Shown: positions 1 to 64,000 of the stretch, one piece after another
How the letters are laid out: every line of letters starts with the position of its first letter
How positions within the stretch are numbered: position 1 is the stretch's first letter
Assembly (NCBI RefSeq): GCF_007970185.1
Contig: NZ_CP042431.1
Coordinates: 310,001-374,000, forward strand
Direction of reading: 5' to 3'
Length of the DNA stretch: 64,000 nt
DNA from: Pseudobacter ginsenosidimutans
Lineage (GTDB): Bacteria; Bacteroidota; Bacteroidia; Chitinophagales; Chitinophagaceae
Program-made: the position numbers and the translations under genes
Notes under the pieces: generated by a model
Told to the model about the DNA's origin: nothing
The model's input: the letters and a program-made list of their open reading frames with translations, nothing else
Databases searched by the model: none

Positions 1-90
1 ATGAAGGAGCCCTTTTATATACAGAGGGCGCATTCCCGGATTTTTCCCTGAAAAAAATGGAATATTTTTTTAGAATCTTTATTAGGGAAG

Positions 91-642
91 CTATTTCAAT
101 ACTTTACGCAATATTTTGATGGCGTTGTAGATGGTATTGTAGGCTGTTTTGATGCTTTGTTCCGTAGTGGCGGCCACCTGCTCATAAGTATAGCCTTCAA
201 AGAACATGAGTCTGATCAGTTCCCTTTGTTTGGGCGTGAGTTGTTCAATGGCCTTGTGCAGTTTTTGTTTCAGCTCTTCATCATGCTGCACGCGGATAAT
301 GATCTCTTCATAAGGCAGTTCTTCGATCAGCTCTTTTTCCGTGAGTTTGTGAATAGCAGCATCGGTTTTGGAAAAATAGACCAGCTTATCTATCAGTGAT
401 CTTCGAAGTGATGTAAAAAGATAGGCCCGCACCTGCTTTACTTCATTGAGGCGTGCATGTTTATCCCAGAGCTGAAAGAACAACTGGGTAACACAATCCT
501 TTACCAGCTCATCATTGGCCGTTATCTTCAGACCGAATCGAACGAGATGGAAATAGGTATTATTGTACAGATCGAAAAGGGCCTGCTTGTTGCCCTTCCT
601 GATCTCTTCCCAGTAAATTATGTTCTGTTCATCATCTGTCAT
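91..642 (-). CDS. ECF-type RNA polymerase sigma factor
   Basis: A 183-residue sigma-70 family factor of the extracytoplasmic-function type. Region 2 lies at about residues 20-90 and includes the stretch FFQLWDKHARLNEVKQVRAY; region 4 lies at about 125-175 with the helix-turn-helix YTYEQVAATTEQSIKTAYN. It would direct RNA polymerase to a small set of promoters. Its ATG lies 11 bases inside the end of the upstream protease gene, so the two are probably translationally coupled. In this phylum such sigmas are usually followed by a FecR anti-sigma gene; only 90 bases remain before the window edge and none is visible, so that partner is inferred. Family call is firm; target genes are unknown. Confidence 0.9.
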   Translation of the reverse strand: MTDDEQNIIYWEEIRKGNKQALFDLYNNTYFHLVRFGLKITANDELVKDCVTQLFFQLWDKHARLNEVKQVRAYLFTSLRRSLIDKLVYFSKTDAAIHKLTEKELIEELPYEEIIIRVQHDEELKQKLHKAIEQLTPKQRELIRLMFFEGYTYEQVAATTEQSIKTAYNTIYNAIKILRKVLK

Positions 643-3600
643 TCGCAGATAGTTTCGATTGGCGGATGGCTTCTTCGAGTTGCTGGTCCTGTCCCCTGCT
701 TACCTTCCCATATTCGTTCATTACGCGTATATCCGGCTCTGTCTGGTAGTTTTCCAAATACTTTCCCCCATTCGTTTTTACGCCCATGGTTGGTACGCTG
801 AAGCTGAGTGTTGGGTCAAGCAGGGTTTGTCCTGTCATCCAGGTACAACTGCCGGGCACCGGCATTCCGATCAGTTTGCCCATATGAAGATATTGATAGT
901 CGTACACAAAGCAGTGACCATCGCTGTAATTTGATTCTCCTGCCAGCACCAGACTGGGTTTGGTCCAGCGGAAACCTGGCTCGATACCGGCAAGGAAATG
1001 ATCGTTGGTATTGGTCCTGGTTCTGGTACCGCTCAGGAAAGTGATCAGCTCCGGAGCCAGATCGCCGCCACGATTGAAGCGGGTATCAACAATGATGCCT
1101 TTACAGTGATTGTATCTGGACAGTATTTCTTCATACACGTTACGGTAGGCTGCATCATTCATCCGGTAGAGATGAACATAACCCCATTCGCCATTGGTGC
1201 TTTTTTCTGTTTCAAGGCGATTGCGCTCTACCCATCTTTTGTAGAGCAGATCGGCTTCTTCCGAAGGCGTGAGTGCTGTTACAGTAATATTGCGAACTTT
1301 CCCTCCGCCTTTCACTTGCAGGTTTATTTGTTTACCTGATTTTCCTGTGAGATAAAAATCAATGTCTTTATCTGCTTCTATCGTTGATCCATCAACGCTG
1401 ATAATGATATCACCGGGCTTTACCTCTAAGTCAGACCGTGAAAGCGGAGAATTAGAAATAAGTTCTCCGATCTTCATACCTGCCCCTTCATATTGCTGGT
1501 CATAGAAAATCCCGAGTGATCCCGTTATTTCAATATCCTTTCGCTTGTTGTTGAATGCTGCGCCGGTATGGCTAACATTCAATTCACCCAGCAACTCATT
1601 GAGCATTTCAGCGAAGTCGAAATTATTATCGATGCCGCTAAGGTATTTCCGGTAATCAATGCCAAACTGTTCCCAGTTGGCGCCGTGGTAGCCGGCAGTA
1701 TAGAATGTCTGTGCTGTTCTGCGCCATACATGATCGAACATTGCTGCTCTCTCTTTTGCAGGATCGATGCTGATTTCCGTTTTTATATTCACTTTTTGTT
1801 GCGAGGCTGTTGCGGGATCGATGCGGATCACATCACCATCCGCAAGCAGGTACAACCATTTTTGTTCTTTGTCCCATTGCAGGCTTCCTCCTGGCACTTT
1901 CAGCTGTAGCAGTCTTTTTGTTTCTTTTGTACGGAGATCTATTTGCCACAGATCATAATTCTTTTCCAGTTTTGCGAGATAGAATAATGTTTTTCCATCA
2001 TCACTCAGCACAGCATCCGATAATATGGCGGATGCGTTGGTAAGCCTAAGCTTTCTTTCGTTGATCCTTTCCCAGGATGCAGTTGGACCGTTGGTTGCAG
2101 ACTTTACGTTCAACGTATCGGCTGAAGGAACGGAGGCATCCGCTTGTTTAATTTCATTGAAATTTCTCCAGTCCTTCTCATCGGGGAACAAGGCAAAAAT
2201 ATCGGTTTGTGCTGTGCCGCTGTTATCGAAACTATGTAAACCGAAACGGTCACCAGAGAAAAGGACCATCTTTCCATTCATCATCCACTTTGGTCTGGCT
2301 TCATTGAATCCGCTTTTTGTCAGATTGATAAGTCGGCCATTGCCAGAAGCGTCGATGATGCCTACTTCATCATTGCCGGCACCCTGTTCTGAAAATTGAA
2401 CCAGCAGCCAGTGGCTATCCGGGCTCCATTCAAAATACTGGTCATGGTCGCGCCTGCTCACCAGTTGCTCTGCCGACAATATTTCGCGGGACTTTCCAGT
2501 TGCGATATTGTAAACCCTGAGTGTATTCCTGTTGGCGATAAAAGCGATCTCTTTCCCATCGGGCGACCAGGCAGGTTGATAATTTTCCTGGTCATTGCCG
2601 ATCAATTCTTTTTCTACTATTTGCCTGGCACCGTAAAAATTCTTTCCAGTCGGCATTGCAGCCTGCATGATCTTCCAGTTACCTGAATTTTCGCTGGCAT
2701 ATAACAGTGAGTTGCCATCAGGAGCAAAGCTCAATCCCGCTTCCTCTCCCGGCGTTGTTGTAATTCGCCTGACATCTTTTCCAAGAATATTGCTCACAAA
2801 AACTTCGCCGCGTGCAATAAATGCCATTTCCTTTCCGGAAGGAGAAACTGCAATCTCACTGGCTTCTGTGATGGATACCTGTTTAAGTGACTGTTGTGGG
2901 GAGGCCCGAATTCTGATCAGTACTTTCTTCGGTGCAGCATTATTCTTTTTGATCCAGATCTCCCCATCGTATCCAAAACAAAGGGTATTGCTTTTTGCAA
3001 TGCTGAGAAAACGAATGGGATGGTCTTTGAAAAAGGTTAATTGCTTTGGCTCGTCTTTTCCTGAAATTGAAGATTGAAAAACATTGAAGCTGCCGGACCT
3101 TTCGCTCAGATAGAAAATGGTTTGCTGGTCGTTGGAAAAAACAGGGCTTCTGTCTTCTCCTGTAAATTCACTGAGCTGACGATGCGTGTCAGTTTGTTGA
3201 TCATAGACCCAGATATCTCTTGCGGCGGAAGAAACCTGGTGCTTACGCCAGGGATTCTCTCTTGCCTTTCGGTCGTGATAAATGATGATATTTTCATCTG
3301 CACTGAGTTTGGCGTCTTCAGCAGGAGTGGTCAGCAATTGTTTTACCCTGCCGCCCGCAGCGGGTACGGTATACAATTCAGGCAATGATTCGGAAGGAAA
3401 TTGCCGGCACTCAGGAGCATCCATTCTTGCTGCTGAGAAAACAACGGCGTTTCCATCAGTAGTAAAATCTGAAGGGAATTCATCGGCAGCATGCCAGGTG
3501 AGTTGCTTTGCTTCTCCACCTTTGGCAGGAACAATATACAGATCAAAATTACCGGAACGGTTGCCGGCAAAGCAAACATGTTTCCCATCCTTACTCCAGA

Positions 3601-3808
3601 CCGGCATCAGCTCCTGCCCATTCAGCTGTACCAGTAGTTTTGCTGTTCCTCCAGATGCCGGAACAGTGTAAAGATCCCCATGATAAGCAAATACAATCGT
3701 TTTTCCATCTGGTGAGAGTGCAGGGTATCTTAACCAGCTGGGGCTGTTTTGTGCCGTCAGTATTGAATTACACAATACAGAAATCAAAATCAGAACAACG
3801 CCTTTCAT
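632..3808 (-). CDS. Tricorn-like S41 family serine protease with beta-propeller repeats
   Basis: Secreted or periplasmic protease of about 1058 residues related to archaeal Tricorn. The start chosen gives a signal peptide (MKGVVLILISVLCNSILTAQ); the longer frame reading from 3895 begins inside a terminator hairpin. The N-terminal two thirds carry WD40/TolB-like repeats (LSPDGKTIVFAYHGDLY, WSPDGKEIAFIANR) that form propellers gating the active site. A PDZ-like segment follows, then the S41 core. The Tricorn tetrad is recognisable as Ser746-His747 (NVSHTG), Ser962 (NYSDGH) and Glu1024 (QTEPDI), close to the numbering in Tricorn (S745, H746, S965, E1023), so the enzyme should be active. It probably trims peptides outside the cytoplasm. 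It overlaps the downstream sigma gene by 11 bases. Confidence 0.9.
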   Translation of the reverse strand: MKGVVLILISVLCNSILTAQNSPSWLRYPALSPDGKTIVFAYHGDLYTVPASGGTAKLLVQLNGQELMPVWSKDGKHVCFAGNRSGNFDLYIVPAKGGEAKQLTWHAADEFPSDFTTDGNAVVFSAARMDAPECRQFPSESLPELYTVPAAGGRVKQLLTTPAEDAKLSADENIIIYHDRKARENPWRKHQVSSAARDIWVYDQQTDTHRQLSEFTGEDRSPVFSNDQQTIFYLSERSGSFNVFQSSISGKDEPKQLTFFKDHPIRFLSIAKSNTLCFGYDGEIWIKKNNAAPKKVLIRIRASPQQSLKQVSITEASEIAVSPSGKEMAFIARGEVFVSNILGKDVRRITTTPGEEAGLSFAPDGNSLLYASENSGNWKIMQAAMPTGKNFYGARQIVEKELIGNDQENYQPAWSPDGKEIAFIANRNTLRVYNIATGKSREILSAEQLVSRRDHDQYFEWSPDSHWLLVQFSEQGAGNDEVGIIDASGNGRLINLTKSGFNEARPKWMMNGKMVLFSGDRFGLHSFDNSGTAQTDIFALFPDEKDWRNFNEIKQADASVPSADTLNVKSATNGPTASWERINERKLRLTNASAILSDAVLSDDGKTLFYLAKLEKNYDLWQIDLRTKETKRLLQLKVPGGSLQWDKEQKWLYLLADGDVIRIDPATASQQKVNIKTEISIDPAKERAAMFDHVWRRTAQTFYTAGYHGANWEQFGIDYRKYLSGIDNNFDFAEMLNELLGELNVSHTGAAFNNKRKDIEITGSLGIFYDQQYEGAGMKIGELISNSPLSRSDLEVKPGDIIISVDGSTIEADKDIDFYLTGKSGKQINLQVKGGGKVRNITVTALTPSEEADLLYKRWVERNRLETEKSTNGEWGYVHLYRMNDAAYRNVYEEILSRYNHCKGIIVDTRFNRGGDLAPELITFLSGTRTRTNTNDHFLAGIEPGFRWTKPSLVLAGESNYSDGHCFVYDYQYLHMGKLIGMPVPGSCTWMTGQTLLDPTLSFSVPTMGVKTNGGKYLENYQTEPDIRVMNEYGKVSRGQDQQLEEAIRQSKLSANDR

Positions 3809-3853
3809 GTGGGACCATGCATTGATGAGCGGGTAATTTACAAAAAGGCGCTC

Positions 3854-3895
3854 AAAAAAAATGCCTTTAAAAACTGATACAGCTTTTAAAGGCAT
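3854..3895 (-). terminator. Rho-independent terminator after the mutS-like pair
   Basis: Perfect 12-bp inverted repeat, ATGCCTTTAAAA at 3861-3872 and TTTTAAAGGCAT at 3884-3895, followed on the minus strand by a run of seven T. It ends the transcript coming from the MutS-like genes and separates it from the protease gene. Confidence 0.8.
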
Positions 3896-3919
3896 TCCAT
3901 TATTATATTATTGCATGGA

Positions 3920-3982
3920 CTATTTTTCTGCCTTGATAAGACCAAATTTCACACGAGCGTTCATGACTTTACTTTTATTCAT
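3920..3982 (-). CDS. Possible 20-residue small protein overlapping the mutS-like stop
   Basis: The ATG of this tiny frame overlaps the stop of the upstream MutS-like gene in the arrangement ATGAATAA. It reads MNKSKVMNARVKFGLIKAEK, a basic peptide with 5 Lys and 1 Arg, and stops just before the terminator hairpin. Position (coupled start, last frame before the terminator) suits a real small gene, but no family is recognised and a chance frame of this length is common. It could also be a start-stop relic. Confidence 0.25.
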   Translation of the reverse strand: MNKSKVMNARVKFGLIKAEK

Positions 3983-5315
3983 CGGTGACTAAAACATTTC
4001 CACTCCCGATCATTTCAAGAATGCCTTCATTACGGATGATCATCATACCCTGTCGGTCTTCCGTGATCCCTTGCTCCAGCCGGTAGGTATACTTCGGCCT
4101 GGATCCTTCCATGATGGTAGGCAGGAACCTGAACTGTATATTGGGCGTGGCTTTCAATGCCTCTCCCACTTCGATGATATGAGTAGATACAACAAACAGG
4201 CAATCGGCATATTCCGCAAAGGCTTCCGTTACGGAGAGTGTGCCATCGTAAGCATCCTTCACATTCGTACCCTTGAACAGCTCGTCGAACATCAGCATCA
4301 GCCTCTGTCCGCTGGCAGCGGCTTCCGCAGCTTGTTTTACTCTCACCACCTCCGCATAGAAATGCGAATAACCAAGACCGATATTATCCGCCACATTGAT
4401 ACTCGAATACAATCCTTCACGAACGGAAAAATCAAAACGGGCCGCAGCAACGGGGAATCCCATATGCGCGAGATACAATCCAATGCCTAATGATTTCATC
4501 AGCGTAGACTTCCCGGCCATATTGGCTCCCGTAAGAAAAAGCACATTGCTGTTCTCTTTCAGCACCAGGTTATTGCCGATAGCTTTATCGATACAGGGAT
4601 GCCGGAGATCATTTACAGCAAGTATATTTTTTTCAGGCGCTAACGCAGTTGCATAGTTGAATCCTTTAACAGCCGCAACATTACTCACTGCCATATTCAG
4701 ATCGAGCTGATAGATGAAGGATAAAACAGCTTCCATCTCTTTTTGCATTCTGTTCTTGAGCAGGTACTCGTAGAATGCCAGTGTTTTCAGCGGTAAGTCC
4801 TGATAGATATCTGTATCCGCCAGTTTTTGCAATTGCGGCTGTGCAAGTATTTTCCTGATCTCCTCCACGCTGGCAGCAAATGGTCCGCCCAGATTACACA
4901 GCAACTCAACAATAGCAACAGTTTTTTTGATGGTAACGATAGTTGCCTGCAGACCCTGGATATTCTTTTTATACCGTTCATCTCTCGTGAGGCTCGCCAA
5001 AGTTTTTTTCACCACAGTGGAGAACAAGACCATTGCGGCACTTTTGCCGCTGGAAGTATCGATATATTCACGCATGAGATTGATCTGCTGCACATCAAAT
5101 GGAAAGGCCAATGCCTGTTGCTGGAAGAACCGTAAGATGCTGCTTCGCTGGTTGATCTGTTCTGCATTGGTGAGCGGGTTGCGGAACATCTCGTCCAGCA
5201 ATTGCTCCCCCCCTCTCGTTTTCACCTGATTGAACAAATGGTAAACGGATCCCTGACGGAATTTTCCGAGTAAATTCAGTTCCTCCAGCGTTTGCCTGTC
5301 TATTTTGAAACTCAT
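3975..5315 (-). CDS. Short MutS-like ATPase (second of a tandem pair)
   Basis: A 446-residue protein with the lever/clamp core and C-terminal ABC-type ATPase of the MutS family. The mismatch-reading N-terminal domain of full MutS (about 850 residues) is absent. Walker A is GANMAGKST at residues 263-271 (Lys269), followed by the MutS-typical LGIGLYLAHMGFPV; Walker B is MLMFDELFKGTN and the switch His is in STHIIE. Without domain I, mismatch repair is unlikely; MutS relatives of this build act in recombination or bind other DNA structures, but the role here is unknown. It lies 72 bases after its paralogue, with a perfect hairpin between them. ATPase family is certain, function is not. Confidence 0.85.
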   Translation of the reverse strand: MSFKIDRQTLEELNLLGKFRQGSVYHLFNQVKTRGGEQLLDEMFRNPLTNAEQINQRSSILRFFQQQALAFPFDVQQINLMREYIDTSSGKSAAMVLFSTVVKKTLASLTRDERYKKNIQGLQATIVTIKKTVAIVELLCNLGGPFAASVEEIRKILAQPQLQKLADTDIYQDLPLKTLAFYEYLLKNRMQKEMEAVLSFIYQLDLNMAVSNVAAVKGFNYATALAPEKNILAVNDLRHPCIDKAIGNNLVLKENSNVLFLTGANMAGKSTLMKSLGIGLYLAHMGFPVAAARFDFSVREGLYSSINVADNIGLGYSHFYAEVVRVKQAAEAAASGQRLMLMFDELFKGTNVKDAYDGTLSVTEAFAEYADCLFVVSTHIIEVGEALKATPNIQFRFLPTIMEGSRPKYTYRLEQGITEDRQGMMIIRNEGILEMIGSGNVLVTDE

Positions 5316-5335
5316 AACATTTATTTTTACTCATG

Positions 5336-5375
5336 GTGTGGCAGTCGCTCGCCGGGAGGCGAGCGACTGCCACAC
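5336..5375. repeat. Perfect 18-bp palindromic hairpin, REP-like
   Basis: GTGTGGCAGTCGCTCGCC, a four-base loop GGGA, then the exact complement. It sits alone between the two mutS-like genes and lacks a T-run on either strand, so it is not a normal terminator. Part of it (CGCC-nGGA-GGCG next to GCGACTG) resembles a hairpin at 18208-18240, which suggests a dispersed palindromic repeat family. Confidence 0.6.
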
Positions 5376-5387
5376 TCCGATTAATTT

Positions 5388-6686
5388 TTACACAGCGCGC
5401 CTGCGGCCACTCTTCAGTATTTCAAGTATCCCTTCATTCCTGATAATGATCATCCCGTGACGGTCATTGGTAACGCCTTCCTCTAACGTATAGGTATATT
5501 CGGGAATATTACTTTTCATCTTCGTTGGTAAGAACCAGAATCCGATGGAAGGATTTTTCGCCAATTCATCCGCCGCTTCCACGATATGGGAAGAAATGAT
5601 GAAGCGGCTGTTCTTTCTTTCCGCAAAAGCCAGCGTAATGGCCACCGTAGCTTCATGCGCATCTTTCACATTGGTGCCGCGGAAGAGCTCATCGAAAATG
5701 ACAAATACAGATTTACCGGATTTCAGTTCCGCCGCCACTTTCTTCACCCGCAATACTTCCGCGTAAAAATGACTGGCTCCGATACCCAGGTTATCCGGCA
5801 GATTGATAGTAGTGTACATGCCATCCATCACGGAAAACTCCATGGAAGTGGCTGCCACGGGAAACCCCATATGTGCGATGTAAACGGCCGTTCCCACTGA
5901 TCTCAGGAAGGTGCTCTTACCGGCCATGTTGGCGCCGGTAAGAAACACTACTGTCCTGTTTTTGTTCATGGCTATGTCATTAGGGACGGGATGCTGCAAT
6001 TCAGGATGGTAAAGCCCCTCGATACTCAATTCCCCTGTTCCTCTTTCCAATGCTTTGGGGAAGATGAATGTCCGTTTGGCTGCTACTTTCGCAACAGAGA
6101 TATACACATCCAGGGTATAGATATACGATAGCAATCGCTCTACTTTTTGCCTTTCACGCACACGAAGCAATACATCAAATGCCGTTATAGCGGCATAAGC
6201 TATCTTTCCTTTACTTTTCTCGCTAAGCACAGGTACAAAAACCGGATCGGCCAACAGGCTCTCCATCAATCCTCTTTCCTCTTCGTACGCAGCGATGTTA
6301 CGTATACTACTATCTTCAATGAATTGCTTTGCCTGCTGCATCAGGGCAATAACAGCGGTAACGCCATTCTGTATATCTTTTTCACTCAGAGTCTGCTGCA
6401 TTCCGTGATTCGACTGCTCATTCCTGTTAGTCAGGTATTTTTCCGCCATATCGAAAGTGGAACCTTCAAACGGGAACAAAGTATTAAATTGACAGAAATG
6501 CCCGATGATACTGCTACGCCGGTTGATGGCCTGCTTATCTGCCAGCGGCATCCGGAACATTTCCTGCAATAGCAATTCACCCCCACGGGTATGCGTATTA
6601 TTATAGAGATCAAAGATGCCGGCTGTATCACGCTTGCTGAATAATCTCAGGTCATCGATGGTTTGATCGTCTGTTTGTAAGAACAT
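5388..6686 (-). CDS. Short MutS-like ATPase (first of a tandem pair)
   Basis: A 432-residue paralogue of the next gene, with the same plan: MutS core helices, then the ATPase. Walker A is GANMAGKST with Lys257, Walker B is FVIFDELFRGTNVKDAHEA, and the conserved HMGFPVAA motif follows Walker A. Both proteins begin with a similar segment (QTIDDLRLF here, QTLEELNLL in the partner) and share RGGELLLQEMFRMPL-type sequence, so they arose by duplication and might form a heterodimer. The gene begins 12 bases after the GldF-GldG-like gene and is therefore probably co-transcribed with it. No mismatch-recognition domain is present. Confidence 0.85.
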   Translation of the reverse strand: MFLQTDDQTIDDLRLFSKRDTAGIFDLYNNTHTRGGELLLQEMFRMPLADKQAINRRSSIIGHFCQFNTLFPFEGSTFDMAEKYLTNRNEQSNHGMQQTLSEKDIQNGVTAVIALMQQAKQFIEDSSIRNIAAYEEERGLMESLLADPVFVPVLSEKSKGKIAYAAITAFDVLLRVRERQKVERLLSYIYTLDVYISVAKVAAKRTFIFPKALERGTGELSIEGLYHPELQHPVPNDIAMNKNRTVVFLTGANMAGKSTFLRSVGTAVYIAHMGFPVAATSMEFSVMDGMYTTINLPDNLGIGASHFYAEVLRVKKVAAELKSGKSVFVIFDELFRGTNVKDAHEATVAITLAFAERKNSRFIISSHIVEAADELAKNPSIGFWFLPTKMKSNIPEYTYTLEEGVTNDRHGMIIIRNEGILEILKSGRRRAV

Positions 6687-6698
6687 GTGTTGCGTTTT

Positions 6699-9035
6699 TT
6701 ATTTTCTTTTTCTTCGGACCAGGATCACAATTCCCAGTAAGAGTAACAGAGCAGGTAATATCCAGATGAAGAAAAACGATTGCGTTTTCGCCGCCTTACC
6801 TGAGATGGTAAAGAGTTGATCAGCAGGATCAGGCATCGGCGTATAAACAGGGAACCTGTTAGTATCCAACCAGCTAAAGAAAGAAATATTGATGGGCTTA
6901 ACTCCGCCCCTTAACCTGCTCAGGCAGTCCGCATCTCCGGCAATGATGATACGTTGCTGCTTATTGGCCAGATCCCTGGTGAGCCGGGCCATCACGGTAA
7001 AAGGCGTTTTTTTCACATCGCCTTCTGCAGGGTTGAATCCCGGAGCTGTTGAATCCACCACCAGCCGGCCTGCTTTATTGAAAGTGCCCTCCCTGGTAAG
7101 CAACAGTGGTCTGTAGGTGTACGAGGTTTCACTGGTAGCCTGCACGGCTGCAGCGCCATGCATCACTTCCCGCACGGTGTCTTTGTATTTCGGATTATTC
7201 AACCGCGCCCTTAGTTTTGGCATACCCTGGGCATCTGACATGAAATACAGGTCTGATGTAAAATACGTGGGCAGTACGTTCGGTACTTCATGTTTAGACA
7301 CATACACAAGGCTGCCGTTATCCAAAGCTGTGCCGAGGTGGGATAATAGCGGATTGAGCATTTCCTGCTTACCGGGTTCGCCGAGGATGAACGCATTGCC
7401 TCCCTGATCCAGGTATTTTTTTATTCTTTCTTCTTTCAACGGGCTCATCCGGGTTTTAGGATCGGCCAGTATCAGGCAGGAAATTCCTGCAGGTATATCA
7501 CGGAAGTCCGGAGAGATGGTGTCTGCATCGAAACCAACGTTTATGAGCGATGTTCTGGTTATTTTACTGAATGCGTGTGAATAGTATTCCCGCTCCCCCA
7601 TCTTGAAAATATCCCTTTCCAGATTACCAGTTGTATACAAAACTTTTGGCATCTCTTCAACCTGTAATCTTTTGAATGCGGCTGAAACCTGAATTTCATG
7701 AGGCCAGAAATCAGTATCGGGGAAAGTCCGCAACCAGGTGGTTCTGCCTTTGTATTTCAGCTCCATCACGGCCCGCATGTCTTCCGGCTGCAGGTCAGCC
7801 ATCTTTCTGATCTCTTCCGGCGTTTTGAACCTGGAGAGATCAGCTTCTTTTCCTTCAGCCTCGATCGCAGCAATTTCTTTCAGCGTTTTTTTCGGATATC
7901 TCCGGAATAAACTACTGTCTCCATCCACCACATCATAATAATAAACATATCTGAATTTGATATCAGGCTTGAAGCGCAGGTATCTTTCCCAGAGTGTCCA
8001 CATATAATCGTTGCGTGCTGCGGGTGAAGTTTTGCCGTAACTGTTATCGAGCAGATTGCTGTACAATGTTACTTCCAGTGGCTCTCCTTTTTCAAAATCA
8101 TTGAGTACTTTTTGTGTATTCGGATGGATCGTGAGCAAATTATCACGTGTGGTATCCCAATAACCGATCATACCGGGTCTTGAACTGATATATCCAACGA
8201 ATAAAACCACGGCTATTGTCAAAACATAACGCAGGGCTTTTCGATACCAGGGTAGAAACTCACGGGTTCCTTTCAGTTTGAGTACCGTAAATGTCAGGAA
8301 CATTCCGGTGATGAGCAGGTAATAGATCACATCGGCCGTAGTGATCAATCCAACAATCATTTTGGAGGCCCTGTTACCCATCGCCAGAAACCAGGTAAGA
8401 TCACGCACCAGGTCGTATTGTTGCCAAAGTCCGCCGATCCTGTTCAGGATAAAGATCACCAGAAAGGTAGCGATCGCACTCACGATCTGGTAGGTAGACA
8501 AACTGCTCATGAAAATACCGATGGCGCCGAAGGCACAGGTGATCAGGAAAAATCCCAAAGTAGCCGACAATACCATGCCTGTATCTACATTTTGGATATT
8601 GAGCATACCGGTGATCATGAAAATGCCTATCACTGCAATCAGCATGAGGTTGTAGATCAGCAGCGCCAGGTATTTTCCGAACACGATATTTTTTGTTTTC
8701 ACCGGCGATGAATACAATAATTTGATGGTGCCATTGTTCATCTCTCTGCTGATGATGCCCATCGTGAGCAGAGGAAGAAAGAGATAAAGGTTATTGATGG
8801 CGCTGGAATAGATCCCTTCGCCGTTGAGAAAAACGAGTTGGGTAAGCGAACGGTTGAAGCCTTCGAAATCCGGACTGTTCTCCAGCATCAGCGATTGCCA
8901 TTTGGTGAACTCCTGTACAACACGACAATAGAAATACGCGCATTGCACCAGGAAGGCCACGAATAAAAACCAGGCCACAGGGGAATAGAACAGATTACGG
9001 AGCTCTGTCCGGGCGATCTTGAAGATCAGTTTCAT
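6699..9035 (-). CDS. GldF-GldG fusion: ABC-2 permease joined to GldG-like extracytoplasmic domain
   Basis: A 778-residue membrane protein. Residues 1 to about 260 are an ABC-2 type permease with six hydrophobic segments and the motif ISREMNNGTIKLLYSSPVKTKNIVFGKY, matching GldF. From about 275 (a further membrane segment, YVLTIAVVLFVGYI) to the end it matches GldG, a large extracytoplasmic domain closed by a C-terminal anchor (FFFIWILPALLLLLGIVIL) and a basic RRKRK tail. In flavobacteria GldF and GldG are separate proteins that work with GldA and are tied to gliding and T9SS function. Here the fused form is 11 bases from the GldA-like ATPase. Whether this organism glides is not shown by the sequence. 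Confidence 0.85.
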   Translation of the reverse strand: MKLIFKIARTELRNLFYSPVAWFLFVAFLVQCAYFYCRVVQEFTKWQSLMLENSPDFEGFNRSLTQLVFLNGEGIYSSAINNLYLFLPLLTMGIISREMNNGTIKLLYSSPVKTKNIVFGKYLALLIYNLMLIAVIGIFMITGMLNIQNVDTGMVLSATLGFFLITCAFGAIGIFMSSLSTYQIVSAIATFLVIFILNRIGGLWQQYDLVRDLTWFLAMGNRASKMIVGLITTADVIYYLLITGMFLTFTVLKLKGTREFLPWYRKALRYVLTIAVVLFVGYISSRPGMIGYWDTTRDNLLTIHPNTQKVLNDFEKGEPLEVTLYSNLLDNSYGKTSPAARNDYMWTLWERYLRFKPDIKFRYVYYYDVVDGDSSLFRRYPKKTLKEIAAIEAEGKEADLSRFKTPEEIRKMADLQPEDMRAVMELKYKGRTTWLRTFPDTDFWPHEIQVSAAFKRLQVEEMPKVLYTTGNLERDIFKMGEREYYSHAFSKITRTSLINVGFDADTISPDFRDIPAGISCLILADPKTRMSPLKEERIKKYLDQGGNAFILGEPGKQEMLNPLLSHLGTALDNGSLVYVSKHEVPNVLPTYFTSDLYFMSDAQGMPKLRARLNNPKYKDTVREVMHGAAAVQATSETSYTYRPLLLTREGTFNKAGRLVVDSTAPGFNPAEGDVKKTPFTVMARLTRDLANKQQRIIIAGDADCLSRLRGGVKPINISFFSWLDTNRFPVYTPMPDPADQLFTISGKAAKTQSFFFIWILPALLLLLGIVILVRRKRK

Positions 9036-9046
9036 ATATCAGTCTT

Positions 9047-9991
9047 TTAGTGGGATTGTGTAGATAACTGCTTGAACACATCTTCAAGCAATCCTTTTTC
9101 AAGGTTGATCTCGCGCAGTCGCCATCCATGTTCCATGCTGGCAGCGATGATCCTTTCGGTGATCTCCTGATCACCATCGAAATAGAGACGTACTTTCTTT
9201 TCGGTCAGAAACTCGGCCCTGGTAGCACCTTTGATGGCTTGCAATACATCGGGTGTTGGTGGGTTTTCCATACTCATCAATACACTACTGGCCTGCATGT
9301 AATTGTTGAAAGCATCCATCGTATCTGAGAAGATGATCCTCCCTCCTTCGATCATTACCACTTCGCGACAAAGCAGGTGGATCTCACTCATCACATGGGA
9401 AGAAAGCAATACGGTGCTATCCTGCCCGATCTCCCTGATCAGTTTTCTCACTTCAATGAGCTGGTTGGGATCGAGCCCATTAGTGGGCTCATCCATCACT
9501 ACCAGACTGGGTTTGTGAATGATGGCCTGCGCAATGCCCACGCGCTGCCGGTAACCACCGGAAAGATTTTTGATAAGCCTTCCACTGAAATGTGATATCT
9601 GACATTTCTCTTTGGCTTCTTCCACTGCCGCTTTGATTTTGGAATTATCCATCAGGCGAAGTTCAGCAGCATAGCTGAGGTATTCATCCACTGTGAGATC
9701 GGTGTACACAGGAGGATTCTGGGGAAGAAAGCCAATTTTTTTCCTGGCTTCTTCTGGTTTGAGGCGGGTGTCGAGCCCATCGATGAATACATGACCTTCG
9801 GACTGGTTCAATACGCCACACACGATATTCATGGTGGTGGATTTGCCGGCTCCATTGGAGCCGAGCAATCCGATCACACCTGTCTGGTTTAACTCAAGGT
9901 TGATATCCCTGATAGCCCAGGAGGCGCTGTACCTGTGTGATAAGTTTTCAATTTTTAAGATACTCATGTTAAGCTTTTTTTCTGTGCTCAT
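9047..9991 (-). CDS. ABC transporter ATP-binding protein, GldA-like
   Basis: Cytoplasmic ATPase of about 314 residues that powers the adjoining permease. Motifs in order: Walker A GSNGAGKST, signature LSGGYRQRVG, Walker B LVVMDEPTNGLDP, and the switch His in LLSSHVMSE. The C-terminal extension of about 90 residues is typical of GldA/DrrA-type exporters. An alternative start eight codons downstream (MSILKIENL, 9967) fits the family N-terminus better. Only eight bases separate it from the lipoprotein gene upstream, so it may be transcribed as part of the SusC/SusD unit. Confidence 0.88.
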   Translation of the reverse strand: MSTEKKLNMSILKIENLSHRYSASWAIRDINLELNQTGVIGLLGSNGAGKSTTMNIVCGVLNQSEGHVFIDGLDTRLKPEEARKKIGFLPQNPPVYTDLTVDEYLSYAAELRLMDNSKIKAAVEEAKEKCQISHFSGRLIKNLSGGYRQRVGIAQAIIHKPSLVVMDEPTNGLDPNQLIEVRKLIREIGQDSTVLLSSHVMSEIHLLCREVVMIEGGRIIFSDTMDAFNNYMQASSVLMSMENPPTPDVLQAIKGATRAEFLTEKKVRLYFDGDQEITERIIAASMEHGWRLREINLEKGLLEDVFKQLSTQSH

Positions 9992-9999
9992 CCATTAAT

Positions 10000-10758
10000 T
10001 CAAACACGTGCATAATTGATCTTTATAATTTTGGGCGCAAGCACACCAGTAGCACCATTTACTCCCACCAATGCCAATGCGAAGTTTTTATAAACCCAGG
10101 CATTGGCAATCAGCTTGCCGTCATTGGCAATACCGGTTGTAGTATAGGTAGCCAGCACCACACCGGTATTGGCATTGCGGAATTCAAAAACATAATCGGC
10201 TACCGTACTCTTCACTTCATATTTTTTGAAACTGGTGACGCCTTTGAAAGGAAGGTTCATGGCTTCAGAACCCTCTTCCTTTGTGGTGAGATTGATGCTT
10301 ACAGGAATATCACCGTTCATCAGGTTCACAAAGCGAATGCCCATAGCGCTATCGCCTCTGGGAAGTGGCAGTGGCTCATCTTTCACCAACACATAATCAG
10401 GAGCGTCAGGTGTTCCTGTCAGGAACAGGCTATGCATCGATCCTGCCGGCAGGTCGAGCTCCAGTTTAAAAAGTGGCTCAGCCTTGGGCATGGTGTCAGG
10501 CAACTGATACAAATGCAGCGGCACCTTACCTGCCACCGGCGCCTGGATATTAGCCATAGGATGAAAATTGGCATAGGTAAGATTGTTCAGCAAATAATAA
10601 AATGCAGGTGCTGTGTCAGAAAAAGATGTTCTCAGGTTATTGGCTCCAGCCACGCCATGGAATAACACAAGCGATGTTGAACCAGGCCGCACGGGCTCTT
10701 GTTTGGAGCAGGCGATGAACAACATCGACAATAAGATCCCAGATATGATTTGTTTCAT
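10000..10758 (-). CDS. DUF4397-type lipoprotein
   Basis: A 252-residue lipoprotein with signal peptide and lipobox (LFIAC, Cys17). Repeated beta-rich segments (LVLFHGVAGANNL, IRFVNLMNGDIPVSINL, DYVFEFRNANTGVVLATY) resemble DUF4397, a domain common in Bacteroidota SusC/SusD loci. It follows susD by 35 bases, so it is likely a surface or periplasmic accessory of the same uptake system. No catalytic motif is seen. Family assignment is from sequence pattern only. Confidence 0.7.
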   Translation of the reverse strand: MKQIISGILLSMLFIACSKQEPVRPGSTSLVLFHGVAGANNLRTSFSDTAPAFYYLLNNLTYANFHPMANIQAPVAGKVPLHLYQLPDTMPKAEPLFKLELDLPAGSMHSLFLTGTPDAPDYVLVKDEPLPLPRGDSAMGIRFVNLMNGDIPVSINLTTKEEGSEAMNLPFKGVTSFKKYEVKSTVADYVFEFRNANTGVVLATYTTTGIANDGKLIANAWVYKNFALALVGVNGATGVLAPKIIKINYARV

Positions 10759-10793
10759 TTTGATTCGATTGATAAAGTGAAAGAATGATCTGC

Positions 10794-12278
10794 TTACCTG
10801 ATATAGCCGTTATTCTGCAGGATATTCCTGTTGGCTTCGATCTCCGGAACGGGGATCGGATACAGGAGCTGATAATCTCCTTCCCAGGGCTGTTTGGCAG
10901 GCATACTGCTTAAAAGAGCGCTGGCCTTTCCTGTTCGTTTGAGATCGAACCAGCGGTTTCCCCCTTCAGCAAATAATTCGATCTGACGTTCATGGGCAAC
11001 CGCTTCTTTCACAGCCTCTATATCCAGGCCCATTGAAAGGCCGTCCAGTCCCGTTCTCAGGCGAACAGCATTCAGGTCTTCAATGGCTTTGGTATGACCA
11101 CCATCGGCTCCATTGGCCCTGGCTTCGGCCCTGATCAGGTACATTTCTGCCAATCTCAGCACCATCGTATACTCAGGTGAAGGCGCATTCAACACGGCAT
11201 TGTACCTGCCTGTTTTGTACTTGGTAGGATACCATACTTTAAGGGTAGTTCCGGTATTCGACTGCATGGTACTGTCTGTCCATATTTCCCAGCGTTGGTC
11301 ACCTGCTTCAAAAGCACTGATCAACTGATCGGTCAGCCATAGTTGAGCACCGTCTTTATAGCGGTCATTGGGAATAAAAAAGAATCCCTGCGGCGTGGCA
11401 TTGCGGAAATCGGTTCCCTGGTTGGTCTGCTTCAGTTGAAAAATGGCTTCCTTACTGGGGGCCAGAAATACATCCGACAGGGGCACCATTTGAAATGTTC
11501 CTGGCTGGGCGATCAATTCCGATGCTTTGGCAGCAGCCTGCGGATAGTTCCCCATATACAGGTGCACTTTCGCGAGCATGGCTTTGGCCACCCATGAATT
11601 GGCACGTATCCTTTCCATTTTACCAGCTTCATAATGAGCGGGCAGGTCGCGTTCTGCATCCTGCAGGTCGGAGAGTATCTGTGCATATACTGTCTGCACC
11701 GATGACCTGGCAATGCTCTTTGTTTGGTTGAAATCAGTAGTAAGGGCTATTGGCAGTTCACCGAAATAATTTACCAGATTGAAATAACAAAATGCACGCA
11801 GGAATTTCGCTTCGGCTGTATACTGCACTTTCACACTGTCGCGCATGGAAGAATTCTTTGCGTCGGCAATTCCTTCAATCACAGCGTTGGCGTTGTAAAT
11901 GGTATGGTAGGCCGAGTTCCAGATTCGGGTAACAAAATCATAATTCGTCAACGTGACCTTACTGATGGCCAATGCATAGGCTGGTTTGTTCGCTGAACTG
12001 ACATTGAATTCGTCTGACGATAAACCACTTGTGTAGACAGACAAGCCCGCAGCAAAGCTGTTGAGAAAAGGATCTGGTCTGGTACCATAACCATTGATCA
12101 GCTCGTAGTACACGCCAGCGAGAGCAGTCTCTGCCTGCGTCTCATTCTTGTACATTTTTTTTGCCGTGATGGAGTCGATCGGTTCATCTACCTCCACCAG
12201 TTTATTACAGGAAATGGCCGACACAGCCAATAACATATATATTGAAGACCGGAGTATAAGATTTGATTGTTTTCGCAT
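10794..12278 (-). CDS. SusD/RagB family outer-membrane lipoprotein
   Basis: A 494-residue surface lipoprotein that caps a SusC-type channel and binds its substrate. Signal peptide with lipobox ending at Cys24 (AVSAISC), then the SusD fold: TPR helices (SWVAKAMLAKVHLYMGNYPQAA) and the family C-terminus (ERQIELFAEGGNRWFDLKRTGKA, then YQLLYPIPVPEIEANRNILQNNGY). It begins 11 bases after susC. No glycosidase or polysaccharide lyase lies nearby, so the substrate may be peptide or another compound rather than a glycan; this is inference. Confidence 0.95.
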   Translation of the reverse strand: MRKQSNLILRSSIYMLLAVSAISCNKLVEVDEPIDSITAKKMYKNETQAETALAGVYYELINGYGTRPDPFLNSFAAGLSVYTSGLSSDEFNVSSANKPAYALAISKVTLTNYDFVTRIWNSAYHTIYNANAVIEGIADAKNSSMRDSVKVQYTAEAKFLRAFCYFNLVNYFGELPIALTTDFNQTKSIARSSVQTVYAQILSDLQDAERDLPAHYEAGKMERIRANSWVAKAMLAKVHLYMGNYPQAAAKASELIAQPGTFQMVPLSDVFLAPSKEAIFQLKQTNQGTDFRNATPQGFFFIPNDRYKDGAQLWLTDQLISAFEAGDQRWEIWTDSTMQSNTGTTLKVWYPTKYKTGRYNAVLNAPSPEYTMVLRLAEMYLIRAEARANGADGGHTKAIEDLNAVRLRTGLDGLSMGLDIEAVKEAVAHERQIELFAEGGNRWFDLKRTGKASALLSSMPAKQPWEGDYQLLYPIPVPEIEANRNILQNNGYIR

Positions 12279-12289
12279 ATCCGTTCGGT

Positions 12290-15200
12290 TTATAAAGTGA
12301 TACTTAAGTTGCCAACAATGATCGTTGGCATGGGCATGAATGAGCCAGACCTGCTGGATGGGTCCATCTTATGCCTGGTGATCGTAAAAATGTTGGAAGC
12401 TCTCACAGAAAAGTTACATGCCTGCAAACCGGCCTTCTTCGTTAATTTTTCCGGCATGGCATAGCTGAACTGTACAGCAGTCATACGCAGGTAGGATGTG
12501 TTTACAAATTCTGTTCCGCGGGCATCCGTGATCATACTGAATTTCGCATACTTCACCACGTCGCCGGGTTTGCGCCAATGATTGGCCAGCATATCCTCTG
12601 GCAGAATAAGATTGGCCATTCCTCCGGGATTGACTCCCACATAAGCGGGGGGGCCGATTTGATTCGAGTAGGCAAAGTTCAACGAAAGGCTGTATCGTTT
12701 CCAGGAGAGATCGGTACCGAAGCCTCCAAAAAATTTCGGATTGAGGTCGTATGCAAGCGACCTGTCATCATTCCCTGTTCCCGGAAATACATTGTAATTC
12801 TCTACGATCTGTCCGTCTTTATTATGATCTTCAAAACTATACTCTCCGGTGAGTGGGTTAACGCCGGTGACTTTTTTGATGTATACCATGTTCAACGATT
12901 CTCCGATCTTCAGCCTGGAGGCAAAGGGAGAGTTTTCCAGTCCGGGATAAGCGATCAGGGTATTGGTATTCCTGCTGATATTTCCGAATACTGTAAGCCG
13001 CAGGTCTTTTTTACGGATAATATCTGCTCTCACGGCAGCTTCGATACCCTGATTCCGCACAGTAGCTTCCCAATTGGCTCTCACTCTTGAAAATCCTGTG
13101 TACAGAGGAGTGGGTAATTGTGTGAGCTGGTTGCTGGAACGTTTGTCGTATGCGCTGAGATCGAGCGTGATCCTGTCATCCATAAAACCCAGGCTAAGCC
13201 CGGCTTCCAGCGAACGCAACGCTTCCCATCTGTATTGCTGATTCACGGGGATGATAGACACATAAGCCTGCACATCGCTGTAGGTGAACATCCGGCGGGT
13301 AGCACCTGCCGACGAAGTTGAATACCTGGGCAGGTATTCATAATCGCCTACATTGTCGCTACCAGTAATCCCATAACTGGACCTGAGTTTGATGAAGCTG
13401 AACCAGGATGGTAAAAGTTTTTGCAACCATTCTTCTTCTGTGGCAATCCATGAGGCACCTATCGACCCGAAATTGCCGAACCGGCTCCCTGGCGCAAAGC
13501 GGGAAGAACCGTCACGTCTTGCCTGCAGATTCAGGATATATTTCTGGTCCCAGTTGTAATTGATACGGGTGAATAAAGCTGCATATTTATAGTCGAATGC
13601 AGTATTGGATATTTCAGTAAAATTTGCCTGTGACACACTTTGCATCTGGTCGTCATTGGGAAAGTCCGCAGCCTGGACTGTGTTTGTTGTAGTGCTGGTA
13701 GTTTGCATGGTGGCTGCCAGCAAAACCGAAAGCCGGCCTTTGGCAATGGAGCGGGTGTAATTGAGTTGCGGCTCAAACGCCAGGTTATTATTTTTTGTAC
13801 CACTGAACATGGCACTGCCTTTAAAGAAAATTCTTGCCCGGGGATCTTCAGCAGCGTATGGCTCCAAAATATCGTTGGTGTTCTGCATGTTCTGGTAGCT
13901 GAGACTTCCAGTCAATGTCAGTCCTTTGAACAAAGTATAATTGAGCGATAGATTGCTGTTGAGCACATTCGTTTTCTGCGTATTGATCTTAAGCAGTTGA
14001 CTGAAAGGAAAATTATTGATATCCGGATTGGGATTGTAGGCCAGGTAGTTGAATTTGCCTGTTTCATCGAAAATCGGTGGTGCATTGGGAGGATTCACGA
14101 ATCCGGCAGCAATATTATTGGTAGCCTCCACTTTCGATGCTGTGTAAGCAGTGGTGATACTGATACTAAGTTTCTGATTGATGCTGGTATGCCGCAGATT
14201 CAAATGAAATGTTGCCCGTTTATTACCACCTGACCTATTGAGTTCATCCTGTTGGGTGTAACCTGCGCCCAATCTGAAACTGGTGCGCTGATCGCCACCA
14301 TTGAGAGACATAGACAGGTCGGTATTCTTACCCGGACGAAGCAGTTCTTTGATCCAGTTGGTAGAGCGGGTAGTGTCCCAAAACTTAAGATCCGGTGCAT
14401 TATCCACGGTAGGAGTAATACCATCGTTCCTGAATGCTTCATACCGCATGTCGAGATATTCGCGCAGACTCATCATTTTCGGCATACGTGACACCATCGT
14501 TATCCCCTGTTGTAAATCCACGCTCAGCGACGTTCTTCCGGCCTGCGCTTTTTTTGTGGTGATGAGGATAACACCATTGGCCGCACGCGAGCCATAAATG
14601 GCCGTGGCATCGGCATCTTTCAGCACCTCTATGCTTTCGACGTCTCTCGGATTGATATTGAAGAACGGACTCTGTCCCCCGGTAAAATTCTTAATCCCGC
14701 TCTGCACATAACCATAAGAAACGCCGGTAGTATTGTTCAGTATGATGCCAGATTCCAATACCGTCTGCGGAATGCCATCGATCACATATAAAGGTTCGCT
14801 GATCATATTCGCATTAATAGAATTTCTTCCCCTGATCTGGAGCTTGACGGGAGAGCTGGCATTAGGTTCCATATAAGAAAATTCAAGACCAGTTACTTTT
14901 CCCTGCAGGGCTGCCATGGGATTCATAACGGGTTGACGCCGGATTTCCTCGCCACTTACCCTGGTGATATTTCCGGTAGCCAGTCTTTTGCTGGTGATGC
15001 CGTAAGCCTGCACCACGGCCTGATCCAGTTCATTGGTGGCTACTTTCATGGATTCAAGAATGCTGGTAGCATTTTTGGAGATCTTCACCACCTTTTTTTC
15101 ATAACCAATACTGGTAAGTGTGATAGTGAAATCACCCTCCATACCTTTCAGGATAAAGCCTCCCTTTTCATCGGTCTGCGTGGCTTTGTTGGTGCCATTC

Positions 15201-15694
15201 ACGGTAATGGTTACACCGCGGATAGGCGTACTGGTCTTTTCATCGAACACAAATCCTGTTATGTCCCTGCCTGCCGGCGCGAACAACTGAATGGGTGGTG
15301 GTAATATTTTTTTAGGCGAAAGCACAATGGTAGTGCCTTCTATGAGGAACTCGAAGGGTTGGTCTTTCAACACGGCGTCGAGAAATTCAGCCAGCGGCAT
15401 TTTGGTAGCGGAGATGCTTACCGGTTTTGCATCATCGAGTGTGTTCCTGTTGGCGAACACCACATAGCCGGTTTGTTTTTCGATGGCAGTGAATACCTGC
15501 TTCAACGGAACATCCTTTCCGGAAAAAGTAACTGACTGTGAAAGACCGGTGGCAGCGGCACAAGTCAGCATGGTGGTGAGTAGTACGATTGTCAGCTTCA
15601 TCGCAAGTAGCAGTTTGGTCAGGGGCCGGTAACCTTCATGAACGCTAAAAGGCAGCGCCACACCGGATTCCGGCCGGAATGCAGTTTTTAACAT
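12290..15694 (-). CDS. SusC/RagA family TonB-dependent transporter with STN domain
   Basis: Outer-membrane channel of about 1134 residues. After a signal segment (MKLTIVLLTTMLTCAAA; a shorter start at 15601 is possible) comes an STN domain (SGKDVPLKQVFTAIEKQTGY), then a carboxypeptidase-like beta domain (ITGFVFDEKTSTPIRGVTITVNG), a plug (RRQPVMNPMAALQGKVTGLEF, then LYVIDGIP and SIEVLKDADATAIYGSRAANG) and the 22-strand barrel. The STN domain marks a receptor that signals inward through FecR to an ECF sigma, both encoded just upstream. It works with the SusD partner to import a bulky nutrient using TonB energy. Confidence 0.95.
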   Translation of the reverse strand: MLKTAFRPESGVALPFSVHEGYRPLTKLLLAMKLTIVLLTTMLTCAAATGLSQSVTFSGKDVPLKQVFTAIEKQTGYVVFANRNTLDDAKPVSISATKMPLAEFLDAVLKDQPFEFLIEGTTIVLSPKKILPPPIQLFAPAGRDITGFVFDEKTSTPIRGVTITVNGTNKATQTDEKGGFILKGMEGDFTITLTSIGYEKKVVKISKNATSILESMKVATNELDQAVVQAYGITSKRLATGNITRVSGEEIRRQPVMNPMAALQGKVTGLEFSYMEPNASSPVKLQIRGRNSINANMISEPLYVIDGIPQTVLESGIILNNTTGVSYGYVQSGIKNFTGGQSPFFNINPRDVESIEVLKDADATAIYGSRAANGVILITTKKAQAGRTSLSVDLQQGITMVSRMPKMMSLREYLDMRYEAFRNDGITPTVDNAPDLKFWDTTRSTNWIKELLRPGKNTDLSMSLNGGDQRTSFRLGAGYTQQDELNRSGGNKRATFHLNLRHTSINQKLSISITTAYTASKVEATNNIAAGFVNPPNAPPIFDETGKFNYLAYNPNPDINNFPFSQLLKINTQKTNVLNSNLSLNYTLFKGLTLTGSLSYQNMQNTNDILEPYAAEDPRARIFFKGSAMFSGTKNNNLAFEPQLNYTRSIAKGRLSVLLAATMQTTSTTTNTVQAADFPNDDQMQSVSQANFTEISNTAFDYKYAALFTRINYNWDQKYILNLQARRDGSSRFAPGSRFGNFGSIGASWIATEEEWLQKLLPSWFSFIKLRSSYGITGSDNVGDYEYLPRYSTSSAGATRRMFTYSDVQAYVSIIPVNQQYRWEALRSLEAGLSLGFMDDRITLDLSAYDKRSSNQLTQLPTPLYTGFSRVRANWEATVRNQGIEAAVRADIIRKKDLRLTVFGNISRNTNTLIAYPGLENSPFASRLKIGESLNMVYIKKVTGVNPLTGEYSFEDHNKDGQIVENYNVFPGTGNDDRSLAYDLNPKFFGGFGTDLSWKRYSLSLNFAYSNQIGPPAYVGVNPGGMANLILPEDMLANHWRKPGDVVKYAKFSMITDARGTEFVNTSYLRMTAVQFSYAMPEKLTKKAGLQACNFSVRASNIFTITRHKMDPSSRSGSFMPMPTIIVGNLSITL

Positions 15695-15781
15695 AAATTG
15701 CGTCAGTTTTACCGCCTGCTCATAATCAGGCGGGAGTTGTGAAAAAATGAACAAGGATTCTTCTGATCAACTCAAAAACAC

Positions 15782-15810
15782 AGCCGGAGGTGTTGCAACC
15801 ACTTCCGGCT
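15782..15810 (-). terminator. Hairpin between fecR and susC
   Basis: An 11-bp stem with one G-T pair, AGCCGGAGGTG at 15782-15792 and CACTTCCGGCT at 15800-15810. On the minus strand it is followed by GTGTTTTTG, and on the plus strand by six T. It probably terminates or attenuates transcription leaving fecR, so that susC has its own sigma-dependent promoter downstream. Confidence 0.6.
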
Positions 15811-15877
15811 TTTTTAAGCCGATCACCAGGAAAGGTTGATAATGACAGGTAAGGTTAATGATCGCAGATAAGGTTGG

Positions 15878-17110
15878 TCAATTACCCTGGAGCACTGTCA
15901 GCTTCCTTCCATCCAGTCGGAACTGCACTCCGGTCTTTTCAAGAATTTTCAATAGTCCTGCAAGATTGGTCTCCCGGCTGATCTTGCCCGAGAACCAGAT
16001 ATTGGGGATCCCATTTTCATATGCTACATCGATATCGTACCAACGCTCGAGTTGCAACATGGCATCAGCGAGACTGACATTTTCAAAATTGAAGAGGCCA
16101 TTCTTCCAGGCCATCACTTTGCCCAGGTCTGCATCCTGCACGATGATCCTTTTGCTGCCATCGTTTTTCAGGGATGCCTGCTGACCAGGTAACAACATGG
16201 CCGTTTGTGCAGGCTCTTCATTCGTTCTCACCCTTACCACACCTTCTGTTAATGTGGTATTGATAGCTTTTTCGTTCGTATATGCATTCACGTTAAACTG
16301 CGTACCCAGCACTTCCACATCCATTTGTTTGTTCACGTTCACCACAAACGGGACCTTGATGGCAGGCCTTTCATTGAAAGCTGGCAGTTTGAGGCTCTTC
16401 ACATGGAAAAATGCCTCGCCTGTTACCTCTACCCTTCTTTCTGTTGAATTGAACTCCACCGGAAAACGAATGGAGCTTGCTGCATTCAACCAGACTTCGG
16501 TGCCATCAGGAAGCGTGATCATGAACTGGCGCCCACGCGGAGTAGTCATGGTATTGTACTGTATTTCTTTATTGGCAGATTCCAGTTGGGTGTATTGGAG
16601 TTTTCCATTTTTCAGCGTCACCTGTGCGCCATCTTCCATGGCAACAATGCCATTACCAAGACTGTCCAGCACCATTTGCCTGCCATCTGCAAGGGTAAGT
16701 ACAGCGCCATCTTTACCCGGAGCGATTTCCTGTTGTGTTGTTGCAACAGGCGGTGGCGTGGATTTTTTATTGGTAAAAAGATAAAAGGTCCCAGCTGTCA
16801 GTAATACCAGTACTGCTGCGGCAGCCCATGTCCATTTACGCATGCGATAGATCCTGCCAGTTTGTATTTCTTCCTTTGCATTCGCCTCAGGTTGATCCAG
16901 GCTCAGAATGCGCGCCAGCACCGGCTTCCAGGGCTGCATATCGAAATCCCCGGAAGCTTTCATGGCAAGCATCTCTCCTTCCATCAGTTGCTGCAGCAAC
17001 TGCCTGGTTTCCGGCAATTCCATTGTCTGCTCCCATTCAGCATTTTCTGCTTCTGAAAGTTCACCGGCCTTGAAGCCCTGCAACAATTGTTTTATCCTGT
17101 TTTCGTCCAT
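15878..17110 (-). CDS. FecR family anti-sigma factor
   Basis: Inner-membrane signal transducer of 410 residues. A cytoplasmic anti-sigma segment (1-90) holds the sigma, one membrane helix follows (about 94-112, WTWAAAAVLVLLTAGTFYLF), then a periplasmic FecR domain (TPRGRQFMITLPDGTEVWLNAASSIRFP) and a C-terminal STN-like half (VSLADAMLQLERWYDIDV) that contacts the SusC-type receptor. The start was placed at MDENRIKQLL; the longer frame has no family support. It lies 46 bases after the sigma gene. Confidence 0.93.
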   Translation of the reverse strand: MDENRIKQLLQGFKAGELSEAENAEWEQTMELPETRQLLQQLMEGEMLAMKASGDFDMQPWKPVLARILSLDQPEANAKEEIQTGRIYRMRKWTWAAAAVLVLLTAGTFYLFTNKKSTPPPVATTQQEIAPGKDGAVLTLADGRQMVLDSLGNGIVAMEDGAQVTLKNGKLQYTQLESANKEIQYNTMTTPRGRQFMITLPDGTEVWLNAASSIRFPVEFNSTERRVEVTGEAFFHVKSLKLPAFNERPAIKVPFVVNVNKQMDVEVLGTQFNVNAYTNEKAINTTLTEGVVRVRTNEEPAQTAMLLPGQQASLKNDGSKRIIVQDADLGKVMAWKNGLFNFENVSLADAMLQLERWYDIDVAYENGIPNIWFSGKISRETNLAGLLKILEKTGVQFRLDGRKLTVLQGN

Positions 17111-17156
17111 ACGGGTAATAATAGAAACGCGGGTAAATGGATAGTACCATCGGATC

Positions 17157-17783
17157 TTAAAAAATTCCAAGAAAAGTCCAGAACACAACGGCAGGGATAA
17201 GGATGCCGTTATTCTTCAGATGCTCGCGGATCAGTTCCAGACTGATGCCCAGCGTATTCTTGACGGTCTGCACAGACAAGCCCAACTCCTCTGCGATCTC
17301 GGAAACAGGTCTGCCCTGCAGACGGCTCATTTCATAGATCTTTCTTCTTTGAGGCGATAATTTATCGATGGCCTGTTGCACCAGTTCCCGGGTCTGATGG
17401 AATTGTGTATCTGTTTCGATACCTGATTGTGAGGGAGCAATTTCCTGCCATTTGTCCAGCGCTTTCTTTTCCGTTTGTTTGCGCCGGAGCATATTGAGAC
17501 ATTCATTGACGGCGATACGGGTGATCCATGTCCGTGGAAATTCAACATCGGTCAGTTTATCCCGTTGCAGCCAGATGCGGATGAAGGTATTCTGGATAGC
17601 GTCTTCAACAGCCTGCTCTGATTTCAGCATGTTCAAAAGGTAAGGTTGCAGCAGGGGGACGTATTGATTGAACAATTGCTCAAAAGCCTGTTCATCTCCC
17701 TGACTGATCAGCAGCAGCAGCTCTTTTTCATGATATGATGTGGGCAGCGACAATAGTACGGAAGCTAAGTTTAGGTCTTGCAA
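17157..17783 (-). CDS. FecI-like ECF sigma factor
   Basis: Sigma factor of about 200 residues, with region 2 at about 25-95 (AFEQLFNQYVPLLQPYLLNML, then AVEDAIQNTFIRIWLQRDKL) and region 4 near 130-185 (LSPQRRKIYEMSRLQGRPVS). It pairs with the FecR gene behind it and should drive susC transcription when the receptor is loaded. There is no in-frame ATG near the N-terminus: the frame starts at TTG (17783) with another TTG at 17753, so a non-ATG start is needed. The C-terminus ends in a hydrophobic stretch (ILIPAVVFWTFLGIF), also common in this group. Confidence 0.9.
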   Translation of the reverse strand: MQDLNLASVLLSLPTSYHEKELLLLISQGDEQAFEQLFNQYVPLLQPYLLNMLKSEQAVEDAIQNTFIRIWLQRDKLTDVEFPRTWITRIAVNECLNMLRRKQTEKKALDKWQEIAPSQSGIETDTQFHQTRELVQQAIDKLSPQRRKIYEMSRLQGRPVSEIAEELGLSVQTVKNTLGISLELIREHLKNNGILIPAVVFWTFLGIF

Positions 17784-17878
17784 ACTAGGGAAAAAACAAA
17801 TGGCAGCGGAAATAATTGTCGCGATTTTACAATTTGGAGCGATGGGGAATCTTTAACTTGAAGCGTATATACTTTAAA

Positions 17879-18202
17879 ATGGTAAGTTTAAAAACTTTCC
17901 GTCAGTTGGCGCTTGCATGTCCGGAGACAGTGGAGCTGCCTCATTTCGAAAAAACATCTTTCAGGGTGAACAAGAAAATATTTGCCACGCTCTCTGAAGA
18001 GAAGAACCTGGGCATGATCATACTGACGCCTGAAGAACAATATGTGTATTGCAAATTCGACCCCCTATCTTTTTCTCCTGTTCCGGGGAAATGGGGATTG
18101 AAAGGTTGCACGCATGTGAATTTGAAGAAGGTGAATAAAGATGTTTTGAAAGAAGCGATGGATGCGGCTTATGAAGGAAAGCTAAGCAAGAAAAGTAAAT
18201 GA
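17879..18202 (+). CDS. MmcQ/YjbR family DNA-binding-like protein
   Basis: A 107-residue cytoplasmic protein of the YjbR (CyaY-like fold) family. Recognisable pieces are the N-terminal helix with FRQLALACPETVELPHFEKTSFRV, the sheet KIFATLSEEKNLGMIILTPEEQ and the C-terminal helix KEAMDAAYEGKLSKKS. The ATG at 17879 was chosen over the longer frame because it matches the family N-terminus. It stands alone, divergent from the sigma gene and facing the amidohydrolases. Its biological role is poorly defined in any organism. Confidence 0.85.
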   Translation: MVSLKTFRQLALACPETVELPHFEKTSFRVNKKIFATLSEEKNLGMIILTPEEQYVYCKFDPLSFSPVPGKWGLKGCTHVNLKKVNKDVLKEAMDAAYEGKLSKKSK

Positions 18203-18207
18203 TGAAT

Positions 18208-18240
18208 CTTCGCCTGGAGGCGAAGAAGTAGAAGCGACTG
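18208..18240. repeat. Short hairpin related to the one at 5336-5375
   Basis: CTTCGCC, loop TGGA, GGCGAAG, then GCGACTG a few bases on. The hairpin core and the GCGACTG tail echo the perfect palindrome between the mutS-like genes, so this may be a decayed copy of the same dispersed element. Confidence 0.4.
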
Positions 18241-18258
18241 GGCACTGCGAAATAAAAA

Positions 18259-18292
18259 AGAGGCACACTGTGAAAAGCATGCCTCTACTCTT
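18259..18292. terminator. Bidirectional terminator between convergent genes
   Basis: Inverted repeat AGAGGCA (18259-18265) and TGCCTCT (18280-18286), flanked by an A-run on the left and six T on the right, so it can stop both the yjbR-like gene and the facing amidohydrolase gene. Confidence 0.8.
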
Positions 18293-18305
18293 TTTTGAAG
18301 ATGAA

Positions 18306-19607
18306 TTATTTGATACCGTATTTGTGTTTGTAGCGATCAGACAATTGTTTGTGCTTGTCTGTAAGTTCAATTTGTCTGCCCTGGATGAAAGCAAGACTGA
18401 TCACGTTGCCGCTCATGTCCAGGATATCACCATCAGCCACAACTATATTCGCTTCTTTCCCTTTCTCGATTGATCCTGTTTTATCAGCAACTCCAAGAAT
18501 AGTAGCAGCATTCAGTGTAATGGCAGACAAAGCCTGCTCCCTGGTTAGTCCGTAAGCCGCAGCAGTACCGGCATTGAAAGCCAGGTTGCGCTGACGTGTA
18601 TTGCCATCATCATCATTAATGGAAAACAATACACCGGCTTTTTGCAAAATGGAAGGTGTTTTGAAAGGCTGGTCCACATCATCATCGGCCATCACCGGCA
18701 GATCATGCAACTGGTTCAGCACAACAGCAATATTGTTCTGCTTCAGGAGGTCAGCAATCTGCCAGCTATCGGCAGCGCCCACCAATACTACATTGAACCC
18801 GAACTCTTTTGCAAAATCGATCGCGATCAGCATTTCCTTCACAATATTGCAATGCACGAAAAGCTTTTTGGATTGATCGAACAATCCTTTAACCGATTCA
18901 AACTTCAGATTGGTGGCTTCATGTTTGCTTTCTGCATAATAAGCTTTTGCTTCGCGGAAGAATGCTTTCACTGATTCGATCTGCTCCAGTCCGCGTTTCA
19001 CCGGATCACCGGCAGGTTGCTGTGCAAACTGGAATCCCCGGCCACCGCCCCTTCTGTTCAATAAGGAAGGCATCCTGAAATGGATACCATTGTCTGCAGA
19101 CACAACAGCGTCTTCCCAGTTCCAGGCATCGAGCTGCACTACTGAGGAAGAACCGGAGATCAGTCCTCCCTGCGGAACGATATTGGCTAAAAGAATTCCA
19201 TTGGTGCGCAAAGTGTTGGTCACTTTTGAATCTGTGTTATACGCTACAAGACTCCTGATATTGGGATTGAGTTCGCCCAGCTCATTAACATCTACAGTGG
19301 CGCGAACGCTGCCCACTTCCACCAGTCCGAGATTGGAAGAGCTCAGGATCAGTCCGGGATAGATATGCTTGCCTTTGCAATCATAGATCTTAACATCCGC
19401 GATGGCGGCATTGGGACGTACATCCACGATCTTTCCTCCGCTCACTACCACCATTCCGTTTTCGATCACCTGTCCGTTACCGATATGCACCGTGGCATTA
19501 GTAAGGGCGAAGGTAATGGTCTGTGCAGGCGCAGGATACACGGTCTCCTGTGCAGAGAGCGCTCCCATCGATAACACAGCACTTATGAATAAAAAGATTC
19601 GTTTCAT
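18306..19607 (-). CDS. Secreted amidohydrolase-like protein lacking the HxH metal motif
   Basis: A 433-residue protein with a signal peptide (FLFISAVLSMGALSAQ) and the overall amidohydrolase plan: an N-terminal beta sandwich (VHIGNGQVIENGMVVVSGGKI), a TIM-barrel body, and the C-terminal return (IEKGKEANIVVADGDILDMS). Where active members have HxH after the YPGLID strand, this one reads YPGLILSSSNLGL, so the first metal site is missing and activity is doubtful. It is 21 bases downstream of the large frameshifted amidohydrolase and likely forms one operon with it, perhaps as a non-catalytic partner. Confidence 0.85.
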   Translation of the reverse strand: MKRIFLFISAVLSMGALSAQETVYPAPAQTITFALTNATVHIGNGQVIENGMVVVSGGKIVDVRPNAAIADVKIYDCKGKHIYPGLILSSSNLGLVEVGSVRATVDVNELGELNPNIRSLVAYNTDSKVTNTLRTNGILLANIVPQGGLISGSSSVVQLDAWNWEDAVVSADNGIHFRMPSLLNRRGGGRGFQFAQQPAGDPVKRGLEQIESVKAFFREAKAYYAESKHEATNLKFESVKGLFDQSKKLFVHCNIVKEMLIAIDFAKEFGFNVVLVGAADSWQIADLLKQNNIAVVLNQLHDLPVMADDDVDQPFKTPSILQKAGVLFSINDDDGNTRQRNLAFNAGTAAAYGLTREQALSAITLNAATILGVADKTGSIEKGKEANIVVADGDILDMSGNVISLAFIQGRQIELTDKHKQLSDRYKHKYGIK

Positions 19608-19628
19608 TTGTTTCAGTTTTCTGTTTGA

Positions 19629-22600
19629 TTACTCGTTGATATTGTCTACGTCGATGGCCAGGAGACCGTGGCTGTGGAAATGGTCCATACAGGTATGGAT
19701 CAGCTCCATTCTCGGCCTTGCGCGCTGGAACTGAGCAGCGCCTGCAGGTCCGGCAGTTCTTTTGGCTGCAGCCAGCTTTGCGATCAGCCTTGTTTTTTCA
19801 GCCTGGATCTGCTTGCGCAATTGTGCATCGCGCTCGCGATCGAAATAAACAGTACCATCTACAATCGTTTTCTCTGCAACGGCATAAATGGTGAGAGGGT
19901 TATGGCTCCAGAGAACGAGGTCTGCATCTTTACCCACTTTGATGGAGCCCACTTTATCATCCACATGCAGCATCCTGGCAGGATTGATAGTTACCATATT
20001 CAGCGCATCGATCTCACTCATTCCTGCATACTTGATACTCTTGGCTGCTTCCTGGTTGAGGCGGCGCGCCATTTCGGCATCGTCTGAGTTGATGGCAACA
20101 TTCAGTCCCACCTTGCTCATGATGCTTGCATTCTGAGGGATGGCATCCACTACTTCCATTTTATACTGCCACCAGTCGGAGAAAGTACTGGCATTGGCGC
20201 CATGTGCTTTCATCTTGTCAGCCACTTTATAACCTTCAAGAATATGCGTAAAAGTATTTACCGGGAAACCGAATTTCTCCGCTACGCGCATGGTAGCGGT
20301 GATCTCGCTTTGCACATAGGAATGACAGGTGATGAAACGTTTTTGTTCATGATCTCAACCAATGCGTCCAGCTCCAGGTCGCGGCGAACAGAAGTGGAAG
20401 ATGCCACTGGTGTTGCTGTATTTTTTTTGCCTTTTGCAGGAGCAGCAGCTGGTGCAGCGGCTTTCAGTGCAGCCTGGTAATCAGATGCACGCTGGAATGC
20501 ATCGGTGAGCACCTGCTCAACGCCCATACGAGAATCGGGGAATCGTACATTCTGTTGAGAAGAGGAACGTTTTACATTCTCACCGAGGGCAAACTTGATG
20601 AAAGGATCAGCCCCCTGGAACTTCAGTCCTTCTGCATCCGCACCCCAGCGCAGTTTGATCAATTGTGTTTGTCCACCAATGGTATTGGCCGAACCGTGAA
20701 GGATATGCGAAGTGGTAACACCGCCGCTAAGCTGGCGATAGATATTGATATCCTCGGGATTGATATTATCACCGATGCGCACTTCGGAAGTAACGCTTTG
20801 CCCGCCTTCATTGATGCTCATCGCAGCAATATGTGAGTGTTCATCGATGATACCGGCTGTGAGATGCTTGCCTGTTCCATCTATCACGCGCGCGCCAGCA
20901 TCGGAAAGATTTTTTCCGATGGCTGCGATCTTTCCATTTTTCACCAGCACATCAGTGCCTTCCAGTTTTCCATCTTTTTCAGAAGTCCATACCGTGGCAT
21001 TCCTGATCAGGATGGTTTCCTGTGCGGGCATGGTCTCAAATCCATAACCTATAAAAGGATAGGTGACTTTCCCGAGATCCGGTGCAGGCTTTGGTTTGGC
21101 AGTATCAGGTTTGGCAGTGGCCTCTTTTGAGAAACTGGCCGTCCAGGTGAATGCATTGCCTGCACCATCCCTGCCGGAGCCGTTCCACACATTTCTATGA
21201 GCAACACCACTCATAATGGTTTCAACGGCGCGTGGTCCGCGGCCTTCAGTGAAACTGAGTTTCACCAGTTTACCATCATAAGAATATTTTCCTGTGAGTG
21301 TATCATTAGCGATGAAAGCAGCTGTGCCGCCATCTTTCAGCTCGAGTGTAAAACTCTTTGCATTGCTGGCAGTGAACTGATAAGTTCCTTTCACATCAAA
21401 CCAGTTCTCATCTTTCACATTATACCTCGCGCCCTGCACCCAGTTTTGCAGGATCACCGTTTTGGCATCGAAAACATTTCCGGAAGTGATGATGAAGTTG
21501 GCGAGTTTGCCGACATCGAGGCTTCCTACTTTTTCGTATACACCCAACAGTGAGGCCGGAGTTTTTGTGAGCGCTTCCAGCGCCCTGGTTTCGCTGAGAC
21601 CATATTCGATGGCTTTGCGAAGGTTGGCGGTGAAATCTGAAATATTGGAGAGGTCGGAAGTGGTGAAAGCGAAAGTCACGCCTGCTTTTTCCAGCGCTGC
21701 CGGATTGGTGGGCGCCAGTTCCCAGTGCTTGAGATCATCCAGCCCCGTGAAGCGGAGCTCATTGGGATCATCCGCGTCCATGGGCGCCGGGAAGTTCAGG
21801 GGAAGGATGAAGGCTGCTTTGGTGGCGGCGATCTCGCTTACGCGCTGGTATTCGTTGTTACCGCCCTTGATGATGTATTGAACGCCGAACTCTTTTGCGA
21901 TGCGGTCTGCACGGAGATCGGCCCATTTATCGCCGGCTTCGAAGATCTGTGGCAGTGATTGTGTTTCGTTGAATGATTTGAGTGAGATATTCACACCTTC
22001 TTTCACGGGAGCAGTCTTGTACCACTGTGCATCCAGGTAGGTCTGGCGCAGCAGCGCGATGGTGCCCATCAGACTGCCGGGATAGCTTTGTGTGCTGGAT
22101 CCTTTGCTGAAAGAATAATGGGCAGATGCTTTTTCCTTCACCATTACCAGGTTCTCTTTCTCATTGGCCAGTGTTACCACAGTGCCGGTACCGCGGGCGA
22201 TACCATCTTTGGAATGCGTGAGCACGGTGCCGAAACCGAGATCACGGAGTGGCTTGGCTTTTGCATCATCTGCATTGAAGAGTTTGTCGCCCTCCACATC
22301 CGCGCGGATGGCCTGGTTCCAGCCGAATGCTCCTTTCTGGTTGCTGGTGAGCTGTTGCGGGCCAAAGAAATTGAAACCGCCTGCAGGACGTTGCGGGATG
22401 GCAATGCCATAATCACTGTAGATATCGATGAAAGAGGGATAAATGAATTTCCCTTTACAATCGATCACTGTTGCATCGGAGGGAATACTCACATTGGCCC
22501 CGGCCGCTACGATCTTTCCCTCCCGTATCAACAGCGTGGCATTGGGGATGGTGGTTTGTGCGTCGCGAACGAGTGTTGCATTGGTGAAGGCATAATGACT

Positions 22601-22726
22601 GGTCCTCGGATCAGCCACGCCGTTTACAGGCCAGGTGGTTTGTGCAGTGAGACTGACATGGAATAAACATATCAGCCACACCAGGAATAAAGGTTTCCCT
22701 GGTGGGTAGAACCCGGATTTTCTCAT
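19629..22726 (-). pseudogene. Large two-domain amidohydrolase, interrupted by a one-base frameshift
   Basis: One gene of about 1030 codons split in two frames. The first part (22726 down to 20282) has a signal peptide, an amidohydrolase-like domain without HxH (YPSFIDIYSDYG), then a second domain with an intact metal motif (IIDEHSHIAAM). Near 20340-20344 the frame is lost. In the other frame sequence continues as KRFITCHSYVQSEI and carries the later metal ligands (ITCHSY, INSDDAEMA) to the stop at 19629. The family joins these as MNKKRFITCHSY; restoring one A to the five-base run (AACAAAAACG) repairs it exactly. It could be a sequencing or assembly error, a real null allele, or rarely recoding. 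As written, the active site is cut apart. Confidence 0.88.
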
Positions 22727-22759
22727 GACGTTAATTTTAGATATGAAAGATGAAGAACC

Positions 22760-22782
22760 AAATTACTCAAATGAAGTAATTT
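22760..22782. promoter_or_regulatory. Palindrome in the divergent amidohydrolase/deoC region
   Basis: Perfect inverted repeat AAATTACT-N7-AGTAATTT. It lies 34 bases upstream of the amidohydrolase ATG and 39 bases upstream of the deoC ATG, a good place for an operator acting on both divergent genes. No regulator gene adjoins it. Confidence 0.45.
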
Positions 22783-22820
22783 AGTCGGGTAAAAATTTGC
22801 TTAACCGGTCAATAGAATAC

Positions 22821-23489
22821 ATGAACATAGCTCCGTATATCGATCACACAATGCTGAAGCCTGTTATGACGTTGGAAGATGCGCGCAACTTGTGCGCAGA
22901 AGCCACTCAATATGGCTTTGCGGCTGTTTGCCTTCCACCGCCATTGGTGCGGAATGCAAAAGCTTTCCTGGATGGCAGTTCCGTAAAAACCGCTACAGTG
23001 ATCGGTTTCCCTTTCGGTTACTCCGCAGCGAAAGCTAAGGTGTTTGAAGTGCAGCAGGCCATTGAAGACGGTGCCGATGAACTGGACATGGTGATCAACC
23101 TTGTTGCACTCAAGAACAAAGCCTGGAGCTACCTGGAAGGAGAAGTGAAACATATTATAGAAGCCGTTCATAAGAATGACCGCATTCTGAAAGTGATCAT
23201 CGAGTCCGGTGTACTCACCGATGCAGAGATCATCGAGTGTTGCAAATTATATGGCGGCATGGGCGTGGATTTTTTAAAGACTTCCACCGGTTATGCAGAA
23301 AAAGGCGCCACACTGGAAGCCGTGCAACTGATGAGGTCTCACCTGCCGTCATCCATAAAGATCAAGGCTTCCGGCGGTATCCGCACGGCACAGTTCGCCC
23401 GGCAATTGATCGGAGCCGGGGCAGACAGGCTGGGATGCAGCGCCAGCGTGGCAATTGTTAAAGAAGAACAGGGCACTGAAGGCTATTAA
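22821..23489 (+). CDS. deoC: Deoxyribose-phosphate aldolase
   Basis: A 222-residue cytoplasmic aldolase that splits 2-deoxyribose 5-phosphate into glyceraldehyde 3-phosphate and acetaldehyde in nucleoside salvage. Class I aldolase signatures are all present: Asp89 in ELDMVINL, the Schiff-base Lys153 in DFLKTSTG, and the proton-relay Lys182 in IKASGGIRT. The ATG at 22821 matches the family start (MNIAPYIDHTMLKP). It is the first gene of a probable three-gene unit with the SPOR protein (38 bases on) and an M20 hydrolase. Confidence 0.95.
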   Translation: MNIAPYIDHTMLKPVMTLEDARNLCAEATQYGFAAVCLPPPLVRNAKAFLDGSSVKTATVIGFPFGYSAAKAKVFEVQQAIEDGADELDMVINLVALKNKAWSYLEGEVKHIIEAVHKNDRILKVIIESGVLTDAEIIECCKLYGGMGVDFLKTSTGYAEKGATLEAVQLMRSHLPSSIKIKASGGIRTAQFARQLIGAGADRLGCSASVAIVKEEQGTEGY

Positions 23490-23527
23490 AACATTGTTGT
23501 ACTTTAGCGGCACAAATCGTCTCCTAT

Positions 23528-23956
23528 ATGAAACTGATTGGCGGCATACTGATACTGTTCATTTCATTGAACGCCACTGCACAGACCGATACCGGTACTG
23601 TGGTAGTGCATAAAGATCCGCGTATCGAATTACTGGTGAAGAAACAGATCGAGATCAATGAATTCACCACGCGCAATGCACGCAGGTCCGCGCCGGGATT
23701 CCGTATCCAGGTAGTGAGTACCAACGATCGTAACAAGGCTTTCACCGCCAAGTCCACCATCTACCAGCAATTCCCGGAACTGAAAGCATACCTGTTGTAT
23801 CAAAGTCCTTTCTATAAACTCAAAGTAGGTAATTTCCTCAAGCGCGAAGACGCTGAAGAATACCTCACTGCCATCAAACAATACTTCCCTACCGGTGTAT
23901 ATATTGTGCGCGATGTAATTGAAGTAAACCCCGAGAAGAATACGGAACTGGAATAA
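23528..23956 (+). CDS. SPOR domain protein
   Basis: A 142-residue exported protein with signal peptide MKLIGGILILFISLNATAQ and one SPOR domain at about residues 57-135 (GFRIQVVSTNDRNKAFT, then SPFYKLKVGNFLKREDAEEYL). SPOR domains bind peptidoglycan stripped of stem peptides, often at division sites. It is probably periplasmic and not membrane-anchored after cleavage. Its place between deoC and an M20 hydrolase gives no functional hint. Confidence 0.88.
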   Translation: MKLIGGILILFISLNATAQTDTGTVVVHKDPRIELLVKKQIEINEFTTRNARRSAPGFRIQVVSTNDRNKAFTAKSTIYQQFPELKAYLLYQSPFYKLKVGNFLKREDAEEYLTAIKQYFPTGVYIVRDVIEVNPEKNTELE

Positions 23957-23984
23957 ATCACCGGTTTCTTTATATTTTTGACCC

Positions 23985-25181
23985 ATGAGTACGCTGAAAG
24001 AAAAGATCCATAGCCTGGCAAAAGCCTTTGCACCTGATTTCATTTCCATAAGGCATCACCTGCATGCACATCCTGAGCTCAGCTACCAGGAGTTTGAAAC
24101 TTCAGCTTTCATCCAGCAAAAATTACGTGATTTCGGTATCCCATTCTCAGTAATGGCAGAGACCGGGGTGGTTGGTGTAATAGAAGGAAAGAATCCCGGA
24201 AAGAAAGTGATCGCGCTCCGCGCAGATATCGATGCACTTCCTATCCAGGAAGAAAATGATATTCCCTACAAATCAACACGTCCGGGCGTTATGCATGCCT
24301 GCGGCCATGATGTACATACCACCTGCCTGCTTGGTGCAGCAAAGATCCTGAATGAACTGAAGAATGAATGGGAAGGCACGGTGAAACTCATCTTCCAACC
24401 CGGCGAAGAACGCAACCCCGGTGGTGCCAGCCTTCTCATCAAAGAGGGTGTGCTCACCAAAGCGCCCGTTCCGCAAGCGATATACGGACTGCATGTGCAT
24501 CCGCAACTCGCCATCGGGCAACTCAGTTTCCGCGGTGGACAGGTAATGGCCAGCGCCGATGAGATCTATATCACTATTAAAGGTAAAGGCGGTCATGCTG
24601 CTGCCCCGCACCTCACTGCCGATACTATCCTTATTGCCTCACAGCTCATCGTGAGCCTGCAACAGATCATCAGCCGGAACAGGAATCCGCTGAACCCTTC
24701 TGTACTCAGCATCTGCTCCATCCAGGGTGGACATACCACCAATGTGATCCCGAGCGAAGTAAAACTGATGGGCACTTTCCGCGCACTGGACGAAGAGTGG
24801 CGCTTCAAAGCACATGAGCTGATCAGGCAGCAGGCTACCGGTCTCGTACATGCGATGGGCGGAGAGATCGATCTGCATATCGATGTAGGCTATCCTTCTG
24901 TATACAATAACGAAGCGCTCAATGCAGTAGCCCGCAACCTGGCGGAAGATTATGTTGGCAAAGAAAGAGTGGAAACCACTGAAGTGAGAATGGGAGCCGA
25001 AGATTTCGGTTATTACACGCAGCATATCCCCGGCTGCTTCTACCGTCTGGGTGTGATGAACGTGGAAAAGGGCATCACTTCCGGAGTGCATACCCCTACT
25101 TTCAATATCGATGAGAGCGCTATCGAAACCGGTATGGGAATGATGGCCTGGCTCGGAAGCCAGACCACCGGTTCGTTCTAA
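23985..25181 (+). CDS. M20 family metallo-amidohydrolase (N-acyl-amino-acid/hippurate hydrolase type)
   Basis: A 398-residue cytoplasmic zinc enzyme of the M20D group that removes acyl groups from amino acids or related conjugates. Metal and catalytic motifs: MHACGHDVHTT (zinc ligand and following acid), FQPGEERNPGGA (catalytic Glu), GLHVHPQL, and the C-terminal GAEDFGYY. The dimerisation domain is inserted near residues 185-300 (KGKGGHAAAPHLTADTI). It starts 28 bases after the SPOR gene and ends one base from the convergent ABC permease gene. Exact substrate cannot be read from sequence. Confidence 0.92.
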   Translation: MSTLKEKIHSLAKAFAPDFISIRHHLHAHPELSYQEFETSAFIQQKLRDFGIPFSVMAETGVVGVIEGKNPGKKVIALRADIDALPIQEENDIPYKSTRPGVMHACGHDVHTTCLLGAAKILNELKNEWEGTVKLIFQPGEERNPGGASLLIKEGVLTKAPVPQAIYGLHVHPQLAIGQLSFRGGQVMASADEIYITIKGKGGHAAAPHLTADTILIASQLIVSLQQIISRNRNPLNPSVLSICSIQGGHTTNVIPSEVKLMGTFRALDEEWRFKAHELIRQQATGLVHAMGGEIDLHIDVGYPSVYNNEALNAVARNLAEDYVGKERVETTEVRMGAEDFGYYTQHIPGCFYRLGVMNVEKGITSGVHTPTFNIDESAIETGMGMMAWLGSQTTGSF

Positions 25182-25182
25182 A

Positions 25183-25944
25183 TTATCCGCGTTCCTTTCT
25201 TCTTGCAATATTCCAGAAGCCGAGCAACAATGCCGTTGCCGCACCTGCCAGCGAATTCCATTCGTGCGTGGCCAGGCCTTTTACCTGTCCTGCCTTGAAA
25301 TAAGTCAGCGCCGGGTAGGCATAAGGGTAATACACCACTTTATCCCATTGCAAAATGATGAAGGCAACAATGGTAAGCCCGATGCCCAGCCCCATGCTGG
25401 TGATAAAATTCCTGAAACGAAGACTGAACCAGTATTGAATGGCTGTGATACAGAGTGATGCGATGTACATTCTCGCTGTTAATCGCAGCATCATTTCCAG
25501 CGGCGGCGCTTTTTGGAAAAAAGCATAATTGGAATGGAAAATATTCGCGATATAGCCTGTGGCCAGAATTGCCAGGTTGTAGAGCAGCAATGAAGCAAGC
25601 AGCAACAACTGGATCACCACGAATTTTGAAAAGAAAATATCTGCATGGCTGCGCGGCTGCATGTACACCATCTTCCAGGTATTGTTCCGGTACTCCGTCT
25701 GCACAACAAGGCTCGCGAGAATGGTCACATACATCGGGAAGAAGGCAGCGCCAAACTGCCAGACATTTTTCATATGGAATTCCCAGGGAATACTGGCCAG
25801 CTCATTAAATGCTCCGGGCTTAAGGATATAAGCGATCATGAAGAGCACCGGCATGGCAACGCCGGCAATGAATGCTACCCTGTAAGCGAGCGTACGCCTG
25901 CTTTTCAGGAACTCTGCTTTTGTATTGATCAGAAAACTGGCCAT
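25183..25944 (-). CDS. ABC-2 type permease (lantibiotic-protection type)
   Basis: A 253-residue inner-membrane protein with six predicted helices, for example VAFIAGVAMPVLFMIAYIL and FGAAFFPMYVTILASLVVQ. The segment QTEYRNNTWKMVYMQPRSHADIFFSKF is typical of permeases in bacitracin/lantibiotic export or protection systems. It follows its ATPase by two bases and is the last gene of the YtrA-type operon. A role in resistance to envelope-active peptides is inferred from operon type. Confidence 0.85.
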   Translation of the reverse strand: MASFLINTKAEFLKSRRTLAYRVAFIAGVAMPVLFMIAYILKPGAFNELASIPWEFHMKNVWQFGAAFFPMYVTILASLVVQTEYRNNTWKMVYMQPRSHADIFFSKFVVIQLLLLASLLLYNLAILATGYIANIFHSNYAFFQKAPPLEMMLRLTARMYIASLCITAIQYWFSLRFRNFITSMGLGIGLTIVAFIILQWDKVVYYPYAYPALTYFKAGQVKGLATHEWNSLAGAATALLLGFWNIARRKERG

Positions 25945-25946
25945 AA

Positions 25947-26855
25947 CTATTGATTGGTGATTTGAACGAAAAGGTTTTCAAGATCGTGCTGCGCCACAGA
26001 TACCTGGTACACATCAATGCCCTGCTGCACCAGCGCTTTATTGAGTTGTGCAGTACGCTCCCTGCTTTCGAAGCTCACGGAGAACTGCGTGCCGTTCACC
26101 TGCTGTACGGGGAATTCAGACAAGAGGGCGGCAGCTTTCTTTGCATCGCTCACTTCCACAGTGATCAGGGCTTTGTTGGCCTGCAGGCGTTGCAGTTCCT
26201 GCATCGATCCCTGGAATAACAATGCACCCTTGTGAATGATGCCGATATGCGTGGCCATCTTTTCCATCTCAGTCAACAGATGGCTACTCACAAGAATGGT
26301 CTTGCCCTGTTCCTTGTTCAATGATTTAATGAGTTCCCGGGTTTCGATGATGCCGCTGGGATCGAGGCCATTGGTGGGCTCGTCCAGCACCAGCAGTTCG
26401 GGATCGTTCAACAGGGCAACGGCAATGGCTAATCGCTGTTTCATACCGAGCGAGTAAGCGCCGGCTTTTTTGCCTGCGGCATCGGTGAGGCCTACGATGC
26501 GCAGGACCTCACCGATGCGGTTTCGCGGGCTGCCGGAACTGAGGCGGAACAGTTCCAGGTTCTCCTTTCCGGTAAGATGAAGGTAGATGGAGGGCGATTC
26601 TATCAACGCTCCGATCCGCTTCATGACAGGGATCCGATGGGTGGCTATACTTTCCCCGAAGATCTTTATGTTGCCTTTTTGATTTTTCAGTAAGCCCAGG
26701 ATCAGCCTGAGCGAGGTGGTCTTTCCCGCTCCGTTCGGGCCGAGAAAGCCGTAGATACTGCCTTCAGGCACCTGCAGGTTCAACTGGCGGAGGATGGGTT
26801 GTCCGGACCGGAACGTGTAGTCCAGTCGCTGGGTTTCAACAAGAATGTTTTGCAT
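25947..26855 (-). CDS. ABC transporter ATPase (BcrA-like)
   Basis: A 302-residue nucleotide-binding subunit for the permease just downstream. Motifs: Walker A GPNGAGKTTS, signature YSLGMKQRLAIA (S-LGM variant common in the bacitracin/lantibiotic group), Walker B LLVLDEPTNGLDPSG, switch His in SSHLLTE. The C-terminal extension of about 80 residues suits exporters of this type. One base separates it from the gene before it, so it is tightly co-transcribed. Confidence 0.9.
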   Translation of the reverse strand: MQNILVETQRLDYTFRSGQPILRQLNLQVPEGSIYGFLGPNGAGKTTSLRLILGLLKNQKGNIKIFGESIATHRIPVMKRIGALIESPSIYLHLTGKENLELFRLSSGSPRNRIGEVLRIVGLTDAAGKKAGAYSLGMKQRLAIAVALLNDPELLVLDEPTNGLDPSGIIETRELIKSLNKEQGKTILVSSHLLTEMEKMATHIGIIHKGALLFQGSMQELQRLQANKALITVEVSDAKKAAALLSEFPVQQVNGTQFSVSFESRERTAQLNKALVQQGIDVYQVSVAQHDLENLFVQITNQ

Positions 26856-26856
26856 G

Positions 26857-27579
26857 CTATTTCTTTTGGATGACGCTTTTTAGTTGCTGACCGCTGAGAT
26901 GGATGGAAGTGCTGGAATCCGCATTCAGCAGCAGGTTGCCGATATTACTGTTGCTTATATCCAGGCTTGACCTGTTCTTCAGGCTCAGGTCCATTTCTCC
27001 TGCCTGGAAGTGGGAGCCGAATCCAATCAGAGACCTGTCACCAGTGATGGTAAGCTTACGGAAACGAACACCCGAACTATCTTTAATATCATCGTTAATG
27101 GAACTATTGATGAGTTGCAGGCTGATTCCTTCCGGCTCAGCTTTCTTACTATCTGCGCTAAGCGTTACCCCGCAATTTTCGATCAACGCGGTGTAGGCTG
27201 CGGGCAGGTAGAGCCAGACCGAATTCTGCCTGCGCTGATATTCCTGCTCATTATTCCGTGGATCGTTTCCGTTGAACCGGACACTATCAGCGTAGATCAG
27301 TACAGCATCTCCCTGGATGCTGAATTTCACGGGCTGATAATTTTCGTTTGTTGTGATTTCTGCATAGAGTGAATCCGATGGAATGACATACAGGTTTCGC
27401 AGATCCCTGAGGGTAATATTCTTTATTCCAGGAAAAGTTTGGGTGATCATGCCAGACTTTACATCCAGCCTGGTGAAATTCCCTGACTTGTATTTAATAA
27501 TGATCGTGGCCACCACCAGCGCAGGAATGAGAATGAGGAGGCCGAAGATCAGCGCGATTATTTTATTACTCGTTTTCAT
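26857..27579 (-). CDS. Membrane-anchored protein of the YtrA operon, unknown function
   Basis: A 240-residue protein with one N-terminal membrane helix (IIALIFGLLILIPALVVATIII) and an extracytoplasmic part rich in short beta strands with repeated Ser/Asn turns (LKNRSSLDISNSNIGNLLLNADSSTSIHLSG). That pattern resembles the beta-helix of GIN/DUF2807 domains, but the match is weak. Its start overlaps the GntR stop by four bases (ATGA). It is probably an accessory of the linked ABC transporter. Confidence 0.7.
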   Translation of the reverse strand: MKTSNKIIALIFGLLILIPALVVATIIIKYKSGNFTRLDVKSGMITQTFPGIKNITLRDLRNLYVIPSDSLYAEITTNENYQPVKFSIQGDAVLIYADSVRFNGNDPRNNEQEYQRRQNSVWLYLPAAYTALIENCGVTLSADSKKAEPEGISLQLINSSINDDIKDSSGVRFRKLTITGDRSLIGFGSHFQAGEMDLSLKNRSSLDISNSNIGNLLLNADSSTSIHLSGQQLKSVIQKK

Positions 27580-27947
27580 GCGAAGTGTTGTTTCTTGTAA
27601 TGATCAAAACGGGGTTTCAGTTCTTCCGTATTCATACCCAGGAGGTACATATTGCGGAATACCTGCGGCAGTTCTTTTTCCAGGAAAGCATCTTTCCGGT
27701 AATGGAGCGCCTGTTGCAATGCTTCCGGCGCAACAAAATAGCCGATGCCCCGCTGGTTCTGAATGATCTCCTGCTGCTGCAGGAAATCGTAGCTGCGCAT
27801 GACAGTATTGGGATTCACTTCCAGTTGCACGGCCAGTTCGCGCACGGATGGCACCCGCTCGCCGGGTTTCCATTCCTTCAGCAGGATACGTTCGCAAACG
27901 TAGTCCGCAATCTGGAGGTATATAGCTTGTGATTCTCGGAATTGCAT
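27576..27947 (-). CDS. GntR family repressor, YtrA subfamily
   Basis: A 123-residue DNA-binding regulator. The winged helix (about residues 10-75) contains PSVRELAVQLEVNPNTVMRSY, and the short C-terminal tail of about 45 residues is diagnostic of the YtrA subfamily, which lacks a large ligand domain. Such proteins repress their own ABC transporter operon and respond to cell-wall-active peptides. A fitting palindromic operator lies at 29696-29717 in front of the first gene. The gene is third in the operon. Confidence 0.92.
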   Translation of the reverse strand: MQFRESQAIYLQIADYVCERILLKEWKPGERVPSVRELAVQLEVNPNTVMRSYDFLQQQEIIQNQRGIGYFVAPEALQQALHYRKDAFLEKELPQVFRNMYLLGMNTEELKPRFDHYKKQHFA

Positions 27948-27965
27948 GATGAATGTTTTAAATCC

Positions 27966-28817
27966 TCAGATCTCTTTTTCTTTGAGCCTGTGAAAAGATG
28001 CCAGCCATAACAATGGCGGAAACCCATATTGCAGCAGGTATTTGCCGGTGTAGATCAGCCAGGCAGGCAAAGTGATCAATGCTTCACCGGAAGCATCAAC
28101 AACTTTGTAAGCCAACAGTCCCTCATCTGCAAAATCACCTTTCGGTACCAGGTTGGTGGCTGTAAGGAAAATGCTGAGCCAATAAAGCAACCCAACTACC
28201 AGCAAAAGGATGAAAGTTTTGATGAAACTGAATTTGCTGAAGAAGATGGAACCCGCCATGAAAACGGATTGTACAGCAAAGTAAGCCAGGAGAACATAAT
28301 AAAGGAAAGTGATCGGCACAGGCTCTCCCATGAACTCCTCCGAGCTGAATACATTGGCCAGCTTCACCCAATTGTACTCTCTGCCTCCTGAGGCAGCAAC
28401 GAAATTACTTTTGGCAATGGGGTTGAAGATCTGCAAAGTGATGATGTCTACCACATAAAACACCAGGGTGTAACTGATGAAGAACAATACCACCGAATAA
28501 AGAATGGCCACCAGCAGCTTTTCCAGGTGCGATGCCGGCACACTCAGATAATTAATACCCCTGCCCTTGGAACCCAGTGAGCTGAAAATGGTACTGGCAT
28601 ATAAACAGCCGCTGGCAAACAATACAAAGTAATAAGTGCCGGTCTGAATCTGAGTGGGAACAGCGGATTCTCTTCTTTCCATCAGGAATAAAAAGATAAA
28701 CCATAAAAGCACCAGGCCGCCAATAGCACTCAGGCTTAGAATATACCGTTGCCGGTTCTCCACCCAGTGCCTGCCCACCAGCAACCTGAATCTTGAAAAA
28801 TCGAATACCTGATTCAT
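27966..28817 (-). CDS. Multi-spanning membrane protein, likely ABC permease partner
   Basis: About 283 residues with roughly six hydrophobic segments (LSLSAIGGLVLLWFIFLFLM, LEKLLVAILYSVVLFFISYTLVFYV). The start at MNQVFDFSRF was preferred; the longer frame has a basic, family-atypical extension. It lies 31 bases after an ABC ATPase and 18 bases before GntR, so it should be the membrane partner of that ATPase. No strong family motif is seen beyond topology. Confidence 0.78.
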   Translation of the reverse strand: MNQVFDFSRFRLLVGRHWVENRQRYILSLSAIGGLVLLWFIFLFLMERRESAVPTQIQTGTYYFVLFASGCLYASTIFSSLGSKGRGINYLSVPASHLEKLLVAILYSVVLFFISYTLVFYVVDIITLQIFNPIAKSNFVAASGGREYNWVKLANVFSSEEFMGEPVPITFLYYVLLAYFAVQSVFMAGSIFFSKFSFIKTFILLLVVGLLYWLSIFLTATNLVPKGDFADEGLLAYKVVDASGEALITLPAWLIYTGKYLLQYGFPPLLWLASFHRLKEKEI

Positions 28818-28848
28818 GAATAATTTTTTCTTGGTTGAACAATGTTGA

Positions 28849-29682
28849 TCAGGCGGCGAATGCCTGCTGTACCTGCTCACGGTTAAGGATAATCGCTTTA
28901 TACAATAATTCCAGATCCAGCCTGCTCTCTTCTTCCCCGTCATTTTTCAGGATCACGGAATGCCCGCGCAAAGCGGATTCAGCATAGATAGCGCGTTTCA
29001 CTTCTTCAGGATCGAAGCTCACGGAGAACTGGAGCTTACGGCTGATGTCCTCAATGGTCTGATCAAACAGGATACGGCCTTCGTCGATGATGGTGATGCG
29101 GTCTATCAGGCTTTCCAGGTCTTTCACCTGGTGTGTGCTGATCACCATGCATTTGTTCTCATCCAGCGCGCCGGCCATCACTCTGCGGAACTGGCTCTTG
29201 CTCATGATGTCCAAACCATTGGTGGGTTCGTCCATCAACAGAACAGAGGCATTGGAAGCAAGACCGAAACTGATCAGCACTTTCTTCTTCTGTCCATAAC
29301 TCATATTGTGCAGGCTGCTGTCTGTTGGTATTTCGAACTCCTGCACATATTTATTGAACTGCTCCACACTGAAGCGGGGATAAAATGGAGCATGGTATTT
29401 CAATAAATGCTTCAGCGGAACATCACTGAGATAGAATTCTTCGGGAACCATGAATACTTCCTGTAAGAACGCCGGGATCCTTTTGCCGGGATCGAAACCA
29501 AGTACATCTATCGAGCCCTGGTCAGGAAATAGTAACCCTGCAATATTGCGAAGCAAAGTGCTTTTGCCTGTTCCGTTCTTACCCAGCAATCCGTAAATAT
29601 GGCCGGACTGCAATTGAAGGTCGAGTCCGGAAAACACTTTCCGTTTCCGGTAGGAGAAATGCAGATTTTGGACCTTGATCAT
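28849..29682 (-). CDS. ABC transporter ATPase, first gene of the YtrA-type operon
   Basis: A 277-residue ATPase with Walker A GKNGTGKSTLL, a diverged signature MSYGQKKKVLIS, Walker B VLLMDEPTNGLDI, and switch His in ISTHQVKD, matching YtrB-like subunits. It is the promoter-proximal gene: a clear promoter and palindromic operator lie just before its ATG (29682). Its partner is the membrane protein downstream. Confidence 0.9.
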   Translation of the reverse strand: MIKVQNLHFSYRKRKVFSGLDLQLQSGHIYGLLGKNGTGKSTLLRNIAGLLFPDQGSIDVLGFDPGKRIPAFLQEVFMVPEEFYLSDVPLKHLLKYHAPFYPRFSVEQFNKYVQEFEIPTDSSLHNMSYGQKKKVLISFGLASNASVLLMDEPTNGLDIMSKSQFRRVMAGALDENKCMVISTHQVKDLESLIDRITIIDEGRILFDQTIEDISRKLQFSVSFDPEEVKRAIYAESALRGHSVILKNDGEEESRLDLELLYKAIILNREQVQQAFAA

Positions 29683-29695
29683 TGCTTGTGTTTTA

Positions 29696-29717
29696 GTGTA
29701 CTACTTCAATAGTACAC
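29696..29717 (-). promoter_or_regulatory. YtrA-type operator
   Basis: Perfect inverted repeat GTGTACTA-N6-TAGTACAC, beginning 14 bases upstream of the first operon ATG and abutting the -7 box, so a bound repressor would cover the transcription start. Known YtrA sites are GTGTA/TACAC palindromes, and the GntR protein of this operon is the expected ligand. Confidence 0.75.
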
Positions 29718-29718
29718 C

Positions 29719-29749
29719 CAAACATAAAATAGTTTTTTGGTTCCTGCAA
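29719..29749 (-). promoter_or_regulatory. Bacteroidota-type promoter of the YtrA operon
   Basis: On the minus strand: -33 element TTG (29749-29747), a 20-base spacer, and -7 element TATGTTTG (29726-29719), an exact match to TAnnTTTG. The operator follows directly. Confidence 0.75.
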
Positions 29750-29944
29750 TTTTTTTTTCGAAGATTTTATTGGCGGTTCAACACGGGTTTATTTTTTACG
29801 CAGAAAAAGCGGGATGAACGGAATGACGTACATTGCAAACCTGTTTTTGGCAGGGTGCACTGGTTGAGGAAATCTCTTATTAAACCGCATTGTCATGTAC
29901 TAAACTCGCCAGCGTTCCGTTAACTGCCTGATTAAAAGAACTTT

Positions 29945-32275
29945 ATGAAAAAAGAACTCATCAGGGAGCAAGCCCTGGAATACCATTCCAAAGGAAGACC
30001 GGGCAAAATAGAAGTTGTACCAACCAAAGAAGCAAAAACCCAGCGCGACCTTTCGCTGGCATATTCACCAGGCGTAGCAGAGCCCTGCAAAGAGATCGCC
30101 GCCAATCCCGAAAAAGTTTATCAGTATACCGCCAAAGGCAATCTCGTTGCTGTGATCAGCAATGGAACAGCCGTTCTTGGTTTGGGCGATATCGGTCCCG
30201 AAGCCGGCAAGCCCGTGATGGAAGGAAAGGGTGTACTCTTCAAAATATTTGCAGACATCGATGTATTCGATATCGAGATCAATGAGAAAGACCCCGAGAA
30301 GTTTGTACAGATCGTAAAAGCACTGGAACCTACTTTCGGAGGCATCAACCTGGAAGACATCAAAGCGCCCGAGTGCTTTTACATAGAGCAGAAACTGCGC
30401 GAAGAGATGAAGATCCCCGTGATGCACGATGATCAGCATGGCACAGCCATCATCTCCGCTGCTGCACTGCTGAATGCGCTTGAAATACAGAAAAAGAAAA
30501 TAGAAAAAGCTTCTTTCGTGGTGAATGGCGCCGGAGCCGCAGCCATGGCCTGCGCCAAACTCTACGTGAGCCTGGGCGCACGTCCTGAGAACTTCCTCAT
30601 GTTCGACCGTAAAGGCGTGCTGCATAAAGACCGTGCTGATCTGGATGGCGACAAGAAACAATTTGCCACTACTGATAAGGCAGGGATCACACTTACAGAT
30701 GCAATGAAAGATGCCGATGTGTTCATCGGCCTGAGCGTAGGTAATGTGGTAAATGAAGAGATGGTGAAGAGCATGGCGAAGAACCCTATCGTATTTGCGA
30801 TGGCCAACCCTGATCCGGAGATCGCTTATGATGTGGCTACTGCTGCGCGCAAAGACATCATCATGGCCACCGGCCGCAGTGATTTTCCCAACCAGGTGAA
30901 CAATGTACTCGGCTTCCCCTTCATCTTCCGCGGAGCGCTGGACGTACGCGCCACGCAGATCAACGAAGCCATGAAACTGGCCGCAGTACGCGCTTTGGCA
31001 GAACTGGCAAGAACGCCGGTTCCTGATATCGTGAACACCGCCTACAACGAAAAGAACATCGTTTTCGGTCCTGAATACATCATTCCAAAACCTCTTGATC
31101 CCCGGCTCCTGGCCACCGTATCTCCGGCAGTAGCGAAAGCCGCCATCGAGAGCGGGGTGGCGCAGATCACCATTCCTAACTGGGATGATTATGCGATTGA
31201 ACTCAACAAACGCCTCGGGCTAGACAACCAGGTGATGCGCGTACTCGGCAGCAAGGCCCGCAAGGACCCAAGACGTATCGTATTTGCTGAAGCTGACAAT
31301 CTTAAGATCCTCAAGGCGGCTCAGATCGCCTATGATGAAGGTATCGCCTTCCCTATCCTGCTGGGTGATGAGAAAAAGATCAAGAGCATTGCGCTGAGCA
31401 ACAAGATCGATATCGACGAACTACCGATCATAGATCCACGCAGTGATGACCAGGAAGAAAAAAGAAAAGAATACGGCGAGCTCTTCTTCAAAAAGCGCCA
31501 GCGCCGTGGTATCAATAAATATGAGTCTGCCAAAATGATGAAAGACCGTAACTATTACGGTTGCATGATGGTGGAAACCGGCGAAGCCGACGGTATGATC
31601 TCGGGACTTACCCGTAATTATCCTGATACCATTCGTCCTGCCCTGCAGGTGATCGGCACCGAAGAGAATGTAAAGAAGATCGCAGGCATGTACCTGCTGC
31701 TCACCAAGAAGGGACCATTGTTCATGGCGGACACCACCGTGAACTTCAATCCCACTGCAGAAGAGCTGGCAGAGATCACGCTGATGGCGGCCAAGGAAGT
31801 GCGCAACTTCAACCTCACTCCGCGCATCGCATTGCTCAGCTATTCCAACTTCGGCAGCAGCGACAGCCCTGAAGCCAGACTGATGAGCAAGGCCCGCGAG
31901 ATCATCAAACAAAAAGATCCCACCCTGATGGTGGATGGTGAAATGCAAGCCAGTGTGGCATTCAACCAGGACATCCTTCGCGAGAACTATCCGTTCAGCG
32001 AGCTGATCGGACAGGAAGTGAATACCCTCATCTTCCCCAACCTGGCTGCCGGAAACGTGGCATATAATTTACTGAAGGAAGTAGGTGGCGCCGATGCTAT
32101 CGGGCCAATCCTGCTTGGACTGAAGAAACCAGTGCATGTTCTGCAACTGGGCAGCAGCGTGAGAAGTATTTATAATATGGCGTTGGTGACAGTGATAGAT
32201 GCACAGCTGAAATGCGGCAAGAACCCGGAAGACGCAGTGAGGAAATCTCCCTGGTGGAAGCGGAACAAAAAGTAA
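29945..32275 (+). CDS. maeB: NADP-dependent malic enzyme fused to phosphotransacetylase-like domain
   Basis: A 776-residue cytoplasmic enzyme that decarboxylates malate to pyruvate, giving NADPH. The malic domain (1 to about 430) has the N-terminal [12 protein letters not shown], the metal site [11 protein letters not shown], the NADP fold [16 protein letters not shown], and ANPDPEI. The second half (about 430-776) is a phosphotransacetylase domain ([16 protein letters not shown] to [18 protein letters not shown]), which in MaeB acts as an allosteric, acetyl-CoA-sensing part rather than an enzyme. It stands alone behind a 262-base divergent region. Confidence 0.95.
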
Positions 32276-32339
32276 GCTTGGCAATAAATCACTAATTTTA
32301 GCCGGTTATTGCTGTTGACACCTGTATAGAATTGTAGCT

Positions 32340-33080
32340 ATGACGTTATTTACAGAATTTGGCCGTTACCTGCTGATGATCAAAGGCATGTTTTCCAAAC
32401 CGGAAAATGGCAAGATGTATTGGAAAGAGCTCATGCACCAATGCGTTGAAATTGGCATTGGTTCATTGGGCATCGTGGTGATCATCTCTTTCTTCATGGG
32501 TGCGGTATCCGCACTCCAGACCGCTTACCAGCTGGTAAGCCCGGTGATTCCCAAGAGCACCATTGCACAGATCGTACGCGATACCGTGATCCTGGAATTC
32601 TCCCCCACCCTGGTTTGTATCGTACTGGCCGGTGTGGTGGGCAGTAAGATTGCCAGTGAACTAGGGAATATGCGTGTGAGCGAGCAGATAGATGCGCTGG
32701 AGATCATGGGCATCAATACCAAATCATACCTGGTAATGCCGAAGATCCTGGGAGCCCTGATCATGATCCCTTTGCTGGTAGTGATCTCCATGGCCCTCGG
32801 TATTTATGGCGGCCGTATTGCCGGTGTTGCATCCGGGGTACTTTCTGCCGCCCAGTACGATAAAGGTCTGCTTGGCAGTTACCAGCCTTACAATGTATTC
32901 TTCGCGCTGATCAAAGCCTATACATTCGCTTTCATCATTTCCAGTATTCCTGCTTACTACGGATACTACGTGGAAGGCGGGGCCCTGGAGATCGGGCGCT
33001 CCAGCACCAAGGCTGTGGTAGTGAGTTGTGTGGCCATCCTGTTTGCTGATTATGTACTGGCAGCACTGCTGTTACAATAA
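32340..33080 (+). CDS. mlaE: MlaE-type ABC permease (phospholipid transport)
   Basis: A 246-residue inner-membrane permease of the MlaE/YrbE family with about five helices. Family motifs visible: FFMGAVSALQTAYQL, AGVVGSKIASELGNMRVSEQIDALEIMGINTKSYLVMPK, and PAYYGYYVEGGALEIGRSSTKAVV. With MlaF it forms the membrane engine for lipid movement between inner and outer membranes. The MlaD substrate-binding subunit that usually adjoins is not in this cluster. It is followed by mlaF after 11 bases. Confidence 0.92.
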   Translation: MTLFTEFGRYLLMIKGMFSKPENGKMYWKELMHQCVEIGIGSLGIVVIISFFMGAVSALQTAYQLVSPVIPKSTIAQIVRDTVILEFSPTLVCIVLAGVVGSKIASELGNMRVSEQIDALEIMGINTKSYLVMPKILGALIMIPLLVVISMALGIYGGRIAGVASGVLSAAQYDKGLLGSYQPYNVFFALIKAYTFAFIISSIPAYYGYYVEGGALEIGRSSTKAVVVSCVAILFADYVLAALLLQ

Positions 33081-33091
33081 ATTTCCCCGGC

Positions 33092-33901
33092 ATGATCGAA
33101 GTAAAAAATCTAAAGAAAGGATTCGGTGATAAAACGGTCATCAATGATGTGAGCGTGGTGATGCAGGCAGGCAAATGTAACCTCATCATCGGCGCCAGCG
33201 GCAGCGGTAAGACGGTTTTCATGAAATGCCTGGTAGGATTGTTTTCGCCAGACAGTGGCGAGATCCTTTATGACGGACAGAATTTCACAGACATGGACGA
33301 TGAGGCGCGCAAGGAAGTGCGTAAACAGATCGGCATGCTCTTCCAGGGTTCTGCACTGTTCGACAGCCAGACGGTAGAACAAAATATCATGTTCCCTCTC
33401 AATATGTTCACCAAAGACAGTTACCAGCAGAAACTGAAACGGGTGAACGAAGTTCTCGACAGGGTGAACCTGAAAGACGTCAATAAGAAATTCCCCGCCG
33501 AACTCTCAGGCGGTATGAAAAAAAGGGTGGGCATTGCCCGGGCCATTGTGCTCAACCCGAAATACCTTTTCTGCGATGAGCCCAACTCCGGCCTCGATCC
33601 GCAGACATCACTGGTGATCGACAAACTCATCAATGAGATCACCAAGGAATACAATATCACCACCATCATCAACACCCATGATATGAACTCCGTGATGGAG
33701 ATCGGGGACCATATCATCTACATGCACAAAGGCGTGAAGGAATGGGAAGGAAGTAACAAAGAGATCATATTCAGCAAAAATGAATTGCTGAACGAGTTCA
33801 TTTTCGCTTCCGAGTTCCTGAAAGATGCCAAGGACATGCGGATGCTGGAACAGACCGGCAAGATCGATAACAACAGGAATATGGACGACCTGATCAAATA
33901 A
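33092..33901 (+). CDS. mlaF: MlaF-type ABC ATPase (phospholipid transport)
   Basis: A 269-residue ATPase that powers MlaE. Walker A GASGSGKTVFMK, Q-loop GMLFQGSALFDSQTVEQN (GSALFDS is characteristic of MlaF), signature LSGGMKKRVGIARA, Walker B YLFCDEPNSGLDP, and switch His in NTHDMNS. It follows mlaE closely and ends 64 bases before sucD, which has its own -7 box. Confidence 0.93.
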   Translation: MIEVKNLKKGFGDKTVINDVSVVMQAGKCNLIIGASGSGKTVFMKCLVGLFSPDSGEILYDGQNFTDMDDEARKEVRKQIGMLFQGSALFDSQTVEQNIMFPLNMFTKDSYQQKLKRVNEVLDRVNLKDVNKKFPAELSGGMKKRVGIARAIVLNPKYLFCDEPNSGLDPQTSLVIDKLINEITKEYNITTIINTHDMNSVMEIGDHIIYMHKGVKEWEGSNKEIIFSKNELLNEFIFASEFLKDAKDMRMLEQTGKIDNNRNMDDLIK

Positions 33902-33936
33902 CCCGTCCCTTCCTTTCCATCTTGACCCATTTCCCT

Positions 33937-33944
33937 TACTTTTG
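33937..33944 (+). promoter_or_regulatory. -7 promoter box before sucD
   Basis: TACTTTTG, an exact TAnnTTTG match 22 bases before the sucD ATG. The nearest upstream TTG leaves only 12 bases of spacer, so the -33 element is poor. Confidence 0.45.
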
Positions 33945-33965
33945 CCCAACTTTTAAATACCCGCT

Positions 33966-34841
33966 ATGAGCATTTTAGTGAATAAACAATCCAAAATACT
34001 GGTGCAGGGCTTTACCGGTACGGAAGGAACTTTCCACGCTGTGCAGATGATCGAATACGGAACCAATGTTGTGGGCGGTGTTACCCCCAATAAAGGTGGT
34101 ACAACCCATCTCGACAGGCCTGTGTTCAACACCGTAGCTGATGCCGTAAAAGAAACTGGCGCCAATGTTTCTATTATTTTCGTTCCGCCTGCATTTGCAG
34201 CAGATGCTATCATGGAAGCAGCAGAAGCAGGTATCGGCCTCGTGATCTGTATCACGGAAGGCATTCCTGTTCAGGACATGGTGAAAGCCAAACTGTACCT
34301 GCAGGGAACCAAAACAAGACTGATCGGTCCCAACTGTCCTGGTGTGATCACAGCGGGCGAATGCAAAGTAGGTATCATGCCTGGCTTCGTATTCAAAACC
34401 GGTAAGATCGGTATCGTATCCAAATCAGGAACTCTCACATATGAAGCTGCAGACCAGGTGGCGAAAGCCGGACTGGGTGTATCAACTGCAGTAGGTATCG
34501 GTGGAGACCCCATCATCGGGACCACTACCAAAGAAGCGCTCGAACTGTTCATGAACGATCCCGAAACTGAGGCCGTTGTGATGATCGGTGAGATCGGTGG
34601 CGGCATGGAAGCTGAAGCAGCACGCTGGTACAAAGAGCAGCCCAACAAAAAACCTGTGGTAGGTTTCATTGCTGGTCAAACCGCTCCTCCCGGACGCAGA
34701 ATGGGCCACGCAGGCGCCATCATTGGCGGTGCAGAAGATACTGCTGAAGCCAAGATGACCATTCTTGCAGAATGCGGCATCAATGTAGTGAAAAGCCCCG
34801 CCGACATCGGCGCTACCATTGCAAAAGTGATCAAGAAGTAA
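33966..34841 (+). CDS. sucD: Succinate-CoA ligase, alpha subunit
   Basis: A 291-residue TCA-cycle subunit that takes part in substrate-level phosphorylation with succinyl-CoA. Motifs: N-terminal [16 protein letters not shown] for CoA binding, [20 protein letters not shown], and the phospho-histidine His248 in [10 protein letters not shown]. The beta subunit (sucC) is not adjacent, which is usual in Bacteroidota. A strong terminator follows 22 bases on. Confidence 0.96.
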
Positions 34842-34863
34842 GCGAAAGCTGAACCCGATATTG

Positions 34864-34896
34864 AAAAAAGGATGAACGCACTGTTCATCCTTTTTT
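34864..34896 (+). terminator. Terminator of sucD
   Basis: A-run, then stem GGATGAAC (34870-34877), loop GCACT, GTTCATCC (34883-34890), then six T. The base composition is that of a classical Rho-independent terminator. Confidence 0.88.
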
Positions 34897-35098
34897 CATG
34901 TACATATATCACGCCGGGCCGCTCATATACAGCCGTTGTTGAAAAATCTTCGTACATTCGGTTACTCCCGGCGCAGATTCCGCGCCAAGCTCCACTGTAG
35001 AATATCTCCATTTACTATCATTCCTTCTGCTGATCACACATTCGCAGATGTACACTTCGTGTCCGGATTTTCATTGCTTATCACTAATAACCTGATAT

Positions 35099-36301
35099 AT
35101 GAAAAATCGCTACACACCACTGTTTCTCTCCCTCTTCCTGGGAGCCAGTATCACTTTACATGCGCAATGCCCGCGACTGGCGGGAATTATGGTAGATGCC
35201 TGCGCCACCGGTAATACTGAAAGTCGTAATGAATTTATTTTCTGCGTGAATGGAAATACAAATTTGAATGTGGATGATCTCCGTTTTACCTTTCCAACCG
35301 GAGCTGCTATTGGCGCAGGAACAACAGACTTTGCTCCCAATACAGGCCTTGCCCCCATCGGCACCTGCCTGACTGTGCTGGATGATGGTGATGTGATCCC
35401 TGCCAATGCTCCTTTCATCATCTTCATGTCGAGCAATGTGGCGGTGGCTTACGACTTCAGTTCCTGGTGCACGGAATTTGGCCAGGTTTATCTATTGTAC
35501 AAAACCAATCCGGCTCCGGTCCCTCCCGCTTTTCTGAATGAGACCAGTGTAGTGGGTGGTGAGCAACGCAGCGTAACATTCAATGTAAACGGCTCACCTG
35601 CCTGCGGCGCTACGTATACTTACGATGTTCCTGTGGGAACGGGCGTTTCAGTGGATGGCAATTTCTTTCGCTTCCCCGAGCCCACTGCAGGCGTGAGCCT
35701 GAGCCCTGGCTTTGTCAACAACGGATGCGCCTCTCCTCCCTTTGAGCTGCTGCCGGTTACCCTCGAAGGCTTTACCGCCAGTTACCGGAACAATAATGTG
35801 CAGCTCTCCTGGTCAACCGCCACGGAACTCAATGTCAGCCATTTTGAAATACTTAGAAGTTCCGATGGCATTCACTACGCCACTATCGGCACTGTTGCCG
35901 CCGCAGGCAATACATCTTCGATTACACGGTACAGTTATAACGATAATAATCCGTCTCCCAGCAGGAATTATTACCGCTTGAAGATCGTTGACCTGGATGG
36001 CAGTGCTGAATTCTCGAAGATCATTAGTATCCGCGCCAATGCCAGCGGCATTACCCTGAACAGTCTCTATCCCAACCCGGCCAATGAAGAGCTGGTGATC
36101 GAATGGAATGGGATCAGCAATCTGAAAACACAGGTATCGGTACGAAACCTTCAGGGACAGTTGCTCCAAACCCAAACAGTAACAACCCTTGCAGGCTTCA
36201 ACCAATTGAAACTAAACACCAGTAAGCTGCCTGCAGGACAATATTTCCTCACACTTGATTTCGGCACAGATAATATGGTGCAATCATTCCTGAAACGATG
36301 A
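35099..36301 (+). CDS. Secreted protein with T9SS type A sorting domain (paralogue 1)
   Basis: A 400-residue exported protein: signal peptide (LFLSLFLGASITLHAQ), an N-terminal domain with conserved Cys pairs resembling a lamin-tail type fold (CPRLAGIMVDACATGNTESRNEF), a central fibronectin-like stretch (EGFTASYRNNNVQLSWSTATELNVSHFEI), and the C-terminal T9SS signal (LYPNPANEELVIEW to AGQYFLTLDFGTD). It should cross the outer membrane through the type IX system and be anchored or released. No enzymatic motif is seen. It is the first of two tandem copies. Confidence 0.88.
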   Translation: MKNRYTPLFLSLFLGASITLHAQCPRLAGIMVDACATGNTESRNEFIFCVNGNTNLNVDDLRFTFPTGAAIGAGTTDFAPNTGLAPIGTCLTVLDDGDVIPANAPFIIFMSSNVAVAYDFSSWCTEFGQVYLLYKTNPAPVPPAFLNETSVVGGEQRSVTFNVNGSPACGATYTYDVPVGTGVSVDGNFFRFPEPTAGVSLSPGFVNNGCASPPFELLPVTLEGFTASYRNNNVQLSWSTATELNVSHFEILRSSDGIHYATIGTVAAAGNTSSITRYSYNDNNPSPSRNYYRLKIVDLDGSAEFSKIISIRANASGITLNSLYPNPANEELVIEWNGISNLKTQVSVRNLQGQLLQTQTVTTLAGFNQLKLNTSKLPAGQYFLTLDFGTDNMVQSFLKR

Positions 36302-36340
36302 GGAACAGCAAAGTTGGACTGAACATAAATAAATTGAGAA

Positions 36341-36376
36341 GCCCCACGCATACTTTACGCTGGGGCATTCTCTTTT
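36341..36376 (+). terminator. Probable terminator after T9SS paralogue 1
   Basis: Inverted repeat GCCCCA-C-GC (36341-36349) and GCTGGGGC (36359-36366) with one bulge, followed by a T-rich stretch, 40 bases after the stop. Confidence 0.6.
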
Positions 36377-36394
36377 CCGCCCCACAGAGTGCCC

Positions 36395-36543
36395 TGTCGG
36401 AGCGGGGGTAAGGCAGAGCGGTCTTGAAAATAAAAGCGATAAAGCCTGGCTCTCCAATACAGCCCAATCCTCACCACAACCTCCAGCCTTCATTCTCCCG
36501 CGCCGGTTTATTTTCTCAACCGCAAAGCCTTACCCCTCCGACA
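36395..36543. repeat. Long imperfect inverted repeat between the tandem paralogues
   Basis: Arms TGTCGGAGCGGGGGTAAGGC (36395-36414) and GCCTTACCCCTCCGACA (36527-36543) are complementary apart from a three-base slip and enclose 112 bases without a convincing gene. This is the shape of a small non-autonomous element or a long hairpin; no target-site duplication is evident. It takes up most of the 321-base gap between the two genes. Confidence 0.45.
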
Positions 36544-36622
36544 AATTCCCCCTCCGGCAAAGGAAAAATCGTAAATTACAGTTACCCCCTCCTCCCTGGT
36601 CCCGCAACTAAATTTATTGTGT

Positions 36623-37819
36623 ATGAAACATGTCTACCTGCTTCTCTTCATAGCATGTTACGCCCCCCTGATCCTGCCAGCGCAGCAATGCCCGCGCATT
36701 GTAGGCATCATGGCCAACGGATGCGGCACCGGCATCCAGGAAAGCCGTAATGAATTTATCGTTCTGGTGAACGGAAATGTGCCGTTGAACGTGAACGATC
36801 TCAATATCATTCTTCCCGGCAACGGCGCTATCACGCCCAGCAATGATGATGATTTTGCCGCCAATACCGGAGCAGTGCCTACCGGTGGCTGCATCTCAAC
36901 GGTAGATGATGGCGCTATCATTCCGCCCAATACACCTTTTGTGATCTTTATGTCTAACCTGGTGGATGTAGTGTATGATTTTTCGTCACTTTGTGAACAA
37001 TACGGCGCCGTATACCTGCTGTACCGGAACCTTCTCGAACCCCCACTGCCAACTTTTTTGAGCCAAAGCAACGCTGACACCATTAAAACTGTCACACTCG
37101 CGGTAAACGGTGTGGCTGCCTGTTACGCCAATTTCATTTGGAAGCAACAGGTAAAAGGTCAAAGCTCCAACGACGGCGATTTCTACCGGTTCCCGGAACC
37201 AGTAGATGGCAAAAGCGTAAGCAATGGATTTGTGAACAACGGTTGTGCATCCCCGGTACTGTACCAGAACTCGAACCCGCTATCCGGCTTCACAGCCACT
37301 TATGCAGAGCCAAGCGTACAGCTCAACTGGACCACCGCCATGGAGCTGGACGCCGCTTACTTTGAAGTGAACAGGAGCATCGACGGTTACAATTTTGCCA
37401 ACGCAGGTACTGTTCAGGCGCAGGGAGCGGCAGGATCGGTTACCCGGTACAGTTATAATGATCCCGGGCCCGTACTCCGAAGAACTTACTACCGGCTAAG
37501 GGTCATCGACAGACAGGGCAATTCCGTCTACTCCCGGACCATCAGCGTACGCGCGGGGAACAGTGGCATAACACTGAACAACCTGTACCCCAATCCTGTC
37601 AGTGATGTGCTGATCGTTGACTGGACGGGCACCAACAGTGTGAAAACACAGTTGTCTATCCGAAGCCTGGGAGGAAAGATCCTTCAAACCAATACCGTAA
37701 CCACTGTACAAGGCTTCAACCAGTACAGGCTAAACACTGCACAACTCAGTCCCGGCCAGTATTTCCTGAGCCTGGACTATGAGAATGATAACATAGTAGA
37801 GGTTTTCCTGAAGCGATGA
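36623..37819 (+). CDS. Secreted protein with T9SS type A sorting domain (paralogue 2)
   Basis: A 398-residue tandem copy of the preceding protein, with signal peptide (VYLLLFIACYAPLILPAQ). All segments align: CPRIVGIMANGCGTGIQESRNEF, SGFTATYAEPSVQLNWTTAMELDAAYFEV, and the sorting tail NNLYPNPVSDVLIVDW to PGQYFLSLDYENDNIVEVFLKR. The ATG at 36623 was preferred to a TTG two codons earlier. The pair clearly arose by duplication, with substantial divergence since. A 13-bp terminator follows. Confidence 0.88.
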   Translation: MKHVYLLLFIACYAPLILPAQQCPRIVGIMANGCGTGIQESRNEFIVLVNGNVPLNVNDLNIILPGNGAITPSNDDDFAANTGAVPTGGCISTVDDGAIIPPNTPFVIFMSNLVDVVYDFSSLCEQYGAVYLLYRNLLEPPLPTFLSQSNADTIKTVTLAVNGVAACYANFIWKQQVKGQSSNDGDFYRFPEPVDGKSVSNGFVNNGCASPVLYQNSNPLSGFTATYAEPSVQLNWTTAMELDAAYFEVNRSIDGYNFANAGTVQAQGAAGSVTRYSYNDPGPVLRRTYYRLRVIDRQGNSVYSRTISVRAGNSGITLNNLYPNPVSDVLIVDWTGTNSVKTQLSIRSLGGKILQTNTVTTVQGFNQYRLNTAQLSPGQYFLSLDYENDNIVEVFLKR

Positions 37820-37849
37820 TTCGCTGAAGCTTAACCAGTCGGCAAGTCA

Positions 37850-37904
37850 TATGGCCCCATGTTTGTACTGTAACAGCATCTCACATGGGGCCATAGGCTT
37901 TTTT
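37850..37904 (+). terminator. Strong terminator after T9SS paralogue 2
   Basis: Perfect 13-bp stem, TATGGCCCCATGT (37850-37862) and ACATGGGGCCATA (37883-37895), then GGC and seven T. Confidence 0.88.
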
Positions 37905-37915
37905 TAACTTTTTGA

Positions 37916-38008
37916 CGGTATGCAATCCTTTTTCATACCGCATCCCTTTCACGGAAATAAGAACCAGAACCATCGAAATTTGACGACCGGTAGTTCTGAT
38001 TAGATTTA
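37916..38008 (+). promoter_or_regulatory. Candidate promoter region of the alpha-2-macroglobulin gene
   Basis: A 7-bp inverted repeat CGGTATG-N11-CATACCG (37916-37940) lies upstream of a possible -33 TTG (37980-37982), an 18-base spacer and TAGATTTA (38001-38008), one base off TAnnTTTG. The gene starts at 38033. Promoter call is tentative. Confidence 0.4.
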
Positions 38009-38032
38009 ATACCTTGATTAAAATTTGAATGC

Positions 38033-41000
38033 ATGTTGCTGAAAAAAATCCTGTTACTTATTCCATTATCCTTTTTATTGGTCCTAACCACTACAGCACA
38101 AAAAATGAATGCTTACGACAAACTATGGAAAAAAGTGGATTCCCTTCTCAACAAGAGCGGGCTTACTGAATCCGCACTCAAAGAAGTGAACCAGATCTAT
38201 GCATTGGCCAAAAAAGAGAAGAATGAACCGCAGCAGATCAAAGCGCTTACCTATCGCATAGCACTCGACAGGGAAAAACAGGAATCGGAGCAGGCCGCTA
38301 CTGCTGCTTTTGCCGCCTTCGATAAAGAGATCGCCGGCACTACAGGCAATACAAAGGCCATCCTGCAAAGCATTGCCGCAGCCAACTACTGGCAGTATTA
38401 CAATAACCAGCGCTGGCGCCTCCGCAACCGCACAGCTACCGTTAACTTCGTGAAAGATGATGTGAACACCTGGTCAGCGGATGATTTTCATAAAAAGATC
38501 ACCGAACTTTTCCAGGCATCACTCTCCAATGAAGCGCAATTGCAGCAGACAAAACTTAGTGGCTATGACGCCATCATCCGCAAAGGAAATGTACGCGAGC
38601 TTCGTCCTACCCTTTTCGACCTGCTGGCTCACCGTGCACTCGACTATTTCAAATCAGACGACCGCAATATCACCCGCCCGGCTTATCTCTTCGAGATCAA
38701 CCAGGCAGAAGCACTGGCAGATGTGAACAGTTTTGTGTCGGCAAAATTCCAGACAAAGGATGAACTGTCCAACCAGTTCAAAGCGCTTCAGCTCTTTCAG
38801 CGCCTGCTGAAATTCCATCTCAACGATGCAAAACCAGAAGCACTGGTGGATGCCGATATCGAACGTATCGAATTTGCCAACACTTACGGCACCATGTCCA
38901 ATAAGGATGAACTGTACAAACAGGCGCTGGAAAAGCTCACGGCAAAATATGGCCGCCAGCCCTTTGCAGCACAGGCATGGTACCTGCTGGCCAGTTACTA
39001 TTCCGGCCTGGCAGGAAGGTACAATGCGCAGGCGGATACAGCCCATCGCTATGAATATGTAAAAGCAGTATCCATCCTTAACCAGGTGCTGGAAGACAAA
39101 ACCCCATCTGAAGGAAGGGCCAATAGTTACAATCTCCTGCAACAGATCAAACAACCGGTCCTTGGACTGCAGGCAGAGAAGGTGAATGTACCCGCTCAAA
39201 ACTTCAGGGCCCTGGCCACTTTCAGGAATATTTCCAATTTACAGGCGCGCATCATCAAAGTGAATGATGACGAGCTCGATGAAAACCGCTGGGATGATAA
39301 ATACTGGAACAAACTCATCAAACAACCTGCATTCAAAACATTCGTGCAACGCCTGCCCGACACGAAAGACTATCAGCAACATACAACCGAAATTCCCATA
39401 GCCGGCCTTCCCGTTGGTAAATACATCCTCCTGGTAAGTCCCGATGAATTCTCCCTCACCAGGCCGATGGCAGCACAGCATTTCTATGTTTCCAATATCG
39501 CTTACATATCAAGTGAGCACAATCACCATGTATTGAACAGAACAACCGGCGAACCCATCGCCCGCGCTGCCGTTCAGATCTGGAACAGGTATTATGATTA
39601 CAAGGCCAGCAAGTACCAGGACAGGAAGGGCGAGCAATTCGTAACCGATCAGTACGGCGCCTTCACCGTGTCCCGTTCAAAGACAAGGGATGATAACCAG
39701 TACCGGATCGAGATCAGTGCAGGAGAGGATCGCCTTGCCATCCAGGACTATCAATACAACGGCTCCTACAATCCGAATGACAATATTCAGAAAGAGACCA
39801 ACAGCACCTTCCTCTTCACAGACCGCGCTATCTATCGTCCTGGTCAGATCATATACGTGAAAGGGATCATGGTGAACAGGAATAATTTGGGCAACAAATC
39901 ATCCATCATCACCAATCGCGCCACTGTGCTGGACCTGATGGATGCAAACGGACAGAAGGTGAGCAGCATCCCCGTAACCACCAATGCTTACGGCTCCTAT
40001 TCAGCCCGCTTCACATTGCCCACAGGTTTGCTCAATGGCAATTTCAGGATCGTGGACACTTTCACTAAATCCGATGTCAACTTCAATGTAGAAGAATACA
40101 AACGCCCGAAATTTGAAGTCACCGTTGATCAGCCAACCGGCACTTACAGACTGAATGAAACCATTACCGTGGAAGGAACTGCCAAAGCCTATGCCGGCAA
40201 TAATATCGACGGAGCCAGTGTGAGCTATCGCGTAGTTCGCCGGAATATCTATCCTTTCTATGATTATTATTTGCCCAAGATCTGGCCTCCCGGCAGAATG
40301 GATGAAGTGGAGATCACCAATGGCACCACCACTACAGATGCCAATGGTAAATTCAAGGTTAGCTTCAGTGCATTACCGGAAAGCAATGCAGATAAAAAAT
40401 CGATGGTCAGGTTCATTTATCAGGTAAGCGCAGACGTTACTGATATCAATGGCGAGACCCGAAGCGGCAATACCAGCGTGAGCGTGGGTTTCCAGGCTTT
40501 GGTGCTTAGTGTGGATGCTGAAAATGAATTGCCTGTTGACAGTCTTGCTACTATCCGGGTCAACAGTACCAATCTCAACGGCGCATTCGAAAAAGCAACC
40601 GTAACACTGAATGCTTATCCTTTGCAAGCGCCCCAGCGCCAGTTCCGCAGCCGTTACTGGGAGCAACCCGATGAATTTGTATTGACGGAAGAAGAGTACC
40701 ATCGCCTCTTCCCCAATGATATTTATAAAGATGGGAACCAGCCATCCAAATGGCAACGCGGCGCCAGTGTACTGAACATTACAGACACAACCAGCACCGA
40801 TGGTAAATTTGCTACAGGCAAACTGAAACTGCCCGCAGGATGGTATGTGATCGAAGTGACCACCAAAGACAAGTTCGGAGAAGAAGTGAAAGCACTCAAA
40901 TACCTGCTGCTTTCCGCCGCCACTGATCTCCATCCGGAAGCCTACTTCGCCATCGATTCGAAGAAACAGCCCTATGAACCGGGACAGACCATTCAGTATA

Positions 41001-44000
41001 CCATCAAAACCAACCTGGGCAAGGCTTTCATCATTCGAGACCTGGTTCGTAAAGATGAAAAGTATGTAAAGGACTTCATCACCCTCACACAAAACAAACA
41101 ATCCTTCACCATTCCCGTTACCGAAGAAGACCTCGGTAATATTGGCGTAACGATGGCTTTTGTGAAGAACAACAGGTTCTATACCGCCAGTGACATGTTC
41201 GCAGTTCCTTACAGTAATAAGGAACTGAAAATAACATACGAAACCTTCCGCGATAAAACGCTTCCCGGCAGCCAGGAAAAATGGAAAGTGAAACTGAGCG
41301 GCTCGAAGAATGAAAAAGTAGCGGCAGAAATGCTAACAGCCATGTATGATGCGTCCCTGGACCAGTTTGTGGACCATAGCTGGAATAAGCCTTCGCTCTA
41401 TCCACAGCTTTATATGAACAAATACTGGAACGGCCGGGCCAATTTCGCATCTGTTCAGGCAGACAGGAAAAATATCAATACAGACTATCAAAGTTTCCGC
41501 AAGGAGTATGATGAGCTGGAAACGGGAGTTGATGTAAATGGATATTTCGCGGGAGTTGGAAACGAAAGACTGATGTACATGCGCAGTGCCGCGCCGGCAG
41601 CAGCAAAGAAGGAAATAACGCTTGCAGATGGCGTCCCCGTTGCACTTGAGGCGAGTGCAGAAGCAGGCAACAGCAAAGATGAGGCTTTTGCTCTTGCTGA
41701 TTCAACAAGCAGCAAATCTGCTCCTGCTCCTTCACCATCCGTTCGCACCAATCTCAACGAAACCGCCTTCTTCCTTCCAGAGCTTCAGACAGATGCCGAT
41801 GGCAATGTTGAATTCTCATTCACTATGCCTGAAGCCCTCACCACCTGGAAATGGATGATCATGGCGCATACCAAAGAGCTGGCCTTCGGCTATAGCACCA
41901 AGAACATTATCACTCAGAAGGAGCTGATGGTTCAACCCAATGCGCCCCGCTTCCTTCGCGAAGGAGACCGCATCGATTTCAGCACCAAGATCGTGAACCT
42001 GAGCGGTAAAGAGCTCACCGGACAGGTACAGCTGCTGCTCGTCGATCCATCTACCAATCAATCCGTGGACGGCTGGTTCAACAATGTAATGCCGAATCAG
42101 TATTTCACAGTGGCAGCCGGACAAAGCACGCCCGTGAGCTTTTCCATGCTGATCCCTTATCAATATAACCGTCCGCTTACCTACCGTATAGTAGCTGAAG
42201 CCAAAGGCGGAGAGCAGAGCCTTTCCGATGGAGAGCAAGCCATCCTGCCCGTAGTGAGTAATCGTATGTTGGTCACCGAAAGCCTGCCACTCCCGATGCG
42301 TGGCAATGGCAGCAAGGATTTCAGCTTTACCAAATTGTTGCAGAGCGGTGGCAGCGAAACACTGGGCCATCAATCCCTCACTGTTGAGTTCACCACCAAT
42401 CCTGCCTGGTATGCAGTGCAGTCGCTGCCCTACCTGATGGAGTATCCTTACGAATGCGCAGAACAATTGTTCAATCGCTATTATGCCAATGCACTTGCCA
42501 CCAATATCGCCAATTCAACCCCAACATTGAAAGCCACTTTCGAGCGTTGGAAGAATGCGGACACCAGCGCCCTCCTGAGTAACCTGATGAAGAATGAAGA
42601 ACTGAAATCAGTACTCCTGCAGGAAACGCCCTGGGTATTGCAGGCGCAGGATGAAACCAAACAGAAGAAACAGATCGGTCTGCTCTTCGATATGGTTCGC
42701 ATGAGCACCGAGCTGCAATCATCCCTCAATAAACTGCTGGACCTCCAGAGCAGCAATGGCGGATTTGTGTGGTTCAAAGGCGGTCCTGACGACCGCTATA
42801 TCAGCCAGTACATCGCAACCGGCATCGGCCGTTTAAGGCAGCTCAATGCATTACCGAAGGATGCGGAAGGTATCACCGGTTTGATCGAAACCATCGTTCC
42901 CTATCTCGATAAAAAAATAAAAGAGGATTACGATTACCTGGTGAAGCATAAAACAAAGCTCACTGATAACAATCTCGGCTATACGCAGATCCAGTATCTC
43001 TACATGCGCAGCTTCTTCCCCGAGATCAAGGTTCTGGCTGCCAGCAAGACTGCCTACGATTATTATCGCAAGCAATCGCAGCAGTTCTGGCTGAAGCAGA
43101 ACCGTTACATGCAGGGCATGATCGCCATTGCGCTGAACCGCACAGGCGATAAAACTGTGCCCAAAGCCATCATGGCTTCCCTGAAAGAAAATGCGATCAG
43201 GAACGAAGAGATGGGCATGTACTGGAAAGAGACCAATACTGGTTACGGATACTACTGGCACCAGGCGCCAATCGAAAAACAGGCACTGCTCATCGAGGCA
43301 TTCAAGGAAGTAAGCAACGATACAAAAGCAGTGGAAGACGCCAAAACCTGGTTGCTGAAACAAAAGCAAACACAGAATTGGCGCACCACCAAAGCCACTG
43401 CCGACGCGGTTTACGCTTTATTGTTGCAAGGTAATAACTGGCTCGCATCAACACCGGAAGTGCAGGTTACACTCGGCAGTCAAACGCTCCGCAGCAATGA
43501 AAAGAACCAGGAAGCAGGCACCGGATACTTCAAGGATGCGATCGAAGGCAGCAAGGTGAAACCTGAAATGGGCAATATTAAAGTGACCGTGAGCAATGCA
43601 GCCAACAGCGCCGCTCCCAGCTGGGGCTCTGTATACTGGCAGTATTTCGAGGATATGGACAAGATCACACATGCAGCCACACCGCTCAACCTGCAGAAAA
43701 AATTATTCGTTGAAAGGAATTCAGATCGCGGACCGGTTCTCCAGCCCGTGAACGAAGGCGATATCCTCAAAGTTGGAGACAAAATAAAAGTACGCATAGA
43801 ACTGCGAGTTGACCGTGATATGGAGTACGTGCATATGAAAGACATGCGCGCAAGCTGCATGGAGCCCGTGAACGTGCTGAGCGGCTTCAGATACCAGGGT
43901 GGCCTCGGTTACTACGAAAGCACCAAAGATGCCAGCACCAATTTCTTCTTCGGATATCTCCGCAAGGGAACCTGGGTGTTCGAATACCCGATGTTTGTAA

Positions 44001-44104
44001 CCCATACCGGTAATTTCAGCAATGGCATTACCACCATCCAGTGTATGTATGCGCCGGAATTCACTTCACACTCCGAAGGAGTAAAAGTTGTAGTGGAAAA
44101 ATAG
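38033..44104 (+). CDS. Large alpha-2-macroglobulin family protein with thioester motif
   Basis: A 2023-residue exported protein (signal peptide LLLIPLSFLLVLTTTAQ, no lipobox). After an N-terminal helical region of about 400 residues come macroglobulin domains, including MG2 (FLFTDRAIYRPGQIIYVKGIM) and the A2M core (ALTTWKWMIMAHTKELAFGYSTK). The thioester motif is CAEQ at Cys1475 (YPYECAEQL), followed by an alpha/alpha barrel with repeats such as SSNGGFVWFKGGPDDRYISQYIA. Bacterial homologues trap attacking proteases in the periplasm. No partner pbpC is adjacent, unlike the Escherichia yfaS arrangement. It is the longest gene here. Confidence 0.93.
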   Translation: MLLKKILLLIPLSFLLVLTTTAQKMNAYDKLWKKVDSLLNKSGLTESALKEVNQIYALAKKEKNEPQQIKALTYRIALDREKQESEQAATAAFAAFDKEIAGTTGNTKAILQSIAAANYWQYYNNQRWRLRNRTATVNFVKDDVNTWSADDFHKKITELFQASLSNEAQLQQTKLSGYDAIIRKGNVRELRPTLFDLLAHRALDYFKSDDRNITRPAYLFEINQAEALADVNSFVSAKFQTKDELSNQFKALQLFQRLLKFHLNDAKPEALVDADIERIEFANTYGTMSNKDELYKQALEKLTAKYGRQPFAAQAWYLLASYYSGLAGRYNAQADTAHRYEYVKAVSILNQVLEDKTPSEGRANSYNLLQQIKQPVLGLQAEKVNVPAQNFRALATFRNISNLQARIIKVNDDELDENRWDDKYWNKLIKQPAFKTFVQRLPDTKDYQQHTTEIPIAGLPVGKYILLVSPDEFSLTRPMAAQHFYVSNIAYISSEHNHHVLNRTTGEPIARAAVQIWNRYYDYKASKYQDRKGEQFVTDQYGAFTVSRSKTRDDNQYRIEISAGEDRLAIQDYQYNGSYNPNDNIQKETNSTFLFTDRAIYRPGQIIYVKGIMVNRNNLGNKSSIITNRATVLDLMDANGQKVSSIPVTTNAYGSYSARFTLPTGLLNGNFRIVDTFTKSDVNFNVEEYKRPKFEVTVDQPTGTYRLNETITVEGTAKAYAGNNIDGASVSYRVVRRNIYPFYDYYLPKIWPPGRMDEVEITNGTTTTDANGKFKVSFSALPESNADKKSMVRFIYQVSADVTDINGETRSGNTSVSVGFQALVLSVDAENELPVDSLATIRVNSTNLNGAFEKATVTLNAYPLQAPQRQFRSRYWEQPDEFVLTEEEYHRLFPNDIYKDGNQPSKWQRGASVLNITDTTSTDGKFATGKLKLPAGWYVIEVTTKDKFGEEVKALKYLLLSAATDLHPEAYFAIDSKKQPYEPGQTIQYTIKTNLGKAFIIRDLVRKDEKYVKDFITLTQNKQSFTIPVTEEDLGNIGVTMAFVKNNRFYTASDMFAVPYSNKELKITYETFRDKTLPGSQEKWKVKLSGSKNEKVAAEMLTAMYDASLDQFVDHSWNKPSLYPQLYMNKYWNGRANFASVQADRKNINTDYQSFRKEYDELETGVDVNGYFAGVGNERLMYMRSAAPAAAKKEITLADGVPVALEASAEAGNSKDEAFALADSTSSKSAPAPSPSVRTNLNETAFFLPELQTDADGNVEFSFTMPEALTTWKWMIMAHTKELAFGYSTKNIITQKELMVQPNAPRFLREGDRIDFSTKIVNLSGKELTGQVQLLLVDPSTNQSVDGWFNNVMPNQYFTVAAGQSTPVSFSMLIPYQYNRPLTYRIVAEAKGGEQSLSDGEQAILPVVSNRMLVTESLPLPMRGNGSKDFSFTKLLQSGGSETLGHQSLTVEFTTNPAWYAVQSLPYLMEYPYECAEQLFNRYYANALATNIANSTPTLKATFERWKNADTSALLSNLMKNEELKSVLLQETPWVLQAQDETKQKKQIGLLFDMVRMSTELQSSLNKLLDLQSSNGGFVWFKGGPDDRYISQYIATGIGRLRQLNALPKDAEGITGLIETIVPYLDKKIKEDYDYLVKHKTKLTDNNLGYTQIQYLYMRSFFPEIKVLAASKTAYDYYRKQSQQFWLKQNRYMQGMIAIALNRTGDKTVPKAIMASLKENAIRNEEMGMYWKETNTGYGYYWHQAPIEKQALLIEAFKEVSNDTKAVEDAKTWLLKQKQTQNWRTTKATADAVYALLLQGNNWLASTPEVQVTLGSQTLRSNEKNQEAGTGYFKDAIEGSKVKPEMGNIKVTVSNAANSAAPSWGSVYWQYFEDMDKITHAATPLNLQKKLFVERNSDRGPVLQPVNEGDILKVGDKIKVRIELRVDRDMEYVHMKDMRASCMEPVNVLSGFRYQGGLGYYESTKDASTNFFFGYLRKGTWVFEYPMFVTHTGNFSNGITTIQCMYAPEFTSHSEGVKVVVEK

Positions 44105-44128
44105 AAAGGGCGACATAATTTTGCCCTC

Positions 44129-45184
44129 ATGCAAATCGACATCCTCATCATAGGCCAGGGCATTTCAGGAACCTTCCTCAGTTGGTATCTCCAACAGGAA
44201 GGTTTCTCTTTTTTGGTGATAGACCAACCACAATCCAATACAGCCTCCAAAGTGGCGGCAGGAGTTATCAATCCCGTTACCGGCCGTCGCATCGTCAAAA
44301 CCTGGATGATCGATGAAGTATTGCCCTTTGCATTGAACGCTTACCAGTTGCTAGGTGAAGCAATCGGCGTAACGGCCATCGAACAGAAGAATGTGATCGA
44401 CTTCTTCCCAACTCCACAGATGAAGGTGAGTTTCGATAAAAGATTTGAAGAAGACCAGCAATACCTCGCGAAGCCATCAGACGAGAACAATTTCCGCCCC
44501 TGGTTCAATTACGATTTCGGATACGGGGAAATACAACCTGCTTACCTGGTAAATCTCCCCGGTATCCTACCTGCTTACCGGCAGCGTCTGCTCAATAACC
44601 AGCAGCTCCGCGAAGAATGGTTCAACCATGAACAATTGCAAGTGAGCAACCACAATATTCAATACAAGGATATAACGGCTACGCACATACTATTTGCAGA
44701 TGGTATCACCTCCGCATCGTCTCCTTACTTCAACGCTTTACCCTTCGCTCCCAACAAAGGTGAAGCCCTCTGGCTGGAGATCCCCGGCCTCCCTGATACG
44801 CACGTATTCAAACGCGGCTTCAGCCTGATCCCCTGGAGCAGGGATGTGTTCTGGCTTGGCTCCACCTATCTCTGGGAATTTGATAATATCGATCCCACGC
44901 CCGGCTTCGGACAGTTTGCGGAGACCTGGTTGAAACAGACAGTGAAGCTACCTTACAAACTGCTGGACCATAAAGCCGCAGTTCGTCCGGCCACCCTGGA
45001 ACGCAGGCCATTCGTGGGCTTTCATCCGGTTCACTCACAGGTGGGGATCTTTAATGGAATGGGAACGAAAGGATGTTCACTGGGTCCCTTCTTTGCCCAA
45101 CAATTGGCAAAGCATCTGCGTTATGGAACCAGCATTACGCCTGAGGCGGATGTTCAAAGGTTCAAAAGGATCCTTTCCAGGTAA
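44129..45184 (+). CDS. FAD-dependent oxidoreductase, DAO family
   Basis: A 351-residue flavoenzyme. The N-terminal dinucleotide fold is DILIIGQGISGTFLSWYLQQ, followed by AAGVINPVTGRRI, and the C-terminal FAD-contact segment is RPATLERRPFVGFHP with NGMGTKGCSLGPFFAQQLA. This matches the glycine/D-amino-acid oxidase superfamily, but the substrate is unknown. It begins 24 bases after the macroglobulin gene and could be co-transcribed, though no functional link is apparent. Confidence 0.88.
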   Translation: MQIDILIIGQGISGTFLSWYLQQEGFSFLVIDQPQSNTASKVAAGVINPVTGRRIVKTWMIDEVLPFALNAYQLLGEAIGVTAIEQKNVIDFFPTPQMKVSFDKRFEEDQQYLAKPSDENNFRPWFNYDFGYGEIQPAYLVNLPGILPAYRQRLLNNQQLREEWFNHEQLQVSNHNIQYKDITATHILFADGITSASSPYFNALPFAPNKGEALWLEIPGLPDTHVFKRGFSLIPWSRDVFWLGSTYLWEFDNIDPTPGFGQFAETWLKQTVKLPYKLLDHKAAVRPATLERRPFVGFHPVHSQVGIFNGMGTKGCSLGPFFAQQLAKHLRYGTSITPEADVQRFKRILSR

Positions 45185-45201
45185 GACAATTCAAAAGATC
45201 A

Positions 45202-46014
45202 CTATCGCTGTTCCTGCAATGCCGTAGGCGCATAACCGAACTGCTTTTTGAAAGCGAAAGAAAAATGGGACAGGTTTTCAAATCCTACTTCATAGCATAC
45301 ATCCATTGGCTTCACCTTCTTTTGTGATAACTGGAAATGCGCCAGCTCCAGCCGTTTCTGCGTCAGCCATTTTTGCGGAGTGGTTTGAAATATTTTCTTG
45401 AAATCCCTTTTGAAAGTGGTGAGGCTTCTGCCCGTGAGATAACCGAATTTTTCCATCGGCATATTGAACATGTAATTCTTCTCCATGAATCCCAGCAGGT
45501 CTATTTTCCCGGGCTCTTCAAAATTACCCAGCACTGCATCGATCTTCTTATCGATGGAACGCAGGATGGTAATGGCTTCTGTGATCTTCAACGAAGCAAT
45601 ATCTTCCGGAAAAGGATCTTTCATTTCAAAATAAGGGATCAGTGAAGCAAGGCAACTTTTCAATAACGGATGCTCTTCAAAACTCATGATCCTGGGCTGC
45701 GGTGCAGCCGCTGGTTTGAAATGAATATTATCATAGAATCTTTTCAGCCTTTCAGTAGTCAGGTGCATCACCACTGTTTTGTGAGGCAGACCATCCTTTG
45801 GATAATTGATGATGGTGGCCAGTTGATTCCTGGGGATGAGAAAAATATCCCCGGCCCTGAAAATCCTTGTGCCATCGGGTTGCACAATTTTGGTTTCTCC
45901 CGATATGAACCAGATCAGCATATGATGTTCGAAAGCGATCTCCGATTTGAAGAATTTGTCATCATAACAGCTCAGCTTGATATCCGGTGTAATGTATTGC
46001 GCCTGGTACTCCAT
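45202..46014 (-). CDS. AraC family transcriptional regulator
   Basis: A 270-residue regulator: an N-terminal cupin-like sensor (FRAGDIFLIPRNQLATI) and the C-terminal double helix-turn-helix (about 175-270; FGYLTGRSLTTFKRDFKKIFQ, then PMDVCYEVGFENLSHFSFAFKKQFGYAPTA). It faces the FAD oxidoreductase, 17 bases away. Two direct repeats upstream of its ATG could be its own binding sites. Its inducer and targets are unknown. Confidence 0.92.
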   Translation of the reverse strand: MEYQAQYITPDIKLSCYDDKFFKSEIAFEHHMLIWFISGETKIVQPDGTRIFRAGDIFLIPRNQLATIINYPKDGLPHKTVVMHLTTERLKRFYDNIHFKPAAAPQPRIMSFEEHPLLKSCLASLIPYFEMKDPFPEDIASLKITEAITILRSIDKKIDAVLGNFEEPGKIDLLGFMEKNYMFNMPMEKFGYLTGRSLTTFKRDFKKIFQTTPQKWLTQKRLELAHFQLSQKKVKPMDVCYEVGFENLSHFSFAFKKQFGYAPTALQEQR

Positions 46015-46067
46015 GATAAATAAGATTCAAAAGTTACGTAAAGTTCAGAAGAAATTTTCGCGTACGC

Positions 46068-46098
46068 TTTGTTGAGGAGACCTAATTTCTTTGTTGAG
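46068..46098. promoter_or_regulatory. Direct repeats upstream of the araC-like gene
   Basis: TTTGTTGAG occurs at 46068-46076 and again at 46090-46098, 22 bases apart start to start, about two helical turns. AraC-type proteins bind such paired direct repeats, so autoregulation is plausible. Confidence 0.4.
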
Positions 46099-46123
46099 AG
46101 GAGCAGGTTTTTGCGCAGGAAGA

Positions 46124-46169
46124 ACTACTTTATGGAGCCGGCCCAAACAGGTCAGCTCCATAAAGTAGT
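46124..46169 (-). terminator. Terminator-like hairpin after the small membrane protein
   Basis: Perfect 15-bp inverted repeat ACTACTTTATGGAGC and GCTCCATAAAGTAGT around a 16-base loop, seven bases beyond the stop. The following T-tract is weak (TTCTTCC), so termination may be partial. Confidence 0.6.
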
Positions 46170-46175
46170 GTTGGT

Positions 46176-46400
46176 TCACTTGAATTTATCCAGGTAAAAC
46201 ATGATTGAATAGATACTACATCCGATAGTTAACAAGTAGTATAAGAACAAATGAAATTTACCTGGTGGTTTATTAAGTTCAAGTTTTGCAATGATCGGCC
46301 AGGTACTCACTAATCCTATCAACTTCAGGATATGAGTAATTACCACAAATCCCAGCAGAAGGACCATGAAACCTTGAGCAATGTAGGATAGCATATTCAA
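46176..46400 (-). CDS. Small two-helix membrane protein, unknown
   Basis: A 74-residue protein with two clear membrane helices (IAQGFMVLLLGFVVITHILKLIGLV and FHLFLYYLLTIGCSIYSIMFYL) joined by a loop with KLELNKPPGK. It follows the lipoprotein gene by 22 bases, so the two form a unit closed by a hairpin. No family is recognised. Its size and topology would suit an immunity or accessory protein for the neighbour, which is speculation. Confidence 0.6.
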   Translation of the reverse strand: MNMLSYIAQGFMVLLLGFVVITHILKLIGLVSTWPIIAKLELNKPPGKFHLFLYYLLTIGCSIYSIMFYLDKFK

Positions 46401-46422
46401 AGTATTTTATAGTAACGAATTG

Positions 46423-47388
46423 TTATGGATTTGGCGGGCCACCAGGACCGGGACCGGGGCCGGGCACAGGGCCGTCATCATATGATCCGGCTTCACTAAA
46501 ATAATCTTCTACCCAGGCTGTGCCTATGACCGCTGGATCTCCCCCGCAGGTATATACCATTTCAACTACTTGCTCAGCAACCAATTGACTCATGCTTTGT
46601 TTTGTCATCAGATAATTAATGATGTCATTCTTATGCTGATCAAAGAATTCCCGGTCGCTATTGAAAAAACTATGTGGAATATAACTAAAGCCGGAACCAG
46701 CACCAGAACCGCTACCAGGATTGGGATTAGGCGTAGGCGACGAAACAAGCGGCGGTGGCGGAGGAGGTTCTTCAACACTTGGCCAAAAGCACTTAATAAC
46801 ATTATACACCATTATTGCAACGTTTACTACTGTTGCCACCCTTCGGCCAATCAATTTCACTGCCGCTATTACAGTTTGCCTTGAAGCTCCGGCAAGGACT
46901 GATCTATAAAGAGCTTTTGCGTCAGCTATTCCAATAACTGCTGAAATAGCACTTAAAACACAATCCATAGGGTCACCGGATGGTGTTAAATAATATTCTG
47001 GAGCAGGAAACTGATCGTAAGTACCAATAGTACCTCCTCCCTGGATATGTCTTTCTTTCGCAACTTCAAGTAATCCAAACAGGAGAATACCAATATTGTC
47101 TGTGCCGAATTCCAGTTCCAGATCAATGTTGTGCTTCACCAGTGCAGCATATTTGATTTCTGACAAGGTAGCGTTTACAACTGCCAGTGCTGACTGATTA
47201 CTTGGATTTGTTGTTATGATTTGAAGGTATCCCTCATATTGGCCGATCGCATTGGCAAAGATGGGTGGTGGTGGATTGAGCAATGAATTTTTAGCGCCTG
47301 AAGAAACCGGGGTATAATCACCAGTTTTTGAACAACCCACAAGAAAAATTATGATACAGATTGTAATCGATAACTTGGAAAATTTCAT
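46423..47388 (-). CDS. Lipoprotein with a hydrophobic Cys-bounded segment and Pro/Gly-rich linker, unknown
   Basis: A 321-residue lipoprotein (lipobox FLVGC, Cys19). Four parts are visible: a helical N-terminal region; a 58-residue segment bounded by Cys143 and Cys200 that is almost wholly hydrophobic with Gly and Ala (SAISAVIGIADAKALYRSV, then VIAAVKLIGRRVATVVNVAI); a Pro-then-Gly/Ser linker (EEPPPPPPLVSS, PNPGSGSGAGSG); and a C-terminal domain ending in a PGPGPGPGG tail. The Cys-bounded segment looks like a membrane-active or bacteriocin-like hairpin. No known family was recognised. Codon choice is A+T-richer than in neighbours. Confidence 0.7.
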   Translation of the reverse strand: MKFSKLSITICIIIFLVGCSKTGDYTPVSSGAKNSLLNPPPPIFANAIGQYEGYLQIITTNPSNQSALAVVNATLSEIKYAALVKHNIDLELEFGTDNIGILLFGLLEVAKERHIQGGGTIGTYDQFPAPEYYLTPSGDPMDCVLSAISAVIGIADAKALYRSVLAGASRQTVIAAVKLIGRRVATVVNVAIMVYNVIKCFWPSVEEPPPPPPLVSSPTPNPNPGSGSGAGSGFSYIPHSFFNSDREFFDQHKNDIINYLMTKQSMSQLVAEQVVEMVYTCGGDPAVIGTAWVEDYFSEAGSYDDGPVPGPGPGPGGPPNP

Positions 47389-47428
47389 AGCGGTTTAAAT
47401 TTTGGAAGGACTAGAATAGGTTTAATTC

Positions 47429-47446
47429 ATTTGATTACTATCAAAT
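47429..47446. promoter_or_regulatory. Small palindrome upstream of the lipoprotein gene
   Basis: ATTTGAT-N4-ATCAAAT, 41 bases upstream of the lipoprotein ATG, in an A+T-rich intergenic region. It may be an operator; no direct evidence. Confidence 0.3.
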
Positions 47447-47496
47447 ACTTCGAATATCCATTAATTAATATAAGAAGAAATCCCAGGATACCCAAC

Positions 47497-47531
47497 AAAA
47501 AACCAGGAGCTATCCTTTCGGACATTCCTGG
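47497..47531 (-). terminator. Terminator of the MtfA-like peptidase gene
   Basis: On the minus strand: CCAGGA-A-TGTCC, tetraloop GAAA, GGATA-GC-TCCTGG, then six T. It separates the peptidase from the lipoprotein unit. Confidence 0.82.
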
Positions 47532-47582
47532 TCTCTGATAAACTGTATTCTCAATAAAATGTAGAAAAGTAAAATCTATTCG

Positions 47583-48428
47583 CTAGGCAGCAATTTTATT
47601 CATATTCAATATTACCAGCGGATCCTGCTTCAGCAGTTTACTCATAGCCGTGAAAAGCGCAGGCAGTTCTTCGCGCATGCGAAGCGGGTTCTCAAAGAAC
47701 ACTTCCACGCTCACGGCCCAGAACTCGTGATAGTTGGTGCCGGCATAATCTCCGAGAATATTCTTCTCTCCCCTTTGCATACCTTCAAAAATGGGGCGCG
47801 CAACCTTGGAGAAATTTTTGAATTCCTTTTTGAAATGTTTGTCCTCTTCCGTTTGTGTGATGAAGTTCACATACGTCAGCGCATGCCCCATTTCATGAAG
47901 GCCCACATTGCAGTTGGGCATTTCGCCACTCACGCCTTTCATGAAATTATCCCAGCTGAGATAAATGCCGCTATGGTCCACATGGCCCTGGAAGGGACGC
48001 GAATAAAATCCATAGTGATAATCATCTTTCAACACATAGATATCGCGGAAATAGTTGAGCAGGAATTTATCGAGCCCGAAAGTCAACTGCACAGAAACGG
48101 CACTGATCAGGATCGGCATTTCGCTGCTTTCCTGTACTTCTATATAATGAAAGCGCTTGGCCTTCCGGAACAGGAAAGTGCGGAACAGGAATTTGCGCTG
48201 CTCCTCCAGCGTGAGACGATTGTAAAATTTCAGGTGTTGGGAAACAATAGAATGGTAGAAGGGTTCCTGGGCAAGGAACGATTTGTGTTGCCGCTTTACA
48301 TAAAACCGGTTAAAGCACTCGGTCACCGGTCCATGAAGCAGGATAATAGCAATCACCACCAGGGAAATGACCAAAATTTCCATAAGGCTCATTTTTCTTT
48401 TCGTGAATAGAGAGGTACGTTGCGTCAA
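47583..48428 (-). CDS. MtfA/M90-like zinc peptidase with N-terminal membrane helix
   Basis: A 281-residue protein anchored by one N-terminal helix (MEILVISLVVIAIILLHGP). The zinc motif is HEMGH (His178, Glu179, His182) and the downstream acid is in YHEFWAVSVEVFFENP, as in MtfA, whose Escherichia member is a peptidase that also binds the regulator Mlc. An alternative start is at MSLMEIL (48392). The gene has its own terminator and is divergent from aspS. Substrate is unknown. Confidence 0.88.
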   Translation of the reverse strand: MTQRTSLFTKRKMSLMEILVISLVVIAIILLHGPVTECFNRFYVKRQHKSFLAQEPFYHSIVSQHLKFYNRLTLEEQRKFLFRTFLFRKAKRFHYIEVQESSEMPILISAVSVQLTFGLDKFLLNYFRDIYVLKDDYHYGFYSRPFQGHVDHSGIYLSWDNFMKGVSGEMPNCNVGLHEMGHALTYVNFITQTEEDKHFKKEFKNFSKVARPIFEGMQRGEKNILGDYAGTNYHEFWAVSVEVFFENPLRMREELPALFTAMSKLLKQDPLVILNMNKIAA

Positions 48429-48569
48429 CGGTGGCTTTCACAAAGAATGGATTCGTTACGGTGGCGTTTCAGGGGAGGTGGAAGGAGAGTTTTTAGTAAC
48501 TGAATCGGGAACAAAATAGAAAGAATAATTTGAAAATGGAAGTACCCCCACACAAAATTATGAAAGCAT

Positions 48570-48577
48570 TACCTTTG
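48570..48577 (+). promoter_or_regulatory. -7 promoter box before aspS
   Basis: TACCTTTG, an exact TAnnTTTG match 61 bases upstream of the aspS ATG. No TTG is found 19-23 bases further upstream. Confidence 0.45.
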
Positions 48578-48638
48578 CCTCCCCCACTGCTCCCAAAGCA
48601 TTGGTTTACCATTGATATTATAAAAAATCAACATAAGC

Positions 48639-50477
48639 ATGTACAGAACTCATACCTGTGGCGAACTGCGCATCGCACAACAGGGCCAGGAGGTTACGCT
48701 GGCCGGATGGATACAGAGCGTTAGAAAATTCGGAAGTATCACATTCGCCGACCTGCGGGATCGATATGGCATTACACAACTGCTTTTTGGAGAAGAACTT
48801 AACCAGCAGCTGGATCAGCAACCACTCGGAAGGGAATTTGTGGTACAGGCAAAAGGTACAGTTACCGAAAGGACCAATAAGAATCCCAATATCCCTACAG
48901 GTGATATCGAGATCAACATCACATCTTTTACCGTTCTCAATAAATCAGCAGTGCCTCCCTTCACCATCCAGGATGAAACCGATGGGGGGGACGATCTGCG
49001 TATGAAATACCGTTATCTCGATCTTCGCAGGAATATCGTAAAGAAAAACCTGGAGCTGCGTTTCGCCGTGGCCAAAGCCGCCCGCGAATACCTGAACAAT
49101 AACCATTTCATGGATATCGAAACGCCCTTCCTCATCAAGTCTACTCCCGAAGGAGCGCGCGACTTTGTAGTGCCTTCCCGCATGAATCCGGGTCAGTTCT
49201 ATGCACTTCCCCAAAGCCCGCAGACCTTCAAGCAACTGCTGATGGTGAGCGGATACGACCGTTACTACCAGATCACCAAATGCTTCCGTGATGAGGATCT
49301 TCGCGCTGACCGCCAGCCTGAGTTCACTCAGATCGACTGTGAAATGAGCTTCGTGGAGCAGGAAGATATCCTCAATATGTTCGAAGGCATGGTGAAACAT
49401 ATCTTCAAAGCCGTCAAGAATATCGACTATACAGAACCGGTAGCCCGCATGACCTGGGAAGACGCCATGTGGCAATACGGCAACGACAAGCCGGATATCC
49501 GCTTCGGCATGCAACTGCTCAATATCAAATCCGCATTCACACTCAATAATGAACTGCCTGCAAAAGGACAATTGCTGGAAGGCACAGACTTCAAAGTGTT
49601 CAACGATGCAGAAACGGTGATCGCTATCGCCGTTCCGGGCTGCGCCGAATACACCCGCAAACAAACCGACGAACTAACGGATTGGGTTAAGCGTCCGCAG
49701 ATCGGTATGCAGGGACTGGTGTATATCAAATGTACTGCCGGTGAAAATGGAGCCATCAGCTACAAGAGCAGTGTAGACAAATTCTTCAACGAACAACAGC
49801 TGGGCGCCATTGCTACAGCCGCAGGCGCCAAAGCCGGCGACCTGGTGCTGATCCTGGCAGGCCGTGAAGAACGCACCCGCAAGGCAGCCAGCGAGCTCCG
49901 CCTGGAAATGGGTGAACGCCTCGGCTTCCGTAAGAAGGATGAATTCAAATTACTCTGGGTAATGGACTTCCCGCTCTTCGAATATGCAGAAGATGATAAC
50001 CGCTGGGTTGCCCGCCACCACCCGTTCACAGCGCCCAAGCCTTCCCATATCCAGACCATGATCGATAATGATCCTGTGATCCACGATGCAGCCAAATACC
50101 TGGAGCATCCTTACAATCATATCAAGGCCAATGCCTATGATATGGTGCTGAACGGAAACGAGATCGGCGGCGGCTCCATCCGTATCTTCCAGCGCGAACT
50201 GCAGGAGAAGATGTTTGCGGCACTGGGCATGAGCAAGGAAGAAGCCCTGCACAAATTCGGATTCCTCCTCGGCGCCTTTGAATATGGTGCACCTCCACAC
50301 GGTGGTATCGCATTTGGCTTCGACCGTACCTGCGCCATCCTCGGTGGCAGCGAAAGTATCCGCGACTTCATCGCTTTCCCCAAGAACAACAGCGGCCGTG
50401 ATGTGATGCTGGATGCACCCGCCTCCATCGATGATAAACAATTGGATGAATTGTCCATCAAACTGGATGTGAAATAA
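48639..50477 (+). CDS. aspS: Aspartyl-tRNA synthetase
   Basis: A 612-residue class II synthetase that charges tRNA-Asp. It has the N-terminal OB-fold ([26 protein letters not shown]), the motif 2 region ([27 protein letters not shown]), the bacterial GAD insertion in the middle, and motif 3 ([16 protein letters not shown]). Length is in the bacterial range. A terminator lies 27 bases beyond the stop. Confidence 0.97.
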
Positions 50478-50503
50478 GAAGCTTCAAACTCTTTAAATAT
50501 AAG

Positions 50504-50528
50504 GCTGCTCTAAAGGGCAGCGTTTTTT
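50504..50528 (+). terminator. Terminator of aspS
   Basis: Stem GCTGCTC, loop TAAA, GGGCAGC, then G and six or more T. Confidence 0.83.
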
Positions 50529-50609
50529 TATGGAATTTTATAACCCAGAATCAGTTAAATTAGTAATAGAGATCAGATGATCATTCCCCTTTCCAAAATC
50601 ATAACGCCC

Positions 50610-51962
50610 ATGAAAAGTTTTTTTTCCCTGATTGTCCTCGTTTTACCCTTGACGTTATTGGCCCAAAAACTGGTGGTTACCATTACACCCGACACAACGC
50701 AGGTTTCTCCTTTCCTGTTACTAGCGCGCGACTTTGCTTCCGGTGAAAACGATACCCTGCTGAACTTCTCCGGCAAACAGGGAAAAACAATTGATACGTC
50801 CATTCAGATCAGCAGAGTATTTGTATTGACGATGGAAGATCCCAACTTCCTGATTGGACCATCCGACTCCATTGCTTTCGCCTATGATTACCAAAAGAAA
50901 AAATACAAACTGCTGGGCGGAAGTTGGCCGGAGAACTACTCTATCTTACAGGATATAAAAAACCTGCTCTTACCATATAAGCGGTACAATCCCGCGGGAG
51001 ACAATTACGAAGAGTATGTCCGGGCCCTGGACTCAGCCAGCTTTGCCAGGCTCAGCCTGCTTGATAATAGCATGGCTTCCGGTAAACTTTCCAGTGATGC
51101 ATTCAATTACATGAAGCATTACATTCGATATGTACATGTAAATTCACTGATGCGTTTCACCAATTCACGATCTTTCAAAGCCAGGTACCCCGCCACTTTC
51201 AGTAAATTATCAGACAGCCTGTCCATCACAAGTTTCGATAAGGATAAAGCTGAGATCTTCTACGAGCCCATTTATCAGATGTCGCTGCTAAGATCCCTTA
51301 CCCTTCAATTCCGGAAACAGGACAGTCTGAATTTCCCCCAAAATGCCATTGACTACGTGCTGAACAAATACAAGGGAATTGAGAAAGGAACCCTGCTGCA
51401 TCTGTTACTTGTCAACTCGCCCAAACTGGCTGCTGATCTCGATCTCAATTATTTCGGCAATCTGGTTGCCAGCCTTCCATCGCAGGATATTCCGGAACGA
51501 TATTCCCGGCCGGTGAGGGAGGCTTACAAGAAAAGGATAGTTAATGGCAAGATGATCCCCGCAGATATCATGCAGCAGGCTCAGTTGAGAACAGCGGAAG
51601 GAACTGTTCACCGCCTTGATTTGCTACTGGAACAATACAAAGGGAAAAAGATATTGATCGATTTCTGGGCAAGCTGGTGTGGTCCCTGTATTGCTGCTAT
51701 CGCTGAGGTAAAGAAAATTGAAAAGCAATACGAAGACAAGAATTTGAAAGTGCTGTATTTTTCGCTGGACACCAACGAAAAGAGCTGGAAGGCTGCCGCA
51801 TCGAAGCTGGGCCTGGGAACATTCCAGTACCTGCTGGAAAGTGATTTTTCAAGTTCACTGGCTACTTACTTCAATATACAGGGCATTCCTTTCTATCTGC
51901 TACTGGATGAAACGGGCAGGGCTCAAATACTGGAGCCATACGAACTGCACAATCAATTTTGA
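50610..51962 (+). CDS. TlpA-type thioredoxin-fold protein, short at the C-terminus
   Basis: A 450-residue exported protein (signal peptide FFSLIVLVLPLTLLAQ). A long N-terminal region of about 330 residues, as in Bacteroidota TlpA/DUF4369-like proteins, precedes a thioredoxin domain with the redox motif WCGPC (Cys357 and Cys360) and the cis-Pro segment IQGIPFYLLLDETG. After that it ends in EPYELHNQF, without the final helix most relatives have, so it may be truncated by roughly 15-20 residues. It probably reduces or exchanges disulfides in the periplasm. Confidence 0.87.
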   Translation: MKSFFSLIVLVLPLTLLAQKLVVTITPDTTQVSPFLLLARDFASGENDTLLNFSGKQGKTIDTSIQISRVFVLTMEDPNFLIGPSDSIAFAYDYQKKKYKLLGGSWPENYSILQDIKNLLLPYKRYNPAGDNYEEYVRALDSASFARLSLLDNSMASGKLSSDAFNYMKHYIRYVHVNSLMRFTNSRSFKARYPATFSKLSDSLSITSFDKDKAEIFYEPIYQMSLLRSLTLQFRKQDSLNFPQNAIDYVLNKYKGIEKGTLLHLLLVNSPKLAADLDLNYFGNLVASLPSQDIPERYSRPVREAYKKRIVNGKMIPADIMQQAQLRTAEGTVHRLDLLLEQYKGKKILIDFWASWCGPCIAAIAEVKKIEKQYEDKNLKVLYFSLDTNEKSWKAAASKLGLGTFQYLLESDFSSSLATYFNIQGIPFYLLLDETGRAQILEPYELHNQF

Positions 51963-52044
51963 GCATGCAGTAATACCTGTTCCTTTTTTAATATCGTTCA
52001 TCAGTCCATTTTTTCGCATCTTGCAGCCTGAAAAACACGAACTG

Positions 52045-52560
52045 ATGAAATCATTGCTCCTGTATCGTATCCTCAGCTATGCGTTGATCCTGGTAGCCGG
52101 CTTTCTTTCGCTGATGCTTCTGGCTGTGATCCCTGCCGCCCTGGCCAATCCCGTGCTGCTGTTGTTCGTGTTCCTCATTGCCTGCGTGATCATTTACAGC
52201 TATACCAGTTTCCGTTTCCTGACACGCGGCATCGACCGCAGGATGTACTGCAAGCCACAATTGCGCGACCTGATGAAAGTGAACAGCTACTTCACAGTAG
52301 GCATCGCTGTACTCTTCATCATGCAATCCATCACTTTGCTGGGAAATCCACACCTGGCCGATGAAGCAGCTACCCAGGCCCTGGATAATATGCCTCCCGA
52401 AGCCAATTTCGGAAAAGAAGATATCATCAAAACACTGCGGTTCATCGAGCGTTTCTTCCTGATCTACGGCATTGTGCTGCTCACTCATATTTTTATCACT
52501 TACTATTATCTGAAATTGTTCAAAGGGGTTTTCGAACAGCATACGGATAATCCTGAATAA
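52045..52560 (+). CDS. Membrane protein, unknown, four predicted helices
   Basis: A 171-residue protein with hydrophobic segments ILSYALILVAGFLSLMLLAVIPAA, VLLLFVFLIACVIIYSY, YFTVGIAVLFIMQSITLL and FFLIYGIVLLTHIFITYYYL. The ATG at 52045 was chosen because the region before it in the same frame overlaps the upstream gene and is not membrane-like. No family is recognised. It sits between the TlpA-like gene and rarA. Confidence 0.7.
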   Translation: MKSLLLYRILSYALILVAGFLSLMLLAVIPAALANPVLLLFVFLIACVIIYSYTSFRFLTRGIDRRMYCKPQLRDLMKVNSYFTVGIAVLFIMQSITLLGNPHLADEAATQALDNMPPEANFGKEDIIKTLRFIERFFLIYGIVLLTHIFITYYYLKLFKGVFEQHTDNPE

Positions 52561-52656
52561 GGCTGCAGCTTACCAGTTCTCCGGCCGGGCCCACTGGCCT
52601 TACCCTGTTTTTTTGCCATTTCATTAGCTAATATTTTTAGTAACTTCGCCCTTCCT

Positions 52657-53946
52657 ATGGCAGCTACATCCATTCCTTTGGCGGAGCGACTGAGACCTGA
52701 AAGCCTCGATGAACTGGTGGGACAACAACATCTCGCCGGCAAAGGCAGCATACTGCGTACTTCTATCGAGCAGGGCAAAGTACCCTCCATGATCCTCTGG
52801 GGCCCGCCCGGCACCGGTAAAACCACTATTGCCAATATCATCGCGCATACCCTGCAGCTTCCCTTCTTCACCCTCAGCGCCATCAGCGCCGGTGTAAAGG
52901 ACGTTCGTGAGGTGATCGATATTGCAAAGCGAACAGATAAAGCGATCCTCTTCATCGATGAGATCCATCGTTTCAACAAAGGACAGCAGGATGCCCTGCT
53001 CGGAGCAGTTGAAAAAGGCACTATTACGCTGATCGGTGCCACCACCGAGAACCCCAGCTTTGAAGTGAACAGCGCCCTCCTCAGCAGGAGCCAGGTGTAT
53101 GTGCTCAAATCACTGGATGAAGCAGACCTGGTGAAACTCCTGCAACATGCCATGAAGGATGATGAGCTCCTCAGTCAAAAGCATATCGATCTCAAAGAAA
53201 CTGCAGCTCTCATCAATATCTCAGGCGGCGACGCGCGCAAACTGCTTAACCTCTTTGAACTGGTGATCGATACACTCAGTACCGGGAATGCAGGAGATGC
53301 GGATCATCCCATCGTAGTCACAGACAATGCAGTGATGGAAATTGCCCAGCAACGCATTGCCATGTACGACAAAAGCGGCGAACAGCATTACGATATCATT
53401 TCCGCTTTCATCAAATCCATCCGTGGCAGCGATCCTAACGGTGCCGTATACTGGCTCGCGCGCATGATCGAAGGAGGGGAAGATGTGAAGTTCATCGCCA
53501 GAAGACTGGTGATACTGGCCAGTGAGGATATCGGCAATGCCAATCCCACCGCACTGGTGATGGCCAATACCACTTTCGATGCCGTGAATAAGATCGGCTA
53601 TCCCGAATCAAGGATCATTCTCAGCCAGTGTGCCGTGTACCTTGCCTCATCACCTAAAAGCAATGCTTCCTATATGGCCATCAACGAAGCCATTGCTGCT
53701 GTACATCAGCATGGCGATCTGCCGGTACCACTGCATATCCGCAATGCTCCCACCAAACTGATGAAGAACCTCGACTATGGCAAGGGTTACCAGTATTCCC
53801 ACAGTTACGAAAATAATTTCGCTCAACAGGAATATCTCCCCGATGCTCTCGCAGGCCGCGCATTCTACACTCCCGGAAAAAATGCAAGGGAAGAAGAACT
53901 GCGCCGTTATCTGAAAAATCTCTGGAAAGACAAATACGGCTATTAA
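52657..53946 (+). CDS. rarA: Replication-associated recombination protein RarA/MgsA (AAA+ ATPase)
   Basis: A 429-residue AAA+ protein acting at stalled forks. Walker A is GPPGTGKTT, Walker B ILFIDEIHRFNKGQQDALL, sensor region IGATTENPSFEVNSALLSRSQVY (arginine finger included), and the C-terminal tetramerisation part contains LVILASEDIGNANPTAL and GKGYQYSHSYENNFAQQEYLP. All are diagnostic of RarA/WRNIP1. It is followed after 19 bases by a GNAT gene. Confidence 0.95.
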   Translation: MAATSIPLAERLRPESLDELVGQQHLAGKGSILRTSIEQGKVPSMILWGPPGTGKTTIANIIAHTLQLPFFTLSAISAGVKDVREVIDIAKRTDKAILFIDEIHRFNKGQQDALLGAVEKGTITLIGATTENPSFEVNSALLSRSQVYVLKSLDEADLVKLLQHAMKDDELLSQKHIDLKETAALINISGGDARKLLNLFELVIDTLSTGNAGDADHPIVVTDNAVMEIAQQRIAMYDKSGEQHYDIISAFIKSIRGSDPNGAVYWLARMIEGGEDVKFIARRLVILASEDIGNANPTALVMANTTFDAVNKIGYPESRIILSQCAVYLASSPKSNASYMAINEAIAAVHQHGDLPVPLHIRNAPTKLMKNLDYGKGYQYSHSYENNFAQQEYLPDALAGRAFYTPGKNAREEELRRYLKNLWKDKYGY

Positions 53947-53965
53947 ACATCATCAAACTTGCATC

Positions 53966-54424
53966 ATGTCATCCACTACCTGGTCAGTTAAACCATTTGC
54001 AGCACTCACACCCGCTGAACTCTATGCCATCCTTCGCCTGCGCAGCGAAGTCTTTGTTGTAGAGCAGCAATGTGTTTTCCTGGATATGGATAATAAAGAC
54101 CAGCAATGTTTGCATCTCATGGGATGGCAGGGAGAATTGTTGGCTGCATCCACCCGGCTGGTGCCACCGGGAATTTCCTATGAGCTTCCTTCAATCGGTC
54201 GCGTGGTATCCTCACCGTTAGTTCGCGGCACAGGAATAGGAAGAGAACTGATGCAAAGAAGTATCGATGAGGTAAAATTACGATGGGGAACATACGATAT
54301 CAAGATAGGAGCTCAACTATACCTCATGCAATTCTACAACTCACTTGGGTTTGAACAATCCAGTGCAATCTATATGGAAGACAATATCGAACACATAGAG
54401 ATGATACGTTATAACTCACGCTGA
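53966..54424 (+). CDS. ElaA-like GNAT N-acetyltransferase
   Basis: A 152-residue acetyltransferase of the ElaA group. Typical signs are the N-terminal LYAILRLRSEVFVVEQQCVFLDMDNKDQQ and the acetyl-CoA loop RVVSSPLVRGTGIGRELM (VRGTGIG). ElaA proteins acetylate small molecules of unknown identity. Probably co-transcribed with rarA. Confidence 0.9.
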   Translation: MSSTTWSVKPFAALTPAELYAILRLRSEVFVVEQQCVFLDMDNKDQQCLHLMGWQGELLAASTRLVPPGISYELPSIGRVVSSPLVRGTGIGRELMQRSIDEVKLRWGTYDIKIGAQLYLMQFYNSLGFEQSSAIYMEDNIEHIEMIRYNSR

Positions 54425-54515
54425 GCAAGCTTTTCCACAATTCCTTCACAACAATAATTTTTTTTGTGCGTCACACACAAAAATGAACAATTCTGCGTTT
54501 ATACTTCGCATAGCG

Positions 54516-54536
54516 GTGTTATTGATGATATAACAC
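54516..54536. promoter_or_regulatory. Palindrome upstream of the DUF6089-like barrel gene
   Basis: Perfect GTGTTAT-N7-ATAACAC, 41 bases before the ATG at 54578. Another inverted repeat, TTTTTGTG and CACAAAAA, lies at about 54464-54485. Either could be an operator or the hairpin of an mRNA leader. Confidence 0.35.
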
Positions 54537-54577
54537 ATGATCCATTGACCGTCTGAAAACTAAAAATCTAATATCTC

Positions 54578-55528
54578 ATGAAACAGCATCTACGCTTTTC
54601 TGTAGGGAAGCGCTGGGTATTATCGCTTGCGGTTCTCTGTGGTAGCCTGCCCGCATTCAGCCAGTATGGAGAGAAGTCTTCTTCCTGGGAAATCGGAGCA
54701 ACCATCGGCCCTTCCAACTTTTTGGGTGACCTTGGTGGTAACGCAGGAAAGGGAACCACCTTCCTCAAGGATAATAACTTCCCGATGACCAACCTCACCT
54801 TTGGTCTTTATGTAACCTATCAACCCACCGAATGGCTCGGATTCAGGCTGGCAGGGAATTTCGGAAAGCTTGAAGGTGATGACGCCATCATCAAGGGCAA
54901 GGGCGGATATGAAGAAGCCCGTAAGAACCGGAATCAGAATTTCAAATCAAAATTCACTGAAGGCTTATTGCTTGCGGAAGTGTATCCGACCGTATTCTTT
55001 GAATATGATCAGTCAGACACATGGCATAAGATCCGCCCCTATGGCCTGATTGGCGTGGGTATGTTCAAGTTCAATCCCCAGGGTCAGGATCCGCTGACCG
55101 GCAGATGGGTTGACCTCAACCCGCTGAGCCTGGAAGGACAGGGATTTGCAGAGTATCCCGACCGTAAAGTAGCCAAGCTAACGCAGATGAATATCCCAAT
55201 GGGAGTTGGTGTGAAGTTTTTCCTGAATGAAAAAGTGAGCCTCAGTGCAGAAGTGATCCACAGGAAAACCAATACAGACCAGATCGATGGCGTGAGCACA
55301 ACTTATATCGATCCTGCATTGTTCTATAAATATTTCCCGGTAGCAAAAGCACAACTGGCAGCAAGAATGGCCAACAAGGCCCTTGATCCGGTAAACCATG
55401 CTCCAGGAAGAAAAAGAGGAACCGAATCCAACAACGATGCCTATTATACATTCGGTATCAAGCTGGGCATCAGGTTAGGCAGTGGTGAAAGTTATAACAA
55501 CTCAACCCGTTGTCCGATCAGGTTCTAA
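54578..55528 (+). CDS. Outer-membrane beta-barrel protein, DUF6089-like
   Basis: A 316-residue protein with signal peptide (WVLSLAVLCGSLPAFSQ) and alternating barrel strands (SWEIGATIGPSNFLGDLGG, LTFGLYVTYQPTEWLGFRLAGNFG, YTFGIKLGIRLG). The opening SSWEIGATIGPSNFLGDLGG is typical of the DUF6089 barrels common in Chitinophagaceae. A cargo-free porin-like or structural outer-membrane role is likely; substrate is unknown. Confidence 0.85.
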   Translation: MKQHLRFSVGKRWVLSLAVLCGSLPAFSQYGEKSSSWEIGATIGPSNFLGDLGGNAGKGTTFLKDNNFPMTNLTFGLYVTYQPTEWLGFRLAGNFGKLEGDDAIIKGKGGYEEARKNRNQNFKSKFTEGLLLAEVYPTVFFEYDQSDTWHKIRPYGLIGVGMFKFNPQGQDPLTGRWVDLNPLSLEGQGFAEYPDRKVAKLTQMNIPMGVGVKFFLNEKVSLSAEVIHRKTNTDQIDGVSTTYIDPALFYKYFPVAKAQLAARMANKALDPVNHAPGRKRGTESNNDAYYTFGIKLGIRLGSGESYNNSTRCPIRF

Positions 55529-55588
55529 TCCGAAATAAATTTTTAGTTGATCCGTACCCTTTAATAATTGCGCTGTTCAATTAATGAT

Positions 55589-56002
55589 ATGCCTATGCAA
55601 TTATTTGTACCCTACAGAAAACATCGATCGTTTCATATTGTATCAGCCCTGGCGCTTTCGATAACGCTGGCAACAACATCCTCCTCTGCCGCAGCACAAC
55701 CAGCTTCACCGCAGGCTGCCACGCGCGACTCCATTGTTGTTCAGAAGAAAGTGACCAGTAAAAAACATAAGGTAAAACTCTTTCCAAACGCAAAGCACGA
55801 AGCCTTGTTCTTCAATGCTGAAGGCGTGGAAGGCAGAGTATACCAGTTCTACCTGTTCAACGTGGAAGGAAAACTCGTTAAGCAGGCGAATATCAAAAAC
55901 AATCAGACCACTATTGTGCGCAACTTAGAAAAAGGTAATTACCTGTTTGAAGTGTTCAGTGATGATGAGCGGATCGAAAACGGGCAGGTGATCGTACTAT
56001 AA
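55589..56002 (+). CDS. Small exported protein consisting mainly of a T9SS sorting-like domain
   Basis: A 137-residue protein: signal peptide (SALALSITLATTSSSAAAQ), a linker of about 25 residues, then a fold that reads like a T9SS type A C-terminal domain (KLFPNAKHEALFFNAEG, YLFNVEGKLVKQANI, LEKGNYLFEVFSDD). There is almost no cargo in front of it. The start is MPMQLF (55589); MQLF at 55595 is also possible. It could be an orphan sorting domain, a decoy or regulator of the secretion machine, or simply a small barrel-surface protein. Confidence 0.7.
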   Translation: MPMQLFVPYRKHRSFHIVSALALSITLATTSSSAAAQPASPQAATRDSIVVQKKVTSKKHKVKLFPNAKHEALFFNAEGVEGRVYQFYLFNVEGKLVKQANIKNNQTTIVRNLEKGNYLFEVFSDDERIENGQVIVL

Positions 56003-56201
56003 GATAGTTCTTTGCTTTTCCATAACTAATAACCAGTAAGCAGCAGGGAAATTAGTAAAATCCAATAATCCGGTTGAGTCAAACCTGATCCGTTCCCTAT
56101 ATTTTCAGTACCCAAATCAAAAAAGATTTTATTGATCACTCCCTGCTCTTGCTTATTGGGAAAAGCAAATAAAGTTCTTCTGGTTCTTCCAGTATCCTCA
56201 G

Positions 56202-56239
56202 TGGCCGGCGATGAGTAATTGCCGGCCATTTGTTTTTTT
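56202..56239 (+). terminator. Terminator beyond the small T9SS-like gene
   Basis: Perfect 8-bp stem TGGCCGGC and GCCGGCCA around 11 bases, followed by TTTG and seven T on the plus strand. It is 200 bases past the stop; the sequence between holds no gene I can support. Confidence 0.75.
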
Positions 56240-56255
56240 ATTAAGCGGGTATTTT

Positions 56256-56777
56256 TCACAGGAGGGCATTGGCCACTTCTTCCCAGTTATGCAGCCTTTC
56301 ATATTCCTTCACATCTTTGTTATGCGCAGCATCGAAAAGATAAGGTTTGCCGGCAAAATGCACCAGGTTCTTCGTATGATCATCAATGAGATAATCTCCC
56401 ACACAAAGACGCTTGTCGCCACAAAGCACAACCTGTTTCCAACTGATGAAGGAGAAATGATCTCCCAGCCAGTCGATCTTATCTTTCAGTGAATTGGGAA
56501 ATTCCGTAGCAGCTGATACGATGAAGAGTTCATACTTTTTATTGATCTCAGCCAGTACGCGCTGGCTGTTTTTCATCACCGGCAAATGGCGGAAGAAACC
56601 GGGTTCATTCAATCTTGCACGGATCAGGTGCTGGTGCTGTTCCGGGAATCCGTTTGCCCAGGAGCCTTTCATTTTCGTGTAATCCACATCGAGACCATAT
56701 TCTTTCCTGTACCAGTTGATCATTGCAGTCATCGGATCTGCAATCACCTCATCCATGTCAACCAAAACTCTTTTCAT
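56256..56777 (-). CDS. 5'(3')-deoxyribonucleotidase
   Basis: A 173-residue HAD-fold phosphatase of the NT5C type that dephosphorylates deoxynucleoside monophosphates. Catalytic motif VDMDEV (Asp7 and Asp9), motif II around IVSAATEFPNS, and the later acid pair in YLIDDHTKN. The family start MKRVLVDMDEVIADP is exact. It follows uvrA by 19 bases, so the two are probably one transcript; a link to nucleotide-pool cleanup after repair is only suggestive. Confidence 0.92.
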   Translation of the reverse strand: MKRVLVDMDEVIADPMTAMINWYRKEYGLDVDYTKMKGSWANGFPEQHQHLIRARLNEPGFFRHLPVMKNSQRVLAEINKKYELFIVSAATEFPNSLKDKIDWLGDHFSFISWKQVVLCGDKRLCVGDYLIDDHTKNLVHFAGKPYLFDAAHNKDVKEYERLHNWEEVANALL

Positions 56778-56796
56778 AATTATCGTTCGTCTGAAT

Positions 56797-59688
56797 TTAT
56801 AGTTCGTCTTTCAGGAATTTGCCGGTGAAACTTTCTTTTACAGTCACCAGGCCTTCAGGAACTCCTTCATATAGAATACGGCCGCCGCCATCACCGCCTT
56901 CCGGGCCAAGGTCGATCAGGTGGTCAGCTACTTTGATCACGTCCATATTGTGCTCTATCACCAGCACTGTATTACCACGCTCTACCAGTTTGTTGAGCAC
57001 GTCCAGCAGGTGCTGGATATCTTCAAAGTGAAGCCCTGTAGTGGGCTCGTCAAGAATATAGAAGGTTTTACCAGTATCACGCTTGCCGAGCTCCGTGGCC
57101 AGCTTCACACGCTGTGCTTCGCCACCACTAAGGGTTACAGCCGATTGTCCAAGTGTGATATAACCCAGTCCTACTTCTTCCAGCACTTTGATCTTGCGAT
57201 AGATGTAAGGTACATTCTCGAAGAATACCACGGCATCTTCCACCGTCATGTCCAGCACATCGCTGATGGATTTGCCTTTGTAACGGATCTCGAGGGTTTC
57301 CCGGTTGTAACGTTTACCCTGACATTTTTCGCAGGGCACATACACATCCGGCAGGAAATTCATTTCAATCACACGCATACCGCCGCCTTCACAAACATCA
57401 CATCTTCCTCCTTTTACATTGAAAGAGAAACGACCTGCGTTGTATCCGCGGATCTTTGCTTCTGGCACAGCTGCAAATAAAGTTCTGATATCTGTAAAGA
57501 AACCACAGTAAGTGGCGGGATTGCTTCTGGGTGTACGTCCGATGGGCGACTGATCGATCTCGATCACCTTATCGATATGCTCCAGTCCTTTTACGGACTT
57601 ATAAGGCATTGGCGTCATGCGGCTGTTGTACGCATGTTTGCTGAGGATGGGATATAATGTTTCATTGATGAGCGTGCTCTTGCCACTACCGCTCACACCG
57701 GTCACCACAATGAATTTCCCCAGCGGGAATTTCACACTCACATCTTTCAGGTTATTGCCTTTGGCTCCTTTGATCTCCAGGAATTTTCCGTTTCCTTTCC
57801 TTCTTTCTTTGGGCACTGCAATGCCGCGATGTCCATTGAGGTAAGAAGATGTAAGGGTATCCAGTTTCAGCAGGCTCTGCGGATTGCCCTGCGCCACTAC
57901 TCTTCCGCCGTGATAACCGGCTTTGGGGCCAATGTCTACCAGGTGGTCCGCAGCCATCATAATATCTTTATCGTGCTCCACAACCAGCACACTGTTGCCG
58001 ATATCCCGGAGGTTCTGCAAAGCAGTGATGAGGCGCTGGTTATCGCGTTGATGCAGTCCGATACTGGGCTCGTCCAGAATATAGGTGATACCCTGCAATT
58101 GTGATCCGATCTGCGTGGCCAGCCTGATACGCTGGCTCTCTCCTCCGCTCAGGGTGCGGCTGGCGCGGTTCAGCGTGAGATAGGTCAGGCCCACGTCAAG
58201 CAGGAACTGTACTCTTTCACGGATCTCTTTGAGGATATCTTTCGCAATCACATTTTGTTTATCGCTCAGTCTGTCTTCAATATTATTGAACCAGACCATG
58301 AGTTTATCGAGATTGAATTCGCTGAGTTCGGAAATATTCTTTCCGTCCACTTTGAACCAGAGACTTTCTTTTTTCAGCCTGGCCCCATCGCAGGTGGGAC
58401 ATGCTTTCAATTCCATGAACTGCTCTACCCATTGGCGGATGGCATCGCTGGAACTGGCCGCGAACCAGCGTTTGAGCTGGGGCACGATACCTTCGAACTC
58501 CGTCATGTATAAGTTAGCCTCAGTATCCACCGTATCAAAATCGAGGTGCTCATCTTCTTCCGGGCCGGTTTCGTTGCCGTACAACAAAATATTCATGGCT
58601 TTGGCGGGAAGGTCCTTTACCGGCACATCCATTTTGAATTTATGTTTCTTCGCCAGTTGCTGTACCTGTTTAAAGATGGTGTTCTCCCTTTCTTCGCCCA
58701 ATGGTGCGATACCGCCTTCATTAATACTGCGTTCAGGATCCGGTATGATCGCGTCCATGCTTACCTGGTAGACTACCCCAAGTCCTTTGCAGGTGGGGCA
58801 TGCTCCGTAAGGACTGTTGAACGAAAATGAGTTGGGAGAAGGTTCTTCGTAACTGATGCCTGTGTCTTCGCACATCAGTTGTTTGGAGTACTGGATCACT
58901 TTATCGCTGTCGTTCACCAGGAGGAACATCAGGTCTTTGCCGGTCTGCAAGGTTTTCTGAACACTCTGGCTGAGGCGGAGTTTCATATCAGGTGTAACAG
59001 GGAGTCTGTCTACCACTACTTCGATATCATGGATCTTGTAACGGTCAACCTGCATCTTCGGCACCAGGTCTTTCACTTCACCGTCTACCCTCACCTTGAG
59101 GTACCCTTTCTTACGGATATCTTCAAACAGCTCGCGGTAGTGTCCCTTACGGCCACGCACAAGTGGAGCCAGGAGGGTGATCTTTTTTCCGGTGAAACGC
59201 TGGAACACGTTGCTCACGATCTCCTCTTCGGAGAACTTCACCATTTTTTTCCCGGTATTGTAACTGTAAGCTTCGCCGATACGTGCGTACAGGAGACGCA
59301 TGAAATCGTATACCTCGGTGATAGTGCCTACGGTTGAGCGCGGGTTTTTATTGGTGGTTTTCTGTTCGATGGAGATAACGGGGGAAAGCCCGGTGATCTT
59401 ATCTACATCCGGTCTTTCCATATCGCCGATGAACTGTCTGGCATAAGCGCCGAAACTTTCCATGTAGCGGCGTTGCCCTTCGGCATAAATGGTATCGAAG
59501 GCGAGGGATGATTTTCCGCTGCCGGAGATACCTGTGATCACCACTAATTTATTTTTTGGAATACTGATGTCGATATTCTTGAGATTGTGTACCCGGGCTC
59601 CAAAGACATCGATCATTTCCTGCTGTGTGGTTCCGTTATTTTGTCCGTTTTCACCTGACACTGCCTTGTTTACTTTCACATTTGCCAT
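56797..59688 (-). CDS. uvrA: Excinuclease ABC subunit A
   Basis: A 963-residue damage-recognition ATPase of nucleotide excision repair. Two ABC halves: first Walker [13 protein letters not shown], second [12 protein letters not shown]; signatures [12 protein letters not shown] and [12 protein letters not shown]. Zinc modules are visible as CPTCKG and CPTCDG in the first half and CDVCEGGG plus [10 protein letters not shown] in the second. It pairs with the 5'-nucleotidase downstream. Confidence 0.97.
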
Positions 59689-60039
59689 AATTGCAGAGGC
59701 TGTATTTAAATTTTTTCCGGGATGAGGTTTTAGTGAGATATATACACAAATTGCAGTCCCAACCGGGAAAACATCAAAGATAAGAACAAAAGGCGGGCGG
59801 AAAAGTTGTAGAAGTCTTACTACTTTTTAGCATTCAGGTTCAATGAGATAGGTGACAAAATGGGAATGTGGTACAAAAATTGAAAGCGCAAGGATGAGTT
59901 TTCAAGATCAGGTGGATATTCTGATTTTCGGATTGTAACTAATTTTGATGAGTTTTGCAGCATCATAAAGCCCGCTCTGATAATTAGCGAACACTCAGTT
60001 CATTAGAAAGTTACCTTGATTACATTAAAAAAAAAGACT
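59689..60039. other. 351-base divergent intergenic region
   Basis: Between uvrA and the OmpA gene. I see no gene or RNA. The one recognisable element is the -7 box TAATTTTG (59940-59947), an exact TAnnTTTG match 92 bases before the OmpA ATG, with no good TTG upstream. Confidence 0.45.
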
Positions 60040-60717
60040 ATGAAATTACTTAAAAACACCCTGACAGGACTTATGGCAGCATCAGTTTTATTAGCTGGCT
60101 GCAGCAGCATGAACAAAACTCAAAAAGGAGCAGTGATCGGAACGGCAGGTGGCGCCGCGGCAGGTGCCATCATCGGTAAAGTGGCAGGTAATGCGGCACT
60201 GGGCGCTATCATTGGTGCTGCAGTAGGTGGTGTAACCGGTACTGTGATCGGTAAGAAAATGGACAAACAGGCTGCTGAGATCAAGAACGAAGTACCAGGT
60301 GCTACCGTTGAGCGTGTTGGCGAAGGTATCGTTGTTGAGTTTGCAGACAAGAATGCCGTATTGTTCGGTTTCGACAAGGCAGACCTCACTCCTGCAACAG
60401 AGAACAGCCTGAACAAACTGGTTCAGATCCTGAAAGAGTATCCTGATACCAATATCGAGGTTCAGGGGCATACTGATTCAAGAGGTACCGATGAGTACAA
60501 CATGCAGCTTTCCCAGAGAAGGGCAACTTCAGTGGCCGGTTACCTCACCAGGAATGGTGTTGCTTCAGGCCGTGTAACTACCAAAGGTTATGGTGAATCA
60601 GCTCCCGTGGCTACCAATGACACAGACGAAGGCCGCGCACAAAACCGTCGCGTGAACTTCCTGATCACAGCCAACGAGAAAATGAAATCTGATGCCAAGA
60701 AAGAATCGAACAATTAA
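60040..60717 (+). CDS. OmpA family peptidoglycan-associated lipoprotein
   Basis: A 225-residue lipoprotein (lipobox VLLAGC, Cys21). A Gly/Ala-rich glycine-zipper segment (GAVIGTAGGAAAGAIIGKVAG, then GTVIGKKMDKQ) precedes an OmpA domain (about 105-215) with the peptidoglycan motif VQGHTDSRGTDEYNMQLSQRRATSVAGYL and the closing NRRVNFLI. It ties the outer membrane to the cell wall. The ATG at 60040 was preferred to the upstream frame. Confidence 0.94.
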   Translation: MKLLKNTLTGLMAASVLLAGCSSMNKTQKGAVIGTAGGAAAGAIIGKVAGNAALGAIIGAAVGGVTGTVIGKKMDKQAAEIKNEVPGATVERVGEGIVVEFADKNAVLFGFDKADLTPATENSLNKLVQILKEYPDTNIEVQGHTDSRGTDEYNMQLSQRRATSVAGYLTRNGVASGRVTTKGYGESAPVATNDTDEGRAQNRRVNFLITANEKMKSDAKKESNN

Positions 60718-60848
60718 TTAGCATATTATACGTTTTTGCATATTGTGCTTATTAACATGGGAAAATTGAAATTAAACAGGGCATCCGAGATCAATTACTT
60801 ATTTATAATCCAGCCCTAATTTCAATTCTTAAATAAAAAAACCAAAAA

Positions 60849-61490
60849 ATGAAAAGGAAATTTTTGGCTCTTAGCGCAGTTTTAGCTCTGATGGCAGGTG
60901 CAGCAACCGCACAGAACAAAACCACTTTCGGTGTTCGTGCAGGTGTGAACTTCACTAACTTGAATGGCGAGATTGGAGGAAATGATCTAGATCTCAAAAT
61001 GAAAGCTGGTTTCCACGTAGGTGTGAACGCTGAAATTCCTCTTGCAGATGAATTCTTCATTCAGCCAGGTGTTCTGTTCAGCACAAAAGGAGCGAAAGCA
61101 GACGAAGGCGATGGAAAAATCAACATCTCCTATGCTGAAGTTCCTGTGAACTTCCTGTATAAACCAGAAGTTGGAACAGGCAGGCTTCTCCTTGGTGTAG
61201 GCCCCTATCTTGGAATCGCTGTAGGCGGTAAATTCAAAGGAGATGGAGATGACATGGATATTGAATTCACCAATGATGTTGAGAATGAGAATGAATATTT
61301 GTATTCAATGAAACGTCTCGACTTCGGTGGAAACCTTTTGTTTGGTTATGAATTTACCAACAAATTCTCAGTTCAGTTGAACGCTCAGTTGGGTATGGCA
61401 AACCTGTCCCCAAAATTCCAGGGCGAAAAGCTGGATGACACCAAAATGAAAAATACTTCATTTGGTGTATCTGTAGGCTACAGATTCTAA
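60849..61490 (+). CDS. PorT-like outer-membrane beta-barrel protein
   Basis: A 213-residue barrel with signal peptide (FLALSAVLALMAGAATAQ) and strands typical of the PorT/outer-membrane beta-barrel family (TTFGVRAGVNFTNLNG, FHVGVNAEIPLADEFFIQPGVLFSTKGAK, LLLGVGPYLGIAVGGKFKG), ending in an aromatic residue as barrels do (GVSVGYRF). It has its own terminator. Function is not known. Confidence 0.87.
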   Translation: MKRKFLALSAVLALMAGAATAQNKTTFGVRAGVNFTNLNGEIGGNDLDLKMKAGFHVGVNAEIPLADEFFIQPGVLFSTKGAKADEGDGKINISYAEVPVNFLYKPEVGTGRLLLGVGPYLGIAVGGKFKGDGDDMDIEFTNDVENENEYLYSMKRLDFGGNLLFGYEFTNKFSVQLNAQLGMANLSPKFQGEKLDDTKMKNTSFGVSVGYRF

Positions 61491-61515
61491 TCGGTCTCAT
61501 TCCGCCGTAATAACA

Positions 61516-61545
61516 ACCTGGAGACTTCGGTCTCCAGGTTTTTTT
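61516..61545 (+). terminator. Terminator of the PorT-like gene
   Basis: Perfect 10-bp stem ACCTGGAGAC and GTCTCCAGGT with an extra-stable TTCG loop, followed by seven T. Confidence 0.92.
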
Positions 61546-61591
61546 GTTTATTTCGATTTGCTCATTATCTTTGCACCAGTTCTTTTTACAT

Positions 61592-61712
61592 CTCTTATCA
61601 AGAAAGGCAGAGGGAAATGGCCCGATGAAGCCTTGACAACCTATTCTTTACGACAGCAATGCCGGAAAGAAAAAGGTGCCAATACCACCGTTTAACAACG
61701 GACTGATAAGTC
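61592..61712 (+). promoter_or_regulatory. SAM-I riboswitch aptamer (S box)
   Basis: The S-box core is present in order: P1 5' strand CTTATC (61594-61599), AGGCAGAGGG, the conserved GGCCCGATGA with kink-turn partner AGCC, CAACC, then AAGGTGCCAAT (61673-61683) and the P1 3' strand GATAAG (61705-61710). It senses S-adenosylmethionine and here precedes methionine genes. The expression platform is the terminator that follows, making this an OFF switch: high SAM, termination. Confidence 0.92.
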
Positions 61713-61756
61713 AGATAATAGCTTCAAACAATACGACCTCAAAACATATTGAAAAG

Positions 61757-61787
61757 CTCTTCCTGACTATCGGAAGAGTTTTTTTTT
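61757..61787 (+). terminator. SAM-riboswitch-controlled terminator
   Basis: Stem CTCTTCC and GGAAGAG around TGACTATC, then nine T. CTGACTATC (61763-61771) can instead pair with GATA-A-GTCAG (61705-61714), which includes the P1 3' strand. When SAM stabilises P1 the terminator forms; without SAM the antiterminator wins. The start of the regulated gene is 172 bases further on. Confidence 0.87.
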
Positions 61788-61959
61788 GCCCCTACCGGCA
61801 CGCTTGCCAGCTCCGGTATCTCCGCAAATCAACGCTCTCCGATCGTTCTCCACTCTTGATAATGGCTGTCGCAGAACACTGTTTATTCAACAATCATCAA
61901 CGATGGTGCTGACTGAAAAAACACAACAACAAAAGCACTCATCACAAAAACTGTTTATC

Positions 61960-63147
61960 ATGCAAGCGACAACACAACTCATTCACAGCATCCCCGTTGA
62001 TCCATTGACCGGAGCTGTATCCGTGCCCATCTATCAGACTTCCACCTTCGTGCAGGATGCACCGGGTGTGAATAAAGGGTACGACTATGCGCGCAGCGGT
62101 AATCCCACACGCGCCACACTGGAATCACTGATCGCGCAGCTCGAAGGCGGCGCAACCGGCCTCGCATTCGCATCAGGTCTCGCAGCCATCGACGCCGTTG
62201 CCAAACTTCTCAAAACAGGAGACGAGATCGTTGCTGTAGATGATATCTATGGCGGCGCCTACCGCCTCTTCACACAGGTGTATGAACAATTCGGTATCAA
62301 GATCAATTTTGTTGACACATCCGATCCCGCCAAAGTACTGGATGCCATCACACCAAAAACAAAACTGATCTGGCTGGAAACACCTACCAATCCCACTTTG
62401 AAGATCTCAGACATCGAAGCCATTGCGAAGATCGCCAAAGCAAGCAATGCCTGGCTTTGTGTTGACAATACTTTCGCTACTCCCGCCCTGCAACAACCGC
62501 TGTTGCTCGGAGCCGATATTGTTGTACACTCTGCCACAAAATATCTCGGAGGCCATAGCGATCTGATCGCCGGACTGGTAGTAACCAAGGATCCCGAGCT
62601 CGGCGCACGCATCAAATTCTATCAGAATGCAACCGGTAATATCCTCGGGCCATTCGACAGCTGGCTGGTGATCCGCGGCATCGAAACATTACACCTCCGC
62701 ATCCGCCAGCACAGTGAAAGCGCACTCGCAATTGCAAAATACCTGGAGCAGCATCCTGCAGTTGACAAAGTGTATTATCCCGGCCTCGCATCACATCCCA
62801 ATCACGCAACAGCTAAAAAGCAATCTAAAGGTTTTGGCGGTATCGTAAGCTTCTCACTGAAGCAGGACCATCTCGATGCAGCCACTGCACTGGTTACATC
62901 CACTAAATTATTCAAGCTGGCCGAAAGCCTCGGCGGCATCAAGAGCCTTGTGAGCCATCCGGCCAGCATGACGCATAAATCCATCCCCGCTGAAAAGCGC
63001 CAGGCGGCGGGTGTTTCAGACAGCCTCATCAGACTCAGTCTCGGACTCGAAGATGTTCAGGACCTGATCAGCGATCTCGATCAAGCATTCAATACCAGCG
63101 CTGCCAAACTCGAAAAATCAAATACTCATCAAGTAGCAGCCTGTTAA
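61960..63147 (+). CDS. Cystathionine gamma-synthase/O-acylhomoserine sulfhydrylase family PLP enzyme
   Basis: A 395-residue PLP enzyme of the Cys/Met metabolism family. PLP is bound at Lys194 ([13 protein letters not shown]); other motifs are [19 protein letters not shown] and [13 protein letters not shown]. It probably makes cystathionine or homocysteine from an O-acylhomoserine, although a gamma-lyase is possible; the subfamily cannot be settled by eye. The first ATG giving the family start ([19 protein letters not shown]) is 61960; the longer frame begins in the riboswitch terminator. It is the first gene under SAM control. Confidence 0.93.
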
Positions 63148-63159
63148 GTTTCAAATATT

Positions 63160-63600
63160 ATGAGCCAGGAAATAATCAAAACGTACAAAGACATCGACCG
63201 GACCATTTTGAAAGGCATCCCGAACCCTACAGACCAGGCGTACGAGATCAAGATCAAAATCCCCGAATTCACCTTCCTCGGTGTAAAAGAGCAACCGGAC
63301 TTTGCAGTGATCTACCTCACCTTCTATCCCGGAAAAAAAGTGATAGAACTGAAATCACTCAAACAATACATCTTCCAGCTGCGAAACATCGTTGCCTCCT
63401 ACGAGCGACTGATCAATATCATTTATGATGATCTCCAGGCAGCTTACGAACCAGCGCGAATGCGGCTCGTAATGATCTGCAATCCCAGAGGCGGCATCAG
63501 CTCCAAGCTGACTATCGACTCAGACTGGAAGATCCGCGGCGGAAAAGAAGCCTTCAATGACTGGAAACTCATTGAAGACGAATGGGAAGTAACCATGTAA
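63160..63600 (+). CDS. QueF-like T-fold protein lacking the catalytic cysteine
   Basis: A 146-residue homologue of QueF, the NADPH-dependent reductase that makes preQ1. The family frame is clear (GIPNPTDQAYEIKIKIPEFTFL; VIELKSLKQYIFQLRN; NPRGGIS). But the catalytic motif FTSLCPxTGQPD is changed to FTFLGVKEQPD: Cys (55 in Bacillus) is Gly41 and the loop is two residues shorter. The HGDFHED motif is IVASYER: His96 is Tyr81, although the substrate Glu97 is kept (Glu82). Asp of QPD is kept (Asp47). It cannot form the thioimide, so it must do something other than nitrile reduction. It lies 12 bases after the SAM-regulated enzyme and 39 bases before homoserine dehydrogenase, implying a methionine-linked role. 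Confidence 0.85.
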   Translation: MSQEIIKTYKDIDRTILKGIPNPTDQAYEIKIKIPEFTFLGVKEQPDFAVIYLTFYPGKKVIELKSLKQYIFQLRNIVASYERLINIIYDDLQAAYEPARMRLVMICNPRGGISSKLTIDSDWKIRGGKEAFNDWKLIEDEWEVTM

Positions 63601-63639
63601 TCTGTATCTAATAAAACACTCAATATATAATCATCAACG

Positions 63640-64000
63640 ATGGACGCACACAAACAATTGACGATCGGCTTATTCGGTTTTGGCGTAGTGGGCGAAGGAC
63701 TTTACAAAGTGCTGCAGCAAACGCCTTCACTGAAAGCCAGCATAAAGAAGGTATGTATCAAGAACCCGGAAAAGAAACGCAACGCACCCGATTCTCTCTT
63801 CACAACAGATAAAGACGTTCTGCTCAATGATCCCGAGATCAATGTGATCGTGGAAGTGATCAATGAATCCGAGAATGCTTTCCATATCGTTTCCACTGCT
63901 CTGAAGAATGGAAAAGATGTTGTAAGCGCCAGCAAGAAAATGATTGCAGAACACCTGCCTGAATTGCTGGAACTGCAAAAACAAACAGACCGCTCCTTCC
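63640..64000 (+). CDS. Homoserine dehydrogenase, partial (runs off the window)
   Basis: The first 120 residues of homoserine dehydrogenase, which converts aspartate semialdehyde to homoserine for methionine and threonine. The N-terminal NAD(P) fold is TIGLFGFGVVGEGLYKVL, followed by VIVEVINE and GKDVVSASKKMIAEH, as in the family. It continues past the right edge, so catalytic and any ACT domains are unseen. Part of the SAM-led cluster. Confidence 0.88.
   Translation, partial: MDAHKQLTIGLFGFGVVGEGLYKVLQQTPSLKASIKKVCIKNPEKKRNAPDSLFTTDKDVLLNDPEINVIVEVINESENAFHIVSTALKNGKDVVSASKKMIAEHLPELLELQKQTDRSF

Follow-up and report, generated by a model that had tools for sequence, protein, structure and literature searches.

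In most organisms methionine and SAM receive their methyl group from 5-methyl-tetrahydrofolate (5-methyl-THF). MetF is called the sole known path to 5-methyl-THF in the excerpted part of an Acinetobacter metabolic model (PMC7857596), which also states that the flavin-free methylene-tetrahydrofolate reductase (MTHFR) of mycobacteria, Mfr, is not found by the Pfam model PF02219. According to the excerpt of PMC11094777, MTHFR, Mfr and Mer are all TIM barrels and share one mechanism, in which an acid protonates N10, an iminium forms at N5 and a hydride is delivered from FADH2, NADH or F420H2. The QueF family is defined in the extract of PMC5372742 by Cys55, Asp62 and Glu97 together with the motif E(S/L)K(S/A)hK(L/Y)(Y/F/W), which holds the NADPH-binding residues, and sequences without the catalytic Cys were left out of the family. 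The numbering of B. subtilis QueF used here follows PDB titles and this same extract. In the available passages of PMC5445326 and PMC5041015, QueF is mentioned only in a queuosine setting. Among the matches listed for the open-licence part of PMC, no methionine- or folate-linked QueF is named in titles or abstract starts; no paper on MTHFR together with QueF was found there, and we found no description in print of the protein discussed below. The comparison of many genomes presented here suggests that this protein, a QueF relative, is a previously unrecognised enzyme that makes 5-methyl-THF.

The protein, referred to as X, is encoded in a 64,000-nucleotide stretch of the Pseudobacter ginsenosidimutans genome (the window). 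It is a Cys-less QueF-family protein of 146 amino acids, read from an ATG start at 63160..63600 on the + strand. The operon leader contains a SAM (S-box) riboswitch, RF00162, at 61592..61712 (+), with a cmscan score of 71 bits against a gathering score of 44.4. It is followed by a probable expression-platform terminator at 61757..61787 (+), a 7-bp hairpin (CTCTTCC/GGAAGAG) and a run of T that was recognised by eye; a terminator pattern scan listed the hairpin stem on the - strand only and returned 4 sites where 3.1 were expected, which is weak alone. The first gene of the operon (61960..63147, +) encodes a PLP enzyme of the cystathionine gamma-synthase/lyase family and is called metB-like here. 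PF01053 matches it with 527.5 bits over 61942-63144, the ATG at 61960 is our choice of start, and all 25 NCBIfam models among the matches listed fall under their cut-offs, so that the name stands for the family and for a putative activity. A gap of 12 nt separates this gene from X, and another of 39 nt separates X from a homoserine dehydrogenase gene, hom, at 63640..64000 (+). The hom gene is matched by PF03447 and runs past the end of the window (L139:3641-4897); its full-length product scores 312.8 bits to PRK06349 (cut-off 205). The placement of X given in the first-pass annotation, between a gamma-synthase-type enzyme and homoserine dehydrogenase behind a SAM riboswitch, is thus borne out by the Cys_Met_Meta_PP, PF03447 and RF00162 matches. 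No SAM riboswitch was found in an Rfam scan of the 20 kb around metF of P. ginsenosidimutans.

The resemblance of X to QueF is not in doubt, as PF14489 matches it with 68.3 bits (cut-off 27.3). X also scores 93.8 bits to the NCBIfam equivalog model for QueF-II, TIGR03139, above the cut-off of 86.9, and this is a likely source of misnaming, since automatic annotation would make X a preQ1 synthase despite the missing Cys. Among solved structures the closest sequence match is the B. subtilis-type QueF. In the alignment Cys55 of B. subtilis QueF falls on Gly41 of X, as had been claimed, and Asp62 and Glu97 fall on Asp47 and Glu82, which are therefore kept. The adjoining loop has lost one residue and not two as first proposed. 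The active-site His, QueF His96, corresponds to Tyr81. The substitution is real, however it is not diagnostic of X, since 28 other QueF homologues from a search across the phylum have Phe (17), Tyr (10) or His (1) at this position; loss of the His was accordingly dropped as a distinguishing feature. X fits seven of the eight positions of the QueF motif, with the sequence E63-L-K-S-L-K-x-Y70. Among 97 aligned X sequences the third position is Lys in 88 and Arg in 9, and the seventh is Gln, His, Glu or Met in most, a position at which 14 of the 28 other homologues also depart from the motif, with Phe. Since the Asp, the Glu and most of the NADPH motif are retained and the Cys is gone, X has, as far as its sequence goes, the look of a reductase in which thioimide formation has been lost.

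An AlphaFold2 model was built from 55 X sequences and has a mean pLDDT of 80.7 and a pTM of 0.76; 12 residues are under pLDDT 50, mostly 135-141 and 144-146. Among the folds listed, the best Foldseek match of the model is B. subtilis QueF (Z 13.7, rmsd 3.3 over 125 residues). The next matches are QueF-Like (PDB 5jyx, Z 13.0), GTP cyclohydrolase I (FolE), FolB and PTPS, all of which are T-folds that bind purines or pterins. By sequence and by the predicted model X is itself a T-fold.

Relatives of X were collected in several ways. A scan of 84,980 species genomes yielded 163 relatives, of which 80 (L016-L095) were used; this 80-locus set is biased towards Gly because the scan relied on two search peptides, one of which included Gly41. 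A whole-protein search of the family of the window at E 0.001 detected X in 13 of 195 genomes, P. ginsenosidimutans included, at 80-100% identity, and all 13 members have Gly at the Cys position. Searches with an X profile at E 1e-25, a threshold set to leave out ordinary QueFs, placed X in 13 of 199 genomes of a Flavobacteriales-type order (that of G603) and in 4 of 79 genomes of a second order (that of G607). The window, the 80 loci and 16 loci from these two orders make up the 97 aligned rows, in which a few genomes occur twice and one of the 13 X genomes of the first order is not included. Gly41, Val42, Asp47, Glu63, Leu64, Lys68, Tyr70, Ser80, Tyr81, Glu82 and Arg83 are invariant in all 97 rows. 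The Cys position is thus Gly in every X row, compared with Cys in 27 of the 28 other homologues, and in a tree calculated from only 146 columns the 97 rows lie on one side of a single branch with a support of 100/99. The suggestion that the Cys-to-Gly form is a conserved clade therefore stands, and the Gly in all 13 family members and all 97 rows sets aside a sequencing error. Across 55 X sequences from several phyla 51 columns are invariant. Carriers include Bacteroidota, deltaproteobacterial and Syntrophorhabdus MAGs, Marinimicrobia, gammaproteobacterial MAGs and a Halanaerobiales MAG. X is under strong purifying selection, with a dN of 0.05 and a dS of 0.96 between the window and L018 and a dN of 0 and a dS of 0.20 between the window and L016; on this ground, and for the residues conserved across the clade, a pseudogene was rejected. 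A QueF-family protein of 169 amino acids at L119:1489-2001 (- strand; EFTTLGPVNRQPDF), with 108 bits to PF14489, also has Gly at the Cys position. It does not have the X signatures and, judged by its residues, is perhaps a second, independent Cys-less QueF type.

The neighbours of X vary among the 80 loci. Nineteen have metB and hom on both sides of X, four have hom only and two metB only, and three of these last six loci end near X. MetH, whole or as a half, lies beside X in 11 loci, the thymidylate synthase gene thyX adjoins it in 10, and a protein like methyl-THF:corrinoid methyltransferases stands beside it in three. In the order of G603 the arrangement metH1-X-metH2 was found in all 12 X loci examined (from 13 X genomes), and all four X loci of the order of G607 have MetH at a distance of no more than about 3.3 kb. 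In the 80-locus set, 49 loci have a methionine or folate C1 gene beside X, which agrees in part with the expectation that X always neighbours methionine genes; the "always" fails at the remaining 31, which include Marinilabiliaceae and several Flavobacteriales MAGs and have no tested methionine or C1 neighbour. Rfam searches detected a SAM riboswitch ahead of the genes in 13 of the 27 loci scanned out of the 80, among them a Halanaerobiales locus with the order SAM riboswitch-metH-X and a Chitinophagaceae locus with the riboswitch directly ahead of X, and at 12 of 12 metH1-X-metH2 loci in the order of G603. None was detected at the four X loci of the order of G607 (L140-L143), at the 11 scanned loci without a tested methionine or C1 neighbour, or in L041, L060 and L088.

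Some of the smaller groups have arrangements of their own. In the Syntrophorhabdia-type loci (L041-L050) X lies directly behind thyX; the 142-residue protein that precedes thyX in L041 has no match in Pfam or NCBIfam. In the Marinimicrobia loci L060, L073 and L079 X follows the stand-alone methyltransferase-like protein, which in L060 scores 125.7 bits to NF005719, under the cut-off of 259, and searches of these three genomes found no metF and no MetH activation domain. In the Marinilabiliaceae loci (L052-L091) X is often divergent from a TrmA/RlmD-type RNA methyltransferase and in some a MnmH-like protein with a rhodanese domain comes after it. metF, QueC and another QueF-family gene are all present in the seven Marinilabiliaceae-type genomes tested.

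The presence of metF was scored by PF02219, which does not see the mycobacterial Mfr, in a first set of 73 genomes. Within the Chitinophagaceae the model is above its cut-off in all 13 X carriers, P. ginsenosidimutans included, and in 21 of 22 non-carriers, the remaining one having a weak match. Outside this family the 38 X carriers are evenly divided, with PF02219 present in 19 and absent in 19. In the order of G603, where the 52 metF-less genomes are the complement of the 147 listed with PF02219, the model is missing from 11 of 13 genomes with X and from 41 of 186 without X (Fisher p 8e-6, relatedness ignored). The MetH domain PF02965 was detected in 9 of these 11 X-carrying genomes and in only 4 of the 41 X-free ones (p 9e-6, relatedness again ignored), so that X is present in 9 and absent in 4 of the 13 metF-less genomes that have a MetH domain. 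In those four MetH is at or near a contig end and a neighbour could be missing. The two X carriers without a PF02965 match have X flanked by metH1 and metH2, and of the eleven, ten have metH1-X-metH2 while in G637 MetH is 2 kb from X by coordinates. A count of MetH in 11 of 11 against 4 of 41 is not like for like, as the X-free genomes were judged by the domain alone. Among 17 further genomes with X and no metF, 12 have PF02965, and L055 has a MetH without it. Metagenome-assembled genomes make up most of the metF-less carriers that have a named record. The dihydrofolate reductase (DHFR) gene was used as a yardstick of completeness and is present in 24 of the 28 metF-less X carriers, which argues that these assemblies are not grossly incomplete.

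The order of G607 shows no clear association. A divergent MTHFR homologue occurs in two of its four X carriers, and when any PF02219 match is counted there is no association (absent in 2 of 4 with X and 21 of 75 without; p 0.58). A restriction to canonical metF, made post hoc, gives an absence in 4 of 4 against 22 of 75 (p 0.01). X-free relatives that bear metF were inspected in the order of G603. PF02965 is present in 9 of 9; metH1 and metH2 are adjacent in six, MetH is fused in two and in one metH2 alone was seen. A SAM riboswitch was detected in 5 of the 8 scanned, and in two of the nine (L150 and L152) metF lies directly after MetH, in both cases behind a SAM riboswitch.

It is highly probable that X belongs to methionine or C1-folate metabolism. 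On balance we consider it probable that X is a flavin-free, NAD(P)H-dependent T-fold methylene-tetrahydrofolate reductase, unrelated to the known TIM-barrel reductases. We also lean, slightly, towards placing it in a class of its own among the methylene-tetrahydropterin reductases, the first class outside the TIM barrels, which was derived from QueF by loss of the Cys and has displaced metF in several lineages. The substrate, the cofactor and the chemistry that follow are a proposal, inferred from the comparisons above. X would have arisen from a QueF-type ancestor and would convert 5,10-methylene-tetrahydrofolate (CH2-H4F) to 5-methyl-tetrahydrofolate, taking the hydride straight from NAD(P)H without a flavin. 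It would feed methionine synthase and, in several lineages, replace the absent MetF; in P. ginsenosidimutans, where metF is present, it may be a second, SAM-regulated source of methyl-folate.

The rings of preQ0 and CH2-H4F have a 2-amino-4-oxo-pyrimidine in common. Each also carries an exocyclic carbon peri to the carbonyl of this pyrimidine, the C7 nitrile carbon in preQ0 and the N5 methylene carbon in CH2-H4F. Glu82 may grip the pterin by its pyrimidine edge, in the way that Glu97 of QueF grips preQ0, and a pterin turned as preQ0 is in the QueF pocket would present its N5 methylene carbon to NADPH. Asp47, the counterpart of Asp62, could act as the acid, opening the imidazolidine ring to give the N5 iminium. 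The helix E63-L-K-S-L-K-x-Y70 would hold NAD(P)H, and the hydride would pass to the exocyclic N5=CH2+ carbon, placed where the nitrile carbon of preQ0 sits in QueF. The clade-specific C-terminal residues D120, D122, W123, R126-G-G, W135 and W142 may bind the p-aminobenzoyl-glutamate tail. Activation of a nitrile needs the Cys of QueF, but an iminium is already activated, and loss of the Cys is for this reason expected in X. If this is true, a nitrile reductase has become an iminium reductase through the loss of one residue and X provides a new fold for a central reaction. Some apparently metF-less genomes would then be methionine-competent, and calls of "preQ1 synthase" on X would be wrong in genomes without queuosine genes.

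The alternative that fares best, which we nevertheless think unlikely, is that X is a non-catalytic or differently catalytic partner in methionine synthesis and that the loss of metF has another cause. Such a partner could be a folate- or purine-sensing regulator, a scaffold for the two halves of MetH or an aid to its reactivation. The position of X between the MetH halves is consistent with this, particularly as the frames overlap by 11-20 nt in L077, L087 and L094 (with starts picked by script). So is the persistence of X alongside metF, since X and an MTHFR-family gene occur together in G779 and G797 of the order of G603, in Marinilabiliaceae, in Syntrophorhabdia-type genomes and in single others. 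The MTHFR of the Syntrophorhabdia-type carriers is of a divergent type in the two examined. In Marinoscillum (L094) X and metF share the order metH1-X-metH2-metF, and a divergent MTHFR-like protein of 309 amino acids (L094:12151-13080, - strand) is encoded convergent to these genes. Against this reading stand the NADPH motif, kept at seven of eight positions, and Asp47 and Glu82, conserved in every row; X also occurs with metB and hom, with ThyX or apart from all of these, and the frequency of the MetH domain in metF-less genomes with X, given above for the order of G603, is left unexplained. The first-pass annotation had offered a ligand sensor, a scaffold or a new enzyme of methionine or folate metabolism. 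The new enzyme fits best, whereas a sensor or scaffold accounts neither for the kept NADPH motif nor for the absent metF.

Reduction by X of a different folate or pterin, such as dihydrofolate or a dihydropterin, appears quite improbable. ThyX beside X in 10 loci, the lack of any DHFR match in the nine Syntrophorhabdia-type genomes and the pterin-binding proteins FolE, FolB and PTPS among the fold matches speak for such a reaction. Against it, DHFR is present in all 13 Chitinophagaceae carriers as well as in the metF-less carriers counted above, so X is no substitute for DHFR in the latter and a general DHFR substitute was rejected. A metB, hom or MetH neighbour is also more frequent than ThyX (36 of 80 loci against 10).

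A role in queuosine synthesis, whether the reduction of preQ0 or another 7-deazaguanine reaction, is very improbable. X does lie above the cut-off of TIGR03139 and keeps the Asp, the Glu and most of the QueF motif, but Gly replaces the thioimide-forming Cys throughout the clade. In P. ginsenosidimutans the question of a true queF elsewhere in the genome has a negative answer. There is no second QueF-family gene above the cut-off, and the sole other PF14489-like match (L002, 19.6 bits) is a protein that we take from its translation to be FolE-like and that was rejected as a queF for this reason and for its score. QueC likewise has no match in this genome at E 1e-5, which together with the missing second gene makes a preQ0 reductase unlikely there, and a QueF role of X in this organism was set aside. 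QueC was then compared in 80 genomes, 62 with X and 18 without, with scores over 200 bits counted as strong. Strong matches were found in 19 of the 62 carriers and in none of the 18 others. The remaining 43 carriers, P. ginsenosidimutans among them, have no match or only matches of 27-46 bits, which exceed the Pfam cut-off of 22 and are taken as other enzymes by score alone; these 43 would then have no preQ0 route. No strong QueC was found in the other 12 Chitinophagaceae carriers. Strong QueC is present in each of the 12 carriers with a second QueF-family gene, which speaks against a queuosine role of X. The other seven carriers with strong QueC are Syntrophorhabdia-type (7 of 9) and have no second QueF-family gene, which counts in favour of a queuosine role and makes preQ0 reduction by X less improbable in these genomes. 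Among 34 annotated proteins encoded next to X, a choice from many, there is no queuosine enzyme. The last alternative, a decaying queF copy left over in a methionine operon, has in its favour that pseudoenzymes typically show loss of the catalytic Cys, and we give it almost no weight in view of the invariant columns shared by several phyla, the strong purifying selection and operon membership that recurs in distant taxa.

The methyl-folate reductase proposed here can be compared with four described systems. Unimodular QueF (B. subtilis QueF, PDB 4f8b/4fgc, TIGR03139) has the same T-fold, the same Asp62 and Glu97, the RGGI sequence and most of the NADPH helix motif. X differs from it by the Gly in place of Cys, by the shortened loop, by the clade invariants S80, R83, P109, D120-x-D122-W123, R126-G-G, W135 and W142, and by the 43 of 62 carriers in which strong QueC is missing. 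QueF-Like, the archaeosine synthase (PDB 5jyx), offers the precedent of a QueF paralogue with a new reaction on the same fold. According to the excerpt of PMC5485725, however, ammonia takes the place that NADPH has in QueF and the thioimide Cys is kept, whereas X keeps the NADPH motif and has Gly for this Cys in all 97 rows. MTHFR/MetF (PF02219, TIGR00676) has the proposed reaction and the place in the pathway in common with X, and X shares with metF of L150 and L152 a place next to metH in operons led by a SAM riboswitch. MetF is a TIM barrel with FAD (PMC11094777, in the excerpt available) and X a predicted T-fold; no sequence relation was seen, and X has no match to PF02219 at E 1. Mfr, the flavin-free mycobacterial MTHFR, resembles X in the proposed direct transfer of a hydride from NAD(P)H without a flavin, but it is a TIM barrel that, in the same excerpt of PMC11094777, has been identified in mycobacteria only, while X would carry out this transfer on a T-fold.
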